Source: an uncultured Bacilli bacterium | Lineage (GTDB): Bacteria; Bacillota_I; Bacilli_A; RF39; UBA660 | DNA length: 64,000 nucleotides | Assembly (NCBI GenBank): GCA_947623925.1 | Contig: CANQID010000003.1 | Span: forward strand, 20,788-84,787 | Reading direction: 5' to 3' | Shown here: piece by piece, positions 1-64,000 of the stretch | Layout: every line of letters starts with the position of its first letter | Numbering within the stretch: position 1 is the first letter of the stretch | Program-made: the position numbers and the translations under genes | The notes under the pieces: generated by a model | Database searches by the model: none | The model's input: only the letters and a program-made list of their open reading frames with translations | What the model was told of the DNA's origin: nothing

Positions 1-307
1 ATCTTTTTTCTCCATCAGAATAATTAATTAAAGCAATGTTTGATGTTCTATTTGGGTCGTATTCTATTGAAGAAACTGTACCAATTATATTATCTTTATT
101 TCTTTTAAAATCGATAATACGATATTTTCTCTTTTCTCCACCACCACGATGTCTTAATGTAATTTTTCCTTGGTTATTACGACCACCATTTTTCTTTAAT
201 GTTACAACTAGTGATTTTTCTGGTGTATCTTTAGTTATTTCAGTATTAACTAATTTAGACATACCACGAGTACCATTAGTCATAGGTTTAAATGTTTTTA
301 TAGCCAT
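1..307 (-). CDS. rplB: 50S ribosomal protein L2, N-terminal part (cut by window edge)
   Basis: This is the first ~102 codons of ribosomal protein L2, a primary 23S rRNA-binding protein near the peptidyl transferase centre. The reverse strand reads [19 protein letters not shown], followed by a basic [10 protein letters not shown] stretch typical of L2. The ATG at 307 is preceded by a GGAGGGT-type ribosome binding site. It follows rplW by about 11 bases in the canonical S10 operon order. The ORF track does not list it because the frame runs off the window. The identification is secure; the C-terminal part is not visible. Confidence 0.95.
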
Positions 308-318
308 GATTACCCTCC

Positions 319-600
319 TTAGTTAAGTTCTATTGAACTACCTTCACTTAGTTTAACAATTGCTTTTTTTACTTTAACAGTTTTACCTGTGTAACGACCT
401 ACTCTTTTTTTCTTAGGTTTTACATTTATTGTATTAACGCTATCTACTTTTACATTAAATACTTTTTCTATTGCTTGTTTAATTTGAGTTTTATTTGCTC
501 TAACATCAACGCTAAATACAATAACATTATTTTTTGCTAAATCAGAACTTTTTTCTGTAACGATTGGTGCTTTTATAATATCTCTATAATTACTCATCAT
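319..600 (-). CDS. rplW: 50S ribosomal protein L23
   Basis: L23 (93 aa) sits at the ribosomal exit tunnel and contacts trigger factor and SRP. The family start ([13 protein letters not shown]) and the basic loop [13 protein letters not shown] are visible, and the length is normal for the family. Its ATG overlaps the last base of the rplD stop (TAATG), so translation is probably coupled to rplD; a GGAGG lies inside the end of rplD. It belongs to the S10 operon between rplD and rplB. Confidence 0.95.
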
Positions 601-1220
601 TAGATAAGCACCTCCTCTATTTGTTTAATAGCTTTTTCTGTTGCTATCATTTTATCTGCTGAAATTATATCTAAAACATTTATTTCATCAGCTTGTAATA
701 AAATAACATTTCTTAAATTACGAGTAGCTAAAATCATATTTTCTGATAATCCATCTACAACTATTAATACATTCTTTTCAGCTTTTAAATTTGATAGTAA
801 TGTTTTAACTTCTTTAGTTTTATTACTTTCTAATTCGAATTTATCTATAACTATTAATTCTTTGTCTTTTGCTTTGCAAGATAGAGCCGCTTTTAAAGCT
901 AATCTTCTTTCTTTGCGGTTCATTTTTTTGCTGTAATCTCTTGGATGTGGTCCAAAAACTACACCACCATGATACCAATGTGGAGCGCGTGTACTTCCTT
1001 GACGAGCACGACCTGTACCTTTTTGTCTCCAAGGCTTTGCTCCTCCTCCACTTACTTCTGAACGTGTTTTTGTATCAGCTGTACCTTGTCTTAATGAATT
1101 TCTTGATAAAGTAATTGCATCATACAATACAGCATCATTTTGTACTTCCCAGATTTCTTTTGATAATGTAATATCGCTTACTTTTTCACCTTTAGTATTT
1201 AATACAGATAATTTAGACAT
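600..1220 (-). CDS. rplD: 50S ribosomal protein L4
   Basis: L4 (206 aa) binds 23S rRNA and lines the exit tunnel; in Enterobacteria it also represses its own operon. The extended internal loop with [20 protein letters not shown] and [21 protein letters not shown] is the L4 signature. Length is standard. A GGAGGAA site precedes the ATG. It lies between rplC and rplW, with a one-base overlap with rplW. Whether this L4 regulates the operon through the leader upstream of rpsJ is unknown. Confidence 0.96.
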
Positions 1221-1231
1221 CTATATTCCTC

Positions 1232-2026
1232 CTATTCTTCTGTAGCCTCAGAAGTTTCTGATTCTTCAGTAGTTTCTGCTGTTTCTAAAGTTTCTTCAGT
1301 TTCAACTGACTCTGTTTGTTCAACAGTTTCAACTGTTTCTTCTATTTCAGGAGTTGCATATGCATATGAGTTTAATTCCTCTACTTCATTAACTTTTCCT
1401 GGATTTTTAACAGAAGATTTTATAATTACTAAAGATTTTTTAGGTCCTGGTATATTACCTTTAACTAATATTACATTATTTTCTTTATCAACAGCTACTA
1501 CTTCAAGATTTTGAATAGTTACTGTTAATACTCCCATATGTCCTGGTAATTTTTTACCTTTAAAAACACGCATTGGTCTCATTGTTCCCATTGAACCTGG
1601 TCTTCTATGATAATGTGAACCATGTCCCATAGGTCCTCTACTTTGATTATGTCTTTTTATAACACCTTGGAACCCATGACCTTTTGTAGTTCCAGTTACA
1701 TCTACTACTTCACCAGGCTCAAAAATATCTACTGTTATTTCTTGTCCTAATGAATAGTTATTAATGTCTACACCTTTAATTTCTTTAAAGAAGCGCTTAG
1801 GTGTAGTATTTGCTTTGCTAGTATGTCCAGCAGAAGCCTTTGTCGCTAACTTTTCTCTCTTTGTATCAAAACCAAGTTGAATAGCTTCATAACCATCGTT
1901 TTCAATTGTTTTAATTTGAGTAACAATATTTGGTTCAACTTCAACAACAGTTACAGGAACTAATTTACCAGATTTTGTAAATACTTGAGTCATTCCAATT
2001 TTACGACCTAAGATTCCTTTTTTCAT
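1232..2026 (-). CDS. rplC: 50S ribosomal protein L3 with acidic C-terminal extension
   Basis: L3 organises the 3' end of 23S rRNA near the peptidyl transferase centre. The core (residues ~1-208) is typical: [16 protein letters not shown] start and the [13 protein letters not shown] loop. The protein is 264 aa, whereas the family is usually around 210. The extra ~55 residues are almost entirely Glu, Thr, Ser and Val (repeats such as [16 protein letters not shown]) with no Lys or Arg. This acidic tail is unusual for an rRNA-binding protein and is predicted disordered. The frame is continuous to the stop, so it is not an obvious frameshift. S10 operon member. Confidence 0.95.
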
Positions 2027-2036
2027 ATTTTTCCTC

Positions 2037-2345
2037 CTATAATATTATTTTAATATCTACTCCACTTGGAATATCTAAATGAGTTAAAGCCTCTATAGTT
2101 TCCTTGCTTGGATTTATGATATCAATTAGTCTTTTGTGTGTTCTTTTTTCAAATTGTTCACGTGAATCTTTATACTTGTGAACTGCTCTTAAAATTGTGA
2201 TTTTTTCAATTTCAGTTGGAAGTGGGATAGGTCCACTTACTTCTCCACCTGTTCTTTTCACAGTTTCAATTATTGTAGCACAAGCAGCATCAACACTTTT
2301 GTGTTCAAATGATCTCAATTTGATACGAACTTTAGTTTTAGACAT
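2037..2345 (-). CDS. rpsJ: 30S ribosomal protein S10
   Basis: S10 (102 aa) is a 30S head protein and, as NusE, a partner of NusB in antitermination. The sequence shows the family pattern [33 protein letters not shown] and the RTHKRLIDI loop. It is the first gene of the operon. The ATG follows a strong GAGGAGG site. A long leader and a consensus-like promoter lie upstream. Confidence 0.97.
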
Positions 2346-2468
2346 TTGTATCCTCCTCTCGCCTATATCCAGTATAGACTTGCTCCGTGTAAAAACCTGA
2401 ATGCCAATTGTTTTATTACAACTTAACCTGGTGTTTCAGCAACCTCACACATCATAGCATGCCACACA
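2346..2468 (-). promoter_or_regulatory. S10 operon 5' leader
   Basis: About 120 bases separate the predicted transcription start from rpsJ. The stretch is clearly less AT-rich than the surrounding intergenic DNA and contains segments such as TTTTTACACGGAGCAAG and ATATAGGCGAGAGGAGG. To me these resemble the conserved S10 leader seen in other Bacillota (memory-based, not searched). Short inverted pairs such as CTATACTGGATATAG suggest local hairpins. It probably folds and may carry translational or attenuation control of the operon; the ligand (r-protein or antiterminator) cannot be read from the sequence. Confidence 0.55.
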
Positions 2469-2474
2469 TTCAAA

Positions 2475-2503
2475 ATTATACACAATTATTATATGAAAAT
2501 CAA
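2475..2503 (-). promoter_or_regulatory. Promoter of the S10 operon
   Basis: On the minus strand TTGATT (-35) and a perfect TATAAT (-10) are separated by exactly 17 bases. This fits a SigA-type housekeeping promoter for rpsJ-rplC-rplD-rplW-rplB, with start near 2468. Confidence 0.8.
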
Positions 2504-2730
2504 TAGATTTTTAGAATTTTTTTAATAATTTTTTAAATTTTGCATAAAAAAATTTTTCTGTACTTTTATCTTTATAATATATTTATCTTTATAATATATT
2601 TTTGTTCTATTTTTTGATAATTCTAAACTTTAAACTTACTACTTATTTTAACATTACATTTGTTAGAATAATTTTAATGCATTAAATTAAATATTTAATG
2701 TTTTTCATATAATTAAATGGGTGAGCATGC
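2504..2730. other. AT-rich intergenic region between divergent S10 operon and small ORF
   Basis: No gene is visible here. There is a 17-bp perfect tandem duplication (TTTATCTTTATAATATA at 2565-2581 and 2582-2598). An 8-bp inverted repeat CATTAAAT/ATTTAATG lies at 2680-2700, just upstream of the small plus-strand ORF. The latter could be an operator or a weak hairpin. A poor promoter candidate for the plus-strand gene is TTGTTA with TAAATT 17 bases downstream. Confidence 0.4.
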
Positions 2731-3057
2731 ATGAATCTAGTTCCTAATATAAACGCAAAAACATTCACTTTAAGTGCAATCGTGATTGGATATATATTAA
2801 TTGATAATTCAACCCCGGCAGAGCAAAATTCATTAGGAAACTGGTTTATGCTAATAGGGCAAGTTCTTTGTACAAATTCTGCACAACAACAAGTAATAAA
2901 CAATCGAACTAATAAATCAAATTCGTCTAATAGGCACATTATAAATGATGACAATATTAACAATTCTTCTGATAATGTTGAAGAACAAATAGAAATGATT
3001 AAAAAGGTGATAAATGCGATGAAAACCGAGATTGAAAATTTAAAAAACAAATTATAA
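2731..3057 (+). CDS. Small conserved-looking protein, one membrane segment plus coiled coil, function unknown
   Basis: 108 aa. Residues ~10-25 (TFTLSAIVIGYILID) and ~37-47 (NWFMLIGQVLC) are hydrophobic. A polar Asn-rich linker (~53-78) and a C-terminal helix with heptad-like pattern (EEQIEMIKKVINAMKTEIENLKNKL) follow. I have an impression of similar small proteins in uncultured Bacilli but cannot name a family. It is the only plus-strand gene left of the origin, transcribed against replication. A weak GGGTGAG site precedes the ATG. It converges with the surface operon's membrane gene. Coding bias and the amphipathic C-terminus support a real gene. Confidence 0.7.
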   Translation: MNLVPNINAKTFTLSAIVIGYILIDNSTPAEQNSLGNWFMLIGQVLCTNSAQQQVINNRTNKSNSSNRHIINDDNINNSSDNVEEQIEMIKKVINAMKTEIENLKNKL

Positions 3058-3079
3058 AAAGCAACAATTAAATGTTGCT
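3046..3079 (-). terminator. Terminator of the pilin-sortase operon
   Basis: An AGCAACA/TGTTGCT hairpin (3060-3079) overlaps the stop codon of the last operon gene and is followed on the minus strand by a TTTTATAATTTG run. It may also slow transcription from the converging small gene. Confidence 0.5.
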
Positions 3080-3802
3080 ATCATGGTTTAAATTATCAAT
3101 ATTTTCTTTGCTAATATGAGTTTCAAATTCATTATATGATTTGTTTATTTGTTCTTCTTCGTTTATATCTTTTATATTATTTTTCTTATTCATTTTATTA
3201 TTTATAGGTAAACTAACTATTTTTCTATATATTAAAATTAGAGATACTATTATAAAATTAAGTACGAACATTATTGTACTAGCTTGTATAAGAATTCTAA
3301 ATGTTTGATTTGAATATATAGACATTTGTGAAAAGAAATCCAAATTATTTTTTACCACTACATCTAATATCATGAAAAAAAACAAATACGTACAACAGAA
3401 ACAAAATACATTAACTACATTAATGAATAAATTTGATCTTGAACTTAAAAATTTTAATTTACTATATTTATCAAATAAACTTAATACTGTATTAATATTT
3501 AGCACTACAAACATTAAAAAATATATCGCTACATTTGGAAAATATATTAAATTAAATATTAAATCAACTAACTTATCAAAAAGATACAATAAAAATTTTC
3601 CATAATATCCAAATAGCAATATAATTAGAATTGCATATATTAAAAATAAGACATGCCTTACTTTTTTATTTTTTTTAATCATAAATACAATCATCATAAT
3701 CAAAGAAAGTGCAAAGAATATAAATAATTCTAAATAAAAAGGTGTTGTAAATATCAAAACTAATATAGAATAAAGATTTTGTAAAAAGTTAGTTTCTTCC
3801 AT
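3068..3802 (-). CDS. Multi-pass membrane protein in the sortase operon, function unknown
   Basis: 244 aa with about five hydrophobic segments, at roughly residues 17-42, 48-75, 78-110, 128-150 and 165-192. The C-terminal ~45 residues are polar and rich in Asn, Lys and Glu. I do not recognise a family. It lies 15 bases downstream of the sortase and is preceded by an AGAAGGTG site, so it is probably co-transcribed with sortase and pilin. It may help sortase or pilin handling in the membrane (inference from position only). No catalytic motif is visible. Confidence 0.75.
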   Translation of the reverse strand: MEETNFLQNLYSILVLIFTTPFYLELFIFFALSLIMMIVFMIKKNKKVRHVLFLIYAILIILLFGYYGKFLLYLFDKLVDLIFNLIYFPNVAIYFLMFVVLNINTVLSLFDKYSKLKFLSSRSNLFINVVNVFCFCCTYLFFFMILDVVVKNNLDFFSQMSIYSNQTFRILIQASTIMFVLNFIIVSLILIYRKIVSLPINNKMNKKNNIKDINEEEQINKSYNEFETHISKENIDNLNHDSNI

Positions 3803-3817
3803 TTTAACACCTTCTAT

Positions 3818-4480
3818 TTAAATTCTTTCAAAAATATATATTGATTGTAAAGTATTTGAGTTTTTTGTACAAGTAATTAAAGTTAATACTGTCTTACTAT
3901 TATTTCTATAAATTATCAAGTTCCCCGTTTTAGGTTGTGTGTAAACATTAACAAGTTCATATTTATATTCAACGTTATTGTATTTTATATAAGCAACATC
4001 TCCAATTTTTAAATCGCTTAATCTCTTAAAATATGCTCTATAACTTGTTCCATTGTGTCCAGCCAACATTACATTTCCTAATTCCTCATCCGGATAACTT
4101 GACTTAGATAAAATCATTACATTTTTATCTACTGTATTATTTTTAGAATTTTTATCATAAAATCCTTTTTCTAATTTTATTTTTGGGATTTTTAATACTC
4201 CTATATAAGATTCTTTGTTTGAAGTAGATTGACTATTTTTAGAAGGCTTTTCTTCATCATCAATTTGTTCATTATTTTCTTCTACTATTTCAGGCTGATT
4301 TTCTATTTGTTCATCTTTTTCTTCTAAATATTCTACTTTAACATCATTACTTGCGTCTAAAAGAGTTAAGGCCATTGTTTCAAAGGCCTTATTCTTTTTT
4401 TCATTTTTATATGGTATAAGAATAACTGTCAATCCTAAAACCATTAATATTAAAAATATAAATACAACTATTTTATTCAA
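3818..4480 (-). CDS. Sortase (cysteine transpeptidase)
   Basis: Sortases cut LPXTG-type motifs and attach the protein to a cell-wall amine or pilin lysine. This 220-aa protein has an N-terminal membrane anchor (residues ~4-23), an acidic linker (~45-85) and a sortase barrel. Catalytic residues are visible: His142 in LAGHNG, Cys204 in TLITCTKN and Arg219 in the terminal FERI. The lone N-terminal anchor with no lid or C-terminal helix argues against a classical class C pilin polymerase; class D or E-like is possible. The start is TTG, sharing four bases (TTGA) with the pilin stop, which implies coupling. The adjacent pilin is the likely substrate. Confidence 0.9.
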   Translation of the reverse strand: MNKIVVFIFLILMVLGLTVILIPYKNEKKNKAFETMALTLLDASNDVKVEYLEEKDEQIENQPEIVEENNEQIDDEEKPSKNSQSTSNKESYIGVLKIPKIKLEKGFYDKNSKNNTVDKNVMILSKSSYPDEELGNVMLAGHNGTSYRAYFKRLSDLKIGDVAYIKYNNVEYKYELVNVYTQPKTGNLIIYRNNSKTVLTLITCTKNSNTLQSIYIFERI

Positions 4481-6660
4481 AATTGTTCACTTTTACGTTT
4501 TCTTATATAGAAATATGTTCCTGCTATTCCTGACACTAATATAACTCCCCCAACTACATAAATCATCATTGAAGTAAAGCTTCCAGTATCTGGAACAGGC
4601 ACTATAGTTAAACTATCATAGATTGTTACAACTTGTACTTTATCAGTACCTTCTACTGTGAAGGTAATAGGTTCTGCCTTATCATATCCTTCTGGTGCAG
4701 TTACCTCTTCCACTGTATATTCTTCCCCTATAATTAAGCGTTCAACTACATATGGCTCAGTAGTACTAATCCATCTTTCGATTACTTCACCATTTTTATT
4801 TTTTAAGACTAACTCTGCTCCTGCTATAATTTCAGAAGTATCCTTGTCTTTCTTTGGGAAAGTTACAGTTGTTGGTTTATTTACCATTACAACAGGTTTA
4901 TCTACTTTACCATCTTTTACGTCAAATACAACTGCAGTAGTTGTTTTTATATAACCTTTTGGTGCAATAGTTTCTGATAAAGAGTATGTTCCGTCCTTTA
5001 AGCCTTTAACTATATGAACTTTATCAGTTGAATCCCATTCTTCAATTACTTTTCCAGTAACAACATCTTTTAACACCAAATGAGCACCAGGTAGTTCTTC
5101 TCCTGTAGTTGCATCTTGTTTACTTATTTCAATTTCATTTAAAGCATTTTTCATTGTAAATGTATTTGCATCTGCAGAAGAAGTCGAAGATATTTTTCTA
5201 GTTACTTTTTCTTTATTTAAAACATATCCATCTGGTGCTTTCAATTCTTCTAATGTACATGTATCTCCAGGACTAATTTTATTACCTTTTGCATCAGTAC
5301 CATTTATATAAGTATATTCATTAGTTGTAGTAAACTCCTTACTATAACCAGATGTACAGCTAAATCTCATTTTTGCGCCACTTAAATTCTTACCATTTTC
5401 ATCTTGCTTTACTATTCTAATATTAACTTTGTAATTGATTGCTTTAAATTCTAAAGTTTCACCAGCTTTAAGAGTTTTAGTTTGTTTAATCATAGTAACA
5501 AATCCATCTGGCGTTTCTATTTCTTCTAATGTTACTGTTCCGGGAGCTAAATCATATACATCATGAGCATTACCATCAGTTGTCCATGTAAATGTTTTTC
5601 CAGTTGAATCTGTTAATTTTAATTTTGCACCACTTACAGGTTTATTATCTTCATCTACTTTTTCAACTTTAACATGAGTTCTTGTAAAAGATACTGTCTT
5701 ACCTGTCCCTATTGCTTCATCATATTTAATTGGTACTAATAAATTTTGATAATCATAACGATCTAATGGTTTAGTAGCAGATGTTTTGTATAAATATGTT
5801 TTATAAGTTGATCTTTTAACACTTGCAGTAACCGTAATGTTACCAGTTAATGAATTAAGTCTACTAACTGGTAAATTCAAAGTTATTGTCTTACCATTTC
5901 TACTTAGTACCCCAGATTCATCACCAAATCCACTTTTTGAAGAAATTGTAACATTATATATATTAGATACAGGTTCATCAGTATCAATTGTAATGGTAGA
6001 TGTAAGTTTTGTTCTATCACTTGAATAGTTCATACTATTACTACCAGTTAAAGCTATAGTTAATGAAGTTTTCTTGGCAGAAAGTGCATTATTAGCTAAA
6101 TTTTTTATTTTTGAATATAATTTATATTGATCTGTGTAATTTGTTGCTTCTAATGAAGCTTTCTTAAATGTTGCAGGTAAATTGCCTTCTTCACTATCTG
6201 AAACCCCATTTGCAAGATCTTGATACCACCATAAAGCAACTTGTGTAACATAATATGCTTGATCTTCAGTAACACCTAATTTTGCTGCTGTACCGTTTTC
6301 AATTAAATATAAATATGCATATTTAGTCTGTTCTGAAATTTTATTTAAAGTATATGCATCGTCACCCCATGCACCAACTTGATATGGTGTTCCTTGTTTT
6401 TCCATACAATATGCAGCTCTAGATTCTCCATTTACTGTTACATATTGTTTTGGAAGTTTAATGGATTCCTCCCAATTACCATCATTATCTTTAATAAAAG
6501 CTAACCAATCTTCACCGTATTCATCAGCCTGTGAAGTTTTTGTTTTATCTATTGTCACCGTACTAGGTGCTGTTTCAGCACTTACAGTATTTACAGCAAA
6601 AAAAACTGAAAATATTAATAATAACAAAGACATTTTCTTTAAAAATCCACTATTTTTCAT
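4477..6660 (-). CDS. Thioester-domain surface pilin/adhesin with four Cna-B repeats and sorting signal
   Basis: 727 aa. A signal peptide (residues 1-28, ending VNTVSA) is followed by a TQXA-type thioester domain: Cys85 in AAYCMEKQG and Gln140 in VTQVALWWY should form the internal Cys-Gln bond used for covalent host binding. Four Cna-B/SpaA-like domains follow at ~329-410, 412-507, 508-595 and 597-683, each with an (I/V)xKxD start and an E-x-x-(A/T)P(D/E/K)G(Y/F) end, so isopeptide bonds are likely. The C-terminus has VPDTG (689-693), a hydrophobic span and KRKSEQF: a sorting signal with Val and not Leu in the first position. It heads an operon with the sortase. Confidence 0.92.
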   Translation of the reverse strand: MKNSGFLKKMSLLLLIFSVFFAVNTVSAETAPSTVTIDKTKTSQADEYGEDWLAFIKDNDGNWEESIKLPKQYVTVNGESRAAYCMEKQGTPYQVGAWGDDAYTLNKISEQTKYAYLYLIENGTAAKLGVTEDQAYYVTQVALWWYQDLANGVSDSEEGNLPATFKKASLEATNYTDQYKLYSKIKNLANNALSAKKTSLTIALTGSNSMNYSSDRTKLTSTITIDTDEPVSNIYNVTISSKSGFGDESGVLSRNGKTITLNLPVSRLNSLTGNITVTASVKRSTYKTYLYKTSATKPLDRYDYQNLLVPIKYDEAIGTGKTVSFTRTHVKVEKVDEDNKPVSGAKLKLTDSTGKTFTWTTDGNAHDVYDLAPGTVTLEEIETPDGFVTMIKQTKTLKAGETLEFKAINYKVNIRIVKQDENGKNLSGAKMRFSCTSGYSKEFTTTNEYTYINGTDAKGNKISPGDTCTLEELKAPDGYVLNKEKVTRKISSTSSADANTFTMKNALNEIEISKQDATTGEELPGAHLVLKDVVTGKVIEEWDSTDKVHIVKGLKDGTYSLSETIAPKGYIKTTTAVVFDVKDGKVDKPVVMVNKPTTVTFPKKDKDTSEIIAGAELVLKNKNGEVIERWISTTEPYVVERLIIGEEYTVEEVTAPEGYDKAEPITFTVEGTDKVQVVTIYDSLTIVPVPDTGSFTSMMIYVVGGVILVSGIAGTYFYIRKRKSEQF

Positions 6661-6686
6661 ATTTCTACCATCCTATTCTAAGAATT

Positions 6687-6714
6687 ATTATAACACACAT
6701 TCGACATATTTCAA
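6687..6714 (-). promoter_or_regulatory. Promoter of the pilin-sortase operon
   Basis: TTGAAA and a perfect TATAAT separated by 16 bases on the minus strand, 27 bases upstream of the pilin ATG; an AGGATGG ribosome site follows. Confidence 0.65.
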
Positions 6715-6826
6715 GTATTTTTGACATTGATATATAAAAAAGTGTAAAGTTATTATTTATAATAAACATTTATATTATGTGTACAATATAAAAAAATATT
6801 TAACCTTTTAAAATTTTAAAAATTTT

Positions 6827-6856
6827 AAAAAAAGAACTAGATTATTTATCTAATTC
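6827..6856 (-). terminator. ftsH terminator overlapping the stop codon
   Basis: A nine-pair hairpin (GAATTAGAT/ATCTAGTTC, one G-U pair) spans the end of ftsH and is followed by seven T on the minus strand. Confidence 0.7.
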
Positions 6857-8830
6857 CTTAATCAATTCTTCCTTATTCATTTTAGAATAACCCTTTATTC
6901 CTTTTTCTTTAGCTAAATCTTTTAATTCAGTTAAAGTCAAATCCTCTAATGAAGCTGTCTTAAACTCACTAAAATCTTTTTCATCATCTTCATCAGGTAA
7001 ACAACCATTTTCAACTAAATAATCAATTTGTTCTTTTGTTATAGTTTCTTTTTCAAGTAAAGTTTCAGCAATTAAATCCAATAATTTTCTATTTTCCTTT
7101 ATTATTTCAACAGCTTTTTTATAACATTCATCGATTATTTTTCTCATTTCTTGGTCTATTTCATAAGCAACTTGAGATGAGAAATTTCTACTTTTATTAT
7201 AATCTCTACCTAAGAAAACACTACCTTCATCATTACTTTCTAATTGAAGTGGTCCTAAACTACTCATACCATATTCAGTTACCATAGCACGAGCAATTTT
7301 AGTAGCCTGTTGAAAATCGTTATGAGCACCTGTTGTAACTTCACCAAATATTAATTCCTCAGCTACTCTACCACCTAATAAACCTGTAATTCTTTCCAAT
7401 AATTCCTTTTTAGTAGAAGTAAATCTTTCCTCTTTTGGTTGCATCATAGTATATCCACCTGCATAACCTCTAGGAATTATAGTTATTTTTTGAACATCAT
7501 TTGCACCATCTAATTTTATACCTAAAACAGCATGGCCTGATTCGTGATATGCAACTAACTTCTTATCATTTTCAGTATATTTTTTAGAAACCTTAGCTGG
7601 ACCCATTAAAACCCTATCTTGAGCCTCATCTAATTCAGACATAGTTATACACTGTTTACCTCTTCTAACGGCAAGTAAAGCGGCTTCATTTAACAAATTC
7701 TCTAAATCAGCTCCACTAAATCCTACAGTTCTTGCAGCTATATAATCCAAGTTTATGTTTTTAGAAAATATTTTATTTTGAGCATGAACTTTTAATATTT
7801 CGGCTCTACCTTTAGCATCAGGTAAATTAACTTGAACTTGTCTATCAAAACGGCCTGGTCTAAGTAAAGCAGGATCTAGTACATCTGGTCTATTTGTTGC
7901 TGCAATTATAATAATACCTTCATTAGCACCAAATCCATCCATTTCTGTTAATAATTGGTTTAATGTTTGTTCTCTTTCATCATGTCCGCCACCAAGACCT
8001 GCGCCTCTTTGTCTACCTACAGCATCAATTTCATCTATAAATATTAAACAAGGTGCATTTTGTTTTGCTTGTTTAAACATGTCTCTAACACGGCTTGCTC
8101 CAACACCTACAAATAACTCAACAAACTCAGAACCACTTATATAGAAAAATGGAACATTAGCTTCACCTGCAACAGCACGTGCTAAAAGAGTTTTACCTGT
8201 TCCCGGAGGGCCTACAAGTAGTACACCTTTTGGTATTCTTGCCCCCATCTTTTGAAATTTAGCAGGGGATTTTAAGAAATCTATTAATTCCTCTACTTCT
8301 TGTTTTTCTTCAGTTAAACCTGCAACTTGTTTAAATGTTACTTTCTTGTTATTTTCACTTAAATGTGCTTTACTTTTTCCAAAGTCCATAGATTTATTTG
8401 CTCCACCCATTTGTCTACTTATAAAGAAGAAAGCAAAACCTATTAATATTACCATAGGTAATATATTTATAATGAATAATAATACTGGGCTAGATCCGGG
8501 ATCGTCAATAGTATCTAACTTAAAATTATATTCCTTTTGGAAGGAAAGTAATTCAGTTATTACTTCTTCAGCAAGTGGCATCTTAAAAGTAAAATACTCA
8601 TTTTCATTATATCCTTCCATTGTACCTTGAACTTCATACAATCTAGAATTTGAATTAGGTATAATTGTTATTTCTTTTACTTTATTTTCAGAAACTGCTG
8701 TTAAAAATTGTTGATAATCTATTACATTAACTTTTTGATTTGCAACATTAAAAAAATATAAAATTCCTAGCATTACTAAAAATAAGAATATATAAGGTAA
8801 TATACCTTTTTTAACTGCTTTTTTATTCAC
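6842..8830 (-). CDS. ftsH: ATP-dependent zinc metalloprotease FtsH
   Basis: Membrane AAA+ protease that degrades misfolded membrane proteins and regulators. Two N-terminal membrane segments (~10-28 and ~114-137 from the chosen start) flank an extracytoplasmic domain. Walker A GPPGTGKT, Walker B LIFIDEID, the arginine-finger region RPGRFDR and the zinc site HESGH (~429-433) are intact. The chosen start is GTG at 8830, preceded by AAAGGAAG at 7 bases; the ORF-track start (GTG at 8854) lies inside tilS without a good site. The last ~35 residues ([20 protein letters not shown]...) look like a SAP/Rho-N-type helix-loop-helix, which is unusual for FtsH. Follows tilS as in Bacillus, without hpt between them. 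Confidence 0.96.
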
Positions 8831-8844
8831 AAATCTCTTCCTTT

Positions 8845-10170
8845 CTAATAACACTTAAGTATTATATCACACTTTTCTGTTTTTTTAACATTAAATTTAG
8901 ATTTTTTAAGGCCCGGTATCCATAAAATTTCACCTGTTGAATCTATTACTATAGGCCAACTATCTCTTTTACTATAATCTACTTTAGAATCTATAAATAT
9001 GTCTTTTATTTTTTTACTGCCCGACATCCCTTTTACATATATTTTATCCCCATTTTTTCTATTTCTTACATACAAAGGTAATTTTATATCTTTTGAATTA
9101 AGTCTACATATATTATTATCATCACATTCAGATTGTTCTATCATTTCAATTGTTTTTCCATTTGGAAGAAAAACTTTTTCTGTTATTTCTATTTCATATG
9201 ATTTAGAATCTTTTATATTTTGTTCTATACTGATATTATTATATGATTTTATTGCTTTAAGATTATTAGGTAAATACACATATGTATTTGCTTTTTCTGA
9301 AGTAATTAATTTATATATTAATTCAACATGTTTATCAGTAATTAACATCAAATCATCTTGATATTTATTTTCTAATAACATATAAATTATTTTTTCTTGT
9401 ATTACTTTATCTAAATTTAAAAACTTTTCTATATTTAGTGTATTATTTACAATAACTTCATTTTGTATTGATTTTACTTGTTCTTCTATATATCTATTAT
9501 ATTCTAAAATTGTTTTACTAAACTTATAAAATTTATTATGAACGTTTTTATCTTCTTTTTTTAAAACAGGTACTACATATTTCCTATATCTATTTCTAGT
9601 ATAAACATCTTTAAAATTAGATTTATCTTCTACAAATTGTAGTTTATTTTCTTTTATATACTCATATATATCATCTTTTGTAACAGTTATAAGTGGTCTT
9701 AAAATGGTATAATTTGATTTTTTTACTTCTTTTGAAAACCCACTATACCCTTTAAATGTTGTACCTCTAACTATTCTCATCAATATTGTTTCTATTAAAT
9801 CATCTCCATGATGAGCAGTTAATAAATATTTTGAATTGTATTTTGATATTAAACTTTCAAAAAAATTATATCTTTTTATTCTTGCTTCATTATGGAAATT
9901 ATCATCTCCATAATTTTCTATTTTCATATATTCAAATATAACATCATTTTCTTTACAAAAATCTTCTACAAAAACTTTTTCTGATTCACTTTCAACTCTT
10001 ACATTATGATTAACATGAGCACATATAACATTTATATTTGTTTCTTTTTTAACTCTTGCCATTAAATGAAGTAATGTAATAGAATCTGCTCCTCCTGAAA
10101 CTGCTACAACAATATTTTCACTTTTTAAATTTTTAAATTTTTCAATTAATTCTTCGTAAACTTCTTGCAT
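8845..10170 (-). CDS. tilS: tRNA(Ile)-lysidine synthetase
   Basis: TilS adds lysine to the wobble C34 of tRNA-Ile(CAU) so that it reads AUA, an essential step in an AT-rich genome heavy in ATA codons. The PP-loop ATP motif SGGADS is near residue 26, the HHGDD motif further on, and the C-terminal domain carries the conserved RNRKNGDKI pattern. I place the start at the ATG at 10170 (MQEVYEEL), because GGGGGA lies 6 bases before it; the track's ATG at 10191 overlaps the ung stop. About 441 aa, normal size. Confidence 0.93.
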   Translation of the reverse strand: MQEVYEELIEKFKNLKSENIVVAVSGGADSITLLHLMARVKKETNINVICAHVNHNVRVESESEKVFVEDFCKENDVIFEYMKIENYGDDNFHNEARIKRYNFFESLISKYNSKYLLTAHHGDDLIETILMRIVRGTTFKGYSGFSKEVKKSNYTILRPLITVTKDDIYEYIKENKLQFVEDKSNFKDVYTRNRYRKYVVPVLKKEDKNVHNKFYKFSKTILEYNRYIEEQVKSIQNEVIVNNTLNIEKFLNLDKVIQEKIIYMLLENKYQDDLMLITDKHVELIYKLITSEKANTYVYLPNNLKAIKSYNNISIEQNIKDSKSYEIEITEKVFLPNGKTIEMIEQSECDDNNICRLNSKDIKLPLYVRNRKNGDKIYVKGMSGSKKIKDIFIDSKVDYSKRDSWPIVIDSTGEILWIPGLKKSKFNVKKTEKCDIILKCY

Positions 10171-10184
10171 AACTATCCCCCTAA

Positions 10185-10835
10185 CTACCATTTAATAGGT
10201 TCTATGCCATTTTTAACTAAAATTTCATTTGTTCTAGAAAAAGGTCTACTTCCAAAAAATCCTTTATTCGCAGACAAAGGTGATGGATGCGCTGACTCTA
10301 TAATATAATGTTTTGGATTAGTTATCAACACTTTTTTACTTCTTGCATAACTACCCCATAATATATATACAACAGTAGAATCTTTTTCGTTTATTTTTTT
10401 TATTATAGAATCTGTGAATTGTTCCCAACCTATTCCTCTATGTGATAAAGGTGTATCTTTTACTACTGTTAAAACGCTGTTTAAGAGTAACACTCCTTGT
10501 TTAGCCCAATCTGTTAATTCATTTCCTTTTCTTACTATTTTTAAGTCATCATATAATTCTTTTAATATATTATTTAAAGATGGTGGTCTTTTAACTGAAT
10601 TTCTTACTGAAAAACAAAAACCATGTGCTTCATTTTCACCATGATATGGATCTTGACCTAATATTACAACTTTTACATCTTCATAATTAGTGTACAACAA
10701 AGAATTAAATATTTCCTCTTTTTTTGGAAAACAAATTTTAGTATTATATTCATTTTTTAAAAAACTTCTTAATTTTTTAAAATATTGTTTATTATATTCA
10801 TCTTTTAATACTAAATCCCAATTTTTTGAAACCAT
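10185..10835 (-). CDS. ung: Uracil-DNA glycosylase
   Basis: Family 1 UDG removes uracil from DNA to start base excision repair. Visible motifs are the catalytic water-activating loop GQDPYHG, LLNSVLTV and the DNA-intercalating HPSPLS loop near the C-terminus. 216 aa, standard length. It lies just upstream of tilS, with its TAG 14 bases before the tilS ATG. No clear dedicated promoter; a modest GGTG site precedes the ATG. Confidence 0.97.
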   Translation of the reverse strand: MVSKNWDLVLKDEYNKQYFKKLRSFLKNEYNTKICFPKKEEIFNSLLYTNYEDVKVVILGQDPYHGENEAHGFCFSVRNSVKRPPSLNNILKELYDDLKIVRKGNELTDWAKQGVLLLNSVLTVVKDTPLSHRGIGWEQFTDSIIKKINEKDSTVVYILWGSYARSKKVLITNPKHYIIESAHPSPLSANKGFFGSRPFSRTNEILVKNGIEPIKW

Positions 10836-10868
10836 ACAACATTCACCAACTATATTTTAGCACATTTA

Positions 10869-12149
10869 CTAATTTTTATTAACATAATCTAATATTTCTT
10901 TTCTTAAAGAAATTATCGAATAAACATTTATAATTATTAAAATCGCTACTATAATATCTACAAATGACCATAAAAAATACGAGGATATTATACATCCTAA
11001 AAATATAATTATAACTGTCAATAATTTCAGTATAGTTATTTTTTTTCTATTGATATTACCAAAATATTTTAAACATGACTCACCATAATAATATGCAGTT
11101 ATAATAGTTGAGAATGAAAACAATATAACTGAAATAGTAAGTATAATATTTCCAAAATTTCCAAAATGATAGATAAATGCATGTTGTGTTATTTCAATAC
11201 CATTCATATCCATATAATTTACATTTGTATAATCACTAGTTAAAACTATTATAGCAGTTGATAGACATATTAAAAAAGTTGTTATATATATACCAAGCAT
11301 TTGAATATATCCTTGACTTTTTAAATCAGAAGAATAACTAGTTGAGGAAACTATACTCCCTGTCCCTATTCCTGATTCATTTGAAAATATACCTCTTTGA
11401 ATTCCTATTAAAAATCCTGATAAAAAACCATTAAAAAAAGATTTAAAATTAAATGCTTCATTTATAATAGCAATGATAATTCCTGGTATTAATTTTATAT
11501 TAGAAATTAATACAATTAACGCAATAAATATATAAATAATTGTCATTATAGGAACAATTACAGTAGAAATTTTCGTTATTTTTTTTAATCCACCATATAT
11601 TATTACAAATGTAATCAAAGCTAAAAATATAGCTATAACATACACATTTAAATTAGCATTTAGAAGGCTTTTTGTTATTGTATTAGATTGTATTCCACAA
11701 AAAAAACCAATATAACCTACTATTATTAGAATAGAATATAAAGCTCCTAATTTTTGATTATTTAAACCTTTCTTTATATAATAAGATGGTCCTCCTTTAT
11801 ATTGATATCCTTCATCCTGTTCTTTGTATATTCCGCCTAATATAGTTTCACAAAATGTATTTGTTGCGCATAAAAATACAGTTACTATTAACCAAAATAT
11901 TGAACCTATTCCACCAGTATATATTGCAAGAGAAACACCAGCAATACTTCCAACACCTATTCTTCCACCTAAACTTATCATAAGTGCCTGAAAATTAGAT
12001 ATTCCTTTTGCATTTTTACTAGCCTTTATTGACTTAAACATATTTTTAAAATTAAATTGTACTGCTTTTAATTTAATAGTAAAATATATGCTTGATACTA
12101 AAATTAATAAAGTGGCTAAAAACCATAATATTTTTATTATTATATCCAT
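10869..12149 (-). CDS. Alanine/glycine:cation symporter (AGCS family)
   Basis: Sodium- or proton-coupled amino acid carrier of the AlsT/DagA type. 426 aa with about 10-11 membrane helices. The family signatures ISLGGRIGVGSIAGVSLAIYTGG (broken by a helix kink), GGPSYYIKKGL and the ESGIGTGSIVSSTSYS region are present. The ATG follows GGTGAT. It sits between ksgA and ung, not a conserved neighbour in Bacillus, so it is a lineage-specific insertion in the housekeeping block. The transported amino acid cannot be told from the sequence. Confidence 0.9.
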   Translation of the reverse strand: MDIIIKILWFLATLLILVSSIYFTIKLKAVQFNFKNMFKSIKASKNAKGISNFQALMISLGGRIGVGSIAGVSLAIYTGGIGSIFWLIVTVFLCATNTFCETILGGIYKEQDEGYQYKGGPSYYIKKGLNNQKLGALYSILIIVGYIGFFCGIQSNTITKSLLNANLNVYVIAIFLALITFVIIYGGLKKITKISTVIVPIMTIIYIFIALIVLISNIKLIPGIIIAIINEAFNFKSFFNGFLSGFLIGIQRGIFSNESGIGTGSIVSSTSYSSDLKSQGYIQMLGIYITTFLICLSTAIIVLTSDYTNVNYMDMNGIEITQHAFIYHFGNFGNIILTISVILFSFSTIITAYYYGESCLKYFGNINRKKITILKLLTVIIIFLGCIISSYFLWSFVDIIVAILIIINVYSIISLRKEILDYVNKN

Positions 12150-12200
12150 AGTATCACCAAAAAAATTATAAAACTTTTATTTGTCTTATAATGTCTTTTT

Positions 12201-13025
12201 TTATAAATTATTTGATATTTCGATAAATATTTCTAGCGATAATTGTTCTGCCCTTGCATTTAAATCAAATCCATATTTTTTAAGTATATTTTCTATTGTT
12301 TTTAAATTATAATCTTTTAAATTATTTTTTATTGTTTTTCTTTTTTGTTTAAAACTATCTCTAATTAATTTAAAAAATAATTGTTCATCTTTTAATTTTA
12401 TTAAATTTTCTTTTCTTTTAAATTCTACTACTATACTATCAACATTTGGTTTAGGCATAAATACATTTTTACTAACATCCATTATTTTTTTTATATCATA
12501 ATAATATTTTAAATAAACAGAAAGTGAACTATAGTTTTTACTACCGGGTTCCGCTTTAAATCTATCTCCTACTTCTTTTTGTACCATTACTACTATTTTA
12601 TCAACAAATAAATTATCTTCTATTAATTTAATTATTATAGGTGTTGTTATATAATATGGTAAATTAGACACAACATATAATTTATTATATTTGTATTTTT
12701 TTATATCTTCTTTAACATTACAAGTTAAAAAATCTTTATATATTATTTCTAAATTATCTGATCTAACATTATTTTCTAATATTGGTTTTAGTTTCTCATC
12801 TATTTCATAACATAAAACATTCTTTGCTTTTTTCACTAATTTATTTGTTAATGAACCTGCTCCTGGTCCTATTTCTATTACTAATGTATCTTTATCTATT
12901 TGCGATTTTTCTATTATTGAATTAATTATGTTTTCGTCGATTATAAAATTTTGACCAAATTTTTTTTTAAAATTGAAATCATTTAATTCTAAATTTTCAG
13001 TCATTTTTTTTGGAGAATATTCCAT
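12201..13025 (-). CDS. rsmA: 16S rRNA dimethyladenosine transferase KsgA/RsmA
   Basis: Dimethylates A1518 and A1519 in 16S rRNA helix 45 during late 30S assembly. Signature FGQNFIIDENI, SAM-binding VIEIGPGAGSLT and the catalytic NLPYYITTPII motif are present. 274 aa. The start ATG at 13025 is preceded by GGTGG. In Bacillus the order is tatD-yabE-rnmV-ksgA; here rnmV (5S rRNA maturase M5) is absent from the position before ksgA. Confidence 0.97.
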   Translation of the reverse strand: MEYSPKKMTENLELNDFNFKKKFGQNFIIDENIINSIIEKSQIDKDTLVIEIGPGAGSLTNKLVKKAKNVLCYEIDEKLKPILENNVRSDNLEIIYKDFLTCNVKEDIKKYKYNKLYVVSNLPYYITTPIIIKLIEDNLFVDKIVVMVQKEVGDRFKAEPGSKNYSSLSVYLKYYYDIKKIMDVSKNVFMPKPNVDSIVVEFKRKENLIKLKDEQLFFKLIRDSFKQKRKTIKNNLKDYNLKTIENILKKYGFDLNARAEQLSLEIFIEISNNL

Positions 13026-13084
13026 TTATACCACCATTATCAATTATAAATTATTTACAACAAATTCACAATAATAAATTTAAC

Positions 13085-13109
13085 AAAAAAAGGGGATTTT
13101 ACCATCCCC
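13085..13109 (-). terminator. Terminator after the yabE-like gene
   Basis: GGGGAT/ATCCCC hairpin overlapping the stop codon, followed by seven T on the minus strand; it separates the yabE-like gene from ksgA. Confidence 0.8.
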
Positions 13110-13794
13110 ATCTTTTTACTTCAAATTTTACTGTATCACTTCTATCTGTTATTTTATATATTTCAGGATCATTTTCCGTTTTAAAAGCAACATCTACAAC
13201 TACTTTTCCTTCATTTCTCCATTTACTTCTAAGTGAAGAACCAGTATCCAATACTATTGCATTTATTTTTTCACCATTTTTTGATGTTATATCTAAAACT
13301 GTACCACATTCAAATAGTGAATTATCTGCTGCTACTATACGCAAATTACCATATTCAGCATCATCATAATATTCACCTTTTTTAGAAATATTATATGAAC
13401 CATTTTTAGTTTTACAACTTACGGTACCAGAACATCCAGGACAATCCGCACCATATCCAGTTATACTACCAACATAACTCCCTTTAGGTGCTGTCCCTAC
13501 CTCAATTACTTCTGTAACTGGCTCTCTAAACTTAACTTCTTTGCCATCTATGTTGTATACTATTCCAACTTCACCTTCAGTAATTACATTTTCAGTACCA
13601 GATGATATTTTATCATTATATATTTTTTTAGTATCATAATTAATAGCAACCGCTGTAGTACTAATATTTAAATTTTCAATATTATTTGCAACTGTAACTT
13701 TATCAATAGAATCATTATTAACAAATAATGAACTTATAGTAACAAATAGAATCCCTATCCATTCTTTTACTAATTCTAAAAGGCATAAACTCAT
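13099..13794 (-). CDS. YabE-like exported protein with G5 and 3D domains
   Basis: 231 aa. An N-terminal hydrophobic segment (~5-25) targets it to or across the membrane. Residues ~65-105 resemble a G5 domain end (GEVGIVYNIDGKEVKFREPV). The C-terminal ~120 residues form a 3D (double-psi barrel) domain like that of YabE/Rpf-type cell-wall hydrolases, with IVLDTGSSL and a late DVAF. Two CxxC-like cysteines (ADCPGCSG) are an extra feature. Its position between tatD and ksgA matches B. subtilis yabE. A lytic transglycosylase-like role in peptidoglycan is inferred from the family. GAGGTG precedes the ATG. Confidence 0.82.
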   Translation of the reverse strand: MSLCLLELVKEWIGILFVTISSLFVNNDSIDKVTVANNIENLNISTTAVAINYDTKKIYNDKISSGTENVITEGEVGIVYNIDGKEVKFREPVTEVIEVGTAPKGSYVGSITGYGADCPGCSGTVSCKTKNGSYNISKKGEYYDDAEYGNLRIVAADNSLFECGTVLDITSKNGEKINAIVLDTGSSLRSKWRNEGKVVVDVAFKTENDPEIYKITDRSDTVKFEVKRWGW

Positions 13795-13839
13795 TTGTTC
13801 ACCTCGCGTATGATTAATTTATCCCCCAATACAAGAATA

Positions 13840-14607
13840 TCACAATATAACATCCAAGTCAAATTGATGAAAAGCATTCAGAGTTGTTTGTTTTAAAACA
13901 TCTTCTACGGTTATTTGTTTAATTTCAGCTATTTTTTTTGCCACATAAATAATATTATATGGCTCATTTTTTTTACCTCTTAAAGGCTCTGGAGTCAAAT
14001 ATGGACTATCAGTTTCTAAAAGTAGATAATTAAGACTTATATCTTTTACTACATTTTTAAGTTTTTCTGAATTCTTAAAAGTTAAAACTCCTCCTATTCC
14101 TAACATACAATTGATTTTAATAAATTTCTTTGCCATCTCCAAACTAGAACTATAACAATGAATGACTTTTTTTACATCTTTGTATTCTTTTAATATTTCA
14201 TAAGTATCATTTATAGCATCTCTACTATGAATAACTACTGTCTTATTATACTTTTTGGCTAAATCAAGCTGATTTTTAAATAATTTAATTTGTTTTTGTT
14301 TATCATAACCTTCATAATGATAGTCAAGGCCTATTTCTCCTATGCCAATCACATATTTATTGCACAAATTTTTTTCTAAATGAAATAACATCTCATTTAT
14401 CTTTTCATCATCCATACTTGCAAATTCAGGATGAATACCTATAGTACAGTAAACATTATTGTACTCTGTACACAAAGATAAAATTTCTTTGTTACTATTG
14501 ATGTCTGTCCCACTTGCTATCATCATATTCATATTCATTTTTTTTATTACTTCTTCTAAATTTTCATAGTCATCTTTTGATAAATGACAATGTGTATCTA
14601 TCATCAT
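13840..14607 (-). CDS. TatD family metal-dependent DNase
   Basis: TIM-barrel amidohydrolase-fold nuclease. Metal ligands are visible in DTHCHLS at the N-terminus, GEIGLDYHY, VVIHSRDA, KKVIHCYSS and ETDSPYLTPEP. 255 aa, normal. Equivalent to Bacillus yabD, upstream of yabE. The ATG at 14607 follows GGTGAT; a second in-frame ATG follows immediately. Likely cleaves DNA or RNA 3' ends during repair or decay (family knowledge). Confidence 0.94.
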   Translation of the reverse strand: MMIDTHCHLSKDDYENLEEVIKKMNMNMMIASGTDINSNKEILSLCTEYNNVYCTIGIHPEFASMDDEKINEMLFHLEKNLCNKYVIGIGEIGLDYHYEGYDKQKQIKLFKNQLDLAKKYNKTVVIHSRDAINDTYEILKEYKDVKKVIHCYSSSLEMAKKFIKINCMLGIGGVLTFKNSEKLKNVVKDISLNYLLLETDSPYLTPEPLRGKKNEPYNIIYVAKKIAEIKQITVEDVLKQTTLNAFHQFDLDVIL

Positions 14608-14650
14608 AATATCACCAAAAAAAAATTATATCACTTTGTAATATAATTTT

Positions 14651-14812
14651 CTATTTTTTTCTTATAAATTGATATCTTATTACAAAACAAAATATCACGA
14701 AAAGATACCATGCATCAACATAGTTAAAATCTATAATTACATTTCTTATTAATAAAAACAATAAAATTACAGATATTGGTACAACATACTTCTTGTATTC
14801 GTATTGTTCCAA
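14651..14812 (-). CDS. Small membrane protein (53 aa) with TTG start, missed by the ORF track
   Basis: The gap between the tatD and spoVT genes holds an open frame of 53 codons starting at TTG (14812) and ending in TAG (14651). AGAGAGGG lies 9 bases before the TTG. The product begins EQYEYKKYVVPISVILL, has two hydrophobic segments (~10-28 and ~34-47) separated by FNYVDAWY, and ends in basic RYQFIRKK. This is a plausible two-helix membrane peptide. No family recognised. Support is the ribosome site plus sensible topology; it could be chance in AT-rich DNA. Confidence 0.5.
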   Translation of the reverse strand: MEQYEYKKYVVPISVILLFLLIRNVIIDFNYVDAWYLFVIFCFVIRYQFIRKK

Positions 14813-14992
14813 TTTTGACAGCCCTCTCTATAAACAAAACATTGTAAATATATCATATATGAAAAATTTAAACAATAATGAAATAAAACTTTTATACGAC
14901 ATTTTACAACATTTTACATAACTATTGTCAAAATTAGACAAGGTTTGACAAAAAACAATTAATTCAATTATTAAAAATTTCCAAAAATTAAA
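14813..14992. other. Intergenic region downstream of spoVT
   Basis: AT-rich, no gene seen. It contains repeats of TTTGACA/TGTCAAA-like sequence (AAAATTAGACAAGGTTTGACAAAA and CAATTTTGACAG) and a direct repeat CATTTTACAACATTTTACA. A promoter for the small ORF may lie here, but I cannot place it firmly. Confidence 0.35.
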
Positions 14993-15529
14993 TCAAAAAT
15001 TACTAATTTTTAATTTCAATATTTTTTCAATAATCTTACCTATATTCATTATATTGTCAAGATTATCAAAATTCATAAAGCCTAGTATTCCATACACATC
15101 ACCAGAATTTATAATTGGAATAAGCAAATAATTACAAGTTAGTGGTGAAATATTACTATCATCTGTAATATATAAAGTTGTTTGCTGATTTTCCTTAACT
15201 ATAGTTCTATTTTTTAAGCACTTTATTAAATATTCACTTATATTCTTACCAATATATTTTTCTTTATTAACTCCTACATATAAATAAACCATGCTACTAT
15301 CTGTAATAAATATATCACAACCATATAATTTATTTACAATCTTTAATATTTCGGTAAAATAATTTATTGAATCTGAAAAAGTTGAGATTTTTTTAAGAAT
15401 TATATTATCATTTTGAACTTCTATTTCTAACATATCATTTTCCATAATTCTAAGGGAATTTCTCATTTCTTTAGGTATTACAATTCTACCTAAACTATCT
15501 ATTCTTCTTACTATCCCTGTTGTTTTCAT
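14993..15529 (-). CDS. spoVT: SpoVT-like AbrB/GAF transcription regulator
   Basis: 178 aa, the same length as B. subtilis SpoVT. The N-terminus is an AbrB swapped-hairpin DNA-binding domain (TGIVRRIDSLGRIVIPKEMR), and residues ~55-178 form a GAF-like sensor half. It sits directly downstream of mfd, as in Bacillus (pth-mfd-spoVT). In spore formers SpoVT tunes SigG-dependent genes late in the forespore. I start it at the ATG at 15529, six bases after GGTGAT, not at the GTG overlapping that site. It could serve another regulatory role if the organism does not sporulate. Confidence 0.85.
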   Translation of the reverse strand: MKTTGIVRRIDSLGRIVIPKEMRNSLRIMENDMLEIEVQNDNIILKKISTFSDSINYFTEILKIVNKLYGCDIFITDSSMVYLYVGVNKEKYIGKNISEYLIKCLKNRTIVKENQQTTLYITDDSNISPLTCNYLLIPIINSGDVYGILGFMNFDNLDNIMNIGKIIEKILKLKISNF

Positions 15530-15569
15530 AAACACATCACCGTTTTTAGTTTGGTATTTATGTCTTTTT

Positions 15570-18500
15570 TTATTCCATATTTTTAGACTTTATACAATTA
15601 TTTATTAAATCACAAAGTTCTATTAAATAATATATATAATGTTTATCCAATTTAATAATGTCTAATATTATACTTAATGATCTATTTTTCATGCTAAACC
15701 TAAACATTCTACTTATACAATTAGCACCCATAAACAATTTTTCACCATCAATATTTAAAGTAAGTTGAGGTGGTAAAATAAGTTCTACAAAATTTTTAGT
15801 TTGATTAATTTTGTTTATTCCTAAATTTCTAGCTTTTTTCTCAAATAATTCTTCATTCATATATATTTCTAATTCATCTGTTATTTTTCCAAATCTATCT
15901 TCTATTTGAGATTTTATTTTATCTAGTTTTTCATTAGAATCTATACTATTTATCATTTTATGTATTTCTATTTTAAGTGGGACATCAGATACATATTTAT
16001 CGTCTATACTTGTAGTTACATCTAAAAGTGGAATTTCATTTGCACTGGATTCTTTATTTTCAACTAATTCTCCTTTTTGTTTTTGTATTTCTTCATTAAG
16101 CATGTTTATAAACATTTCAACACCAACAGTATCTACAAATCCAGCTTGTTCACTACCTAATATATCACCAGCACCTCTTATTGATAAATCTCTAACTGCA
16201 ATTGAAAAGCCACTTCCTAATTCTGTAAACTCTTTAATAACTTTTAATCTTTTTATTGCAATTTCAGATAATATTTTATGTTTATCATACATTAAGTAAC
16301 AATAAGCAATTTTATTACTTCGTCCCACTCTACCTCTTATTTGATAAAGTTGTGATAATCCAAATTTGTCAGAATCCATTATTATTAGTGTATTTGCATT
16401 TTGTATATCTATACCTGTTTCTATTATAGTAGTACATAATAATATATCAAATTCTTTATTTATAAAAGAAAACATTATATTTTCCAATTCCGTTTTACTC
16501 ATTTTTCCATGAGCACAAACTATTTTTGCTTCTGGAACAAGTCTACTTATTTCCATTTTTTTTCTATCCATGGAAGAAATACTATTATATAATATAAAAA
16601 CTTGTCCATTCCTTGATAATTCTTTATGTATTGCATCTTTTATTATTTGATTATTTTCTGCAATTACATATGTTTGTACAGGATATCTATCAATTGGTGG
16701 GGTTTCTAACAATGACAAACTCCTTATTCCTGACATTGACATTTGCAAAGTTCTCGGTATTGGAGTTGCAGAAAGAGTTAAAACATCAATATTATTTTTA
16801 AATTGTTTAATTTTTTCTTTATGTCTTACACCAAATCTTTGTTCTTCATCAACAATCAGTAAACCTAATTTTTTAAAATTAATATCATCACTTAATATTC
16901 TATGTGTACCAATCAATAAATCTATTTTACCTTCTTTTAAGTCCTTAATTATAGTTTTTGCTTCTTTTGTTGTCGTAAATCTATTTAATAATTTAATATT
17001 CACAGCAAATGAAGAAAATCTATTCAAAGCATTTTGAAAATGTTGATTTGATAATATAGTTGTTGGGCATAGCATAGCTACTTGATATCCAGAAATTATT
17101 GCTTTAAAAGCGGCTCTAAAAGCAACTTCTGTTTTACCATAACCAACGTCACCACATAATAATCTATCCATTGGTTTTATACTTTCCATATCTTTTTTTA
17201 TTTCTTCAGTGACTCTCAATTGATCTTTAGTTTCATCATATGTAAATTGTTTTTCAAATTGTATTTGTTCATCACTATCAGAATCAAACTTAATTCCAAC
17301 TGAAGATTCCCTTTGAGCATATAATTTTAACAAATCTGAAGCTATCGATTTAATTTTTTCTTGTACTTTCATCTTTGTTTTTTGCCATTCAGAAGTACCC
17401 AGTTTATTTATTTTAGGAACAATACCTTCATTAGATGAGTATTTACTTATCAACTCAATTTTCTCAACAGGTATATACAATTTATCTCCATCTTTATATT
17501 CAAGTTCTAAATAATCTTTTTTAAACCCGTTTTTACTTAAAGTTTTTATACCTATATATCTTCCTATTCCATGCGAATAATGAACTATATAATCTCCAAC
17601 ATTTAACTTATTTATATCTCTTATTTTTGTTCCTAATTTAAAACTAGTCTTATACTTAAATTGATCTGGTTTCCTATTATATATTTCACTTTCTGAAATA
17701 ACTATATAATTTTCATAACCAAATCCGGACTTAATGGATTTTATTATTATGTTTATTTTATTATCAATTATGTCATTTTCATTAGTGAAAACTATATTTT
17801 TACTATCAAATTCACGAATAAATTTTTCTACTTTATATCTATCTGATAAACAAATTATAACAGTTTTATTTTTAGTTATATATTGATTTAGACGATTATA
17901 TATATCATTTAAAGTTCCACTAAAATTTTCAATATCATTACTTAAGTATTTTTCAACAGCATTACCTGTGTCATTGTCAAATGAAATAAAATCTTTAAAT
18001 GATTTTACATTTATATCATAAAAATCATTCATATATTTAAAATCTTGTTCAATATTTTGTTCTACGTTATAATCATATATTTCTTCAATTAAAGATTTAT
18101 AACTTTCTTTAATACCTTCATAATCATTAAAAAAAACAAATGGTTCATCCATAAATTTATATAAACTAATAGGATTAATATAATTTTTCAAATACTTTTG
18201 AGAAAAATTATCTATAACATTTGATTTTTTATCTACTAAAAATTCAGTATTTGGATAAATTACTTTTTCACTTAATTTTTTTACAGTAAGCTGACTATCC
18301 ACATTAAATTCTTTAATTGTTTCTATTTCATCACCAAAAAACTCTATTCTTATTGGATTTTTCGATGATACAGGAAATACATCAAGAACATATCCTCTGG
18401 AAGCAAAAGTTCCTGTTTTATCTACTATAACTTCATGTGAATAACCAATATTACTTAATTTTGTAATTAAATCATCCTTATTGTACTCCATATTAATTTT

Positions 18501-18878
18501 TAAATTAATTATATTTGATTCATATATATTTTTTGATGGCAAATATCTTAAATATCCCATTAAGTTTGTAACAACTATTTTTTTACAATCTAATAAGTCA
18601 TTTAATGTTTCCAATCTTGTATCTTTTAGTTCTGGAGAAATAGCTAATGCCTCACTTGTTAAAAAATCATCCATCGGAAAAAGTAATACATCTTCTGTAT
18701 AAGATAATAATTGTTGATAAAATTTATTAGCTTCAAATAATGTACTTGTTACAATAAGTACTTTACCCTTTGTTTTATTATAATAATTAAATACATAAAT
18801 TGCTTTTAAACTATCATTTAATCCAGTAATTTGTGAATTTTTATCACTAATTTTAAATATATTATCAAATATAGACAT
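15570..18878 (-). CDS. mfd: Transcription-repair coupling factor Mfd
   Basis: Removes RNA polymerase stalled at lesions and recruits UvrA. 1102 aa, slightly short of the usual ~1150-1180. UvrB-homology region at ~1-250, RNAP-interacting CarD-like domain at ~420-480 (LNVGDYIVHYSHGIGRYIGI), RecG-like translocase with GDVGYGKT (~576-583), DEEQ (~677-680) and QIRGRVGRS, and a C-terminal regulatory domain. TAGGAGG precedes the ATG. Lies between pth and spoVT as in Bacillus. Confidence 0.97.
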   Translation of the reverse strand: MSIFDNIFKISDKNSQITGLNDSLKAIYVFNYYNKTKGKVLIVTSTLFEANKFYQQLLSYTEDVLLFPMDDFLTSEALAISPELKDTRLETLNDLLDCKKIVVTNLMGYLRYLPSKNIYESNIINLKINMEYNKDDLITKLSNIGYSHEVIVDKTGTFASRGYVLDVFPVSSKNPIRIEFFGDEIETIKEFNVDSQLTVKKLSEKVIYPNTEFLVDKKSNVIDNFSQKYLKNYINPISLYKFMDEPFVFFNDYEGIKESYKSLIEEIYDYNVEQNIEQDFKYMNDFYDINVKSFKDFISFDNDTGNAVEKYLSNDIENFSGTLNDIYNRLNQYITKNKTVIICLSDRYKVEKFIREFDSKNIVFTNENDIIDNKINIIIKSIKSGFGYENYIVISESEIYNRKPDQFKYKTSFKLGTKIRDINKLNVGDYIVHYSHGIGRYIGIKTLSKNGFKKDYLELEYKDGDKLYIPVEKIELISKYSSNEGIVPKINKLGTSEWQKTKMKVQEKIKSIASDLLKLYAQRESSVGIKFDSDSDEQIQFEKQFTYDETKDQLRVTEEIKKDMESIKPMDRLLCGDVGYGKTEVAFRAAFKAIISGYQVAMLCPTTILSNQHFQNALNRFSSFAVNIKLLNRFTTTKEAKTIIKDLKEGKIDLLIGTHRILSDDINFKKLGLLIVDEEQRFGVRHKEKIKQFKNNIDVLTLSATPIPRTLQMSMSGIRSLSLLETPPIDRYPVQTYVIAENNQIIKDAIHKELSRNGQVFILYNSISSMDRKKMEISRLVPEAKIVCAHGKMSKTELENIMFSFINKEFDILLCTTIIETGIDIQNANTLIIMDSDKFGLSQLYQIRGRVGRSNKIAYCYLMYDKHKILSEIAIKRLKVIKEFTELGSGFSIAVRDLSIRGAGDILGSEQAGFVDTVGVEMFINMLNEEIQKQKGELVENKESSANEIPLLDVTTSIDDKYVSDVPLKIEIHKMINSIDSNEKLDKIKSQIEDRFGKITDELEIYMNEELFEKKARNLGINKINQTKNFVELILPPQLTLNIDGEKLFMGANCISRMFRFSMKNRSLSIILDIIKLDKHYIYYLIELCDLINNCIKSKNME

Positions 18879-18897
18879 ATTACTCCTCCTATCAACA

Positions 18898-18926
18898 TTA
18901 AAAGTGATACTTTATTTAAGTACCAC
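18898..18926 (-). terminator. Terminator after pth
   Basis: GTGGTACTT/AAGTATCAC hairpin with a five-base loop and one G-U pair, followed by TTTT on the minus strand, between pth and mfd. Confidence 0.55.
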
Positions 18927-18929
18927 ACA

Positions 18930-19484
18930 TCAATTATATTTATTCATAAGATTATTGAAATTCATTTTAAAATAATCGTCTAGTATGTATACTGATTTCT
19001 CAATAACTTCATTTATTTTTTCTTTTTCAGATGAACTTAATTTTCCTAAAACATAATCTTTAGTATCTATCATTTTATTATTAGATATTCCTATACGAAG
19101 TCTTTTATAATTTTGGGTTGCTAAATTAAATTCTATATTTTTTAAACCATTATGTCCTCCACTACTACCCTTATATCTTAATTTATAACTTCCACACTCT
19201 ATATCAAGATCATCATGTATAACAAATATATCATCTATATCTATTTTAAAATAACTCATAAATTTTTGAATAACTTCACCTGAAAGATTAATATATTTTT
19301 GAGGTTTTAAAAAAATAACATTTTCATCATTAATAATAGTTTTAGTATATACTCCATCATATTTATTATAAGAAAATTTTAAATTTTTAGTTTTAATATA
19401 ATTGTCTAAAACCATAAATCCTATATTATGTCTTGTGTTTTCATATTCATTTCCTGGATTACCTAATCCAACAATTAATTTCAT
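18930..19484 (-). CDS. pth: Peptidyl-tRNA hydrolase
   Basis: Recycles tRNA from prematurely released peptidyl-tRNA. The N-terminus MKLIVGLGNPGNEYENTRHNIG contains the catalytic His, and FVIHDDLDIECG and GSSGGHNGLKNIE are hallmark motifs. I use the ATG at 19484, eight bases after AAAGGTGG; the track's GTG start is inside that site. 184 aa, normal length. Followed by mfd, as in Bacillus spoVC-fin-mfd, but no fin gene is seen between them. Confidence 0.96.
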   Translation of the reverse strand: MKLIVGLGNPGNEYENTRHNIGFMVLDNYIKTKNLKFSYNKYDGVYTKTIINDENVIFLKPQKYINLSGEVIQKFMSYFKIDIDDIFVIHDDLDIECGSYKLRYKGSSGGHNGLKNIEFNLATQNYKRLRIGISNNKMIDTKDYVLGKLSSSEKEKINEVIEKSVYILDDYFKMNFNNLMNKYN

Positions 19485-19522
19485 ATAAATAACCACCTTT
19501 CACAAATAAAACAATTTAGTAA

Positions 19523-20365
19523 TTATTTTTTAATACCATGATATTCATTATAAACTTGATTTTTTGGCAACCCTCTTTTTGCAGCAACTATTTTAATTGC
19601 ATCTTTAAGATTATTACCTAAAGCAACTATGGAATTTACATGTTCAATAATTGTCAAATTGTCATAATTTTCACCTTGTTTATTACCATCAATTACTATA
19701 ACAAGTTCACCTTTTATGTCCGTCACTTGTTCAATTACTTCTTCTAATGTACCTCTATAAATTTCTTCAAATTTTTTACTTATTTCCCGGGAAATGCTTA
19801 TGTTTCTGTTTCCAAAAACTTCTTTTATATCATATAAAGTTTTCGTTATTCTATGAGGTGCTTCATAAAAAATAATAGTATAAGGTAATAATTTTAATTT
19901 TTCTAATTCTTTTTTTCTTTTACCTTCTTTATTATTCAAAAAACCATAAAAAAGAAAAGGCATTGGGTCAAGTCCTGATGTTATGAGTGCTGGAATTAAG
20001 GCAGTTGGACCTGGTAACCCTACAACATTATATCCTAAATTAATTGCATGTTTTGCAAGTACAAAACCAGGGTCACTTATAATAGGTGTTCCCCTGTCAC
20101 TTACTAAAGCAACGTTATATCCATCTTTTAAATACTTTTCTAATTTTATTTTGTTTTCTTCTTCATTATAATTATGATTAGATATCAATTTTTTGGATAT
20201 TTGAAAATGTTTAAGTAATAATGATGTTACTCTAGTATCTTCCGAAAAAATTACTTCTACTGATTTTAAAATATTCAATGACCTAATTGTAATATCTTCC
20301 ATATTACCTATTGGAGTTGGCACTAAATATAAAGTAGGAGTATTATTATAACTTTTTTGTGACAT
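19523..20365 (-). CDS. rsmI: 16S rRNA 2'-O-ribose C1402 methyltransferase
   Basis: Tetrapyrrole-methylase-fold enzyme modifying C1402 in the decoding centre. LYLVPTPIGNMEDITIR, SEDTR, VSDRGTPIISDPG and the GLPGPTALIPAL loop are present. 280 aa. AAGGAGTG precedes the ATG. Neighbours trmN6-like, ricT and holB match Bacillus. The gene body contains a perfect Noc-binding-site palindrome (see separate entry). Confidence 0.95.
   Translation of the reverse strand: MSQKSYNNTPTLYLVPTPIGNMEDITIRSLNILKSVEVIFSEDTRVTSLLLKHFQISKKLISNHNYNEEENKIKLEKYLKDGYNVALVSDRGTPIISDPGFVLAKHAINLGYNVVGLPGPTALIPALITSGLDPMPFLFYGFLNNKEGKRKKELEKLKLLPYTIIFYEAPHRITKTLYDIKEVFGNRNISISREISKKFEEIYRGTLEEVIEQVTDIKGELVIVIDGNKQGENYDNLTIIEHVNSIVALGNNLKDAIKIVAAKRGLPKNQVYNEYHGIKK
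19782..19795. promoter_or_regulatory. Perfect Noc-binding-site palindrome (NBS) inside rsmI
   Basis: ATTTCCCGGGAAAT is an exact copy of the consensus site bound by B. subtilis Noc. A noc-like gene exists at 49.5 kb in this window. CCCGGG is rare in DNA this AT-rich, so the match is notable. Confidence 0.7.
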
Positions 20366-20376
20366 AAAATCACTCC

Positions 20377-21096
20377 TTAATTAAAAAAGGTTTTAACCTG
20401 ATCTGTATATTCCCCATTTTCTTCATGTGTATAAATAGGTGGTAATATTTTTAATCCAGGATTTCCATTTTTTTTGCCTTCTATTAAAAGTATATTAGCT
20501 TCTAAATTTTTTTTAGGATAAACAAACTGAATTTTTTTAGGTTCTATATTATTTTTTTTCATTTCTTCTAATATCTCCACTAACCTCTCTGGTCTATGAA
20601 CAATTGCAATTACACCATTATTTTTTAACAATTTTCTAGATATCTTAAATACTTGTGACAAATTAAGTTTAATTTCATGTCTAGCAATGGTTTTATAAAT
20701 ATCTTTTTTAAAATTTGAATCTTCATTAACCTTAAAAAATGGAGGATTACATGTTATTACATCAAATATTTCTCTATCAAATTTTTTTGCATATTCATTT
20801 ATATCTTCATTTAATATTTTTATTCTATCTTCTAAATTATTAATCTTAACAGATTGTATAGCTAAATCAAAAACCTCTTTTTGTATTTCAACACCAATTA
20901 TATTTGCATTAGTCTTTGTTGATAATATAAGTGGTATGGGAGCATTCCCACAACCTATATCTAATATGTTTTTTATGTTTTTATTCAATGTAACAAAATT
21001 AGGAAGTAATATAGAATCCAAGGAAAAATTAAACATTTGTGTATTTTGTACAATATTTATATTTTTATCCTTTAATAAATAGTTAATTACATTCAT
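20377..21096 (-). CDS. TrmN6-like tRNA1(Val) (adenine-N6)-methyltransferase
   Basis: Class I SAM methyltransferase of the YabB/TrmN6 type. Motif I ILDIGCGNAPIPLIL and the amino-methylase NPPF motif (VITCNPPFF) indicate N6-adenine methylation. About 239 aa from the ATG at 21096, which overlaps the ricT end; the track's TTG start is less likely. The syntenic B. subtilis gene is yabB. Substrate is inferred from family and position. Confidence 0.85.
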   Translation of the reverse strand: MNVINYLLKDKNINIVQNTQMFNFSLDSILLPNFVTLNKNIKNILDIGCGNAPIPLILSTKTNANIIGVEIQKEVFDLAIQSVKINNLEDRIKILNEDINEYAKKFDREIFDVITCNPPFFKVNEDSNFKKDIYKTIARHEIKLNLSQVFKISRKLLKNNGVIAIVHRPERLVEILEEMKKNNIEPKKIQFVYPKKNLEANILLIEGKKNGNPGLKILPPIYTHEENGEYTDQVKTFFN

Positions 21097-21877
21097 TACA
21101 CAAATCAACCTCTACTATACCAACATCTTGGACATCAACTTTATATTTTTGTTTTAATATATCAACATATATTACTTTTCCATCACCTTTTTTCGTTTTA
21201 ATAGTTTGTCCAACAGAAGGTAAATTTTTCTTGCAAATTCTATAATTTTCATCTTCATAAGTAAGGCAACATAAAAGTCTTCCACATAAACCATTTATTT
21301 TATTTGGATTTAATGCGACATTTTGATTTTTAGCCATATTTACTGATACAGAATCCATATTATTTAAAAATGAACTACAACAAAGTTTTCTACCACATTG
21401 GCCACATCCACCTATTTCTTTAGCTTTATCCCTAGCACCTATTTGTCTTAATTCAATTCTTGTTTTATATTTGTTTGCTAACTCTTTAGCAAGATTCCTA
21501 AAATCTACTCTTGAATCAGATAAAAACCTAAATAATAGTTTATCCCTATCAAAAGTATACATAGCATCTATTAAATATATATTCATATTAAGTTTCTCTG
21601 CTATTTTTCTTGCCATAGATAAAGCTAAAGAGGCATCTTTTATATTTTTATCATATGTTTTTTTATCCTCTTTATCTGCAATCCTAAGTACAGATTTTAA
21701 TGGCGATTTTATTTGACTTTCATTTAATTTTATATGAGTTTTTACAACTGCAGCATATTGAAGTCCATGTTCCGTTTCTACTATAACTTGCATTTTTTCC
21801 TTTAAATTCAATTTATTAGGTAAAAAATAATATACTTGTCCACTTTCTTTAAATGTTACTCCTATTACATCTAACAT
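21083..21877 (-). CDS. ricT: PSP1-domain protein RicT (YaaT)
   Basis: 264 aa. PSP1 domain with the cysteine-rich core GGCGQCGRKLCCSSFL and GLCGRLLCCLTYE. In B. subtilis RicT acts with RicA and RicF, holding Fe-S clusters, to adjust RNase Y mRNA processing, and affects competence, biofilm and Spo0A phosphorylation. It overlaps holB by seven bases, the same neighbour as in Bacillus. RicA/RicF are not in the window. Confidence 0.93.
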   Translation of the reverse strand: MLDVIGVTFKESGQVYYFLPNKLNLKEKMQVIVETEHGLQYAAVVKTHIKLNESQIKSPLKSVLRIADKEDKKTYDKNIKDASLALSMARKIAEKLNMNIYLIDAMYTFDRDKLLFRFLSDSRVDFRNLAKELANKYKTRIELRQIGARDKAKEIGGCGQCGRKLCCSSFLNNMDSVSVNMAKNQNVALNPNKINGLCGRLLCCLTYEDENYRICKKNLPSVGQTIKTKKGDGKVIYVDILKQKYKVDVQDVGIVEVDLCNECN

Positions 21878-22818
21878 TTTAATTCCCCCATATCTACTAT
21901 AAACTTGTCCATCAACATATTTAAATTTAAATTATATTTTATTTTTTCTTTATAATCTAAAACTAGATCTAATTTTGAACAAAGCAAATTAACTGTATTT
22001 TTATTTACTAAATATTGAAGTATATCAGTATCATCGTTAGACATATTTAATTTCATTTCTATTGCCCTTTTATAAATTATGATAAACAATGAAAACGCAA
22101 AAATATAATCTTCTTTTTTTACAAAGTTTTTATTAAAATCTTTATTTACATATAATAGACTGTCAATACCTTTTTCTTCTATTAATTTTAAAAATTTAAT
22201 AGCACTATCTATCTTTGATATGGTGCTTTCATTTTCAATAAAATTACCTTTTTCTGTTTCTTTTACATAAAGTATGTCAGATAATTCATCTGCTATGGTT
22301 TTTGATTTGCTGAGATTCTTTTTTAAAGATATAATTTGACATCTAGATAATATAGTACTTAAAAGTAAATTTTTGTTAGATGTAATTAAAATTGCAATTA
22401 TGTTTTCTTCTGGTTCTTCTAAAAATTTTAATAAAGCAGCCGAAGAAGATTCATTTAATTTTTCTGCTTCTTCTATTATATATACTTTTTTATTAGATTC
22501 AATAGATTTCAAATTAAATTCCTCTTGTAAATCACTTATTTGCTCTTTTTTTATTTGTAAAGTATCACTTTTAAGTATCTTTAATTCTGAAAAACAATTA
22601 TTATCTATTCTATGGCATTGTGTACAATCAACACAATTTTTATTATTGCTTTTATTTAAAGGGCATAATAAAAATTTTGCAAATGATAGAGCAAAATCAA
22701 ATCCTGAAGAATTGTAATTTGTCTCTATTAAATATGCATGTGAAATTCTATTTTTATAAACTGAGTTAGCCAACATCTTATATGAAATTGGTTGGCTATC
22801 TATATATGCATCTAACAT
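21871..22818 (-). CDS. holB: DNA polymerase III delta' subunit
   Basis: Clamp-loader subunit partnering DnaX and delta. 315 aa. N-terminal AAA+-like fold with a zinc module (CPLNKSNNKNCVDCTQC), VYIIEEAEKLNESSSAALLKFLEEP and the sensor/SRC region ILSRCQI. No Walker A GKT motif is seen, as usual for delta'. GAGGTGG precedes the ATG; overlaps ricT. Confidence 0.92.
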   Translation of the reverse strand: MLDAYIDSQPISYKMLANSVYKNRISHAYLIETNYNSSGFDFALSFAKFLLCPLNKSNNKNCVDCTQCHRIDNNCFSELKILKSDTLQIKKEQISDLQEEFNLKSIESNKKVYIIEEAEKLNESSSAALLKFLEEPEENIIAILITSNKNLLLSTILSRCQIISLKKNLSKSKTIADELSDILYVKETEKGNFIENESTISKIDSAIKFLKLIEEKGIDSLLYVNKDFNKNFVKKEDYIFAFSLFIIIYKRAIEMKLNMSNDDTDILQYLVNKNTVNLLCSKLDLVLDYKEKIKYNLNLNMLMDKFIVDMGELKC

Positions 22819-22830
22819 ACTTCCACCTCA

Positions 22831-23019
22831 TTAAAAAGCAATCAAGAATATGGCAATAAACCCACAAAGTGCTGGAACACCAAACAATGTTATAAACACA
22901 AGTGTTATTATATTTATTGGGATAATTACTCCTAAAGGTGCTGCTATTAAATTGTAACCATATAACAAAAAACAAGTTAATACTAGTCTTTTTAAAACTT
23001 TAAATATTTTCTTTATCAT
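22831..23019 (-). CDS. BofA-like small membrane protein
   Basis: 62 aa with two membrane segments. The C-terminal pattern APLGVIIPINIITLVFITLFGVPAL (in short pieces) matches the BofA family, whose Bacillus member inhibits the SpoIVFB protease that processes pro-SigK. It lies downstream of recR, as bofA does in Bacillus (recR-yaaL-bofA; yaaL is missing here). I choose the ATG at 23019 because GGGTGG lies five bases before it. Function in this organism is uncertain without knowing whether it sporulates. Confidence 0.75.
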   Translation of the reverse strand: MIKKIFKVLKRLVLTCFLLYGYNLIAAPLGVIIPINIITLVFITLFGVPALCGFIAIFLIAF

Positions 23020-23057
23020 TTTGTCCACCCAATAAATAATATGTTATGATTATAACT

Positions 23058-23663
23058 TTATTCTGATATTTTCATTCTATTATCAAATGCAAGTTCTAAA
23101 GTTAATGAATCTAAATATTCCATATCCGCTCCTATCGGAACTCCATACGCAATTTTACTTATCACAACATTCAAATCGGATAAAATTTTTGATATATATA
23201 ATGATGTTGTTTCACCTTCAATACTTGGTTTTACTGCTATTATAACTTCTTTTATATTTTCATTTTTAATTCTTTCAATTAAATTCGATATATTTATATC
23301 ATTAGGTGTTATTCCATCAAGTGGTGAAATAAGACCACCTAAAACATGATATTTTCCATTAAAAATACCTACCTTTTCAAGTGTTCTTACATCTTTGGGT
23401 TCTTCTACTATACACAAAATGCCATTATCTCTTGTTTTATCTGCACATATATCACAAATATCTTCTTCTGATAGATGATTGCAAATAGAACATCTTTTAA
23501 TTTTATCTTTTACTGAAAGCAAATTTTCAGCAAAAAATTTTAATACATCATCATCTAATTCTAATATTGATAAAGCCATACGTTCCGCTGACTTTTCACC
23601 AACACCTGGAAGTTTTTTCAAACATTCAATTAAATTAGTGATGGTTTTTGGATAACCAGTCAT
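23058..23663 (-). CDS. recR: Recombination protein RecR
   Basis: Works with RecF and RecO to load RecA at gaps. 201 aa: N-terminal HhH (LKKLPGVGEKSAERMA), zinc finger CSICNHLSEEDICDIC, Toprim segment ILCIVEEPKDV and the C-terminal GADMEYLDSLTL. It follows ybaB by three bases with little visible ribosome site, so coupling is likely. Same order as Bacillus dnaX-yaaK-recR. Confidence 0.96.
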   Translation of the reverse strand: MTGYPKTITNLIECLKKLPGVGEKSAERMALSILELDDDVLKFFAENLLSVKDKIKRCSICNHLSEEDICDICADKTRDNGILCIVEEPKDVRTLEKVGIFNGKYHVLGGLISPLDGITPNDINISNLIERIKNENIKEVIIAVKPSIEGETTSLYISKILSDLNVVISKIAYGVPIGADMEYLDSLTLELAFDNRMKISE

Positions 23664-23666
23664 ATA

Positions 23667-23963
23667 TTAAAATAATCCCGGTAATCCTTGTGTATATTTT
23701 CCCATTTTATTTTCTGTTTCATTATCAATTTTTTTCATTGCATCATTTACAGCTAAAACTATCATATCCTGTAACATTTCTATGTCTTCCTCTGATAAAT
23801 TTTTTTCTCCTATTTTTAATTCTACTAATTGCTTATTTCCTAAAACTTTTACTTCTACAAAAGAAGAAGTGCCAGTAAATACGGTTTCATCTATTTTCTT
23901 CTTTTCTTCCATCATTTCTTTTTGTAATTTTTGTGCTTGTTTCATCATTGCTTGTATATTCAT
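23667..23963 (-). CDS. YbaB/EbfC nucleoid-associated protein
   Basis: 98 aa, dimeric DNA-binding protein family (YaaK in Bacillus). MNIQAMMKQAQKLQKEM at the start and the helix-rich Lys/Glu pattern with DMIVLAVNDAMKK are typical. Located between dnaX and recR as in most bacteria. AGAGGGA precedes the ATG. Confidence 0.95.
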   Translation of the reverse strand: MNIQAMMKQAQKLQKEMMEEKKKIDETVFTGTSSFVEVKVLGNKQLVELKIGEKNLSEEDIEMLQDMIVLAVNDAMKKIDNETENKMGKYTQGLPGLF

Positions 23964-23979
23964 TTTTTTCCCTCTTTTC

Positions 23980-25671
23980 TTAAATATATTCTATACAGTC
24001 ATTAAAAGTTTGTTGTATTTCATTTTCTGTATTATTTTCTTTTTCATAAATATCTTCTTCTTTAATTAAGTCAAAATCATATTCATATTTTTTTTGTTTA
24101 CTATTAAATTCTGTTTTGATTATATTCCAATCATCTAAATATGTAGAAATTATTTTTATTTCATCAGCAAATACTTCATTTATTAATTTTTCTACTAAAG
24201 GTATATTTTCATTGAAACTTTCTGATGATGATTTTTGCTCAAATACTATTATAACACCATCTTTACTAGCAGCTTTTATTTGTGCGTCTAATAATAACGA
24301 AATAAATTTTCCATACGTTGGATCAATTATTCTTTGTTTTAAAGTATCGAAATTTGATTTAAATAAAGGAATTCTGCTTTTTTCTAAATTTGATAATACA
24401 TTATTAATTCTTTGTTTTTTAAATCTTTCATATTTTTCATATGATTTAAATCTATAACAAATTTCGTCATTTTCAATATCATTGTGTACTTTTGACGCAT
24501 TATGTTTTTTTTCATATGTTTTATCTTTTTTTTCTTGATTTTTTACATCAATTATACTGTTTTCTTTTAATGTTTTATTTAAATTATCTGCTTTAAAATT
24601 TTCAACTATTCGTATTAAAGAAAGCTCTAATAAAATTTTGGGATTTGTGCTATTCGATATTTTATATAATGTTTCATTTAATATTTCAATACAATTTAAT
24701 AATGGAGTAATTTCAATATCCTTAAATTCAGTAAACTTATCAAACTTGTTTGTTATTGATTCCAAATAAGATGGTGTTTCTTTACTTAAAATTATATTTT
24801 CAAAAAATTTAATCAATTGCTCAATAAATTTTTTTATATTTATTCCATTTTCATCGTACAACTTTAATAATGATAAAATTGAATTTAAATCTTTATTTAT
24901 AATTGTTTTAGTAAATTCGAACATTTTATCAAAATTTAAAGTTCCACTCACATCATGAACATCATTTTCAGTTATAACTTGATTTTTATCAACATAAGAT
25001 ATTATTTGATCAAGTAAACTTATAGAATCTCTCATACCTCCATCACTTAAATTTGCTATCTCATACAAAGCAGATTCTTCTATATCAACATTCTCGTTCT
25101 TGCATATGTATTTTAATCTTTCAACTATATCAGAATCAGTTATTTTCCTAAAATCAAACCTTTGACACCTAGACAATATAGTACTTGGTATTTTGTGTGG
25201 TTCTGTAGTTGCCAATATAAAAATAACATGTTTAGGAGGTTCCTCTAATGTTTTTAATAAAGCATTAAATGCTCCTGTTGTAAGCATATGAACTTCATCT
25301 ATTATATATACTTTATACTTGCTATACGTAGGAACAAGCGTAACCTTATTCCTTATTTCTCTTATTTCATCTACACCATTATTTGATGCAGCATCTATTT
25401 CTATTATATCAGTATTTTGCTTCATACTTGTTTGTGTACAGCTTACACAAACACCACATGGTTTTGAATCTTTAGGTGCCTCACAATTAATTAATTTAGC
25501 AAATGCTTTTGCAATACTTGTTTTACCAGTACCTCTAGGTCCAGTAAATAAATATGCGTGAGTTATTTTATTATTTTTTATAGAATTGATAAGTGTATTT
25601 ACTATTACTTTTTGTCCTATAACATCTGACAGATTGTCGGGTCGATATTTTCTATATAATGCTTGATACAT
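23980..25671 (-). CDS. dnaX: DNA polymerase III subunit gamma/tau
   Basis: Clamp-loader ATPase. 563 aa: Walker A GPRGTGKTS (~45-52), zinc site CEAPKDSKPCGVCVSC, DEVHMLT and SRC motif ILSRCQRFDF. The C-terminal ~200 residues (tau-like) are polar and Lys/Glu-rich, reaching an acidic end. GAGGTGATTAC precedes the ATG. An extended -10 element (TGGTATAAT at about 25696-25704 on the minus strand) lies in the short tadA-dnaX gap. Confidence 0.96.
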   Translation of the reverse strand: MYQALYRKYRPDNLSDVIGQKVIVNTLINSIKNNKITHAYLFTGPRGTGKTSIAKAFAKLINCEAPKDSKPCGVCVSCTQTSMKQNTDIIEIDAASNNGVDEIREIRNKVTLVPTYSKYKVYIIDEVHMLTTGAFNALLKTLEEPPKHVIFILATTEPHKIPSTILSRCQRFDFRKITDSDIVERLKYICKNENVDIEESALYEIANLSDGGMRDSISLLDQIISYVDKNQVITENDVHDVSGTLNFDKMFEFTKTIINKDLNSILSLLKLYDENGINIKKFIEQLIKFFENIILSKETPSYLESITNKFDKFTEFKDIEITPLLNCIEILNETLYKISNSTNPKILLELSLIRIVENFKADNLNKTLKENSIIDVKNQEKKDKTYEKKHNASKVHNDIENDEICYRFKSYEKYERFKKQRINNVLSNLEKSRIPLFKSNFDTLKQRIIDPTYGKFISLLLDAQIKAASKDGVIIVFEQKSSSESFNENIPLVEKLINEVFADEIKIISTYLDDWNIIKTEFNSKQKKYEYDFDLIKEEDIYEKENNTENEIQQTFNDCIEYI

Positions 25672-25695
25672 GTAATCACCTCTATATCTAAATAT

Positions 25696-25704
25696 ATTAT
25701 ACCA
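25696..25704 (-). promoter_or_regulatory. Extended -10 promoter element for dnaX operon
   Basis: TGGTATAAT on the minus strand, about 25 bases before dnaX; no good -35 is visible, which is common with extended -10 promoters. Confidence 0.45.
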
Positions 25705-25721
25705 TTAAATTAACATATATT

Positions 25722-26138
25722 TTACCTTTTTGATTTAAAAAATTTTTTTAATAAATTAGAAGATTCATCGGAGTTCATACCTATTTCAACTTCAATATTT
25801 TTAGTATTGATATTTTTTATGTATCCAAAATTTACATTTTCAACAGAATAATATATTTTTTTTATTCTACTTTGAATTATAGCTCCTGTGCACATCATAC
25901 ATGGTTCCATTGTTATATATATTTCACAATCATCCAAGTGCCATGTTTTTAATTTTTTGCTTGCTTTTTCTATAGCAATAATTTCAGCATGACTTGTAAC
26001 ACATTTATTTTTTTCCTTTTGATTATGTGCTTTAGATATAATATTTTTATCTTTAACAATAACCGCACCTATTGGAACTTCACCTTTTTTATAAGCCTTT
26101 TTTGCTTCTTTAATAGCTAATTCCATATATTTACTCAT
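25722..26138 (-). CDS. tadA: tRNA-specific adenosine deaminase
   Basis: Converts A34 to inosine in tRNA-Arg(ACG). 138 aa with the zinc deaminase motifs HAEIIAIEKA and PCMMCTGAIIQSRI. Upstream of dnaX as in Bacillus (yaaJ). A TAAGGTG site precedes the ATG. It is transcribed just after the SRP RNA, with the RNA's terminator between them. Confidence 0.95.
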   Translation of the reverse strand: MSKYMELAIKEAKKAYKKGEVPIGAVIVKDKNIISKAHNQKEKNKCVTSHAEIIAIEKASKKLKTWHLDDCEIYITMEPCMMCTGAIIQSRIKKIYYSVENVNFGYIKNINTKNIEVEIGMNSDESSNLLKKFFKSKR

Positions 26139-26154
26139 AAAAACACCTTATTTC

Positions 26155-26236
26155 AAAAAAAAGCACACGTAATTAGGGATTCTTAAGGCTGCTGTTTTCC
26201 AACTCTGACCTGATTCAAATATAATTACTGTGCATA
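26155..26236 (-). ncRNA. ffs: Small signal recognition particle RNA (4.5S-type)
   Basis: The minus strand carries the SRP domain IV core: AATCAGGTCAGAG, then a GGAAAA apical region and ACAGCAGCC, the internal loop recognised by Ffh. The ends pair (GCACAGTAATTA with TAATTACGTGTGC) to make one long ~80-nt hairpin followed by a T-tract. This is the short Alu-less form, unlike the long Bacillus scRNA. It sits next to tadA/dnaX, the usual SRP RNA neighbourhood in Bacilli. Confidence 0.88.
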
Positions 26237-26239
26237 GAT

Positions 26240-26268
26240 AATATATATTATTTTTATTTCTAATGCAA
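26240..26268 (-). promoter_or_regulatory. Promoter of the SRP RNA gene
   Basis: TTGCAT and TATATT separated by 17 bases on the minus strand; predicted start coincides with the first paired base of the SRP RNA. Confidence 0.65.
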
Positions 26269-26289
26269 GTCTTTTATAGTATGATTCGA

Positions 26290-26509
26290 TGTTTCACGTG
26301 GAACATATATTTTATTCTAAAACTTTATATTTTTTTATTAATGTTTCACGTGGAACATATACTTATTTAAAAACTTTATATTTTCATCAATGTTTCACGT
26401 GGAACATATATTTTATTTGAAAACTTTATATTTTTTTATTAATGTTTCACGTGGAACATATATTTTATTCAAAAGCTTTATATTTTTTATTAATGTTTCA
26501 CGTGAAACA
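26290..26509. repeat. Array of five parS centromere sites with ~51-bp period
   Basis: Five 16-bp sites lie at 26290, 26342, 26391, 26443 and 26494. Four read TGTTTCACGTGGAACA and the last is the perfect palindrome TGTTTCACGTGAAACA, the consensus parS bound by ParB/Spo0J. The spacers are about 35 bp and similar to each other (variants of TATATTTTATTCAAAAACTTTATATTTTTTATTA), so the array arose by tandem duplication of a ~51-bp unit. It lies between gyrA and the SRP RNA, about 9 kb from oriC. parA and parB are at 40-42 kb. Confidence 0.93.
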
Positions 26510-26542
26510 TTAAAATATTTTAATTAAATATATAATTTAAAT

Positions 26543-26570
26543 AAAAAGAAGCAAATGTTATTCTGCTTCT
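26543..26570 (-). terminator. gyrA terminator
   Basis: AGAAGCA/TGCTTCT hairpin spanning the gyrA stop codon, followed by TTTTTA on the minus strand. Confidence 0.75.
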
Positions 26571-29002
26571 TCTAATTCATCATCGTGATTTTTATCAACA
26601 GTAGCAACAGTTGTTACTTTTTGATTATCTTTTAAATTAATCAATTTAACACCTTGTGCTACTCTTCCTGACACAGATACTTGTTCTAGAGGTAATCTAA
26701 TAATAATTCCATTATCTGTTATTATCATTAAATCTTCATTTCCATCAACACATTTAAATGAAACAATATTTCCATTTTTTTCTGTAATATTTAATGCTTT
26801 AACCCCTTTACTTCCTCTGTGTGTTATTCTATATTCTTCAACACTAGTTCTTTTTCCATAACCATTTTCTGTTACTACCAAGACTTGTTGATTCTTATTT
26901 GCAATTTCACAACCTACACATATTCCATTTCCTACATCTATTCCTCTAACTCCGGAAGCAGTTCTATCCATAACTCTTATTTCATTTTCATCAAATCTGA
27001 TCATTCTTCCATTAGATGATCCTATAAGAATTTCTTTTTCACCATCAGTTTTTCTTGCAAATAATAAATTATCATTTTCCTTTAAAGTTATAGCTATCTT
27101 TCCGTTTTTTCTTATATTATCAAATTTTGAAATTCTTGTTCTCTTAACTAAACCACTTTGTGTACAAAATACAATATATTCATTTTTATCATCTTTTTCA
27201 ATACACAACATTGAAGTAACAAGTTCTTCTTTTTCAATTGGTAACAAGTTGATAATAGGTAATCCCTTAGACTGTCTACTGTATTCTGGTATCTCATAAC
27301 CTTTAATTCTATATACCTTACCTTTATTTGTAAAGAATAATATGTAATCATGAGTTTTCATTGGTATTAAATATTTAGCAAAGTCTTCTTCATTAGTTGC
27401 CATACCTTTTATTCCAACTCCACCTCTATTCTGAGTTTTATATGTTTGACTATTTACTCTTTTAATATATCCTTTATCCGTTAATGTTACTATTATATTT
27501 TCTTCTGGTATTAATGATTCATCTTCAATATAATCAATAGAAGTCATATCTATACTTGTTTTTCTTTCATCTGAATATTTATTTTTTATTTCTGTTAATT
27601 CTGCTTTAATCAAATCTAAAACCTTTTGTTCACTAGATAAAATAGATTTTAATTCTTCTATTAACTTCAACAAATCTGCTAACTCGGATTCTATTTTATC
27701 TCTTTCTAATCCCGTTAATCTACGTAACTTTAACTCTAAAATGCTATCTGCTTGAATTTCAGTAAATGAAAATCTAGCAATTAATTTTTCCTTTGCTTCT
27801 ACATCACTTTTTGCGCCCTTTATTATTTTAATTACTTCATCTATATTATCAAGAGCAATCTTATAACCTTCTAAAATATGTACTCTTTTTTCTGCTTTAT
27901 CTAAATCAAATTTTGTCCTTCTTATAATTATTTCTCTTTGATAATCAATATATTTAGAAATTATATCTTTTAATGGTAATGTTTTAGGAACACCATTATC
28001 AAGCATTAAAAATATAATTCCGTAATTTGTTTGAAAAGCAGTATGCTTATATAAATTATTCAATACAACTTGAGGATTAGCATCTTTTTTAAGAGTTATT
28101 GTAATTTTTACGCCATCTTTTAAATCAGTATGATAATCTGATATTCCATCTATTGTTTTTGTATGTACTAATTCTGCTACTTTATTTTTTAATTCCAATG
28201 TATTTATGCCATATGGTACTTCATTTATAACAATATAATTTTTTCCATTTTTTTCTTCTATCGTAGCTCTACTACGTATTGTTATTGTTCCTCTTCCTGT
28301 TTCGTAAGCTTTTCTAATACCTGAATTACCTAAAATTATGCCACCTGTTGGAAAATCTGGACCTTTTATATACTGCATCAATCCTAATGTATCTATATCA
28401 GGGTTATCTATATATGCAATACAACCATCGATTACCTCACCTAAATTATGTGGCGGTATATTAGTTGCCATACCTACAGCAATACCCATTGTACCATTTA
28501 CCAAAATGTTTGGAAATTTTGATGGTAAAACTGCAGGTTCTTTTTCAGATTCATCAAAATTAGGTGTAAAATCTACTGTATCTTTATTTATATCTCTTAA
28601 TAATTCAAGTGATATTTTTGATAATCTTGATTCTGTATAACGCATTGCAGCTGCGCCATAACCTTCAATATTACCAAAATTTCCGTGCCCATCTACCAAT
28701 GTATATCTATAACTAAAATCTTGAGCCATCCTTACCATTGCTTCATATATACTAGAATCTCCATGTGGATGGTATTTTCCCATTACATCTCCAACTATTC
28801 TAGCACTTTTTTTATGAGGTTTATCTGGTGTATATCCTGATTCGTACATTGACCATAAAATTCTACGATGAACAGGTTTTAAACCATCTCTTAAGTCTGG
28901 TAATGCTCTTGATACAATTACACTCATTGAATATTCTAGAAAAGATGTTTCTATTTCATTTACTATGTTGTTTTCCTGTTTTCTATCTCTACTATGATCC
29001 AT
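26558..29002 (-). CDS. gyrA: DNA gyrase subunit A
   Basis: 814 aa. Breakage-reunion domain with the active-site Tyr in AAAMRYTE and the QRDR region [15 protein letters not shown] (Ser at the usual fluoroquinolone position). The C-terminal beta-pinwheel carries the GyrA box [17 protein letters not shown] precedes the ATG. Follows gyrB by 10 bases, the classic origin-proximal pair. Acidic tail EELEEAE. Confidence 0.97.
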
Positions 29003-29011
29003 ATTAACCTC

Positions 29012-32048
<3,037 letters not shown>

Positions 32049-32124
32049 AACTATGCCTCTTTTCGTTATTAAATCGCCTATTTTTTAAATTTTCTAAATT
32101 TAAATACTCCTATACACACTTAAT

Positions 32125-32133
32125 ATTATACCA
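32125..32133 (-). promoter_or_regulatory. Extended -10 promoter element for recF-gyrB-gyrA
   Basis: TGGTATAAT on the minus strand, placed after the comK terminator and about 75 bases before recF; no convincing -35. Confidence 0.5.
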
Positions 32134-32148
32134 TAAATATAGACAAAA

Positions 32149-32178
32149 AAATAGCAAAAATAATATTTTTTGCTATTT
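32149..32178 (-). terminator. comK terminator
   Basis: AAATAGCAAAAA/TTTTTGCTATTT hairpin followed by TTTT just after the comK stop. Confidence 0.75.
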
Positions 32179-32189
32179 ATATAACTACT

Positions 32190-32639
32190 TTAAGATATTT
32201 TTCTCCTTTTTAATATATTTTCTAATCTTAATGCTCTAAATATTTGATTTTCAAATGAAAATATAGATAAATCAAATTCTAAATTTAATCCATTTTTAAA
32301 ATTTACTAGAACTTTATTATCTTTTTTTGAATAATCATTTATATTTTTTAATGATATCCATGAACAATTATTAAATCTAGGAGAACTTGTTGGAAAAAAT
32401 ATTATTTCATTTGTCTCTTCTATTATTATTGGAAGTTTATAACTAACCCCTAATAGATTTTTAGACCCTTCATATCTACCATTATATGAACTACCAAAAT
32501 ATTTACAACTATAATTTATTATATCAGACACACTTTTATTTATAGTTAAAATATTATTATGTTCATATATTTTAGATAAATTTTCATTTAATGGTATTAT
32601 TGCAAGTGTAGATTTGTTTATTTCATAATTAGTAATCAT
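32190..32639 (-). CDS. comK: ComK-family competence transcription factor
   Basis: 149 aa. The sequence follows B. subtilis ComK along most of its length: YEINKSTLAIIPL at the start, CKYFGSSYNGRYEG, KLPIIIEETNEIIFFPTSSP, CSWISLKNI and FENQIFRALRLENIL. ComK binds AT-rich K-boxes and turns on DNA-uptake genes. The usual protein is ~190 aa; the C-terminal ~40 residues that in B. subtilis mediate MecA/ClpC-dependent degradation are absent, so control of protein stability may differ. It occupies the dnaN-recF interval where Bacillus has the S4-domain gene yaaA. GGGAGGTG precedes the ATG. Confidence 0.88.
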   Translation of the reverse strand: MITNYEINKSTLAIIPLNENLSKIYEHNNILTINKSVSDIINYSCKYFGSSYNGRYEGSKNLLGVSYKLPIIIEETNEIIFFPTSSPRFNNCSWISLKNINDYSKKDNKVLVNFKNGLNLEFDLSIFSFENQIFRALRLENILKRRKIS

Positions 32640-32653
32640 ACTTTCACCTCCCT

Positions 32654-32684
32654 AAATCTAATTTTCCACATAAAAATTAGATTT
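32654..32684 (-). promoter_or_regulatory. 12-bp inverted repeat in the comK leader, containing a DnaA-box-like sequence
   Basis: AAATCTAATTTT and AAAATTAGATTT flank a 7-base loop directly upstream of the comK ribosome site. The top strand through arm and loop reads TTTTCCACA, the same nonamer found in oriC. It could be an RNA hairpin, a protein operator, or both. An extended -10-like TGGTATAAG lies just upstream. Confidence 0.55.
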
Positions 32685-32751
32685 CCTTTTCTTATACCAT
32701 TTTTTTCTGCAAAAAATGTTGAATTATGTTTAAATTATTTAAATTTTAAAA

Positions 32752-32784
32752 AAAAATAGTAAAAATCTTATTATTACTATTTTT
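32752..32784 (-). terminator. dnaN terminator
   Basis: AAAAATAGTAA/TTACTATTTTT hairpin followed by a T run, between dnaN and comK. Confidence 0.7.
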
Positions 32785-32794
32785 ATATTTGTTA

Positions 32795-33916
32795 TTAACC
32801 CATTCTTATAGGAACTATTAATTCTATTAAATCATCACTTTCTGGATTTTTTAATATTATTGGTTTTATTTCTCCATTAAAAAATAATTTTATTTCTTCA
32901 CAATCAAATGCTTTTAAAGCATCCATCATATATTTTGAACTAAATGCAATAGTTATATTTTCGCTTATTTTTTCTAATAAATCTATTTTTTCTGTAACAT
33001 TTCCTATTTCTGGAATATTACTAGATAAAATTATATTATCATTTTCACTTTCTAATTTTACTGTATTTTTATCATTTTCACTAGTAAGCAAACTTGCCCT
33101 ATCAATTGCACTAAAAAATTCTTGTAAATTAACTTTCATTTCTATCAAAAATTTATCAGGAATTAAAGAAGTTGTATCAATAAAAGAACCATTAATTAAT
33201 CTTGACATCATTACAATATCATTAAATTTAAATATAATTTTATTATTAAATATATGTAATTCTACATCTACACTATCATCTAATAATAAAGATTTTAATT
33301 CATTTAAATTTCTTGTAGGAATTATTATATCTATAGATTCTTCTATTTCTTTATCTAATATTATTATCTTTTTAGATAATCTATATGAATCTGTTGCTGT
33401 ACACTCCATTTTATTTTTATTAATTTTTATATTAACACCTGTTAATATTGGTCTAGATTCTTGAGTAGAAGTTGCAAAAATAGTTTGATTTATTATATTT
33501 TTTAATACTTTTGTTGGTAAAATAATAGGATTTTGATGTTCGTCTAAATCTAATTGTGGAAAATCATTTACATCATTACAATTTAATGTGAATGAAGATT
33601 TTGATGTTGTGATATATAATTTAAAATCCATTACTTCTTCTATATTAATTATTTCATTTGGTAGTTTTTTTATAATATCATATATATATCTACCTGAAAC
33701 TACTATTTCACCACATACTTCAATATTCTCTATTTTATTACTAGGTATAAATGTTTTAATAGCTATATCATTATCTGAACTCATTAAATATAATCCTTCG
33801 TTAGTAAGTTCAAATTTTATACAATTTAAGATTGGAATTAAATTTTTTGTAGAAATTCCTCTTATTACATAATTTAAATGTTCCATTAATATTGTTTGTT
33901 TAATTTTAAATTTCAT
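32795..33916 (-). CDS. dnaN: DNA polymerase III beta sliding clamp
   Basis: 373 aa. Three-domain clamp: MKFKIKQTILMEHLNYVIRG start, SSKYMMDALKAFDCEEIKLFF and C-terminal VPIRMG (the usual end is LPVR or LPIR). AAAGGAGTG precedes the ATG. It lies 135 bases after dnaA, the classic order. Confidence 0.97.
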   Translation of the reverse strand: MKFKIKQTILMEHLNYVIRGISTKNLIPILNCIKFELTNEGLYLMSSDNDIAIKTFIPSNKIENIEVCGEIVVSGRYIYDIIKKLPNEIINIEEVMDFKLYITTSKSSFTLNCNDVNDFPQLDLDEHQNPIILPTKVLKNIINQTIFATSTQESRPILTGVNIKINKNKMECTATDSYRLSKKIIILDKEIEESIDIIIPTRNLNELKSLLLDDSVDVELHIFNNKIIFKFNDIVMMSRLINGSFIDTTSLIPDKFLIEMKVNLQEFFSAIDRASLLTSENDKNTVKLESENDNIILSSNIPEIGNVTEKIDLLEKISENITIAFSSKYMMDALKAFDCEEIKLFFNGEIKPIILKNPESDDLIELIVPIRMG

Positions 33917-34053
33917 TTTAACACTCCTTTTATATTTATTTTTAATTATTATTTTTATTATTATTGTGGAAACTGTGTAAAAAGTTATTTTTCTTTTAAA
34001 ATATTACATAAATGATATATTAAAAATATGTTAAAAAATAATATTTATCCACT
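33917..34053. other. dnaA-dnaN intergenic region with DnaA-box-like sites
   Basis: Contains TGTGGAAAC (33965-33973) and TTATCCACT (34045-34053, overlapping the dnaA stop), both one or two bases from the DnaA-box consensus TTATCCACA, in very AT-rich DNA. This resembles the second box cluster of a bipartite Bacillus-type origin. Confidence 0.5.
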
Positions 34054-35407
34054 ATTTTATTTTACTTATTAATTTGTTAATTTCATTTTTAAAATTTTCA
34101 TCATTAGAGATTTCTTTTTTAATTTTATCTACAGAATGCATAACAGTTGTATGATCTTTTCCTCCAAATTCCATTCCTATTTTAGGAAGTGATTCTTCGA
34201 GTGCTATTCTACATATGTACATAGCAACTTGTCTTGGAATAGATATATTAGAGTTTCTTTTTTTACTTTTCATGTCTTCAACCGTAATATTATAATGTTC
34301 TGCTACTATTTGTTGTACTTGTTCAACTTTATTTTTCGAAATAATACTTTTAACAAAATAATCTTTTAGAGCTTCTATAGCTAAATCTAATGTTATTTCA
34401 GAACCATTCATCATAACAGCATAAGCAGAAACTCTAATAATTGCTCCTTCTAGTTTTCTTACATCAGAAGTACAATTACTTGCAATATATTCTTTAACAT
34501 CTTCTGGAAAAACTGAAGATATGTTATTTACTTCAATTTTTTTATTAATTATATCCATTCTTAAATCAAAATCTGGGGGTTCTATATCTATAGTTAATCC
34601 CCAATTAAATCTTGTTCTAAGGCGTTCTTCTAGTTTATTTAAATCATCGGGTGATCTGTCAGAAGATATTATTATTTGTTTGTTATTACAATGTAATTCA
34701 TTAAATGTATTAAAAAATTCTTGTTGTGTTTTATTTGCAATTTCTAGATATTGTATATCATCTATCATTAATACATCAATGTCCCTATATTTTTTCTTAA
34801 ATGAATCAACTTCTTCAAAGTTATTTTCATTTTTATTTTTTCTATATATATTTATAAAATCTTCGACAAATTTTTCACTTGTTACATATAAAACTTTCAT
34901 ATTTGAGTTTTTTGTTATGTAATTTCCTATAGCATGCATAAGATGAGTTTTACCAAGTCCACTTTTTCCAAATATAAACAAAGGATTATACATATATCCT
35001 GGTTTTTCTGCAACTGCTAACGAAGTAGCTTTAGCAAATTTATGTTTATTACTTTGTCCTACTACAAAATTATCAAATGTATATTTAGGATCTAGATTAG
35101 ATTCAAATGGTACTGAAGGAACCCCTATTTCATTAGTATCTATTGTAATATTATTTTTTAATTCTTCTTCTAAAACATATTCAAAATTAAAATTAGTTCC
35201 TGTTATTTCAGTAAATAATTCTACTACTAAATCATTATAATTTTCTTTCAAATGTTTTTTGTGAACAGACATAGGAACAAGTACTTTTGCGCAATTTTCA
35301 TCAAGTGAAATTAATTTCGTATCAGCAAACCATGTATCAAAATGCATTGGATTAATTTGTTCTTTCATTTTTTCTAAAAATAAATTCCATATATTATCTA
35401 TATCCAT
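34052..35407 (-). CDS. dnaA: Chromosomal replication initiator DnaA
   Basis: 451 aa. Domain I at the N-terminus (DNIWNLFLEKMKEQI), AAA+ domain with FIFGKSGLGKTHLMHAIGNY, Walker B VLMIDDIQYL and sensor LRTRFNWGL, and domain IV DNA-binding helix-turn-helix ending in GGKDHTTVMHSVDKI. I start it at the ATG at 35407, six bases after AGAGGTG, not at the GTG within that site. It lies next to the main box cluster. Confidence 0.98.
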   Translation of the reverse strand: MDIDNIWNLFLEKMKEQINPMHFDTWFADTKLISLDENCAKVLVPMSVHKKHLKENYNDLVVELFTEITGTNFNFEYVLEEELKNNITIDTNEIGVPSVPFESNLDPKYTFDNFVVGQSNKHKFAKATSLAVAEKPGYMYNPLFIFGKSGLGKTHLMHAIGNYITKNSNMKVLYVTSEKFVEDFINIYRKNKNENNFEEVDSFKKKYRDIDVLMIDDIQYLEIANKTQQEFFNTFNELHCNNKQIIISSDRSPDDLNKLEERLRTRFNWGLTIDIEPPDFDLRMDIINKKIEVNNISSVFPEDVKEYIASNCTSDVRKLEGAIIRVSAYAVMMNGSEITLDLAIEALKDYFVKSIISKNKVEQVQQIVAEHYNITVEDMKSKKRNSNISIPRQVAMYICRIALEESLPKIGMEFGGKDHTTVMHSVDKIKKEISNDENFKNEINKLISKIK

Positions 35408-35700
35408 AAAGTACACCTCTAATAATTAATTAACTATATTTTACATTAAATTTTATAAAATTTAAACAAATATAACAAAAAAAAAGAAAAAATATTTTTT
35501 CCACAAAAAAAATGTAATAAAAAAGATTGTATTTAAATATTAATTAATAGTTTTAAACATAAATGTTAAAAAAAAATTAACACATGTAAAAATATTAATA
35601 TAACTTTTCAACATAATATGTGGAAAAATAAAAAATATTATGAGATTAATATAAGAAACATGTGGAAAGAAATGTTAAAAAACAATATTATAAAAAATTA
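35408..35700. other. Chromosomal replication origin region (oriC)
   Basis: Non-coding gap between divergent dnaA (minus) and rpmH (plus), where gene orientation switches across the whole window. DnaA-box-like nonamers: TTTTCCACA at 35497-35505, TTTTCAACA at 35605-35613, TGTGGAAAA at 35619-35627 and TGTGGAAAG at 35661-35669. Long A/T runs, including a >25-bp A-rich tract near 35475-35500, could form the unwinding element. None is a perfect TTATCCACA, so box recognition may favour TTTTCCACA here. Confidence 0.85.
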
Positions 35701-35729
35701 TTGACAAAAATAGTTTTAATCTATATAAT
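35701..35729 (+). promoter_or_regulatory. Consensus promoter of rpmH
   Basis: Perfect TTGACA and perfect TATAAT with a 17-base spacer, the best SigA-type match in the window. Confidence 0.92.
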
Positions 35730-35772
35730 TATTAAAGCAAACGAAAAATTTATGAATTCAGGAGGTGGAATA

Positions 35773-35895
35773 ATGAAAAGAACATTTCAACCAAATAATA
35801 GAAAAAGAAGTAAAAAAATGGGTTTTTTAGCACGTATTAATACAAAGATGATTAGTTCAAGAAGAAGAAAAGGTCGTAAAGTACTAGCTCATTAA
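35773..35895 (+). CDS. rpmH: 50S ribosomal protein L34
   Basis: 40 aa, very basic. [20 protein letters not shown] start and [11 protein letters not shown] end. GGAGGTG lies seven bases upstream of the ATG at 35773; the longer track ORF runs back into the promoter. L34 is usually 44 aa; the GGRKVL-type segment after the ARxxTK motif is shortened by about four residues here ([14 protein letters not shown]). Confidence 0.96.
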
Positions 35896-35900
35896 TACAA

Positions 35901-35923
35901 CCACTGATATACAGTGGCTTTTT
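35901..35923 (+). terminator. Hairpin/terminator between rpmH and rnpA
   Basis: CCACTG/CAGTGG with a 5-base loop followed by CTTTTTATT; probably attenuates read-through so L34 exceeds RnpA. Confidence 0.75.
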
Positions 35924-35940
35924 ATTATAAAGAGGTAAAT

Positions 35941-36279
35941 ATGAAGAAGATAAATATATTACAAAAGAGTTCAGATTTTGAAAGAATAATTAAAAATAAC
36001 AAGTCATATAAATATAAAGATTATATAATATATATAGAAAAAAATGATTCTAATATTTATCATTTTGGAATATCAGTAGGTAAAAAAATAGGAAATGCGG
36101 TTACTAGAAATAAAGTTAAAAGACAAATAAAAAATATAATTGATAAAAAAAACTATCAAAAAGGATTTAATTGTATTATAATAGTTGGTAAAGGCATTAC
36201 AGAAAGAACATTTAATGAAATGGAAAATAATTTAATGAATGCTTTCAATAATTTAAATATAATAAAAGGAGAAAATTAG
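35941..36279 (+). CDS. rnpA: Ribonuclease P protein component
   Basis: 112 aa from the ATG at 35941 (AGAGGT upstream). Binds RNase P RNA to mature tRNA 5' ends. The family motif GKKIGNAVTRNKVKRQIKN (RNR-like) is clear. It directly abuts yidC. The track's longer ORF starts inside the preceding terminator. Confidence 0.96.
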   Translation: MKKINILQKSSDFERIIKNNKSYKYKDYIIYIEKNDSNIYHFGISVGKKIGNAVTRNKVKRQIKNIIDKKNYQKGFNCIIIVGKGITERTFNEMENNLMNAFNNLNIIKGEN

Positions 36280-37215
36280 ATGAAAAAAAACATAAAAAAG
36301 GTACTTGCTGTATTTCTTATATTAATTTCACTAACGGGTTGTTCAACTACTCTAGTAGATGAAAATAAACAAGTAGTAAGAAATCCAGAAACAGGACAAA
36401 ATTTAACTAAAAACATACTATGCCAACCAGAAAATGATACAGTTAGAAAATTATATGTAGATAATGGGGTAGAACTTGATAGTCTGCCAAAATGTAATGA
36501 ATATAAAATAACATCAGGTGGATATGAAGGAATATGGACTTCTATATTTGTAAAACCGATTGCATGGGTTATAATAATGCTTGGAAAACTTATTAATAAT
36601 TATGGTATAGCAATAATATTACTAACTTTAGCAATACGTCTTATATTATACCCATTAACTAAAAAAACAGCATTACAATCTGAACTTATGAAAAAAGCCC
36701 AACCAGAATTAAATAAACTAGAAAAAAAATATAAAAATAATCAGTCTCAAGAAGCAATGATGCAAAAATCACAAGAGATGATGCTTATATATAAGAAATA
36801 TAAGATAAATCCTTTATCTGGATGTATATTTGCTTTTATACAAATTCCTCTTTTCTTCGCTTTTTACGAGGCAATGAATAGAGTTCCTGCAATATTTGAA
36901 GGAAATTTAATAGGATTTCAACTTGGTACAAGCCCAATGACTGCTATAACGAATGGTAAATTTTATTATATTATTTTTGTTATTTTAGTCGTTTTAGCAA
37001 CTTATTTCTCATTTAAATTAAATAAAACTGCTTCGATAGGTGAAGATCAAGAAAAACAAATGAAAATGATGACAAATATATCTACTATATTTATAGGTAT
37101 TGCATCTTTTACGATGTCTACAGCAATAGAACTTTATTGGATATTCAATAGTGGATTTACAATTTTACAAAATATAATAGTAAAAAGGAGTAAGAAAAAT
37201 GATAATGTCATATAG
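36280..37215 (+). CDS. yidC: Membrane protein insertase YidC/SpoIIIJ (lipoprotein)
   Basis: 311 aa. Lipobox LTGC with Cys21 marks a lipid-anchored Gram-positive YidC. The extracellular N-terminal stretch (~22-85) is longer than in Bacillus SpoIIIJ and holds three further Cys. Then five membrane helices, with the conserved hydrophilic-groove Arg in LAIRLILYPLT and the cytoplasmic coiled hairpin (KKAQPELNKLEKKYKN). The ATG directly follows the rnpA TAG. Inserts membrane proteins with or without Sec. Confidence 0.95.
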   Translation: MKKNIKKVLAVFLILISLTGCSTTLVDENKQVVRNPETGQNLTKNILCQPENDTVRKLYVDNGVELDSLPKCNEYKITSGGYEGIWTSIFVKPIAWVIIMLGKLINNYGIAIILLTLAIRLILYPLTKKTALQSELMKKAQPELNKLEKKYKNNQSQEAMMQKSQEMMLIYKKYKINPLSGCIFAFIQIPLFFAFYEAMNRVPAIFEGNLIGFQLGTSPMTAITNGKFYYIIFVILVVLATYFSFKLNKTASIGEDQEKQMKMMTNISTIFIGIASFTMSTAIELYWIFNSGFTILQNIIVKRSKKNDNVI

Positions 37216-37813
37216 TTATGAAGGAAAAACAAAAGAAGAAGCAATCGAAAAATGCATAAATGATTTAAATGTAGAAGAAAATGAATTATACATAAAAGAG
37301 AATATTCAAGAAGGTGGTTTATTTAAATCAAAAAAATATCAAATAACTTGCTATAAAAAACAAGATATAATTGATTACATAAAAAAATATATTAAAAATA
37401 TTTCAGATGGTATGAAAATTGATATTAAAGCTGAAATAAAAACAATAAATGATAGTATAAATATAATTTTAGTTTCAGACAAAAATCCTATTTTAATAGG
37501 AAAAGAAGGAAAAACATTAAAATCATTAGAAATTTTATTAAGACAGTCTTTAAAAGTTCAAACTGGTATGAGTATAAAGTTAAATTTAGATATTTCAAAT
37601 TATAAAGCAAAAAAAGTAAAAAATATGCAATATCAAGTAAAACAAATAGCAAAAGATGTTTTAAAATCACATGTTGAGGCTAAATTAGATCCAATGAATT
37701 CTTATGAAAGAAGAATAGTTCATACATTAATTTCAGAATTTGATAATTTATGTACAGAAAGTGTTGGAGAAGAACCAAATAGATGTGTTGTTATAAAATA
37801 TAAAGAAGATTAG
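37199..37813 (+). CDS. jag: RNA-binding protein Jag/KhpB
   Basis: 204 aa. Jag_N domain (SYEGKTKEEAIEKCIN), KH domain with ILIGKEGKTLKSLEILL and R3H domain with MNSYERRIVHTLI. Partner of KhpA in RNA binding and cell-elongation control. Overlaps yidC by 17 bases; AAAGGAG precedes the ATG. Standard rpmH-rnpA-yidC-jag order. Confidence 0.95.
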   Translation: MIMSYSYEGKTKEEAIEKCINDLNVEENELYIKENIQEGGLFKSKKYQITCYKKQDIIDYIKKYIKNISDGMKIDIKAEIKTINDSINIILVSDKNPILIGKEGKTLKSLEILLRQSLKVQTGMSIKLNLDISNYKAKKVKNMQYQVKQIAKDVLKSHVEAKLDPMNSYERRIVHTLISEFDNLCTESVGEEPNRCVVIKYKED

Positions 37814-37825
37814 TCTTCTTTTTAT
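37804..37825 (+). terminator. Terminator after jag
   Basis: AAGAAGA/TCTTCTT hairpin across the stop codon followed by TTTTTATT. Confidence 0.75.
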
Positions 37826-37854
37826 TATAAATTGTAATATAAACATGAGTTATA

Positions 37855-37883
37855 TTTACTATAAATTAATTATATGATACAAT
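37855..37883 (+). promoter_or_regulatory. Promoter of the HD-domain gene and mnmE
   Basis: TTTACT and TACAAT with 17-base spacing and a TG extended -10. Confidence 0.6.
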
Positions 37884-37911
37884 TTATTTAATTTACAAAA
37901 GAGGAAATATT

Positions 37912-38430
37912 ATGAAATTATTATATATAGGAAAACCAAATAAACAAGAATTTTTTGAAATAATAGATGAAATACTAAATTCAGAAGAATATCAAAAAAG
38001 AAAAAAATATAAACACCATGGAGAAAAAAGCGTATATAACCATTGTTTATCAGTTTCAATGAAATCATATAAAATTGCTAAAGTAATGGGAATGGATTAT
38101 AAAAGTGCTGCTATAGGAGGACTTCTTCATGATTTTTATTATAAACCATGGCAAGACAATAAAGAAAAAACACCATTATTAAAAAAACATGGTTTTGTTC
38201 ATGCAAAAGAAGCATTAATTAATTCAAAAAAAAATTATCCACAGTATATGAATAAAAGAGTTGAAAATATAATAGTTAGACATATGTTTCCACTTAATAT
38301 AACACCACCAAGGTATATAGAAAGTTGGGTTATAACAATTGTAGATAAATATGTTTCAATGGAAATATTTAAAAAACCATCTAAGTTATTAATGTATGTA
38401 GGTATAAAAGTAGGTGAAAAAAATGAATGA
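37912..38430 (+). CDS. HD-domain phosphohydrolase, substrate unknown
   Basis: 172 aa. Metal ligands of the HD superfamily: NHCLSVS (His), GGLLHDFYY (HD pair), HAKEAL and the final Asp in ITIVDKYVS. Such domains cleave phosphodiester or phosphate bonds of nucleotides. GAGGAAA precedes the ATG. It overlaps the start of mnmE by eight bases, so the two are co-translated. Not found at this place in Bacillus; the partnership with mnmE is suggestive but unexplained. Confidence 0.82.
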   Translation: MKLLYIGKPNKQEFFEIIDEILNSEEYQKRKKYKHHGEKSVYNHCLSVSMKSYKIAKVMGMDYKSAAIGGLLHDFYYKPWQDNKEKTPLLKKHGFVHAKEALINSKKNYPQYMNKRVENIIVRHMFPLNITPPRYIESWVITIVDKYVSMEIFKKPSKLLMYVGIKVGEKNE

Positions 38431-39775
38431 TACTATTGCAGCAATCTCAACATCAACAGGAGGTGCAATATCAATAATAAGAGTAAGTGGTGAAGATGCT
38501 ATAAAAATTACAAATAAAATATTTTCAGGTAAAAATTTATTAGAAGTTAATAGTCATACAATTAACTATGGATATATTAAAGAAAACGACAAAATAATAG
38601 ATGAAGTTTTAGTTAGCGTTATGAAAGAACCAAATACATATACTAAAGAAAATATAATAGAAATTAATTGTCATGGTAGTATTGCATCAGTATCAAAAAT
38701 ATTAGAATTATTATTACAAAACGGATGTAGATTAGCAGAACCGGGAGAATTTACAAAAAGAGCCTTTTTAAATGGAAGATTAGATTTAATAGAGGCTGAA
38801 AGTGTAATGGATATAATAAATTCAAAAACAAATGAATCACTTGATTTATCAATAAGACAATTAACAGGTGAAGGAACTAAAATGATATCAAGTTTAAGAG
38901 AAAAAATATTATCGTTACTTGCTAATATAGAAGTTAAAATTGATTATCCAGAATATGAAGATATAGAAGATGTAACACATAAACAACTATTAAAAGATAT
39001 AGATAATATACAATTAGAAATGAATAAAATATTAGAAGAAAGTAAAAATGCAAAAATAATTAAAGATGGCATCACCACATCGATAATAGGAAAAACAAAT
39101 GTTGGTAAAAGTAGTATTTTAAATATGTTAATAGGAGAAGAAAAAGCAATTGTAACAAATATTGAAGGAACAACAAGAGATATAGTAGAAGGAAGCATAA
39201 ACATAGATGGAATAATATTAAACTTAATAGATACGGCAGGTATTAGAAAAACAGAAGATGTAGTTGAAAATATAGGCGTAAAAAAAAGTCTAGATGCTAT
39301 AGAAAAGTCAGAACTTATTTTACTAGTATTAGATAATAATAGAAAATTAGATGAAACAGAATATGAATTACTAGAAAAGTTAAAAAATAAAAATTATATT
39401 ATAATTATAAATAAAAATGACTTAAAATCAAATATAAATATAGAAAAACTAGATAAAGAAAAAATAGTTTATATAAGTGCTTTAAATAAAGAAGGATTAA
39501 CAGATTTAAAACAAAAAATAAAAGAAATATTTAATATAAATAAAATAAAGACAACAGATATGACATACTTAACAAGTTCAAGAAGCATTGCTCTTTTAAA
39601 AGAAGCAATAAATAAAATACCTCAAATAAAAGAAGCAATAAAAAATAATTTACCAATAGATATGATAGAAATAGATATAAAAGAAATTTGGAATATTTTA
39701 GGTAAAATAATAGGAGAAACATATGAAGATGAACTTATAAATAAATTATTTAGTCAATTTTGTTTAGGAAAATAA
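38423..39775 (+). CDS. mnmE: tRNA modification GTPase MnmE
   Basis: Works with MnmG to put cmnm5 on U34. 450 aa from the ATG at 38423, seven bases after TAGGTG. N-terminal folate domain (MNDTIAAISTSTGGAISIIR), G domain with GKTNVGKSS, DTAGIR and NKND, and the C-terminal FCLGK carrying the catalytic Cys. mnmG is nearby at 46.8 kb. Confidence 0.97.
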   Translation: MNDTIAAISTSTGGAISIIRVSGEDAIKITNKIFSGKNLLEVNSHTINYGYIKENDKIIDEVLVSVMKEPNTYTKENIIEINCHGSIASVSKILELLLQNGCRLAEPGEFTKRAFLNGRLDLIEAESVMDIINSKTNESLDLSIRQLTGEGTKMISSLREKILSLLANIEVKIDYPEYEDIEDVTHKQLLKDIDNIQLEMNKILEESKNAKIIKDGITTSIIGKTNVGKSSILNMLIGEEKAIVTNIEGTTRDIVEGSINIDGIILNLIDTAGIRKTEDVVENIGVKKSLDAIEKSELILLVLDNNRKLDETEYELLEKLKNKNYIIIINKNDLKSNINIEKLDKEKIVYISALNKEGLTDLKQKIKEIFNINKIKTTDMTYLTSSRSIALLKEAINKIPQIKEAIKNNLPIDMIEIDIKEIWNILGKIIGETYEDELINKLFSQFCLGK

Positions 39776-39807
39776 TAATATATTTCTAAATAAAAATTAT
39801 ATTTATA

Positions 39808-39830
39808 TAAGGAATTTTATTTCTTTTTTT
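39808..39830 (+). terminator. Weak terminator after mnmE
   Basis: AAGGAATTTTATTTC hairpin with imperfect arms followed by a long T run; related to the ychF and lgt terminators. Confidence 0.5.
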
Positions 39831-39874
39831 TTACTAAAATGGTACAATATAATTATGCAGAAAGTAGGTGTGAT

Positions 39875-40231
39875 ATGAAAGGATTTACTTTAGTAGAATT
39901 AATGATTGTCATAATATTACTTGGGTTAATTGCTCTAACAACAGTACCTGTTATTATTAGTAATATAAATGATTCAAAAGAAAAACTTTATAATGAACAA
40001 GTTATCTTGCTTGAAAACGCAACTAAAAGGTGGACTATTTATCACACAAATGAAGTAGAAAAAACTGAAGATTTTTCAAGATGCGTTACAATAGAAGAAT
40101 TAGAAAAAGAAAATTATATAGAAGATAAGAAAGTAATAAATCCAAAAACAAATGAATATATGAATGGTTGTGTAGAAATAAAATATGATCAAGAGTATAA
40201 TCAATTTACATATAAATATAAAGAAGCATAG
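39875..40231 (+). CDS. Orphan type IV pilin-like/pseudopilin protein
   Basis: 118 aa. The N-terminus MKGFTLVELMIVIILLGLIALT is a class III prepilin signal: cleavage after Gly3, Phe4 methylated, conserved Glu8. The C-terminal domain has two Cys (~68 and ~103) that could form a disulfide, as in ComGC-type or type II pseudopilins. No assembly ATPase, membrane platform or prepilin peptidase gene is near. With comK in the same window, a competence role is possible. I use the ATG at 39875, four bases after AGTAGGTG. It sits just before parA with a 13-base gap. Confidence 0.85.
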   Translation: MKGFTLVELMIVIILLGLIALTTVPVIISNINDSKEKLYNEQVILLENATKRWTIYHTNEVEKTEDFSRCVTIEELEKENYIEDKKVINPKTNEYMNGCVEIKYDQEYNQFTYKYKEA

Positions 40232-40244
40232 TAGGGTGATACAA

Positions 40245-41030
40245 ATGGGTAAAATTATAGCTTTAGTAAATCAAAAGGGGGGTGTTGGTAAAACAACATC
40301 TAGTATAAATTTAGCTGCATCTTTAGGTGCATTAAAAAGGAGAGTATTATTAGTAGATTTAGACCCACAAGGAAATACAACTACAGGCATAGGAATAGAT
40401 AAATCAACAATAAAAAAAAGTATATATGACTTATTACTTGACAATGCAGAATTATCAGAGGCCATAATAAAAACAAACTTTAAAAATCTATATGCAATAC
40501 CTGCTACTATAAATTTAGCAGGTGTAGATATTGAACTAATGGAAAAAAGTAGATTAGAGCCGGGATTTTCAAAAGGAGGACAATTAAAAAAATATTTAAG
40601 TGTTGCAAAAAATATGTTTGATTATATAATAATAGATTGTCCACCAAGTTTAGGAATTTTAACTACAAATGCACTTACTGCATCAGATTCAGTTATAATA
40701 CCTGTACAATGTGAATTTTTTGCACTCGAAGGAATAATGCAACTTATTAATACAATAATGCTTGCCCAAAAAAACTTAAATCCATCATTAGATATTGAAG
40801 GAGTTTTACTTACTATGTTAGACAATAGAACTAATTTAGGATTAGAAGTAGTAGAAGATATAAAAAGTTATTTTAAAGAAAGAGTTTATGATACAATAAT
40901 ACCTAGACTTGTTAGATTATCTGAAGCACCAAGCCATGGAAAACCAATAATTGCATATGATCCACATAGCAGAGGAACTGAAGCATATTTAAATTTAGCT
41001 AAAGAGGTGATTGAAAGAAATGGAAACTAA
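40245..41030 (+). CDS. parA: Chromosome partitioning ATPase ParA/Soj
   Basis: 261 aa. Deviant Walker A KGGVGKTTSS, Walker A' DLDPQGN and Walker B IIIDCPPSL. Binds DNA with ATP and is stimulated by ParB; also regulates DnaA in Bacillus. The ATG at 40245 follows AGGGTGAT; the track's longer start lies inside the pseudopilin. It overlaps parB by 11 bases. Confidence 0.97.
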   Translation: MGKIIALVNQKGGVGKTTSSINLAASLGALKRRVLLVDLDPQGNTTTGIGIDKSTIKKSIYDLLLDNAELSEAIIKTNFKNLYAIPATINLAGVDIELMEKSRLEPGFSKGGQLKKYLSVAKNMFDYIIIDCPPSLGILTTNALTASDSVIIPVQCEFFALEGIMQLINTIMLAQKNLNPSLDIEGVLLTMLDNRTNLGLEVVEDIKSYFKERVYDTIIPRLVRLSEAPSHGKPIIAYDPHSRGTEAYLNLAKEVIERNGN

Positions 41031-41898
41031 AAAAAGAGCACTTGGTAGAGGATTAGAAGAATTATTTAATAACGAAAATTTAGATTTGCAAAGTTTAGAA
41101 TCTAAAATATATGAAACTGCTAGTAATGAAGAAGTAATCGAAGTTCCTATAGAAGAATTAAGACCAAATCCATATCAACCAAGAAAAGTATTTAATGAAG
41201 AAGCATTAAAAGAATTAGCTGATTCTATAAAAGAACATGGTGTAATTCAACCAATAATCGTTAAAAGAAGTATAAAAGGCTATGAAATAATAGCAGGAGA
41301 AAGAAGATATAGAGCTTCTAAATTAGCAGGATTACAAAAGATACCTGCACTTATAAGAAATTTTACAGATAATCAAATGATGGAAATTGCACTATTAGAA
41401 AATTTACAAAGAGAAAATTTGAATGCAATAGAAGAAGCAATTGCTTATAAAAAAATGATTGAAAAACTTAATTTAACACAAGATGAATTATCAAAAAAAG
41501 TTGGAAAAAGTAGAAGTCATATAACAAATATAATTGGTTTATTAAGACTTCCAAAAGAAGTTCAACAAATGTTAGTTGATTCTAAAATAACAATGGGACA
41601 TGCAAGAGCACTAAGTAAATTAGAATCAGATGAAGAAATAATAAAGCTTGCTAATAAAATTATAAATGAAAAATTACCAGTAAGAAAAACAGAAGAAGAT
41701 TTAAGTTTGCAAAATTTAGAAAAGAAAATTAAAATAAATAGAGCCGCTTCAAAACTAAATGAATTTAAATATGTAGAAGACTTATTACGTGATAAATTAG
41801 ATACTAAAGTAAAAATAAAAGATAAAAAAATTGAAATATCATTTACGAATACAGCAGATTTAAATAGAATACTTGAAGTTTTAAATGTTAAGGAGTAA
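41020..41898 (+). CDS. parB: Chromosome partitioning protein ParB/Spo0J
   Basis: 292 aa. N-terminal KRALGRGLEELF ParA-activating motif, CTPase domain with NPYQPRK and GERRYRA, helix-turn-helix and dimerisation domain. Expected to load on the parS array at 26.3-26.5 kb and slide as a CTP clamp. Overlaps parA; GAGGTGA precedes the ATG at 41020. The second ParB-like gene at 49.5 kb is its Noc paralogue. Confidence 0.97.
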   Translation: METKKRALGRGLEELFNNENLDLQSLESKIYETASNEEVIEVPIEELRPNPYQPRKVFNEEALKELADSIKEHGVIQPIIVKRSIKGYEIIAGERRYRASKLAGLQKIPALIRNFTDNQMMEIALLENLQRENLNAIEEAIAYKKMIEKLNLTQDELSKKVGKSRSHITNIIGLLRLPKEVQQMLVDSKITMGHARALSKLESDEEIIKLANKIINEKLPVRKTEEDLSLQNLEKKIKINRAASKLNEFKYVEDLLRDKLDTKVKIKDKKIEISFTNTADLNRILEVLNVKE

Positions 41899-41901
41899 TG
41901 T

Positions 41902-42702
41902 ATGAAAATTCTTGAATTTGTATTAGTAAAAGAAGTTGTTTATCCTGTTTTAATTATTTTACTTTCAGCATTAATATATATAATTATAAAAAATTTTACG
42001 AAAAGATTATTTAGTGTTAAAGTAAAAAAAATAGACATAAAGAAAAAAAATACTGCTTGTAGTGTAATAATAAACCTTGAAAAATCTTTTATAATCATAG
42101 TAGCGTTTTTAATGATTTTAAGTGTATATGGAGTAGATACTATGGCTTTAGTAACTTCTTTAGGAATAGTTGGAGTAGTTGCAGGTTTGGCTGTACAAGA
42201 TACTTTAAAAGATTTTGTTTCTGGAATTTCTATAATCTTTGAAAATAAATTTTGTGTAGGTGACAATATAACAGTAAATGATTTTAGAGGAGATGTTATA
42301 GAACTTGGAATGAAAACAACTAAAATAAAATCATATACTGGTGAAGTTTTAATAATACCAAATCATTTAATAGATAAAGTTATTAATCACAGTATTGATA
42401 AATCATTAGCTATCGTAGATATTGGAGTTTCATATGAAGAAAATTTAGATAAAGTAGAAAATGTACTAGAGGAATTGTGCAAAAACTTGACAAAAGAGTT
42501 AAAATGTCTAAAAGGAGAAGTACAATTGCTTGGTATTAATGATTTAGCGTCATCTTCTATAAAATATAGAATAACTGCTGATACAGTTGCAATGGAAAAC
42601 TATAAAATAGAAAGAGAAATAAGAAAACAAATAAAAGTTGCTTTTGATAAAAATAAAATAAATATTCCATATGATCAGGTGGTAGTACATAATGAAAAAT
42701 GA
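41902..42702 (+). CDS. Small-conductance mechanosensitive channel, MscS family
   Basis: 266 aa with three membrane helices and the pore-lining helix LGIVGVVAGLAVQDTLKDFVSG, then the MscS beta domain (VGDNITVNDFRGDVIELG, VLIIPNHLI). Releases solutes on osmotic downshock. AAGGAG precedes the ATG. Followed by a DUF951 gene and ychF as in some Staphylococci and other Bacilli. Confidence 0.93.
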   Translation: MKILEFVLVKEVVYPVLIILLSALIYIIIKNFTKRLFSVKVKKIDIKKKNTACSVIINLEKSFIIIVAFLMILSVYGVDTMALVTSLGIVGVVAGLAVQDTLKDFVSGISIIFENKFCVGDNITVNDFRGDVIELGMKTTKIKSYTGEVLIIPNHLIDKVINHSIDKSLAIVDIGVSYEENLDKVENVLEELCKNLTKELKCLKGEVQLLGINDLASSSIKYRITADTVAMENYKIEREIRKQIKVAFDKNKINIPYDQVVVHNEK

Positions 42703-42877
42703 TTATAAATTAAATACAATAGTAGAAATGAAAAAACAGCATCCTTGTGGATCAAAAAATTTTGAAATTATAAGATTAGGAGCAGATATAAAAATAAAAT
42801 GCGTACAATGTGGTAGAATTATAATGCTACCTAGAATAGAGTTTAACAAGAAAATAAAAAAAATTGTTACCTATTAG
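42692..42877 (+). CDS. DUF951 zinc-binding-like protein
   Basis: 61 aa. Contains HPCGSKNFEI and KCVQCGRIIMLPR, the Cys pattern of the DUF951 family, which may bind zinc and nucleic acid. Overlaps the mscS end by 11 bases and lies next to ychF-type translation genes, its usual setting. Function unknown. Confidence 0.9.
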   Translation: MKNDYKLNTIVEMKKQHPCGSKNFEIIRLGADIKIKCVQCGRIIMLPRIEFNKKIKKIVTY

Positions 42878-42886
42878 GAGGTAAAT

Positions 42887-44392
42887 ATGAAAAAACACAA
42901 AGATAGAAAGAAAAAATATATAGGAACTATATCCATATTATTGATATTGATAATTTTTGTCATGATTCTAAGTTTGATTTTTAATAAATTAGGAATAAAT
43001 GGTCAAAAAACATCTATAAATAATGGATTATTAGAATCATCTCTAATTACAATAAATAATGCTTTTTCAATAGATGGAATAAAATTTATATTAGGAAATA
43101 TATTTTCAAATAGTAACATTTTAAAACCATTACTTATTCTTATTTTATCAGTTATGTGTACAAGCATACTAGAATCAAGTGGGATTTTAAATCATATTTT
43201 TTCTAGATTTGGAAAATTAAAAACACCAATAATTACATTTTTTACATCACTAATATCAATAGTATTTGTATTTTTTGGAGAATATAGCTATTTATTTCTT
43301 TTCCCATTTATAGGTGCTGTATATAAAGTAATGGGTAGGAACTCACTAGTTGGTATAATAACAGTGTTTTTATCAATAACATTTGGTTATGGATTTGGAA
43401 TATTTATGAATAATGACCAATATTCATTAGGACTTTTAACAGAACAAGCTGCGACACTAGATGTCGATCCATCATATAAATTCAATATTTTTTCAATGAA
43501 TTATATAATGGTTATTGGTACATTTTTACTTGCTTTTGTTTTAACATTTTTTATTGAAAAAACAATAATGTCAAAATATAAAAAATTAGAAAAAAGTGAA
43601 TCTGAATATAATTATTCAAAAATTGCATTAATAATATGTGGCATTATATTTATAATAGGAACTTTGTTAGTTATTGTATGTATATTACCAAGTAGTCCTT
43701 TATTAGATAATGCAAGTTCAAGTTATATGGCTAAATTATTTGGTGAACAGTCTGTAATCAAGGATGGTTTAATATATATAATTTTATTAATTTTTATTTT
43801 AATAGGAAGTATATATGGTAAAATAACTAAAAACTTTTCAAATGATGTAGAGGCAAACCTTGGAATTACTACTGGTTTTCAAGATTTAGGATTTACATTT
43901 GCAGTTATATTTTTTGTAACACAATTAATTTCTATATTAGATTATACAAATATAGGTGCTGTTCTTGTAACAGGTTTAACTAATTTAATAAGTGTTGTTG
44001 ATTTTTCTGGTTTATTTTTAATTATTTCTTTTATATTAATAACAATTATTATGACAATAGTAGTACCTGACTTACTAGATAAATGGACATTAATGTCACC
44101 TATTATAGTTCCATTATTTATGAGAGCAAACATTACTCCAGAATTTTGTCAATTTTTGTATGTAATTTCAAATTCATTTGCAAGATGTGTAACTCCGATA
44201 TTTATGTATCTTTTAATAATGATGGGATTTATGCAAAAATATAATACTGAATGTCATGAAATTACAATATTAGGTACTTTAAAAATTATGATGCCAACTA
44301 TTTTATGGGTAATTGGAATTATAATAGTATTTGTATTATTATGGTATATTTCAGGATTACCTGTTGGAATAAGCGGATATCCAACTTTATAG
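42887..44392 (+). CDS. AbgT-family transporter
   Basis: 501 aa with about 11-12 membrane helices. Family pattern: an early helix and extracellular loop, LGLLTEQAATLDVDPSYKFN, the late motif DLLDKWTLMSPIIVPLF and a C-terminal SNSFARCVTPI. AbgT proteins carry p-aminobenzoyl-glutamate or export sulfonamides. Its placement between DUF951 and ychF is not standard in Bacillus. AGGAGGT precedes the ATG. Substrate cannot be assigned. Confidence 0.82.
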   Translation: MKKHKDRKKKYIGTISILLILIIFVMILSLIFNKLGINGQKTSINNGLLESSLITINNAFSIDGIKFILGNIFSNSNILKPLLILILSVMCTSILESSGILNHIFSRFGKLKTPIITFFTSLISIVFVFFGEYSYLFLFPFIGAVYKVMGRNSLVGIITVFLSITFGYGFGIFMNNDQYSLGLLTEQAATLDVDPSYKFNIFSMNYIMVIGTFLLAFVLTFFIEKTIMSKYKKLEKSESEYNYSKIALIICGIIFIIGTLLVIVCILPSSPLLDNASSSYMAKLFGEQSVIKDGLIYIILLIFILIGSIYGKITKNFSNDVEANLGITTGFQDLGFTFAVIFFVTQLISILDYTNIGAVLVTGLTNLISVVDFSGLFLIISFILITIIMTIVVPDLLDKWTLMSPIIVPLFMRANITPEFCQFLYVISNSFARCVTPIFMYLLIMMGFMQKYNTECHEITILGTLKIMMPTILWVIGIIIVFVLLWYISGLPVGISGYPTL

Positions 44393-44407
44393 ATAGGGGG
44401 GAATATT

Positions 44408-45505
44408 ATGAGTTTGACAGCAGGAATAGTAGGTTTACCTAATGTAGGTAAATCGACTTTATTTAATGCAATAACAAAAAAAAATATATTAGCTGCAAAT
44501 TATCCTTTTGCAACTATAGATCCAAATGTTGGAGTAGTAACTGTACCAGATAAAAGATTAGAATTTTTGGAAAATTTATATTTACCACAAAATTTAGTGC
44601 CAACTTCATTTGAATTTACCGATATAGCAGGTTTAGTAAAAGGAGCCTCAAAAGGAGAAGGATTAGGTAATAAGTTTTTATCACATATAAGAGAAGTAGA
44701 TGCAATAGTTGAAGTTGTAAGATGTTTTGATGACAAAAATATAATACATGTAGAATCAAGTGTAGATCCTATAAGAGATATAGAAATAATAAATGTTGAA
44801 TTATTACTTGCAGATTTAGAAGTAATAGATAATAGAATAAATAAAATAGGTAAAAAAGCAATTCTTTCTAATGATAAATCAGTAAAAAAAGAGGCAGAAA
44901 TTTTAAATAAAATAAAACAAGCTTTAGAACAAAATATACCTATTAGAAAATTGGAATTTGATGAAGATGAATATAAATTAATAAAAAACTTCAATTTAAT
45001 AACTGCAAAACCTATAATATATATGGCAAATGTATCAGAAGAAGACATACAAAATGGAAATAATTATGTAGAACAAGTTAAAAGATATGCACAAAATGAA
45101 GGTTCAGAAGTAGTAGTAGTATGCGCAAAAATAGAGTCAGAATTAAGCGAACTTAATGATGATGATAAAAAAGAATTTTTAAATGAATTAGGCATATCGG
45201 ATAGTGGATTAGATAAACTTATAAAAGCAACTTATAATTTATTAGGACTTGCTACATTTTTTACTTCTGGTAGTGATGAAGTGAGAGCTTGGACATTTAA
45301 AAAAGGAATGAAAGCACCTGAATGTGCAGGTATAATTCATACAGATTTTCAAAGAGGCTTTATTAAGGCAGAAGTAATGAGTTTTGATGATTTAGAAAAA
45401 TATGGAAATGAAAAGGCTGTTAAAGAAGCAGGAAAACTTAGGCTAGAAGGCAAAGAATATTTAATGCAAGATGGAGATATTTGTTTATTTAGATTTAATG
45501 TTTAA
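44408..45505 (+). CDS. ychF: Ribosome-binding ATPase YchF/Ola1
   Basis: 365 aa. Obg-like NTPase with GLPNVGKST, DIAGLVKGASKGEGLGN and an NxxE-type G4 (ANVSEED), indicating ATP preference, plus the C-terminal TGS domain (VRAWTFKKGMKAPECAG...). AGGGGGG precedes the ATG. Preceding rpsF-ssb-rpsR is the usual Bacilli order. Confidence 0.97.
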   Translation: MSLTAGIVGLPNVGKSTLFNAITKKNILAANYPFATIDPNVGVVTVPDKRLEFLENLYLPQNLVPTSFEFTDIAGLVKGASKGEGLGNKFLSHIREVDAIVEVVRCFDDKNIIHVESSVDPIRDIEIINVELLLADLEVIDNRINKIGKKAILSNDKSVKKEAEILNKIKQALEQNIPIRKLEFDEDEYKLIKNFNLITAKPIIYMANVSEEDIQNGNNYVEQVKRYAQNEGSEVVVVCAKIESELSELNDDDKKEFLNELGISDSGLDKLIKATYNLLGLATFFTSGSDEVRAWTFKKGMKAPECAGIIHTDFQRGFIKAEVMSFDDLEKYGNEKAVKEAGKLRLEGKEYLMQDGDICLFRFNV

Positions 45506-45529
45506 ATTATATAAAATTTTTATAAATTT

Positions 45530-45550
45530 AAGGAATTTTATTTCCTTTTT
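45530..45550 (+). terminator. ychF terminator
   Basis: AAGGAA/TTCCTT hairpin with T-rich tail. Confidence 0.7.
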
Positions 45551-45623
45551 ATTTTAAATTAATTTATATAAAAACATAATATTATGAATTTAAAAAAAAA
45601 TATTGAATAAATTTAAAATAAGG

Positions 45624-45652
45624 TTTACAAAATTAAAATCTTTTGTTATAAT
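45624..45652 (+). promoter_or_regulatory. Promoter of rpsF-ssb-rpsR
   Basis: TTTACA and TATAAT with 17-base spacing and an extended -10 TGT; about 70 bases upstream of rpsF. Confidence 0.82.
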
Positions 45653-45659
45653 CTACATC

Positions 45660-45720
45660 GAGTATTAATTTACTCCTTGCTCATTTTATATGGGCCAATA
45701 GACCATAAGGAGGTGGGAAA
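45660..45720 (+). promoter_or_regulatory. rpsF 5' leader with hairpins
   Basis: GAGTATTAATTTACTC and TATGGGCCAATAGACCATA can form two hairpins right before AAGGAGGTG. A feedback site for the S6:S18 complex is known upstream of rpsF in many bacteria; I do not see its CCG-bulge signature clearly, so this is only a candidate. Confidence 0.4.
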
Positions 45721-46011
45721 ATGAAAAACTATGAAATTATGTTTATCGTTCGTCCTACACTATCAGAAGATGAAATAAAAAAAGTTGCTTCTTCTTTTGA
45801 AAAAGTGTTAAAGGATAATGGTGCAACAGATATAAAAGTTGATTCTATGGGACAAAGAGAATTAGCTTATGAAATTAAAGATTTCAAGAGTGGATATTAC
45901 TATGTAATGACTTGCTCATCAAGCGATGATAAAGCTATAAAAGAATTTGATCGTTTAGCTTTAATAAGTAATGATATAGTACGTCATTTAATAACTAAAC
46001 TTGAGAAATAA
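45721..46011 (+). CDS. rpsF: 30S ribosomal protein S6
   Basis: 96 aa. MKNYEIMFIVRPTLSEDEIK and REL-AYEIKDFKSGYYY are typical. Binds with S18 to the 30S platform. First gene of rpsF-ssb-rpsR; AAGGAGGTG precedes the ATG. Confidence 0.97.
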   Translation: MKNYEIMFIVRPTLSEDEIKKVASSFEKVLKDNGATDIKVDSMGQRELAYEIKDFKSGYYYVMTCSSSDDKAIKEFDRLALISNDIVRHLITKLEK

Positions 46012-46026
46012 GAAAGAGGTAAATAA

Positions 46027-46479
46027 ATGAATCGTGTAATGTTGATTGGTAGATTAACTGCAAAACCTGAATTGAGATATACGGGATCAAATTTACCATT
46101 TGCTCGTTTTTCAGTAGCAGTAAATAGAACATTTAATAATGCTCAAGGAGAAAGACAAACTGACTTTATAAATGTGATCGTTTGGAGAAAACAAGCAGAG
46201 AATGTATGCAATTTTTTAAATAAAGGAAGTTTAGTATCTGTTGAGGGAAGATTACAAACAGGAAGTTATGATGATAAAGATGGAAACAAAAGATATACTA
46301 TGGATGTAGTTGCTGATTCAGTTCAATTTTTAGAAAGTAAAGCACAATCTCAAAGTAGAATACAGAATCAAGATGTAACACCATATGATTATCAAGAAGC
46401 TCCAACAGTTGATGTTGATAGTGATCCATTTGCTGATTTTGGAGATAGTGTTTCTATTGATGAAAACTTCTTAGATTAA
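46027..46479 (+). CDS. ssb: Single-stranded DNA-binding protein
   Basis: 150 aa. OB fold [19 protein letters not shown]... with [22 protein letters not shown]. The protein-interaction tip ends in SIDENFLD, where the usual Bacillota tail is DDDLPF or DDDIPF; the terminal Pro-Phe is lost. Lies between rpsF and rpsR as in Bacillus. Confidence 0.96.
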
Positions 46480-46493
46480 AGGAGGAAAATAAA

Positions 46494-46712
46494 ATGGCTG
46501 AATTTTATAGAAAAAAGAAAAAAATATGTCAAATGTGTGCTGGAAAAGACGTTGATTATAAAGATGTTGATATAGTAAAAAAATATGTAAGTAACGATAA
46601 AGGAAAAATTTTACCAAGACGTATGACAGGCGCATGTGCTAAACATCAAAGACATATAGCAGGTGAAATTAAAAAAGCACGCTTTATGGCTTTATTACCT
46701 TTTGTTAAATAA
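46494..46712 (+). CDS. rpsR: 30S ribosomal protein S18
   Basis: 72 aa. Core [23 protein letters not shown] is S18. Two N-terminal Cys (CQMCAGK) suggest the zinc-binding C+ form. Partner of S6. AAAGGAGG precedes the ATG. Confidence 0.97.
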
Positions 46713-46737
46713 TCACATTTTAATGTGATTTTTTTAA
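46711..46737 (+). terminator. Terminator of rpsF-ssb-rpsR
   Basis: AATCACATT/AATGTGATT hairpin followed by seven T. Confidence 0.88.
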
Positions 46738-46815
46738 TGTATATATTAAGTATTTCTATTTTATTTTTTTTTAATATATGTTAGAATATGATACGTAAAA
46801 GAAAGCAGTGGTAAT

Positions 46816-48693
46816 ATGAATGAGAACTATGAAATAATAGTAGTTGGTGGAGGTCATGCAGGGTGTGAAGCCTCACTTGCCTCATCACGTTTAGGACATA
46901 ATACTTTATTAATAACTGGAAATAAAAAGAATATAGCAGATATGCCATGTAATCCATCTATAGGTGGTAGTGCAAAGGGAATAGTAGTAAGAGAAATAGA
47001 TGCACTTGGTGGAGAAATGGGGAGAAATGCAGATAAAGGGTTACTTCAAATAAAAATGTTAAATAGTGCAAAAGGACCTGCTGTACAAGCATTGCGTGCT
47101 CAAGCAGATAAAATTACATATCCAAAAGAAATGTTAAAAACACTTGAAAACCAAAAAAATCTTCAAATTTTAGAAGCAATGGTGGAGGATTTAATAATAG
47201 AAAATAATAAAGTAAAGGGAGTAGTTTTATCGGATGGTAAAAAAATATATTCAAATTCAGTTATATTAACAACAGGAACATATTTAAAATCTGATATTTT
47301 AGTTGGAGATACAAGACATAGAGAAGGTCCTCATGGGGAAAAACCAAGTAATCATTTAAGTGATAATTTAAAAAAATATGGATTTAAAATTATAAGATTA
47401 AAAACAGGAACACCACAAAGAATAGATAAAAATACAATAGATTTTAGTAAAACAAAAAGAGAAGATGGAGATAATAAAATATTAACATTTAGTTTTGATA
47501 ATAAATATTACTATGATGTAAATAATCAACAACCTTGCTACTTAATATATACCACAGAAAAAACACATGAAATAATAAGAAATAATTTAAACAAATCAAG
47601 TATGTATGGGGGTTTATCTGATATAAAGGGAATAGGTCCAAGATATTGCCCTTCAATAGAAGACAAAATTGTAAGATTTAGTGATAAAGAAAGACATCAA
47701 CTATTTTTAGAACCAGAAAGCATTTACTACGATGATATATATATACAAGGATTTTCAACAAGTATGCCACATGATATACAAGAACAAATGGTACATAGTT
47801 TACCCGGATTAGAACACGCAAAAATATTAAAATATGCTTATGCAATAGAATATGATGCCATATATCCAACCCAATTAAAACAAACATTAGAAACAAAAAT
47901 AATAGAAAATTTATATACAGCTGGCCAAATAAATGGAACAAGTGGTTATGAAGAAGCAGCATGTCAAGGTTTAATTGCAGGTATCAATGCATCTTTAAAA
48001 CTCCAAAATAGAGAACCATTAATATTAAAAAGGAATGAAGCATATATAGGTGTATTAATAGATGATTTAGTTACTAAAGGGGTGAGAGACCCATATAGAC
48101 TTTTAACTTCAAGAGCAGAATATAGATTATTATTAAGAAGTGATAATGCAGATTTAAGGTTAATGGAAAAAGGTTATAATATTGGTTTAGTACAACAAGA
48201 AAAATATGATAAACTATTATTAAAAAAACAAAATATAAAAAAATTAATAGATTTATTAAAAGATACAAAAATAACTCCTAAAAAAGAAATAAATGAATAT
48301 TTAAAAAAATACACTACACAATTGAAAGATGGAATATCTCTTTATAATTTGCTAAAAAGACCAGAAATAACTATGAATCAGATTAATCATTTTATAGATT
48401 TAAAGTTTGATGATGAAGTCATAGAACAAGTAGAAATAAGTATAAAGTATGAGGGATACATAGAAAAATCCAATAAAGAAGCAGAAAAAATGGTAGATTT
48501 AGAAAATAAGAGAATACCTGAAAATATTAATTACGATTTAATACATAATTTAGCAAGTGAAGCAAAACAAAAACTAAAAGAAGTAAAACCAACTTCAATA
48601 GGTCAAGCATTAAGAATTAGTGGGGTAAATCCTGCTGATATTTCAATATTAATGATTTATTTAAAAAAGGAATATAATTATGGAAATAAATGA
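46816..48693 (+). CDS. mnmG: tRNA uridine-5-carboxymethylaminomethyl modification enzyme MnmG
   Basis: 625 aa FAD protein, partner of MnmE at U34. Dinucleotide motif [34 protein letters not shown], and the second nucleotide-binding [27 protein letters not shown] precedes the ATG. Overlaps rsmG by 14 bases. Confidence 0.97.
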
Positions 48694-49384
48694 ATTTATA
48701 GAAGAAGTAAGAAAATTACAAATTAGTATAAATGATGATATATTAAATAAATTAGAAAAATACTATAATTTATTAATAAAATACAATGAAGTAATGAATT
48801 TAACTGCAATAACAGAAAAAAAGCAAGTTTATTTAAAACATTTTTATGATTCATTATGTATAATTAAAGTAATAGATTTAAATAACGAAGAATCATTGTG
48901 TGATATAGGAACGGGAGCTGGATTCCCCGGTATAGTTTTAAAAATATTTTATCCACATTTAAAAGTAACTTTACTGGATTCTTTAAATAAAAGAATAGAT
49001 TTTTTAAAAATTATAATTAAGGAACTTAATCTAACTAACATAGAAGCAATACATATTAGAGCAGAAGAATATGCTTTAAACAATAGGGAAAAATTTGATG
49101 TTGTAACTTCAAGAGCAGTAGCAAATCTAAATACACTACTTGAATTATCTATCCCTATGGTTAAAATAAATAAATATTTTATTCCATTGAAAGCTAATAT
49201 TGATATTGAATTAGAGCAAAGTAAGAATGCTTTAGAAAAACTAAACTCAAAAATTATATACACTTGCAAATTTCTACTTCCAATAGAAAATAGCAGTAGG
49301 ACAATTCTAAAAATTGAAAAATATTCAGAAACTAACAAATTATTTCCCAGGAAATATTCTGAAATTAAGAGAAAGCCTTTATAA
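48680..49384 (+). CDS. rsmG: 16S rRNA (guanine527-N7) methyltransferase RsmG
   Basis: 234 aa. Motif [17 protein letters not shown] and VTSRAVANL identify RsmG/GidB, which methylates G527 near the decoding site; loss gives low-level streptomycin resistance. Follows mnmG, precedes noc, as in Bacillus. The end of the gene carries a near-perfect Noc site. Confidence 0.96.
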
Positions 49385-49446
49385 TATAAGGCTTTTTAAA
49401 TTATTTGAATTTATTTCCCAAAATCTCTTGTTTTATTTCCCAAAAT
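49342..49446. promoter_or_regulatory. Noc-site-like cluster upstream of noc
   Basis: ATTTCCCAGGAAAT (49342-49355) differs from the Noc consensus by one base. Two copies of TTATTTCCCAAAAT (49411-49424 and 49433-49446), each carrying one full half-site ATTTCCC, lie 22 bp apart, about two helical turns, just upstream of noc. This layout suggests Noc-dependent autoregulation or a nucleation site. Confidence 0.6.
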
Positions 49447-49489
49447 ATAGTAAAATATACCATGAAAGAATAAGAAGGGAGTTTTTTGT

Positions 49490-51076
49490 GTGGAAGTAAA
49501 TAGGAAAGTAGTAGAACTAGCTTTGGATGACATTTTGCCTAATCGATTTCAACCAAGAATAAAATTTAATGAAGACTCTTTAAACGAACTTGCTGAATCA
49601 ATAAAAGAGCATGGTGTTATACAACCGATAGTAGTAAGAGCTGTAGGAGATAAATATGAAATAATTGCGGGAGAAAGAAGATATAAAGCTTCAGTATTGG
49701 CAAATAAAACTACAATACCTGCCATAGTTACAGATTTGAATGATAAAGATAGTGCAGAAGTAGCTTTAATTGAAAATGTGCAAAGACAAAACTTAACACC
49801 TATAGAAGAAGCAATATCTTATAAAAAAATACTTGATATGGGATATTTAAATCAAACGGCATTAGCTGAAAAACTTGGAAAAAACCAATCTACGATTGCA
49901 AATAAATTAAGACTTTTAGAGTTAGATGATGAAGTACAAGAAGCCTTATTGAATTCAAAAATATCAGAAAGACATGCAAGGTCTTTATTAAGAATTCAAG
50001 ATAAAAAAACTCAAGTTGATATGTTAAATAAAATAATTAATGAAAGAATGACTGTTAGAAAAACAGATGAGGAGATTGATAAAGTGTTAAATGGTATGAA
50101 TAATGATATAAATATTAATAATAATTTACAAGGAAATGTTGCTAACAATGTTTCACCACAAGGGGTTATGCCCGGAGTACAACAACCAGTAGTAGAGCAA
50201 AGTGTTCAGGAACCTATGAGTTTTGAAAGTTTATTTTCAAATAATCCTGTAAATCCAACATCACAGGTAAATGATGTTCCAATTCAACAACCTGTGATTA
50301 ATGAAAATCCTTTTGAAGTATCACAACAACCAGTTGAATCTATTGATTTAGGACAACAGATGAACCCAGGATTTGTAAATGTTGATAAAATTGTTGAACA
50401 AGCTCAACCACTTAATCCAAATCCGCAACCAGTTGATATGAGTAATTTTGTATCACAATATAATCCAGCACCAATGAATGTAGAGCAAGCACCATCTATT
50501 GAAAATAACAATTTACAAGGTCAAGTTGAAATGACACCAGAACAAGAATTGCAACCTAAAAAGTTTTTTAACATTTTAGGTGAGACTGAACAAGAACAAG
50601 CACCAACTACACCTTCACAACCAGATACAACTGCCTTTAATTTTGATAATTTATTTCAAGATGTGCCTCAACAATCTGTAAATGTTCAACAACCAGTAAC
50701 TCCACAACCAGTTATAGAACAAGCACAAAACATAGTTCAAGAACAAGTGCAACCTACTCCAATGGTTGATCCTTTTCAACAAAATACAACAGTAGCACAA
50801 ACTCCGGTTAATATGCAACCAGCAGTTGAACCAGTCCAAGAAGTAGTACAAGTACAACCTAGCACAATTCCAAATGCTGTTGATCAGATTAGTGTTCCAA
50901 ATCCTATGCCAGAGGAACTTTCATCAACTCAAGTATCTCAAAGTTTTAATTTCGATTCAGCTATTCAAGCAATTAATGAATGTGCTGCAAAATTACAACA
51001 ATTAGGATATAAACAAGAGCATGATAATTTTGATTTAGGTGATATGTACCAAGTAATATTTAGAATTGAAAAATAA
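49490..51076 (+). CDS. noc: Noc-like nucleoid occlusion protein with long disordered C-terminal extension
   Basis: 528 aa, about twice the usual ~280. Residues ~1-200 are a ParB/Noc core: DILPNRFQPRIKFNEDS, CTPase GERRYKAS, helix-turn-helix LAEKLGKNQSTIANKLRLL and RHARSLLRI. Residues ~205-480 are Pro/Gln/Asn/Val-rich (VQQP, VNxQQP repeats) and lack structure. The last ~45 (FDSAIQAINECAAKLQQLGYKQEHDNFDLGDMYQVIFRIEK in part) form a folded-looking end. GTG start after AAGGGAG. Bacillus Noc has an N-terminal membrane helix; only a short N-terminus (MEVNRKVVEL) is seen here. It follows rsmG, the noc position in Bacillus. Confidence 0.88.
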   Translation: MEVNRKVVELALDDILPNRFQPRIKFNEDSLNELAESIKEHGVIQPIVVRAVGDKYEIIAGERRYKASVLANKTTIPAIVTDLNDKDSAEVALIENVQRQNLTPIEEAISYKKILDMGYLNQTALAEKLGKNQSTIANKLRLLELDDEVQEALLNSKISERHARSLLRIQDKKTQVDMLNKIINERMTVRKTDEEIDKVLNGMNNDININNNLQGNVANNVSPQGVMPGVQQPVVEQSVQEPMSFESLFSNNPVNPTSQVNDVPIQQPVINENPFEVSQQPVESIDLGQQMNPGFVNVDKIVEQAQPLNPNPQPVDMSNFVSQYNPAPMNVEQAPSIENNNLQGQVEMTPEQELQPKKFFNILGETEQEQAPTTPSQPDTTAFNFDNLFQDVPQQSVNVQQPVTPQPVIEQAQNIVQEQVQPTPMVDPFQQNTTVAQTPVNMQPAVEPVQEVVQVQPSTIPNAVDQISVPNPMPEELSSTQVSQSFNFDSAIQAINECAAKLQQLGYKQEHDNFDLGDMYQVIFRIEK

Positions 51077-51080
51077 ATTT

Positions 51081-51106
51081 AGAAATAACATTTGTTATTT
51101 CTTTTT
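51081..51106 (+). terminator. noc terminator
   Basis: AGAAATAAC/GTTATTTCT hairpin with a 4-base loop and TTTT tail right after the stop. Confidence 0.88.
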
Positions 51107-51114
51107 AATATAAC

Positions 51115-51143
51115 TTGAAAAAGTTCAAAAAAACTGTTAAAAT
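51115..51143 (+). promoter_or_regulatory. Promoter of the structured leader and DUF2798-type gene
   Basis: TTGAAA and TAAAAT with 17-base spacing and a TG extended -10. Confidence 0.7.
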
Positions 51144-51172
51144 TAGAAAGTATTTACAATTAAAAAGAAACG

Positions 51173-51239
51173 ACACATGTAGAGTTTTAAACTCGTAAAT
51201 CTGATTACGGAACTATAATTGGATTATATGTGTTTTTTT
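51173..51239 (+). promoter_or_regulatory. Structured leader RNA with intrinsic terminator (riboswitch-like, class unknown)
   Basis: ACACATGTA pairs with TATATGTGT (51225-51233) followed by seven T. Inside are hairpins GAGTT/AACTC (51182-51194) and GTAA/TTAC (51195-51208). A third helix TATAAT-TGG-ATTATA (51214-51228) shares bases with the inner part of the closing stem, so a switch between terminator and antiterminator-like forms is possible. It lies between a good promoter and the DUF2798-type gene's ribosome site. I compared it mentally with common classes (purine, preQ1, SAM, fluoride, T-box) and found no match. Confidence 0.6.
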
Positions 51240-51266
51240 GTTGTAAAAATAGAAAGGAGTATTATA

Positions 51267-51773
51267 ATGCCACAAACAAAAAATCAAAAATTACTTTATG
51301 CGTTTTTAACCGTAATAATAACAGTTCCATGTTTTGTATTTTATTGTCTTAGCATAGAAAATGGTGGTATTTTAAATGTAGATTTTAAGTTTGCTTTAAT
51401 ATTAATACCAATAGAATTTGTTTTAGCATATTTATCTGAAATATTTATTGGTAGCCCTTTATCACTTAAATTAGCTTTAAAATCAGTGCCACCAAAGGAA
51501 TATAAACCTGTTATTTTTGAAACAGCAATTATTTGTTCTACGGTTTTTATAATGTGCACATGGATGAGTTTTTTAGCAACTATACTTTATAAAGGAATAT
51601 TTCCAGCCTTTGTTTTTCATGAACAAATAACATTAAGTAATTTTTTAATCAATTTTATTCCTAATTATTTACAAACTGTTGTTTTTAATTTTCCGTTTGC
51701 ACTTTTAAGTCAATTGTTTTTTATTCAACCTTTTGTAAGAAGAATATTTAAAAAAATATGTAAAAGTTATTAA
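51267..51773 (+). CDS. DUF2798-type small membrane protein
   Basis: 168 aa from the ATG at 51267 (GAAAGGAG upstream). Four hydrophobic segments arranged as two similar pairs, each starting with a polar helix and a VPxxFxxx or NFxxN-type turn (TVPCFVFYCLSI and NFLINFIPNYLQTVVFNFPFA), as in DUF2798 proteins that have two such units. Role unknown; regulation by the leader RNA implies response to a small ligand or condition. Flanked by its own promoter and terminator, so it is a single-gene unit. Confidence 0.7.
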   Translation: MPQTKNQKLLYAFLTVIITVPCFVFYCLSIENGGILNVDFKFALILIPIEFVLAYLSEIFIGSPLSLKLALKSVPPKEYKPVIFETAIICSTVFIMCTWMSFLATILYKGIFPAFVFHEQITLSNFLINFIPNYLQTVVFNFPFALLSQLFFIQPFVRRIFKKICKSY

Positions 51774-51798
51774 TAAAATATATTATTAATGACTTTTT
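51764..51798 (+). terminator. Terminator after the DUF2798-type gene
   Basis: Hairpin AAGTTATTAATAA / TTATTAATGACTT with one mismatch, followed by TTTT; overlaps the stop. Confidence 0.75.
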
Positions 51799-51826
51799 TA
51801 TATGTAAAGTTATTTACATGTTATCA

Positions 51827-51855
51827 TTGACAAAGTATATAAAAATTGTTATATT
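51827..51855 (+). promoter_or_regulatory. Promoter of the VWA surface protein gene
   Basis: Perfect TTGACA, 17-base spacer, TATATT with extended -10 TGT. Confidence 0.85.
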
Positions 51856-51901
51856 TTAAAAGATAGAATAGGTGTAAAGTTTTGTGTTAGGAGTTGAAAG
51901 T

Positions 51902-53938
51902 ATGATTAAATCATTTAAAAAAGTTTTGTTTTTAATGTTATTTGCTTGTACGGTTAATACCGTTTCAGCAAAAACTTTTGATGTAGAGTTAATTACAAAT
52001 GAGAATCAAATTAATAATGGTTCTGGGGATTCTTATATATTTACAATAACTTCGGGTGATAATACATATGCTTGGATAAATGGTGTTAGTTCATCATCCA
52101 CATCATATCAAATGAAAGATAACTCTGCTATTATTACAATAAATAATGATAAAACAATAACAATAGATGATAAATATTCAAAATCTGCTTTATGGTCATT
52201 TTCAATAAGCAAAAATTCTATTGAAAGTAATAAAAATGCTTATGTACTTGTATCTAGATACTATGTAAGTAAAGATAATATAGATAAAATTCAGTTAAAC
52301 TTTGATTTTGCTAAAAAAGATAAAGAAACACATCCAACAGGTTTTACTTATACAGATAATGCTTACCCTATACATTTAGAATATAAAGATAATAATGTTG
52401 TTACAAAAGTGAGTCAATTTGTAAATGATGTACAATATTGGGTTCAATTTAGTTCAACTGATAAAAATTTTTATGTAAGTGAAAAAGAAAATTCTTCTAA
52501 ATCTTTCAAAATATACAAAGTAATTGAAAATACAAACAAAATACAAAAATATAAAACAGATGAAATAGAAGATATAAATTTTTCAAAAACTCAAACAAAA
52601 CATGAATCATTTACAAAAACAGGTGTATATAAAGTAGATTTATTATTAAATTCAAAAACAATTATGAAAGATTCAGATATTTTATTTGTTTTAGACTATT
52701 CTAATAGTATGGATTTTGAAACGAAAAAGAAACAATTAGATGAGGCAACAACAAAAATTTCAGAAGTTTTACTTAATTTAAATTCTAATAATCGTATAGG
52801 AATAGTTAAATTTGCTAAAGATATTATTTATGAAGAAGATTCATTAAAATTAGGGTTATCAAATGATATAAATAAAATAAAAGAGTTGATATCTAAGGAT
52901 TTGGATTCGGTACCTGGAGGAACTAATTATACCTATGCATTCGAAATGGCTAAACAAATGTTAAATGAAAATTATAAGAAAAACAGGGATCAAATAATAA
53001 TATTTGTCTCAGATGGAGCACCAACAATTTATAATCAAGCTAAATTTTCTGCTTTTTCAAAAACAGATGATGGTAAACAAGGAGAGTATGCTAATAATTG
53101 GTATGAATATTTATCAAAATATGATTTAAAACAAGTAACAGATTTGAAAAAACAAGGTGTTGAAATTATATCAATAGGCGTTGGAACTAATCAGGATATG
53201 GCAATGCAAACAGATGGGTCATATGTAGTAAAACCACAATGGGTACAGTCTATTTTAAAAAGAATTTCAAGTAGTGTTGAAGAAGCATATTTTGTTGATG
53301 ATTCAACAAAGATAGAAGACATATTTGAAGACACTTCATTTTTAAAATTATTTGTTAAGAATGTATATGTAAACGATTCTATAAAAGAAGATTATTATTT
53401 AGTAATCGATGATTTTGAAACATATAAACCATATATTGAAATAAAATTATCTAGTGGAAAAGTAATAGAGAAAATTACTTTTGATGAAAATGGTGCAAAA
53501 GCTTATAGTACATTAAGCGGAAATAAAAATATAATAACTAACGAAAATGGATCAAAAGTTATAGATGCAAAATATTTTACATATAATTTTGATACTAAAA
53601 AGATTACTTGGAAAATTGATAGACTTACAGAAGGAGATATAATATTAACATATTTTATTAAACCAATTAGTGATAATAATGAGTATGTTGAAGATGAGAG
53701 TGCAACAAATGGTACTGTAGAATTAACTTATGAAGATTATAATGGAAACAAAAAAGAAACATCATTCACAAAAAAAGTTGAAAATATTGAACAATTGCCA
53801 AATGAAGAAAATGATTACGAAGAAGAAATTATTAATCCACCAACAGGGATTTCTATTCCATATGTTTGTATTTTAATTTTATTAATTACGAGTGTCGGTT
53901 TAATGTTATATACAAAAAAACATAAATATTTTAGATAA
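51902..53938 (+). CDS. Sortase-anchored surface protein with von Willebrand A domain
   Basis: 678 aa from the ATG at 51902 (TTAGGAG upstream). Signal peptide at ~1-23 ending TVSA. A beta-rich N-terminal region (~24-210) is followed by a VWA domain (~220-430) with an intact MIDAS start DYSNS (DxSxS), the PGGTN loop and VSDGAP. The C-terminal region (~430-630) is beta-rich. A sorting signal NPPTG (645-649), hydrophobic helix and KKHKYFR tail end the protein. Such proteins act as pilus-tip or matrix-binding adhesins. The signal peptide end VNTVSA is the same as in the pilin at 4.5-6.7 kb. Confidence 0.88.
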   Translation: MIKSFKKVLFLMLFACTVNTVSAKTFDVELITNENQINNGSGDSYIFTITSGDNTYAWINGVSSSSTSYQMKDNSAIITINNDKTITIDDKYSKSALWSFSISKNSIESNKNAYVLVSRYYVSKDNIDKIQLNFDFAKKDKETHPTGFTYTDNAYPIHLEYKDNNVVTKVSQFVNDVQYWVQFSSTDKNFYVSEKENSSKSFKIYKVIENTNKIQKYKTDEIEDINFSKTQTKHESFTKTGVYKVDLLLNSKTIMKDSDILFVLDYSNSMDFETKKKQLDEATTKISEVLLNLNSNNRIGIVKFAKDIIYEEDSLKLGLSNDINKIKELISKDLDSVPGGTNYTYAFEMAKQMLNENYKKNRDQIIIFVSDGAPTIYNQAKFSAFSKTDDGKQGEYANNWYEYLSKYDLKQVTDLKKQGVEIISIGVGTNQDMAMQTDGSYVVKPQWVQSILKRISSSVEEAYFVDDSTKIEDIFEDTSFLKLFVKNVYVNDSIKEDYYLVIDDFETYKPYIEIKLSSGKVIEKITFDENGAKAYSTLSGNKNIITNENGSKVIDAKYFTYNFDTKKITWKIDRLTEGDIILTYFIKPISDNNEYVEDESATNGTVELTYEDYNGNKKETSFTKKVENIEQLPNEENDYEEEIINPPTGISIPYVCILILLITSVGLMLYTKKHKYFR

Positions 53939-53966
53939 GACTTCTTAAAAGGGAAGTCTTTTTTTT
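53937..53966 (+). terminator. Terminator after the VWA gene
   Basis: AAGACTTC/GAAGTCTT hairpin with eight T. Confidence 0.9.
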
Positions 53967-54008
53967 AAAATAAAGCTTTAATTTTTTCTAAATTTGTCAT
54001 ATTTTGGA

Positions 54009-54037
54009 TTTACGAAAATAGTATTTAGTGGTATATT
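54009..54037 (+). promoter_or_regulatory. Promoter of the DUF975 gene
   Basis: TTTACG and TATATT with 17-base spacing and extended -10 TGG. Confidence 0.7.
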
Positions 54038-54062
54038 AATACTAGAAAGGAGTATTTGTATT

Positions 54063-54737
54063 GTGAATAGAGTTGAGTTAAAAGAAAATGCTAAACAATC
54101 ATTAAAAGGCAAATGGGGACAAGCAATATTGGTTTTAATAATATTTGGTGCTATTACGTTAGCAGTAACATCAATTAGTCTTATAGGGAATGCTTCTATT
54201 TTAACTAATCCTGAGGCTTTATCTTCTCTATTTGATAAATCTGGAAATATTAATTTTGGTTTGTCTCAAGCTATTTCTGTACTACTTAATGTTTTTGTAA
54301 CATCATTCTTAACTTTAGGTTCTGTAAGTTTTTTCTTAAAAGTATCTCGTAATGAAGAAGTTACATTTAAAGAATTATTTAGCAAAACTAAATTATGGTT
54401 ACTTTACATCGGTGTATCTATTATGACTTCAATATTTATAGGTTTATGGTCATTATTATTAATAATTCCTGGTATTATTGCTACTTATAAATATTCTATG
54501 GTTAATTACATAATGATAGATAATCCAGAACTTGGTGTATTTGGTGCTATAAGACGTAGTAAAGAAATAATGTATGGGCATAAATTTGATTATTTTGTTT
54601 TACAACTTAGTTTTATAGGTTGGCAATTATTATCTGCTTTAACTTTAGGTATCTTAATGTTATATGTTTCACCATACATGAGCGTTACATGTGCAAACTT
54701 TTATAACAGTATAAAAGATAAAAATACAAATAATTAG
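54063..54737 (+). CDS. DUF975 family membrane protein
   Basis: 224 aa. Starts at GTG 54063 (RVELKENAKQSLKGKWGQAIL, the standard family N-terminus) with AAAGGAG ten bases upstream. About five to six membrane segments, and the conserved LWSLLLIIPGIIATYKYSMV and RRSKEIMYGHKFDYFVLQLSFIGW motifs. Common in Firmicutes, role unknown, possibly in membrane homeostasis. The track's longer ORF runs into the promoter. Confidence 0.9.
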   Translation: MNRVELKENAKQSLKGKWGQAILVLIIFGAITLAVTSISLIGNASILTNPEALSSLFDKSGNINFGLSQAISVLLNVFVTSFLTLGSVSFFLKVSRNEEVTFKELFSKTKLWLLYIGVSIMTSIFIGLWSLLLIIPGIIATYKYSMVNYIMIDNPELGVFGAIRRSKEIMYGHKFDYFVLQLSFIGWQLLSALTLGILMLYVSPYMSVTCANFYNSIKDKNTNN

Positions 54738-54738
54738 G

Positions 54739-54761
54739 AACACTTCAACTGAAGTGTTTTT
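54739..54761 (+). terminator. Terminator after the DUF975 gene
   Basis: AACACTTC/GAAGTGTT hairpin with T-rich tail. Confidence 0.88.
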
Positions 54762-54869
54762 ATTGTATAAGTATTTAAATATTGCAAATACTTATATAAA
54801 TTATTAAATTAAGATAAAATTATTTTAATTTTTTATTCAAATTAAATGATATATAATATTATTATAAAA

Positions 54870-55059
54870 AAAGATATAATAGATAGAAATAACATAAAAG
54901 CTGCTTCATTGCTTGGAAAGATAATAAAGTATTTGTCTTAATAATATCGGCATTAGTGATTCTTCAACAAAAATAAGAGATCATTTAAATAGAAATAAAA
55001 TAGTGGAAAAGTTTAACTATCAAACAATAGATAAATCTTTAAATGTAACTTCTTTATAA
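54870..55059 (+). pseudogene. Possible decayed coding fragments
   Basis: The intergenic stretch reads as two short open pieces with normal composition: KKDIIDRNNIKAASLLGKIIKY before a TAA, then, after a frame change, NIGISDSSTKIRDHLNRNKIVEK to a TAA at about 55059. The second piece faintly recalls the ISSTKIR motif of NadD-like nucleotidyltransferases, but this is weak. It is likely gene remnants or noncoding DNA; no intact gene is present. Confidence 0.3.
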
Positions 55060-55161
55060 TGACTAAATATATTTGTAAAATTTAAGTTTTTTAAATTACA
55101 TATATTAAAATTGTGTCAATTGATGTTATAATAATATTAATAATAAAGGGGATGTTTAGAT

Positions 55162-55293
55162 ATGTAAATTTTTTAAGTACTATTAGTTGTATTTAGCATA
55201 TTTATTTTGTTTATTGCAACAACTAACAAATCAATATCAACAATCAATATAATAACTAATGAAACAATTAGATCAAACAAAAAATTAAAATAA
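55162..55293 (+). pseudogene. Small exported/membrane protein gene inactivated by two TAA codons
   Basis: AAAGGGGATG and an ATG at 55162 head a frame of 44 codons to TAA 55291. Codons 2 and 5 are TAA; each is one base from AAA (Lys). Restored, the product would begin M-K-I-F-K-VLLVVFSIFILFIATTNKS, a textbook signal or membrane segment, followed by a polar tail. An extended -10 TGTTATAAT lies upstream at ~55121-55129. Both substitutions in the first five codons look like recent inactivation. Alternatively translation starts elsewhere. Confidence 0.5.
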
Positions 55294-55322
55294 ACGTAAT
55301 GTAATTTAAAAGGAGGTTATTT

Positions 55323-56834
55323 ATGAATAATTCTAATAATATGTTTGATAATAATGGAATTACACCACAGCAACCAAGTAATATTCCTAATGAAAATATA
55401 GCGACTACATCATTACAAAATGAAACATCTATTAATAAAAATGTTGCACCAACACAACAGCAAAATAATAGTTTTAATCAACCAAATAATGATTATATTT
55501 CTAATGATTTTAATGATATAAATTCCACAATTGCAAATCCAACAACTGTTAATAATAAAATAAATCCACAACAGAATCAAAGTTTTGGTAATGTAGGACA
55601 AAATTATGCATCTAATACTAATGTAAATTCAACACTTAATAATATAAACAGTATGAATTCAGCAGTTGCAAATCCAACAACTGTTAATAATCAAATAAAT
55701 CCACAACAGAATCAAAGTTTTAATAATGTAGGACAAAATTATACATCTAATACTAATTTTAATAATGATGAGTTATTAAGAGCATTTATTGGAAACAATT
55801 ATGAAAAAATTACAACTAGACCATTTAATTTTGCAGGTTTCTTTTTTACAACATTTTATATGTTTTATAGAAAGATGTTCTTATATGGTATTCTTTTATT
55901 TATAGTGAATTTGATAATATCAAGTTTTATAATAAAAAATAGCTTTATTGTATCTATTTTGTTAGGAATAGTAGTAGGATTTTTGATTAATAAAGTTTAC
56001 TTATATTATGCAAAGAAAAAAATTAATAAAATAAAATTGGAAAATCCACAAAAGAGTAATGAAGAATTAAAAAATATTTGTTCTAATAACGGTGGAACAA
56101 GCGTTGGAAAAATATTCTTGGGATTTCTTGCACAATTCGGTATTGCATTTGTTGCAATTATAATTATGATGTTTATGGGATTAAATAGTTTTTTTGGGAA
56201 TTTATTTAATTTTGATAATTGGAATATAATAATTAATGGCAATAAAATTAATAATAGTGATCAAGATACTAATAGTTCTTCTGCATCAATAACAGGAACT
56301 TTAGTAGAAAATGTAACTATTAGTGGATATTCTTGTATTGGATCAAAATGTACTATTTCAATTGAAAATTCAGATGGGACAACAACGGATTATACTATGA
56401 ATTCAACTGATGAATTATTTTTAATTCTTAAAGATTATAAGGAATATATTAAAATCAATATATATTATACTTCTAAAGGAAGCGAAAAGACTATTTCTGG
56501 TTATAAAATATATTTGAAATCAAATAACGAAGATATAAGCTCTATTAAAACAGAAAATGAATTGAGAGATAAAATAGGACTATATTCTTTAGGTAGTCAT
56601 ACTGATACATTAACTTTAAAAGAAATTGGTATGACAGGTTTTGAATTTAACGATGATGCCACATATACCTACACAACTTATAAATTTGTTGATAGTAAAA
56701 ATGTGGAATACGAAATGAAATACATAAATTCAAACGGTGATTTAAATTTAACGGAAGGTAATAAATATACTGTTACTTTTGAAGTCGTTGAGGGAACATT
56801 TGATTATGAGTTTAATATTAAGTCAGTAAAATAA
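55323..56834 (+). CDS. DUF2628-like membrane protein with Asn/Gln-rich N-terminus and internal duplication
   Basis: 503 aa. Residues ~1-155 are Asn/Gln/Thr-rich and disordered, with a 45-residue tandem duplication (ANPTTVNN(K/Q)INPQQNQSF(G/N)NVGQNY). Residues ~156-265 resemble DUF2628 (FIGNNYEKI...RPFNFAGFFFTTFYMFYRKMF, two-helix hairpin). A further membrane helix follows at ~275-300, then an extracellular domain (~315-503) with two Cys (SCIGSKC) and beta-rich sequence. AAAAGGAGG precedes the ATG. Role unknown. Confidence 0.75.
   Translation: MNNSNNMFDNNGITPQQPSNIPNENIATTSLQNETSINKNVAPTQQQNNSFNQPNNDYISNDFNDINSTIANPTTVNNKINPQQNQSFGNVGQNYASNTNVNSTLNNINSMNSAVANPTTVNNQINPQQNQSFNNVGQNYTSNTNFNNDELLRAFIGNNYEKITTRPFNFAGFFFTTFYMFYRKMFLYGILLFIVNLIISSFIIKNSFIVSILLGIVVGFLINKVYLYYAKKKINKIKLENPQKSNEELKNICSNNGGTSVGKIFLGFLAQFGIAFVAIIIMMFMGLNSFFGNLFNFDNWNIIINGNKINNSDQDTNSSSASITGTLVENVTISGYSCIGSKCTISIENSDGTTTDYTMNSTDELFLILKDYKEYIKINIYYTSKGSEKTISGYKIYLKSNNEDISSIKTENELRDKIGLYSLGSHTDTLTLKEIGMTGFEFNDDATYTYTTYKFVDSKNVEYEMKYINSNGDLNLTEGNKYTVTFEVVEGTFDYEFNIKSVK
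55531..55760 (+). repeat. 135-bp direct repeat inside the DUF2628-like gene
   Basis: The segment beginning TTGCAAATCCAACAACTG at 55531 recurs at 55666, offset 135 bp, with few differences over about 95 bp. It keeps the frame (45 codons) and is a recent tandem duplication. Confidence 0.85.
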
Positions 56835-57123
56835 AGTTAATATAAATTGGTAATTTTATGAATTAATAAGAGATAGTTATTATATGTATGTTTAACTTTG
56901 ATTTAAAAGTAATTTTATATATGTATCAACAATTATTACACAAGCTATATATTTTGATAAAAATAAGATAATTATAGATTTTAGTAAAGAACTTAATGAG
57001 TATATAAGCTGTATTAGACTATAAAAAGTAATAAAATATACTAATAATTATAGAAAAATTGATTACGAATTTTATAATTAATGAGTTAATTTTATAAATT
57101 AAAAAAAAGTAAAGAAATTAGAT
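56835..57123. other. AT-rich intergenic region with no clear gene
   Basis: Short broken frames (for example MYQQLLHKLYILIKIR then stop; IIDFSKELNEYISCIRL then stop) suggest decayed coding sequence, but nothing is assignable. Confidence 0.35.
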
Positions 57124-57156
57124 AAGGTAACTTGAGTAAGTTGCCTTGTTTTGCTT
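57124..57156 (+). terminator. Terminator upstream of uvrB
   Basis: AAGGTAACTT/AAGTTGCCTT (one G-U pair) hairpin with a TTTTG-CTTTT tail; ends whatever transcript crosses the region. Confidence 0.65.
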
Positions 57157-57216
57157 TTAAATAAGTGATAAAATAATGTTACAAAATTATATAAAACTTA
57201 TAAAGCGGGTGATAAA

Positions 57217-59163
57217 ATGTTTAAATTAGTATCAAAATATAAACCAAGTGGAGATCAACCAGAAGCAATACAAGCATTAGTAGAAGGAATAAAAACAGGG
57301 AAAAAACATCAAGTGCTACTAGGTGCAACAGGAACAGGAAAAACATTTACAATCGCAAATGTAATTAAAGAAATTAATAAACCAACACTCGTTCTTGCGC
57401 ATAATAAAACGCTTGCAGGACAACTTTATTCAGAACTAAAAGAACTATTCCCAGAAAATCATGTTGAATATTTTGTATCATACTATGATTACTATCAACC
57501 AGAAGCATATGTTGCAAAAACAGATACTTATATAGATAAAGATGCATCAATAAATGATGAAATAGACGAATTAAGACATTCAGCAACTGCGGCCCTTTTA
57601 AATAACAAAGATGTTATAGTAGTTGCTTCAGTTTCATGTATATATGGAATAGGTGAAATAGAAGAATACAAAAATCATTTACTTGTATTATCAACAGGGC
57701 AAACCATTGAAAGAGAACAAATATTAGAAAAATTAATAAATATGCTATATGAAAGAAATAATATAGACTTTAAAAGAGGAACATTTAGAGTAAGAGGAGA
57801 TATAATAGAAATAATTCCAATAAGTTTTCACAACAAAGGAGTAAGAATAGAATTTTTTGGGGACGAAATAGAAAAACTTTGTGAATTTGATACAGTAACA
57901 GGAGCAGTTACAAGTGTAAAAAAAAGCATTACAATATTCCCAGCAAGCCATTTCGTAACAAGTGAAGAAAGATTAAAACAAGCAGTTAAAAATATAAATG
58001 AAGAATTACAAGAAAGATTAGAATATTTTAAAAAAGAAAACAAATATATAGAACATCAGAGATTAATGGAAAGAACAAATTATGATATGGAATTATTATC
58101 AGAAACAGGATTTTGTAGAGGAGTTGAAAATTATTCTCGCCATTTAGCGCTTAAAAAACCAGGAGAAACTCCAACAACACTTATGGATTTCTTTGGAAAA
58201 GACTTTTTACTCGTAATAGATGAATCACATGTTACACTACCACAAGTAAGAGGAATGTTTAATGGAGATAGAGCTAGAAAACAAGTACTTGTTGATTATG
58301 GGTTTAGATTACCTAGTGCATTAGATAATAGACCATTAAAATTTGATGAATTTGAAAGCAAAATAGATGATGTAATATATGTTTCAGCAACACCAAACGA
58401 ATATGAAATAGAGAAATCAAATAATAGAATAGTAGAACAAATAATAAGACCAACAGGATTATTAGATCCAACAATCGAAGTAAAACCAACTAAAAATCAA
58501 ATAGATGATTTAATAGAACAAATATATAAAAGAATAGAAAAGAAAGAAAGAACCTTAGTAACAACTCTTACAATAAAAATGGCAGAAGAATTAACCAATT
58601 ACTTAAAAAAACTAAATATAAAAGTCGCTTATTTACACAGTGAAGTAAAAACATTAGAAAGATTAAAAATAATTAGAGATTTAAGAATAGGTAAATATGA
58701 TGTTTTAGTAGGTATAAACTTACTTCGTGAAGGTTTAGATATACCAGAAGTAAGTTTAATAGCGATAATGGATGCAGATAAACAAGGATTCCTTAGAAGT
58801 TCAAGGAGTTTAATACAAACAATAGGAAGAGCTGCAAGAAATAGTGAAGGACATGTTATAATGTATGCAGATACTATAAGCGAATCTATGGATATTGCAA
58901 TAAAAGAAACAGAAAGAAGAAGAACAATACAAAATGAATATAACATAAAAAATAATATTACTCCAAAAACAATAATAAAAGAAATAAGAGATGTAGTATC
59001 AAATAATGAAGAAATAAAAACAGAAGAAAAAATGTCTAAAAAAGATAAGCAACAATTAATTATTAAAATAGAAGAGGAAATGAAAAAAGCAGCTTCAGAA
59101 TTAGATTTTGAAAGAGCAATGGAATTAAGAGACGCTTTATTTGAACTAAAAAGTAGTAATTAG
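57217..59163 (+). CDS. uvrB: Excinuclease ABC subunit B
   Basis: 648 aa. Walker [11 protein letters not shown], beta-hairpin [10 protein letters not shown], helicase motif [15 protein letters not shown] and the C-terminal UVR domain ([20 protein letters not shown]) that recruits UvrC. GGGTGAT precedes the ATG. uvrA is not adjacent, unlike Bacillus. Confidence 0.98.
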
Positions 59164-59173
59164 ATATAAAATA

Positions 59174-59182
59174 AATGGTATA
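59174..59182 (+). promoter_or_regulatory. Extended -10 promoter element for yvlD-like/lgt
   Basis: TGGTATAAT about 20 bases upstream of the YvlD-like ATG, after the uvrB stop; the -35 is not clear. Confidence 0.5.
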
Positions 59183-59201
59183 ATTATATTGGAGATGAAC
59201 T

Positions 59202-59603
59202 ATGAAAAATATAAAACCAATTACTATTGCTAAATGGATTTTTAAAATATTAGGATATACTTTAATATTGATGACTATATCAATTATATTTAAAAAAAGT
59301 ATATATATTGATAATGCTAACTACGGAATATGGTGTTTATTAATATCAATAATAATTTTCTTATTAAACAATACAGTAAAACCACTTTTATTTTGGCTAA
59401 CACTCCCAATAACAGCGATAACTTTAGGTTTATTTTATCCATTTATTAATATATTAATTTTATATTTAGTTTCATTTATAATGGGAAATCATTTCAATAT
59501 AACGGGAAATATATTTATAGTATTTTTAATAGCTATATTAATTTCACTTATGAATTTTATAATGAATGAAATAATAGATTGGTTATTTAGAAAGGAAAAA
59601 TAG
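59202..59603 (+). CDS. YvlD/phage-holin-4-type membrane protein
   Basis: 133 aa with four membrane helices. The pattern NNTVKPLLFWLTLPITAITLGLFYPFIN matches the YvlD (phage_holin_4_2) family. In Bacillus yvlD lies in an envelope-stress operon near uvrBA. It ends one base before lgt, so they are co-transcribed. Extended -10 TGGTATAAT lies at ~59174-59182. Role unknown. Confidence 0.82.
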   Translation: MKNIKPITIAKWIFKILGYTLILMTISIIFKKSIYIDNANYGIWCLLISIIIFLLNNTVKPLLFWLTLPITAITLGLFYPFINILILYLVSFIMGNHFNITGNIFIVFLIAILISLMNFIMNEIIDWLFRKEK

Positions 59604-59604
59604 C

Positions 59605-60516
59605 ATGAATCCAATATTTTTAAGAATAGGAAACATTACGATATATTGGTACTCAATCTTTATTTTACTTGCAATTATAACAGCTTGTTCTATAATATTA
59701 TTTCAAGCTAAAAAAGAAAATATATCAAAAAAATTTATAGAAGATTTATTTTTTTACACTATAATATTTGGTTTAATAGGTGCAAGAATATACTATGTAA
59801 TATTTGAATATCAACAATATATTAATAATCCAATTGATATATTTAAAGTATGGGAAGGTGGACTTGCAATACATGGTGGCATAATTGCAGGTTTAATAAC
59901 AATAATTGTACTTACAAAAAAACATAAAATTTCAACATTAAAAATAACAGATATGGTTGTAATTGGACTTATAATTGGACAAGCAATAGGTAGATGGGGA
60001 AATTTCATGAATGGAGAAGCATATGGACCTGACATATCATTATACAATTTACAACAACTTCATATACCACAACATCTTGTAACAGGCCCATTAATATTCA
60101 TAGAAAATATACTTAATATTAATATTTTTCAAACATTAATAAATGGACCAATATTTATTATTCAAAATATATCAAATTTACATATACCACAATTTATAAT
60201 AGATGGAATGAATATAAATGGAGTTTACCATCATCCAACATTTTTATATGAATCATTATGGAATGTATTAGGATTTATAATTTTAATTACATTTAAAAGT
60301 ACAAAATCATTAAAAAATGGACAATTAACAGGTATATACTTTATTTGGTATAGTGTAGGAAGATTTATTATAGAAAGTTTAAGACAAGATAGTCTAATGT
60401 TATTTGGAATATTAAAACAAGCACAAATTATATCTATTTTATTAATAATAATAGGAATTGTAATTATAATATATGCAGGCAAGAAAAATAATAATCAACC
60501 AAAGAAACAAGAGTAA
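59605..60516 (+). CDS. lgt: Prolipoprotein diacylglyceryl transferase
   Basis: 303 aa. Moves diacylglycerol onto the lipobox Cys (YidC here is one client). Family motifs IHGGIIAGLIT, GRWGNFMNGEAYG and HHPTFLYESLWN are intact. Between GEAYG and HHPT there is a longer-than-usual periplasmic loop (~65 residues), built from two diverged copies (LHIPQHLVTGPLIFIENI and GPIFIIQNISNLHIPQFIIDG). GAAAGGAA precedes the ATG. Confidence 0.94.
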   Translation: MNPIFLRIGNITIYWYSIFILLAIITACSIILFQAKKENISKKFIEDLFFYTIIFGLIGARIYYVIFEYQQYINNPIDIFKVWEGGLAIHGGIIAGLITIIVLTKKHKISTLKITDMVVIGLIIGQAIGRWGNFMNGEAYGPDISLYNLQQLHIPQHLVTGPLIFIENILNINIFQTLINGPIFIIQNISNLHIPQFIIDGMNINGVYHHPTFLYESLWNVLGFIILITFKSTKSLKNGQLTGIYFIWYSVGRFIIESLRQDSLMLFGILKQAQIISILLIIIGIVIIIYAGKKNNNQPKKQE

Positions 60517-60527
60517 TAAAATATACT

Positions 60528-60549
60528 AGGAATTATAATTCCTTTTTAT
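60528..60549 (+). terminator. lgt terminator
   Basis: Perfect palindrome AGGAATTATAATTCCT followed by TTTT-ATT. Confidence 0.75.
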
Positions 60550-60578
60550 TTGTCTAAATTTTAAATATATAGTATAAT
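60550..60578 (+). promoter_or_regulatory. Promoter of yvcK-whiA
   Basis: TTGTCT and perfect TATAAT with 17-base spacing. Confidence 0.75.
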
Positions 60579-60594
60579 TAGTGAGGTGATGTTA

Positions 60595-61542
60595 ATGAAT
60601 AAAAAAGTAGTAATATTAGGTGGAGGTAATGGAATGTCTACCTTACTTAGAGGATTAAAACAATTTCCACTTGATTTAACTGCAATAGTTTCAGTATGTG
60701 ATGACGGGGGAAGTACAGGAAAACTTAGAAAAGAATTTAATACTCCTGCTGTTGGTGACATTAGAAGGGTTTTAATTTCACTTTCAGAAACAGAGCCATT
60801 ATTTGAAAAAATGTTTAACTATAGATTTAAGGCAAATGGTTATATAGATGGAGATGTAGTAGGTAATTTTTTACTTCAAGCAATGACTGATATAACAGGT
60901 TCAGTCTCAGATGGTATAGAAGCATTAGGAAAAGTTTTAAATTTAAAAGGAAAAGTTTTACCTTTAACAGAAAAAGGAGATTTAACATTAGTTGCTAAAA
61001 TGACTGATGGAACTGTAGTTGAAGGAGAACATAACATAACAAATGCAAACAAAATAATAGACAAAGTTTATTACAAAGAAAATCCCAAAATAACACCAGA
61101 AGCAATAAAAGAAATAAAAGAATCTGATTTAATAATATTGAGTATGGGAAGTTTATATACAAGTATAATACCTAATTTAATTTCACCAGAAGTAAAGCAA
61201 GCATTAGAAAATTCAAAAGCAAAAATAATGTATATATGTAATATAGTTACCCAACCCGGAGAAACAGATGATTTTACAGTTAGCGATCATATAAAAGTAT
61301 TAAATGAATATCTAGGAAATAGGAAAGTAGATGTTGTAGTTGTAAATTCTGGATATATAGATGTTGATATAGCAGAAAAATATCAAACATTAGAACAAAA
61401 AGATCCTGTTATTTTCGATAAAAAAGAGGTAGAAAAATTAGATGCAGAAATAATATCTGATAATTTTTTAAAGATAGAAGATGATATGTTAAGACATGAT
61501 GTCGTTAAAGTGGCTTTAAATATATTTGCATATTTGTTATAG
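60595..61542 (+). CDS. yvcK: YvcK/GlmR family gluconeogenesis factor
   Basis: 315 aa from the ATG at 60595 (GAGGTGA upstream). UDP-GlcNAc-binding Rossmann-like protein: VVILGGGNGMSTLLRGLK, VSVCDDGGSTGKLR, GDIRRVLISLS and LSMGSLYTSIIPNL. In Bacillus it supports gluconeogenic growth and stimulates cell-wall precursor synthesis. whiA follows; rapZ, normally upstream in Bacillus, is absent. Confidence 0.94.
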   Translation: MNKKVVILGGGNGMSTLLRGLKQFPLDLTAIVSVCDDGGSTGKLRKEFNTPAVGDIRRVLISLSETEPLFEKMFNYRFKANGYIDGDVVGNFLLQAMTDITGSVSDGIEALGKVLNLKGKVLPLTEKGDLTLVAKMTDGTVVEGEHNITNANKIIDKVYYKENPKITPEAIKEIKESDLIILSMGSLYTSIIPNLISPEVKQALENSKAKIMYICNIVTQPGETDDFTVSDHIKVLNEYLGNRKVDVVVVNSGYIDVDIAEKYQTLEQKDPVIFDKKEVEKLDAEIISDNFLKIEDDMLRHDVVKVALNIFAYLL

Positions 61543-61543
61543 T

Positions 61544-62449
61544 ATGTCATTTACAAGTAATATAAAAAACGAAATAAGTAAATTAGATGTAACAGAAGCC
61601 GAAAAAATATCAGAACTATCCGCCATAGTAGCAAATTCATCTCAAATAGCAGATACAATAAAAATAACTACAGAAAATGCAAGTGTAGCGCGTAGAATAT
61701 ATACACTTGAAAGAGAAATATATAAAATCATTCCAAAAGTAACTGTAAGAAAAGGTTACAACTATAATAAGTCATATATATATATAATAGAAGTAAAATA
61801 CGATGTAAAACTTTTTTTAAACTATTTAGGAATGGATGAAATAGGAGTTCCTTTAGATTATATAATTGCTGATGATAATTTATTAAGATCATACATAAGG
61901 GGATTATTTCTTTCATGTGGAAGTATAAATGATCCGAAAAAATCAAGATATCATTTAGAATTTTTAGTTCAAAATGAAGAATATGCAACTTTTATTAAAA
62001 GCATTTTAAATAACTATAATTTAAATAGTAAAATTTTAAAAAGAGATAGCAAGTATATGATTTATATAAAGGAAGCTGAAAAAATAGGAGATTTTTTAAG
62101 AATTATAAATTCACATCAAGCAGTGTTATATTATGAAGATATAAGGATATATAGAGATCATAAAAATATGACAAATAGACTTAATAACTGTGAACAAGCT
62201 AATGTGGATAAAATAATAGAAACTGCTTTAAAACAAGTTAATTATATAAATAAATTGAAAGAAAAAAATTTATATGATTTGCTTTCAGAAAAAGATAAAA
62301 TAGCGGCTGAATATAGACTAAAATATCCAGAAACATCATTACAGGAATTATCAGAAATTATATCAATCGAAACAAATAATCCAATAACAAAATCAGGATT
62401 ACATCATAGATTTAATAGAATTAAGGAATTAGCAAACAAAGGAGAATAA
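61544..62449 (+). CDS. whiA: DNA-binding protein WhiA
   Basis: 301 aa. LAGLIDADG-like N-terminal domain (LLRSYIRGLFLSCGSINDPKKSRYHLEF) and C-terminal helix-turn-helix (LQELSEIISIETNNPITKSGLHHRFNRI). Coordinates cell division and chromosome segregation in Bacillus. I use the ATG at 61544, right after the yvcK stop; there is no clear ribosome site, so coupling is likely. Confidence 0.94.
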   Translation: MSFTSNIKNEISKLDVTEAEKISELSAIVANSSQIADTIKITTENASVARRIYTLEREIYKIIPKVTVRKGYNYNKSYIYIIEVKYDVKLFLNYLGMDEIGVPLDYIIADDNLLRSYIRGLFLSCGSINDPKKSRYHLEFLVQNEEYATFIKSILNNYNLNSKILKRDSKYMIYIKEAEKIGDFLRIINSHQAVLYYEDIRIYRDHKNMTNRLNNCEQANVDKIIETALKQVNYINKLKEKNLYDLLSEKDKIAAEYRLKYPETSLQELSEIISIETNNPITKSGLHHRFNRIKELANKGE

Positions 62450-62450
62450 A

Positions 62451-63899
62451 ATGAAATGTTTAAAATGTGGTTATGAAAATAAAGATGGGAATTTTTGTAT
62501 AAAATGTGGTGAAAAGTTAAAAGAAAAAAATTTAAAAACTAGTAAAAAACTAATTAAATTAGTATCATGTATAACATTAATTTTATTAATATTAATAATA
62601 TTATTTTTTATAATAAAAAATATCTTTTTTACATCAAAAATAAATAGTATTTATAATCCAAATAATCCAATAGTTGTTGAAAAAGATGGTTTATATGGAT
62701 ATATGGATACAAAAGGAAAAACATTATTACAACCAGTATATAAAGAAGCCTCTGCTTTTATTGGAAGTCATACTTTAGTTGCTATAAGAAGTAAAGATAC
62801 ATTAACAGGACTTACATATCAAGTTATAGATAAAAAAGGTAAAGTAAAATATGAAAGTAACTTTTTATCAGATATTAATTATATTTCAGATTATGATGTA
62901 TGGGTAATAGAAAATTCTTTATATAATGGTGAAATGAAAAAAATAACATCTGAAGATATGTATGTAAAATATAGTGGATATGGATACCTTATGTATGAAA
63001 CGAAATCTGAATCAGGTATAATAGATTATACAGGAAAAACAATATTTAAATGGGATTATCCTAATATTAGTATGGATATATCAAAAACTGATGAAGGCAA
63101 TCATTATGCAGAAATAACTAACTTAAATGAAAAAAGTATGATTATATCATTACAAACAGGTAAAATATTATATGAAAATGAAGATACTTCTAAGTACAAT
63201 ATAATGTCACATGATAATAATATATTTGAGGTATACAATAAAACAACATATGAAAAAATAGATTATATATGGTTTAAGGATGATAAAGTAGCATTTAAAT
63301 TAAATTCATATGCATATAATGTTGAATTAAAAAGTAAAAATATACTAGAAATAGATTATGGATATAATTATAAGGATTATGGAAAATCTCAAAGAAAATA
63401 TTATTATGATTATAAAAATAATAATCTATTAGAAAACTATGTACCAGAAAAAGATTTAGAGTTTGCTATAGGAGAATATATGGAATATTCTTGTTCTAAT
63501 AAAAAAGGGTTAATGAAAGATGACAAAGTAATAATTCCTTGTGAATATGATGACATTAAATATTTTAATAATAGTGTGTATGAGTATTTAATTACTAAAA
63601 ATAAGGATTTAGTTATTTTAAACAAAGATAATGATATTTATTTATATGATATAAATAAAAAACAAAATATTTATAAATTTGAAACAACAAATATTAATGA
63701 TATTGATGTTTACAATAGTACATTTATAACTTATACTAATGATAATGATGAAAAAATAGTTTATAATATTTTATCAAATAAAAAGATGAATTTTGATGAA
63801 TATTCTAAAATAAATATTTATTCAAATAATATAACTGTAGAAGAAAATAATAAAATGTCTTATTATAATACAAATTTAGAAAAAATTTTTGAGATTTAA
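62451..63899 (+). CDS. Zinc-ribbon membrane protein with WG-type repeats
   Basis: 482 aa. N-terminal zinc ribbon (Cys3, Cys6, Cys16, Cys19), one membrane helix (~35-60), and a large extracellular part. The latter has WG/KWG-like repeats near its start (GLYGYMDTKGKTLLQPVYKEA) and again near ~345-370 (NKKGLMKDDKVIIPCEYDDI). Many Tyr, Asn and Asp. Function unknown. AAAGGAG precedes the ATG; the gene directly follows whiA. Confidence 0.78.
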   Translation: MKCLKCGYENKDGNFCIKCGEKLKEKNLKTSKKLIKLVSCITLILLILIILFFIIKNIFFTSKINSIYNPNNPIVVEKDGLYGYMDTKGKTLLQPVYKEASAFIGSHTLVAIRSKDTLTGLTYQVIDKKGKVKYESNFLSDINYISDYDVWVIENSLYNGEMKKITSEDMYVKYSGYGYLMYETKSESGIIDYTGKTIFKWDYPNISMDISKTDEGNHYAEITNLNEKSMIISLQTGKILYENEDTSKYNIMSHDNNIFEVYNKTTYEKIDYIWFKDDKVAFKLNSYAYNVELKSKNILEIDYGYNYKDYGKSQRKYYYDYKNNNLLENYVPEKDLEFAIGEYMEYSCSNKKGLMKDDKVIIPCEYDDIKYFNNSVYEYLITKNKDLVILNKDNDIYLYDINKKQNIYKFETTNINDIDVYNSTFITYTNDNDEKIVYNILSNKKMNFDEYSKINIYSNNITVEENNKMSYYNTNLEKIFEI

Positions 63900-63928
63900 A
63901 AGTTAGTCAGATTTGATTAACTTTTTTT
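63899..63928 (+). terminator. Terminator after the zinc-ribbon gene
   Basis: AGTTAGTCA/TGATTAACT hairpin followed by seven T. Confidence 0.85.
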
Positions 63929-63930
63929 GC

Positions 63931-64000
63931 ATTAGTCAAGAAAAAGTAGACAAAAGGAAAAAATGAGAGGGGGGATTAAGGAATTAATCCTCTTTGTTAT
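63931..64000. other. Window-edge sequence with GC-richer hairpin
   Basis: AGTCAAGAAAAAGTAGACA is followed by GGATTAAGGAATTAATCC, an inverted repeat flanked by GAGG and CTC. It may be the start of a mobile element end or a regulatory hairpin; the window ends too soon to tell. Confidence 0.25.

Follow-up and report, generated by a model that had tools for sequence, protein, structure and literature searches.

The leader that precedes a DUF2798-like membrane-protein gene in the window (the whole stretch of 64,000 nucleotides of DNA analysed here) is likely to be a member of a widespread, unlisted candidate riboswitch class of the terminator-embedded ON type that controls exporter genes, with ligand binding being an inference. 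The leader is judged to be real because its core is conserved upstream of homologous genes in relatives and in many Firmicutes. The preliminary description had proposed an unassigned riboswitch-like leader, which is supported, although the ‘ligand-controlled’ part of that proposal remains inferred, and neither of the two outcomes named beforehand as refuting it (a match in Rfam, or the absence of both covariation and conservation) occurred.

The leader region sits between parB, which ends at 51076, and the membrane-protein gene, and contains a conserved RNA core of ~40 nt (window 51172-51210) of the form gACACAYGTWG-[hairpin H1]-RTAAATCTGATTACRG. The features identified were as follows.

51115-51143, + strand: promoter-like site TTGAAA-17-TAAAAT with TG before the -10 (consensus scan, 10/12 matches; no experimental start)
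51153-51159, + strand: 5' strand TTTACAA of a possible outer helix P0, partner TTGTAAA at 51241-51247 (sequence)
51172-51181, + strand: conserved strand GACACATGTA, doubling as the 5' arm of terminator stem P1 (nearly invariant in relatives)
51182-51194, + strand: hairpin H1, 51182-51186 with 51190-51194 (compensatory changes at several pairs)
51195-51210, + strand: conserved strand GTAAATCTGATTACGG (nearly invariant in model-found members)
51216-51224, + strand: inner terminator strand, pairing with core nucleotides 51199-51207 (minimum-energy fold of the full leader)
51225-51239, + strand: 3' arm of terminator stem P1 (51225-51234) and T-tract (51233-51239) (sequence, fold)
51253-51259, + strand: Shine-Dalgarno AAAGGAG (sequence)
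51267-51773, + strand: gene for a 168-aa four-helix membrane protein, DUF2798-like (ORF, Pfam, AlphaFold2 model)

The promoter described earlier was confirmed, and from it a transcript start near 51150 is expected. The hairpins and the closing stem with its T-tract (seven T) were likewise present, although the stem differs from the earlier account in being a 10-bp helix, P1, formed by GACACATGTA/TATATGTGTT (51172-51181 with 51225-51234). The fold of an 86-nt stretch had an energy of -17.6 kcal/mol, shuffles averaging -11.3 (z = -2.36; 4/200 shuffles were as good), and since a single-sequence fold only moderately better than shuffles carries limited weight, the case depends on comparison and conservation. 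A helix resembling P0 was also present in close relatives (e.g. G086), and over all leaders it was found in 60% versus 39% of controls, only weakly above them, so that P0, strong in some relatives, was rejected as a general feature; its 3' strand comes after the U-tract. The source assembly contained one convincing copy of the core, and a search for a second copy in the same genome gave marginal matches alone (18.1 and 12.6 bits).

A protein search for the downstream gene in 145 genomes of the same family detected it in 19, and the upstream DNA was readable for 17 of these (G035, cut by the contig start, and G009, a short fragment, were left out). The leader of the window's type, hereafter class 1, was found in 12/17 and a different conserved leader (class 2) in 5/17; in the sampled family, where upstream DNA could be read, the DUF2798 gene was thus never without one of the two leaders (17/17). 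A covariance model, R1, built from alignments of class 1 leaders matched 41/385 genomes of the same order, once in each and mostly with E below 1e-8, together with 4 more out of 392 genomes from the phylum, these belonging to other families of the same class (Bacilli). The order-level consensus, G[AG][AC]A[CT]A[TCA]GT[ATG]-H1-[GA]TAAA[TA][CT]TGA onward, was nearly invariant outside H1, and the members that define it were mostly found by the model and not by exact sequence. Scanning the genome contigs of GTDB for the exact pattern gave at least 116 loci, a lower bound. The two conserved strands are invariant by construction among these loci, and H1 lay outside the search pattern. The loci carried the labels Lachnospiraceae, Oscillospiraceae, Ruminococcus, Blautia, Clostridium (zeae, bornimense, symbiosum), Bacilli and Clostridia, the records being mostly metagenome bins labelled Bacilli, Clostridia, Lachnospiraceae or Tenericutes. 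The sampled relatives have small genomes of about 0.5-1.9 Mb. One locus in a Bacteroidia bin (L163), without the flanking features, is likely a chance match, and the exact core pattern was not found in viral contigs.

Covariation shows H1 to be a genuine RNA structure. Among 116 distinct cores its first four pairs were paired in 98-100%, and pair 2 occurred as T-A (62), A-T (28), C-G (21) and G-C (3), with shuffled partners pairing in 50% on average and 64% at maximum. In the 11-sequence alignment the same four pairs were paired in every sequence, three of them having changed on both sides. Three inner helices had been described in the preliminary account, and this was only partly borne out, the first (H1) alone being both conserved and covarying. 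No compensatory change was found for the second, the hairpin GTAA/TTAC within the 3' strand, or for a helix GTA/TAC between the conserved strands, and both were rejected as aptamer helices for want of covariation, so that the fold of the conserved strands is not settled beyond H1; the third, TATAAT-TGG-ATTATA, was not conserved. The accompanying suggestion that this third helix competes with the terminator was right in spirit, in that the full fold pairs 51216-51224 with the conserved nucleotides 51199-51207. The conserved strand GTAAATCTGATTACGG may be a ligand-binding or recognition segment, a proposal for which there are no binding data.

The terminator is built in part from the core itself. 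A T-tract was present within about 130 nt 3' of the core in 144/150 distinct leaders, and in 110 of these 144 the pairing of the strand that precedes the T-tract begins at the first core nucleotide, GACACATG; the GACACATGTA-type strand thereby pairs with the strand preceding the T-tract in most leaders. The complementarity of this last strand to the core was reached by no more than 5/100 shuffles of that strand in 128/144 leaders, and the linker's longest exact complement to GACACATGTAG averaged 5.9 nt compared with 3.7 in shuffles. One leader (L215) carries a compensated change in P1, ACACAAGT/ACTTGTGT replacing ACACATGT/ACATGTGT, and in three others the 3' conserved strand serves as the terminator arm (G297, with CCGTAATC before the T-tract, and likewise G334 and L158). 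In minimum-energy folds H1 formed in 110/140 aptamer-only sequences versus 31/140 full-length sequences, in 121/140 of which P1 formed. The window's own leader keeps H1 in its terminator fold; here the conflict comes from P1 and from the pairing of 51199-51207 with 51216-51224. Two criteria for a riboswitch are hence met: a conserved structured 5' leader RNA that extends beyond one gene family, and an expression platform that excludes the conserved structure, the terminator arm pairing with the core and H1 being mostly lost in full-length sequences.

We propose that, without ligand, the nascent RNA would fold into a long intrinsic terminator in which the conserved GACACATG strand pairs with the strand directly before the U-tract, the conserved TAAATCTGATTAC strand would often be paired too and H1 would usually be broken, and transcription would end before the gene. 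A small molecule binding the core (H1 between GACACAYGTWG and RTAAATCTGATTACRG) would retain these strands in the aptamer, the terminator could not close and the exporter gene would be made. The ON direction follows from the requirement that the terminator be prevented by the folded core; it is inferred from anatomy, without expression data.

The genes behind the 150 distinct leaders comprised 109 of DUF2798 type, 20 MATE, 6 MFS and 1 CarD-like, with 14 cut off or unassigned; the MATE, MFS and CarD-like assignments were confirmed by Pfam on representative sequences. The MFS cases come from one genus (g68) of the window's family and from GTDB bins, and an MFS version (G067) had no DUF2798 match in the protein search. 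One leader counted as unassigned (L170) has a MATE gene 390 nt downstream. In another, from Clostridium bornimense (L132), a gene starting 47 nt after the core encodes a 339-aa protein without a Pfam match, which by eye resembles a spermidine-synthase-type methyltransferase fold and is a possible hint at the ligand. CarD-like genes lie directly behind the leader in two cases (L156, L150) and, by eye, just upstream of it in a third (L008), while a transposase-like ORF occupies the usual gene's place behind L164, suggesting an insertion there.

The window protein, described beforehand as DUF2798-type, is itself only a weak match to Pfam DUF2798 (PF11391; 17.9 bits against a gathering cut-off of 23.5 bits), and 27 of its 57 aligned homologues matched the family at E <= 0.001 (best E 4e-13). 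Its AlphaFold2 model (pLDDT 88) consists of four long helices. A fold search of the DUF2798 model against the PDB gave no match at E <= 0.001 and the sequence profile of the window protein gave none against the PDB, so that fold comparison offers no hint at a DUF2798 substrate. The strongest hint is instead the swapping of transporter types behind an unchanged core, from which an exporter function for DUF2798, and a signal that is something expelled, are inferred. With non-homologous pumps (DUF2798-type, MATE and MFS) behind one core, the signalled compound probably needs expelling; it may be toxic. Organic cations are frequent substrates of MATE and MFS multidrug pumps, and for this reason a cationic ligand is a possible guess, also inferred. 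The DUF2798 membrane proteins, hardly mentioned in the literature searched, thereby gain a functional lead.

The class 2 leader has the consensus WTTGGAAAC-[hairpin]-GAACAACAC, is unrelated to class 1 and gave no meaningful Rfam match. It was detected in 20/385 genomes of the order, versus one match of a reversed control pattern, and none of these 20 was among the 41 genomes with class 1, where about 2 would be expected by chance. Class 2 precedes other DUF2798 genes (L217-L241, L015-L019; none in the window) and, in L224, a MATE gene, and a sequence model also located it ahead of DUF2798-like genes in another family (f9) of the class. In several class 2 cases, e.g. L221, GAACAACAC doubles as the 5' arm of a terminator. 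As two unrelated leaders stand before the same two gene families, both are inferred to report the same compound, and the second provides an independent check of any ligand. A bolder reading, which we consider as liable to be wrong as right, is that gut Firmicutes possess two unrelated, undescribed riboswitch classes for one compound and that DUF2798 is its new exporter family.

Comparison with catalogued RNAs bore out the earlier statement that no common riboswitch class could be matched. Rfam 15 gave no match above the gathering threshold for the window leader, 11 homologous loci and one GTDB example, and permissive thresholds gave nothing meaningful for the leaders. In the absence of a match to a catalogued RNA family, the leader probably senses an as yet unidentified compound. 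A tRNA-like cloverleaf was considered and rejected, ARAGORN finding none in the window. The literature searched contained nothing relevant on the leader sequence or on DUF2798 with a riboswitch, and the main texts of two lists of riboswitch candidates (PMC11109978, PMC8632094) mention neither DUF2798 nor MFS; a prior description cannot be excluded because supplementary alignments and subscription papers were outside this check. Near to class 1 in the terminator-embedded ON principle are the HMP-PP riboswitch and the HRC-8-4 motif (PMC8632094), although their gene contexts (cytochrome c operons and hvrB for HRC-8-4, a thiamin precursor for HMP-PP) are unlike that of class 1. The yjdF motif (PMC4793209) is similarly an orphan-type leader before a gene of unknown function and answers to a broad set of nitrogen compounds, but it occurs almost exclusively with yjdF; it is an Rfam family, whereas the class 1 leader matched none. 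The wide spread of an orphan switch indicates a compound that it pays many gut bacteria to expel, and since the core is short, extremely conserved and terminator-linked, a reporter or in vitro transcription screen could be a direct route to the ligand.

The rival explanation that survives best, though we regard it as unlikely, is that the partner which recognises the core, and through which the terminator is controlled, is a protein (an antiterminator or RNA-binding regulator) and not a small molecule. Anatomy alone cannot separate ligand from protein, and CarD-like genes adjoin some instances. However, no regulator gene consistently accompanies the leader, and ~25 nearly invariant nucleotides shared across many families and preceding non-homologous genes are what one would more typically expect of RNAs that bind metabolites.

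There is much less room for the leader being a guanidine-IV riboswitch (GGAM-1 or mepA motif; PMC7736828, PMC11611296) or the related orphan variant Gd4v (PMC9788692). Guanidine-IV is likewise a terminator-linked ON switch in Firmicutes that precedes MATE transporters and other exporters and has conserved nucleotides inside the terminator hairpin; Gd4v, a guanidine-IV variant with an unknown ligand, is also an orphan ON-type candidate enriched in gut bacteria and partly located before MATE genes. Guanidine-IV nevertheless has a pseudoknot or kissing loop that links its two hairpins, and it is associated mostly with sugE genes (PMC7736828, PMC11611296), whereas class 1 has one conserved, covarying hairpin inside the terminator (pseudoknots are not excluded), a different conserved sequence and DUF2798, MATE and MFS genes. 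Gd4v shares the guanidine-IV architecture and lies mostly before transaminase (PRK07324) genes (PMC9788692); neither feature was seen here, and behind the 150 class 1 leaders 109 genes were DUF2798-type and no transaminase or sugE gene was identified (14 being unassigned). When the conserved nucleotides of the second guanidine-IV loop were read as one spacing (PMC7736828), G62 U63 nn G66 U67 nnn A71 G72, this was present in 2/150 leaders. By the features tested, the class 1 leader is very likely neither of the two.

Equally hard to sustain is ribosome-mediated attenuation, in which a tiny upstream ORF (ATG TAG inside ACACATGTAG) would sense a ribosome-stalling drug. ATGTAG is present in most cores and stalling leaders often control efflux genes, but members with ACACACGT or ACACAAGT lack the start codon and those with ATGTTG or ATGTGG lack the stop, the rest of the core being unchanged in each case. 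Neither the ATG nor the TAG is conserved, and the start-stop ORF was rejected.

A reading without any RNA sensor, in which the leader would be a DNA operator or merely the terminator of the gene upstream, is all but ruled out: intergenic terminators are commonplace and ACATGT is a DNA palindrome, but a promoter lies between parB and the terminator, upstream genes vary among genomes with the core remaining constant, and the compensatory changes in H1 are a signature of RNA.

Elsewhere in the window, Rfam matches were obtained to an S10-Clostridia ribosomal leader (2359-2463, - strand) and a bacterial small SRP RNA (26147-26244, - strand). The ParB-like protein upstream of the leader (49490-51076, + strand; 528 aa) has a long Gln/Pro-rich C-terminal half after its ParB and HTH domains. 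Downstream of the membrane-protein gene, 51902-53938 (+ strand) encodes a large protein, likely to be surface-anchored, that combines a von Willebrand factor A domain with a hydrophobic stretch at its C-terminus.
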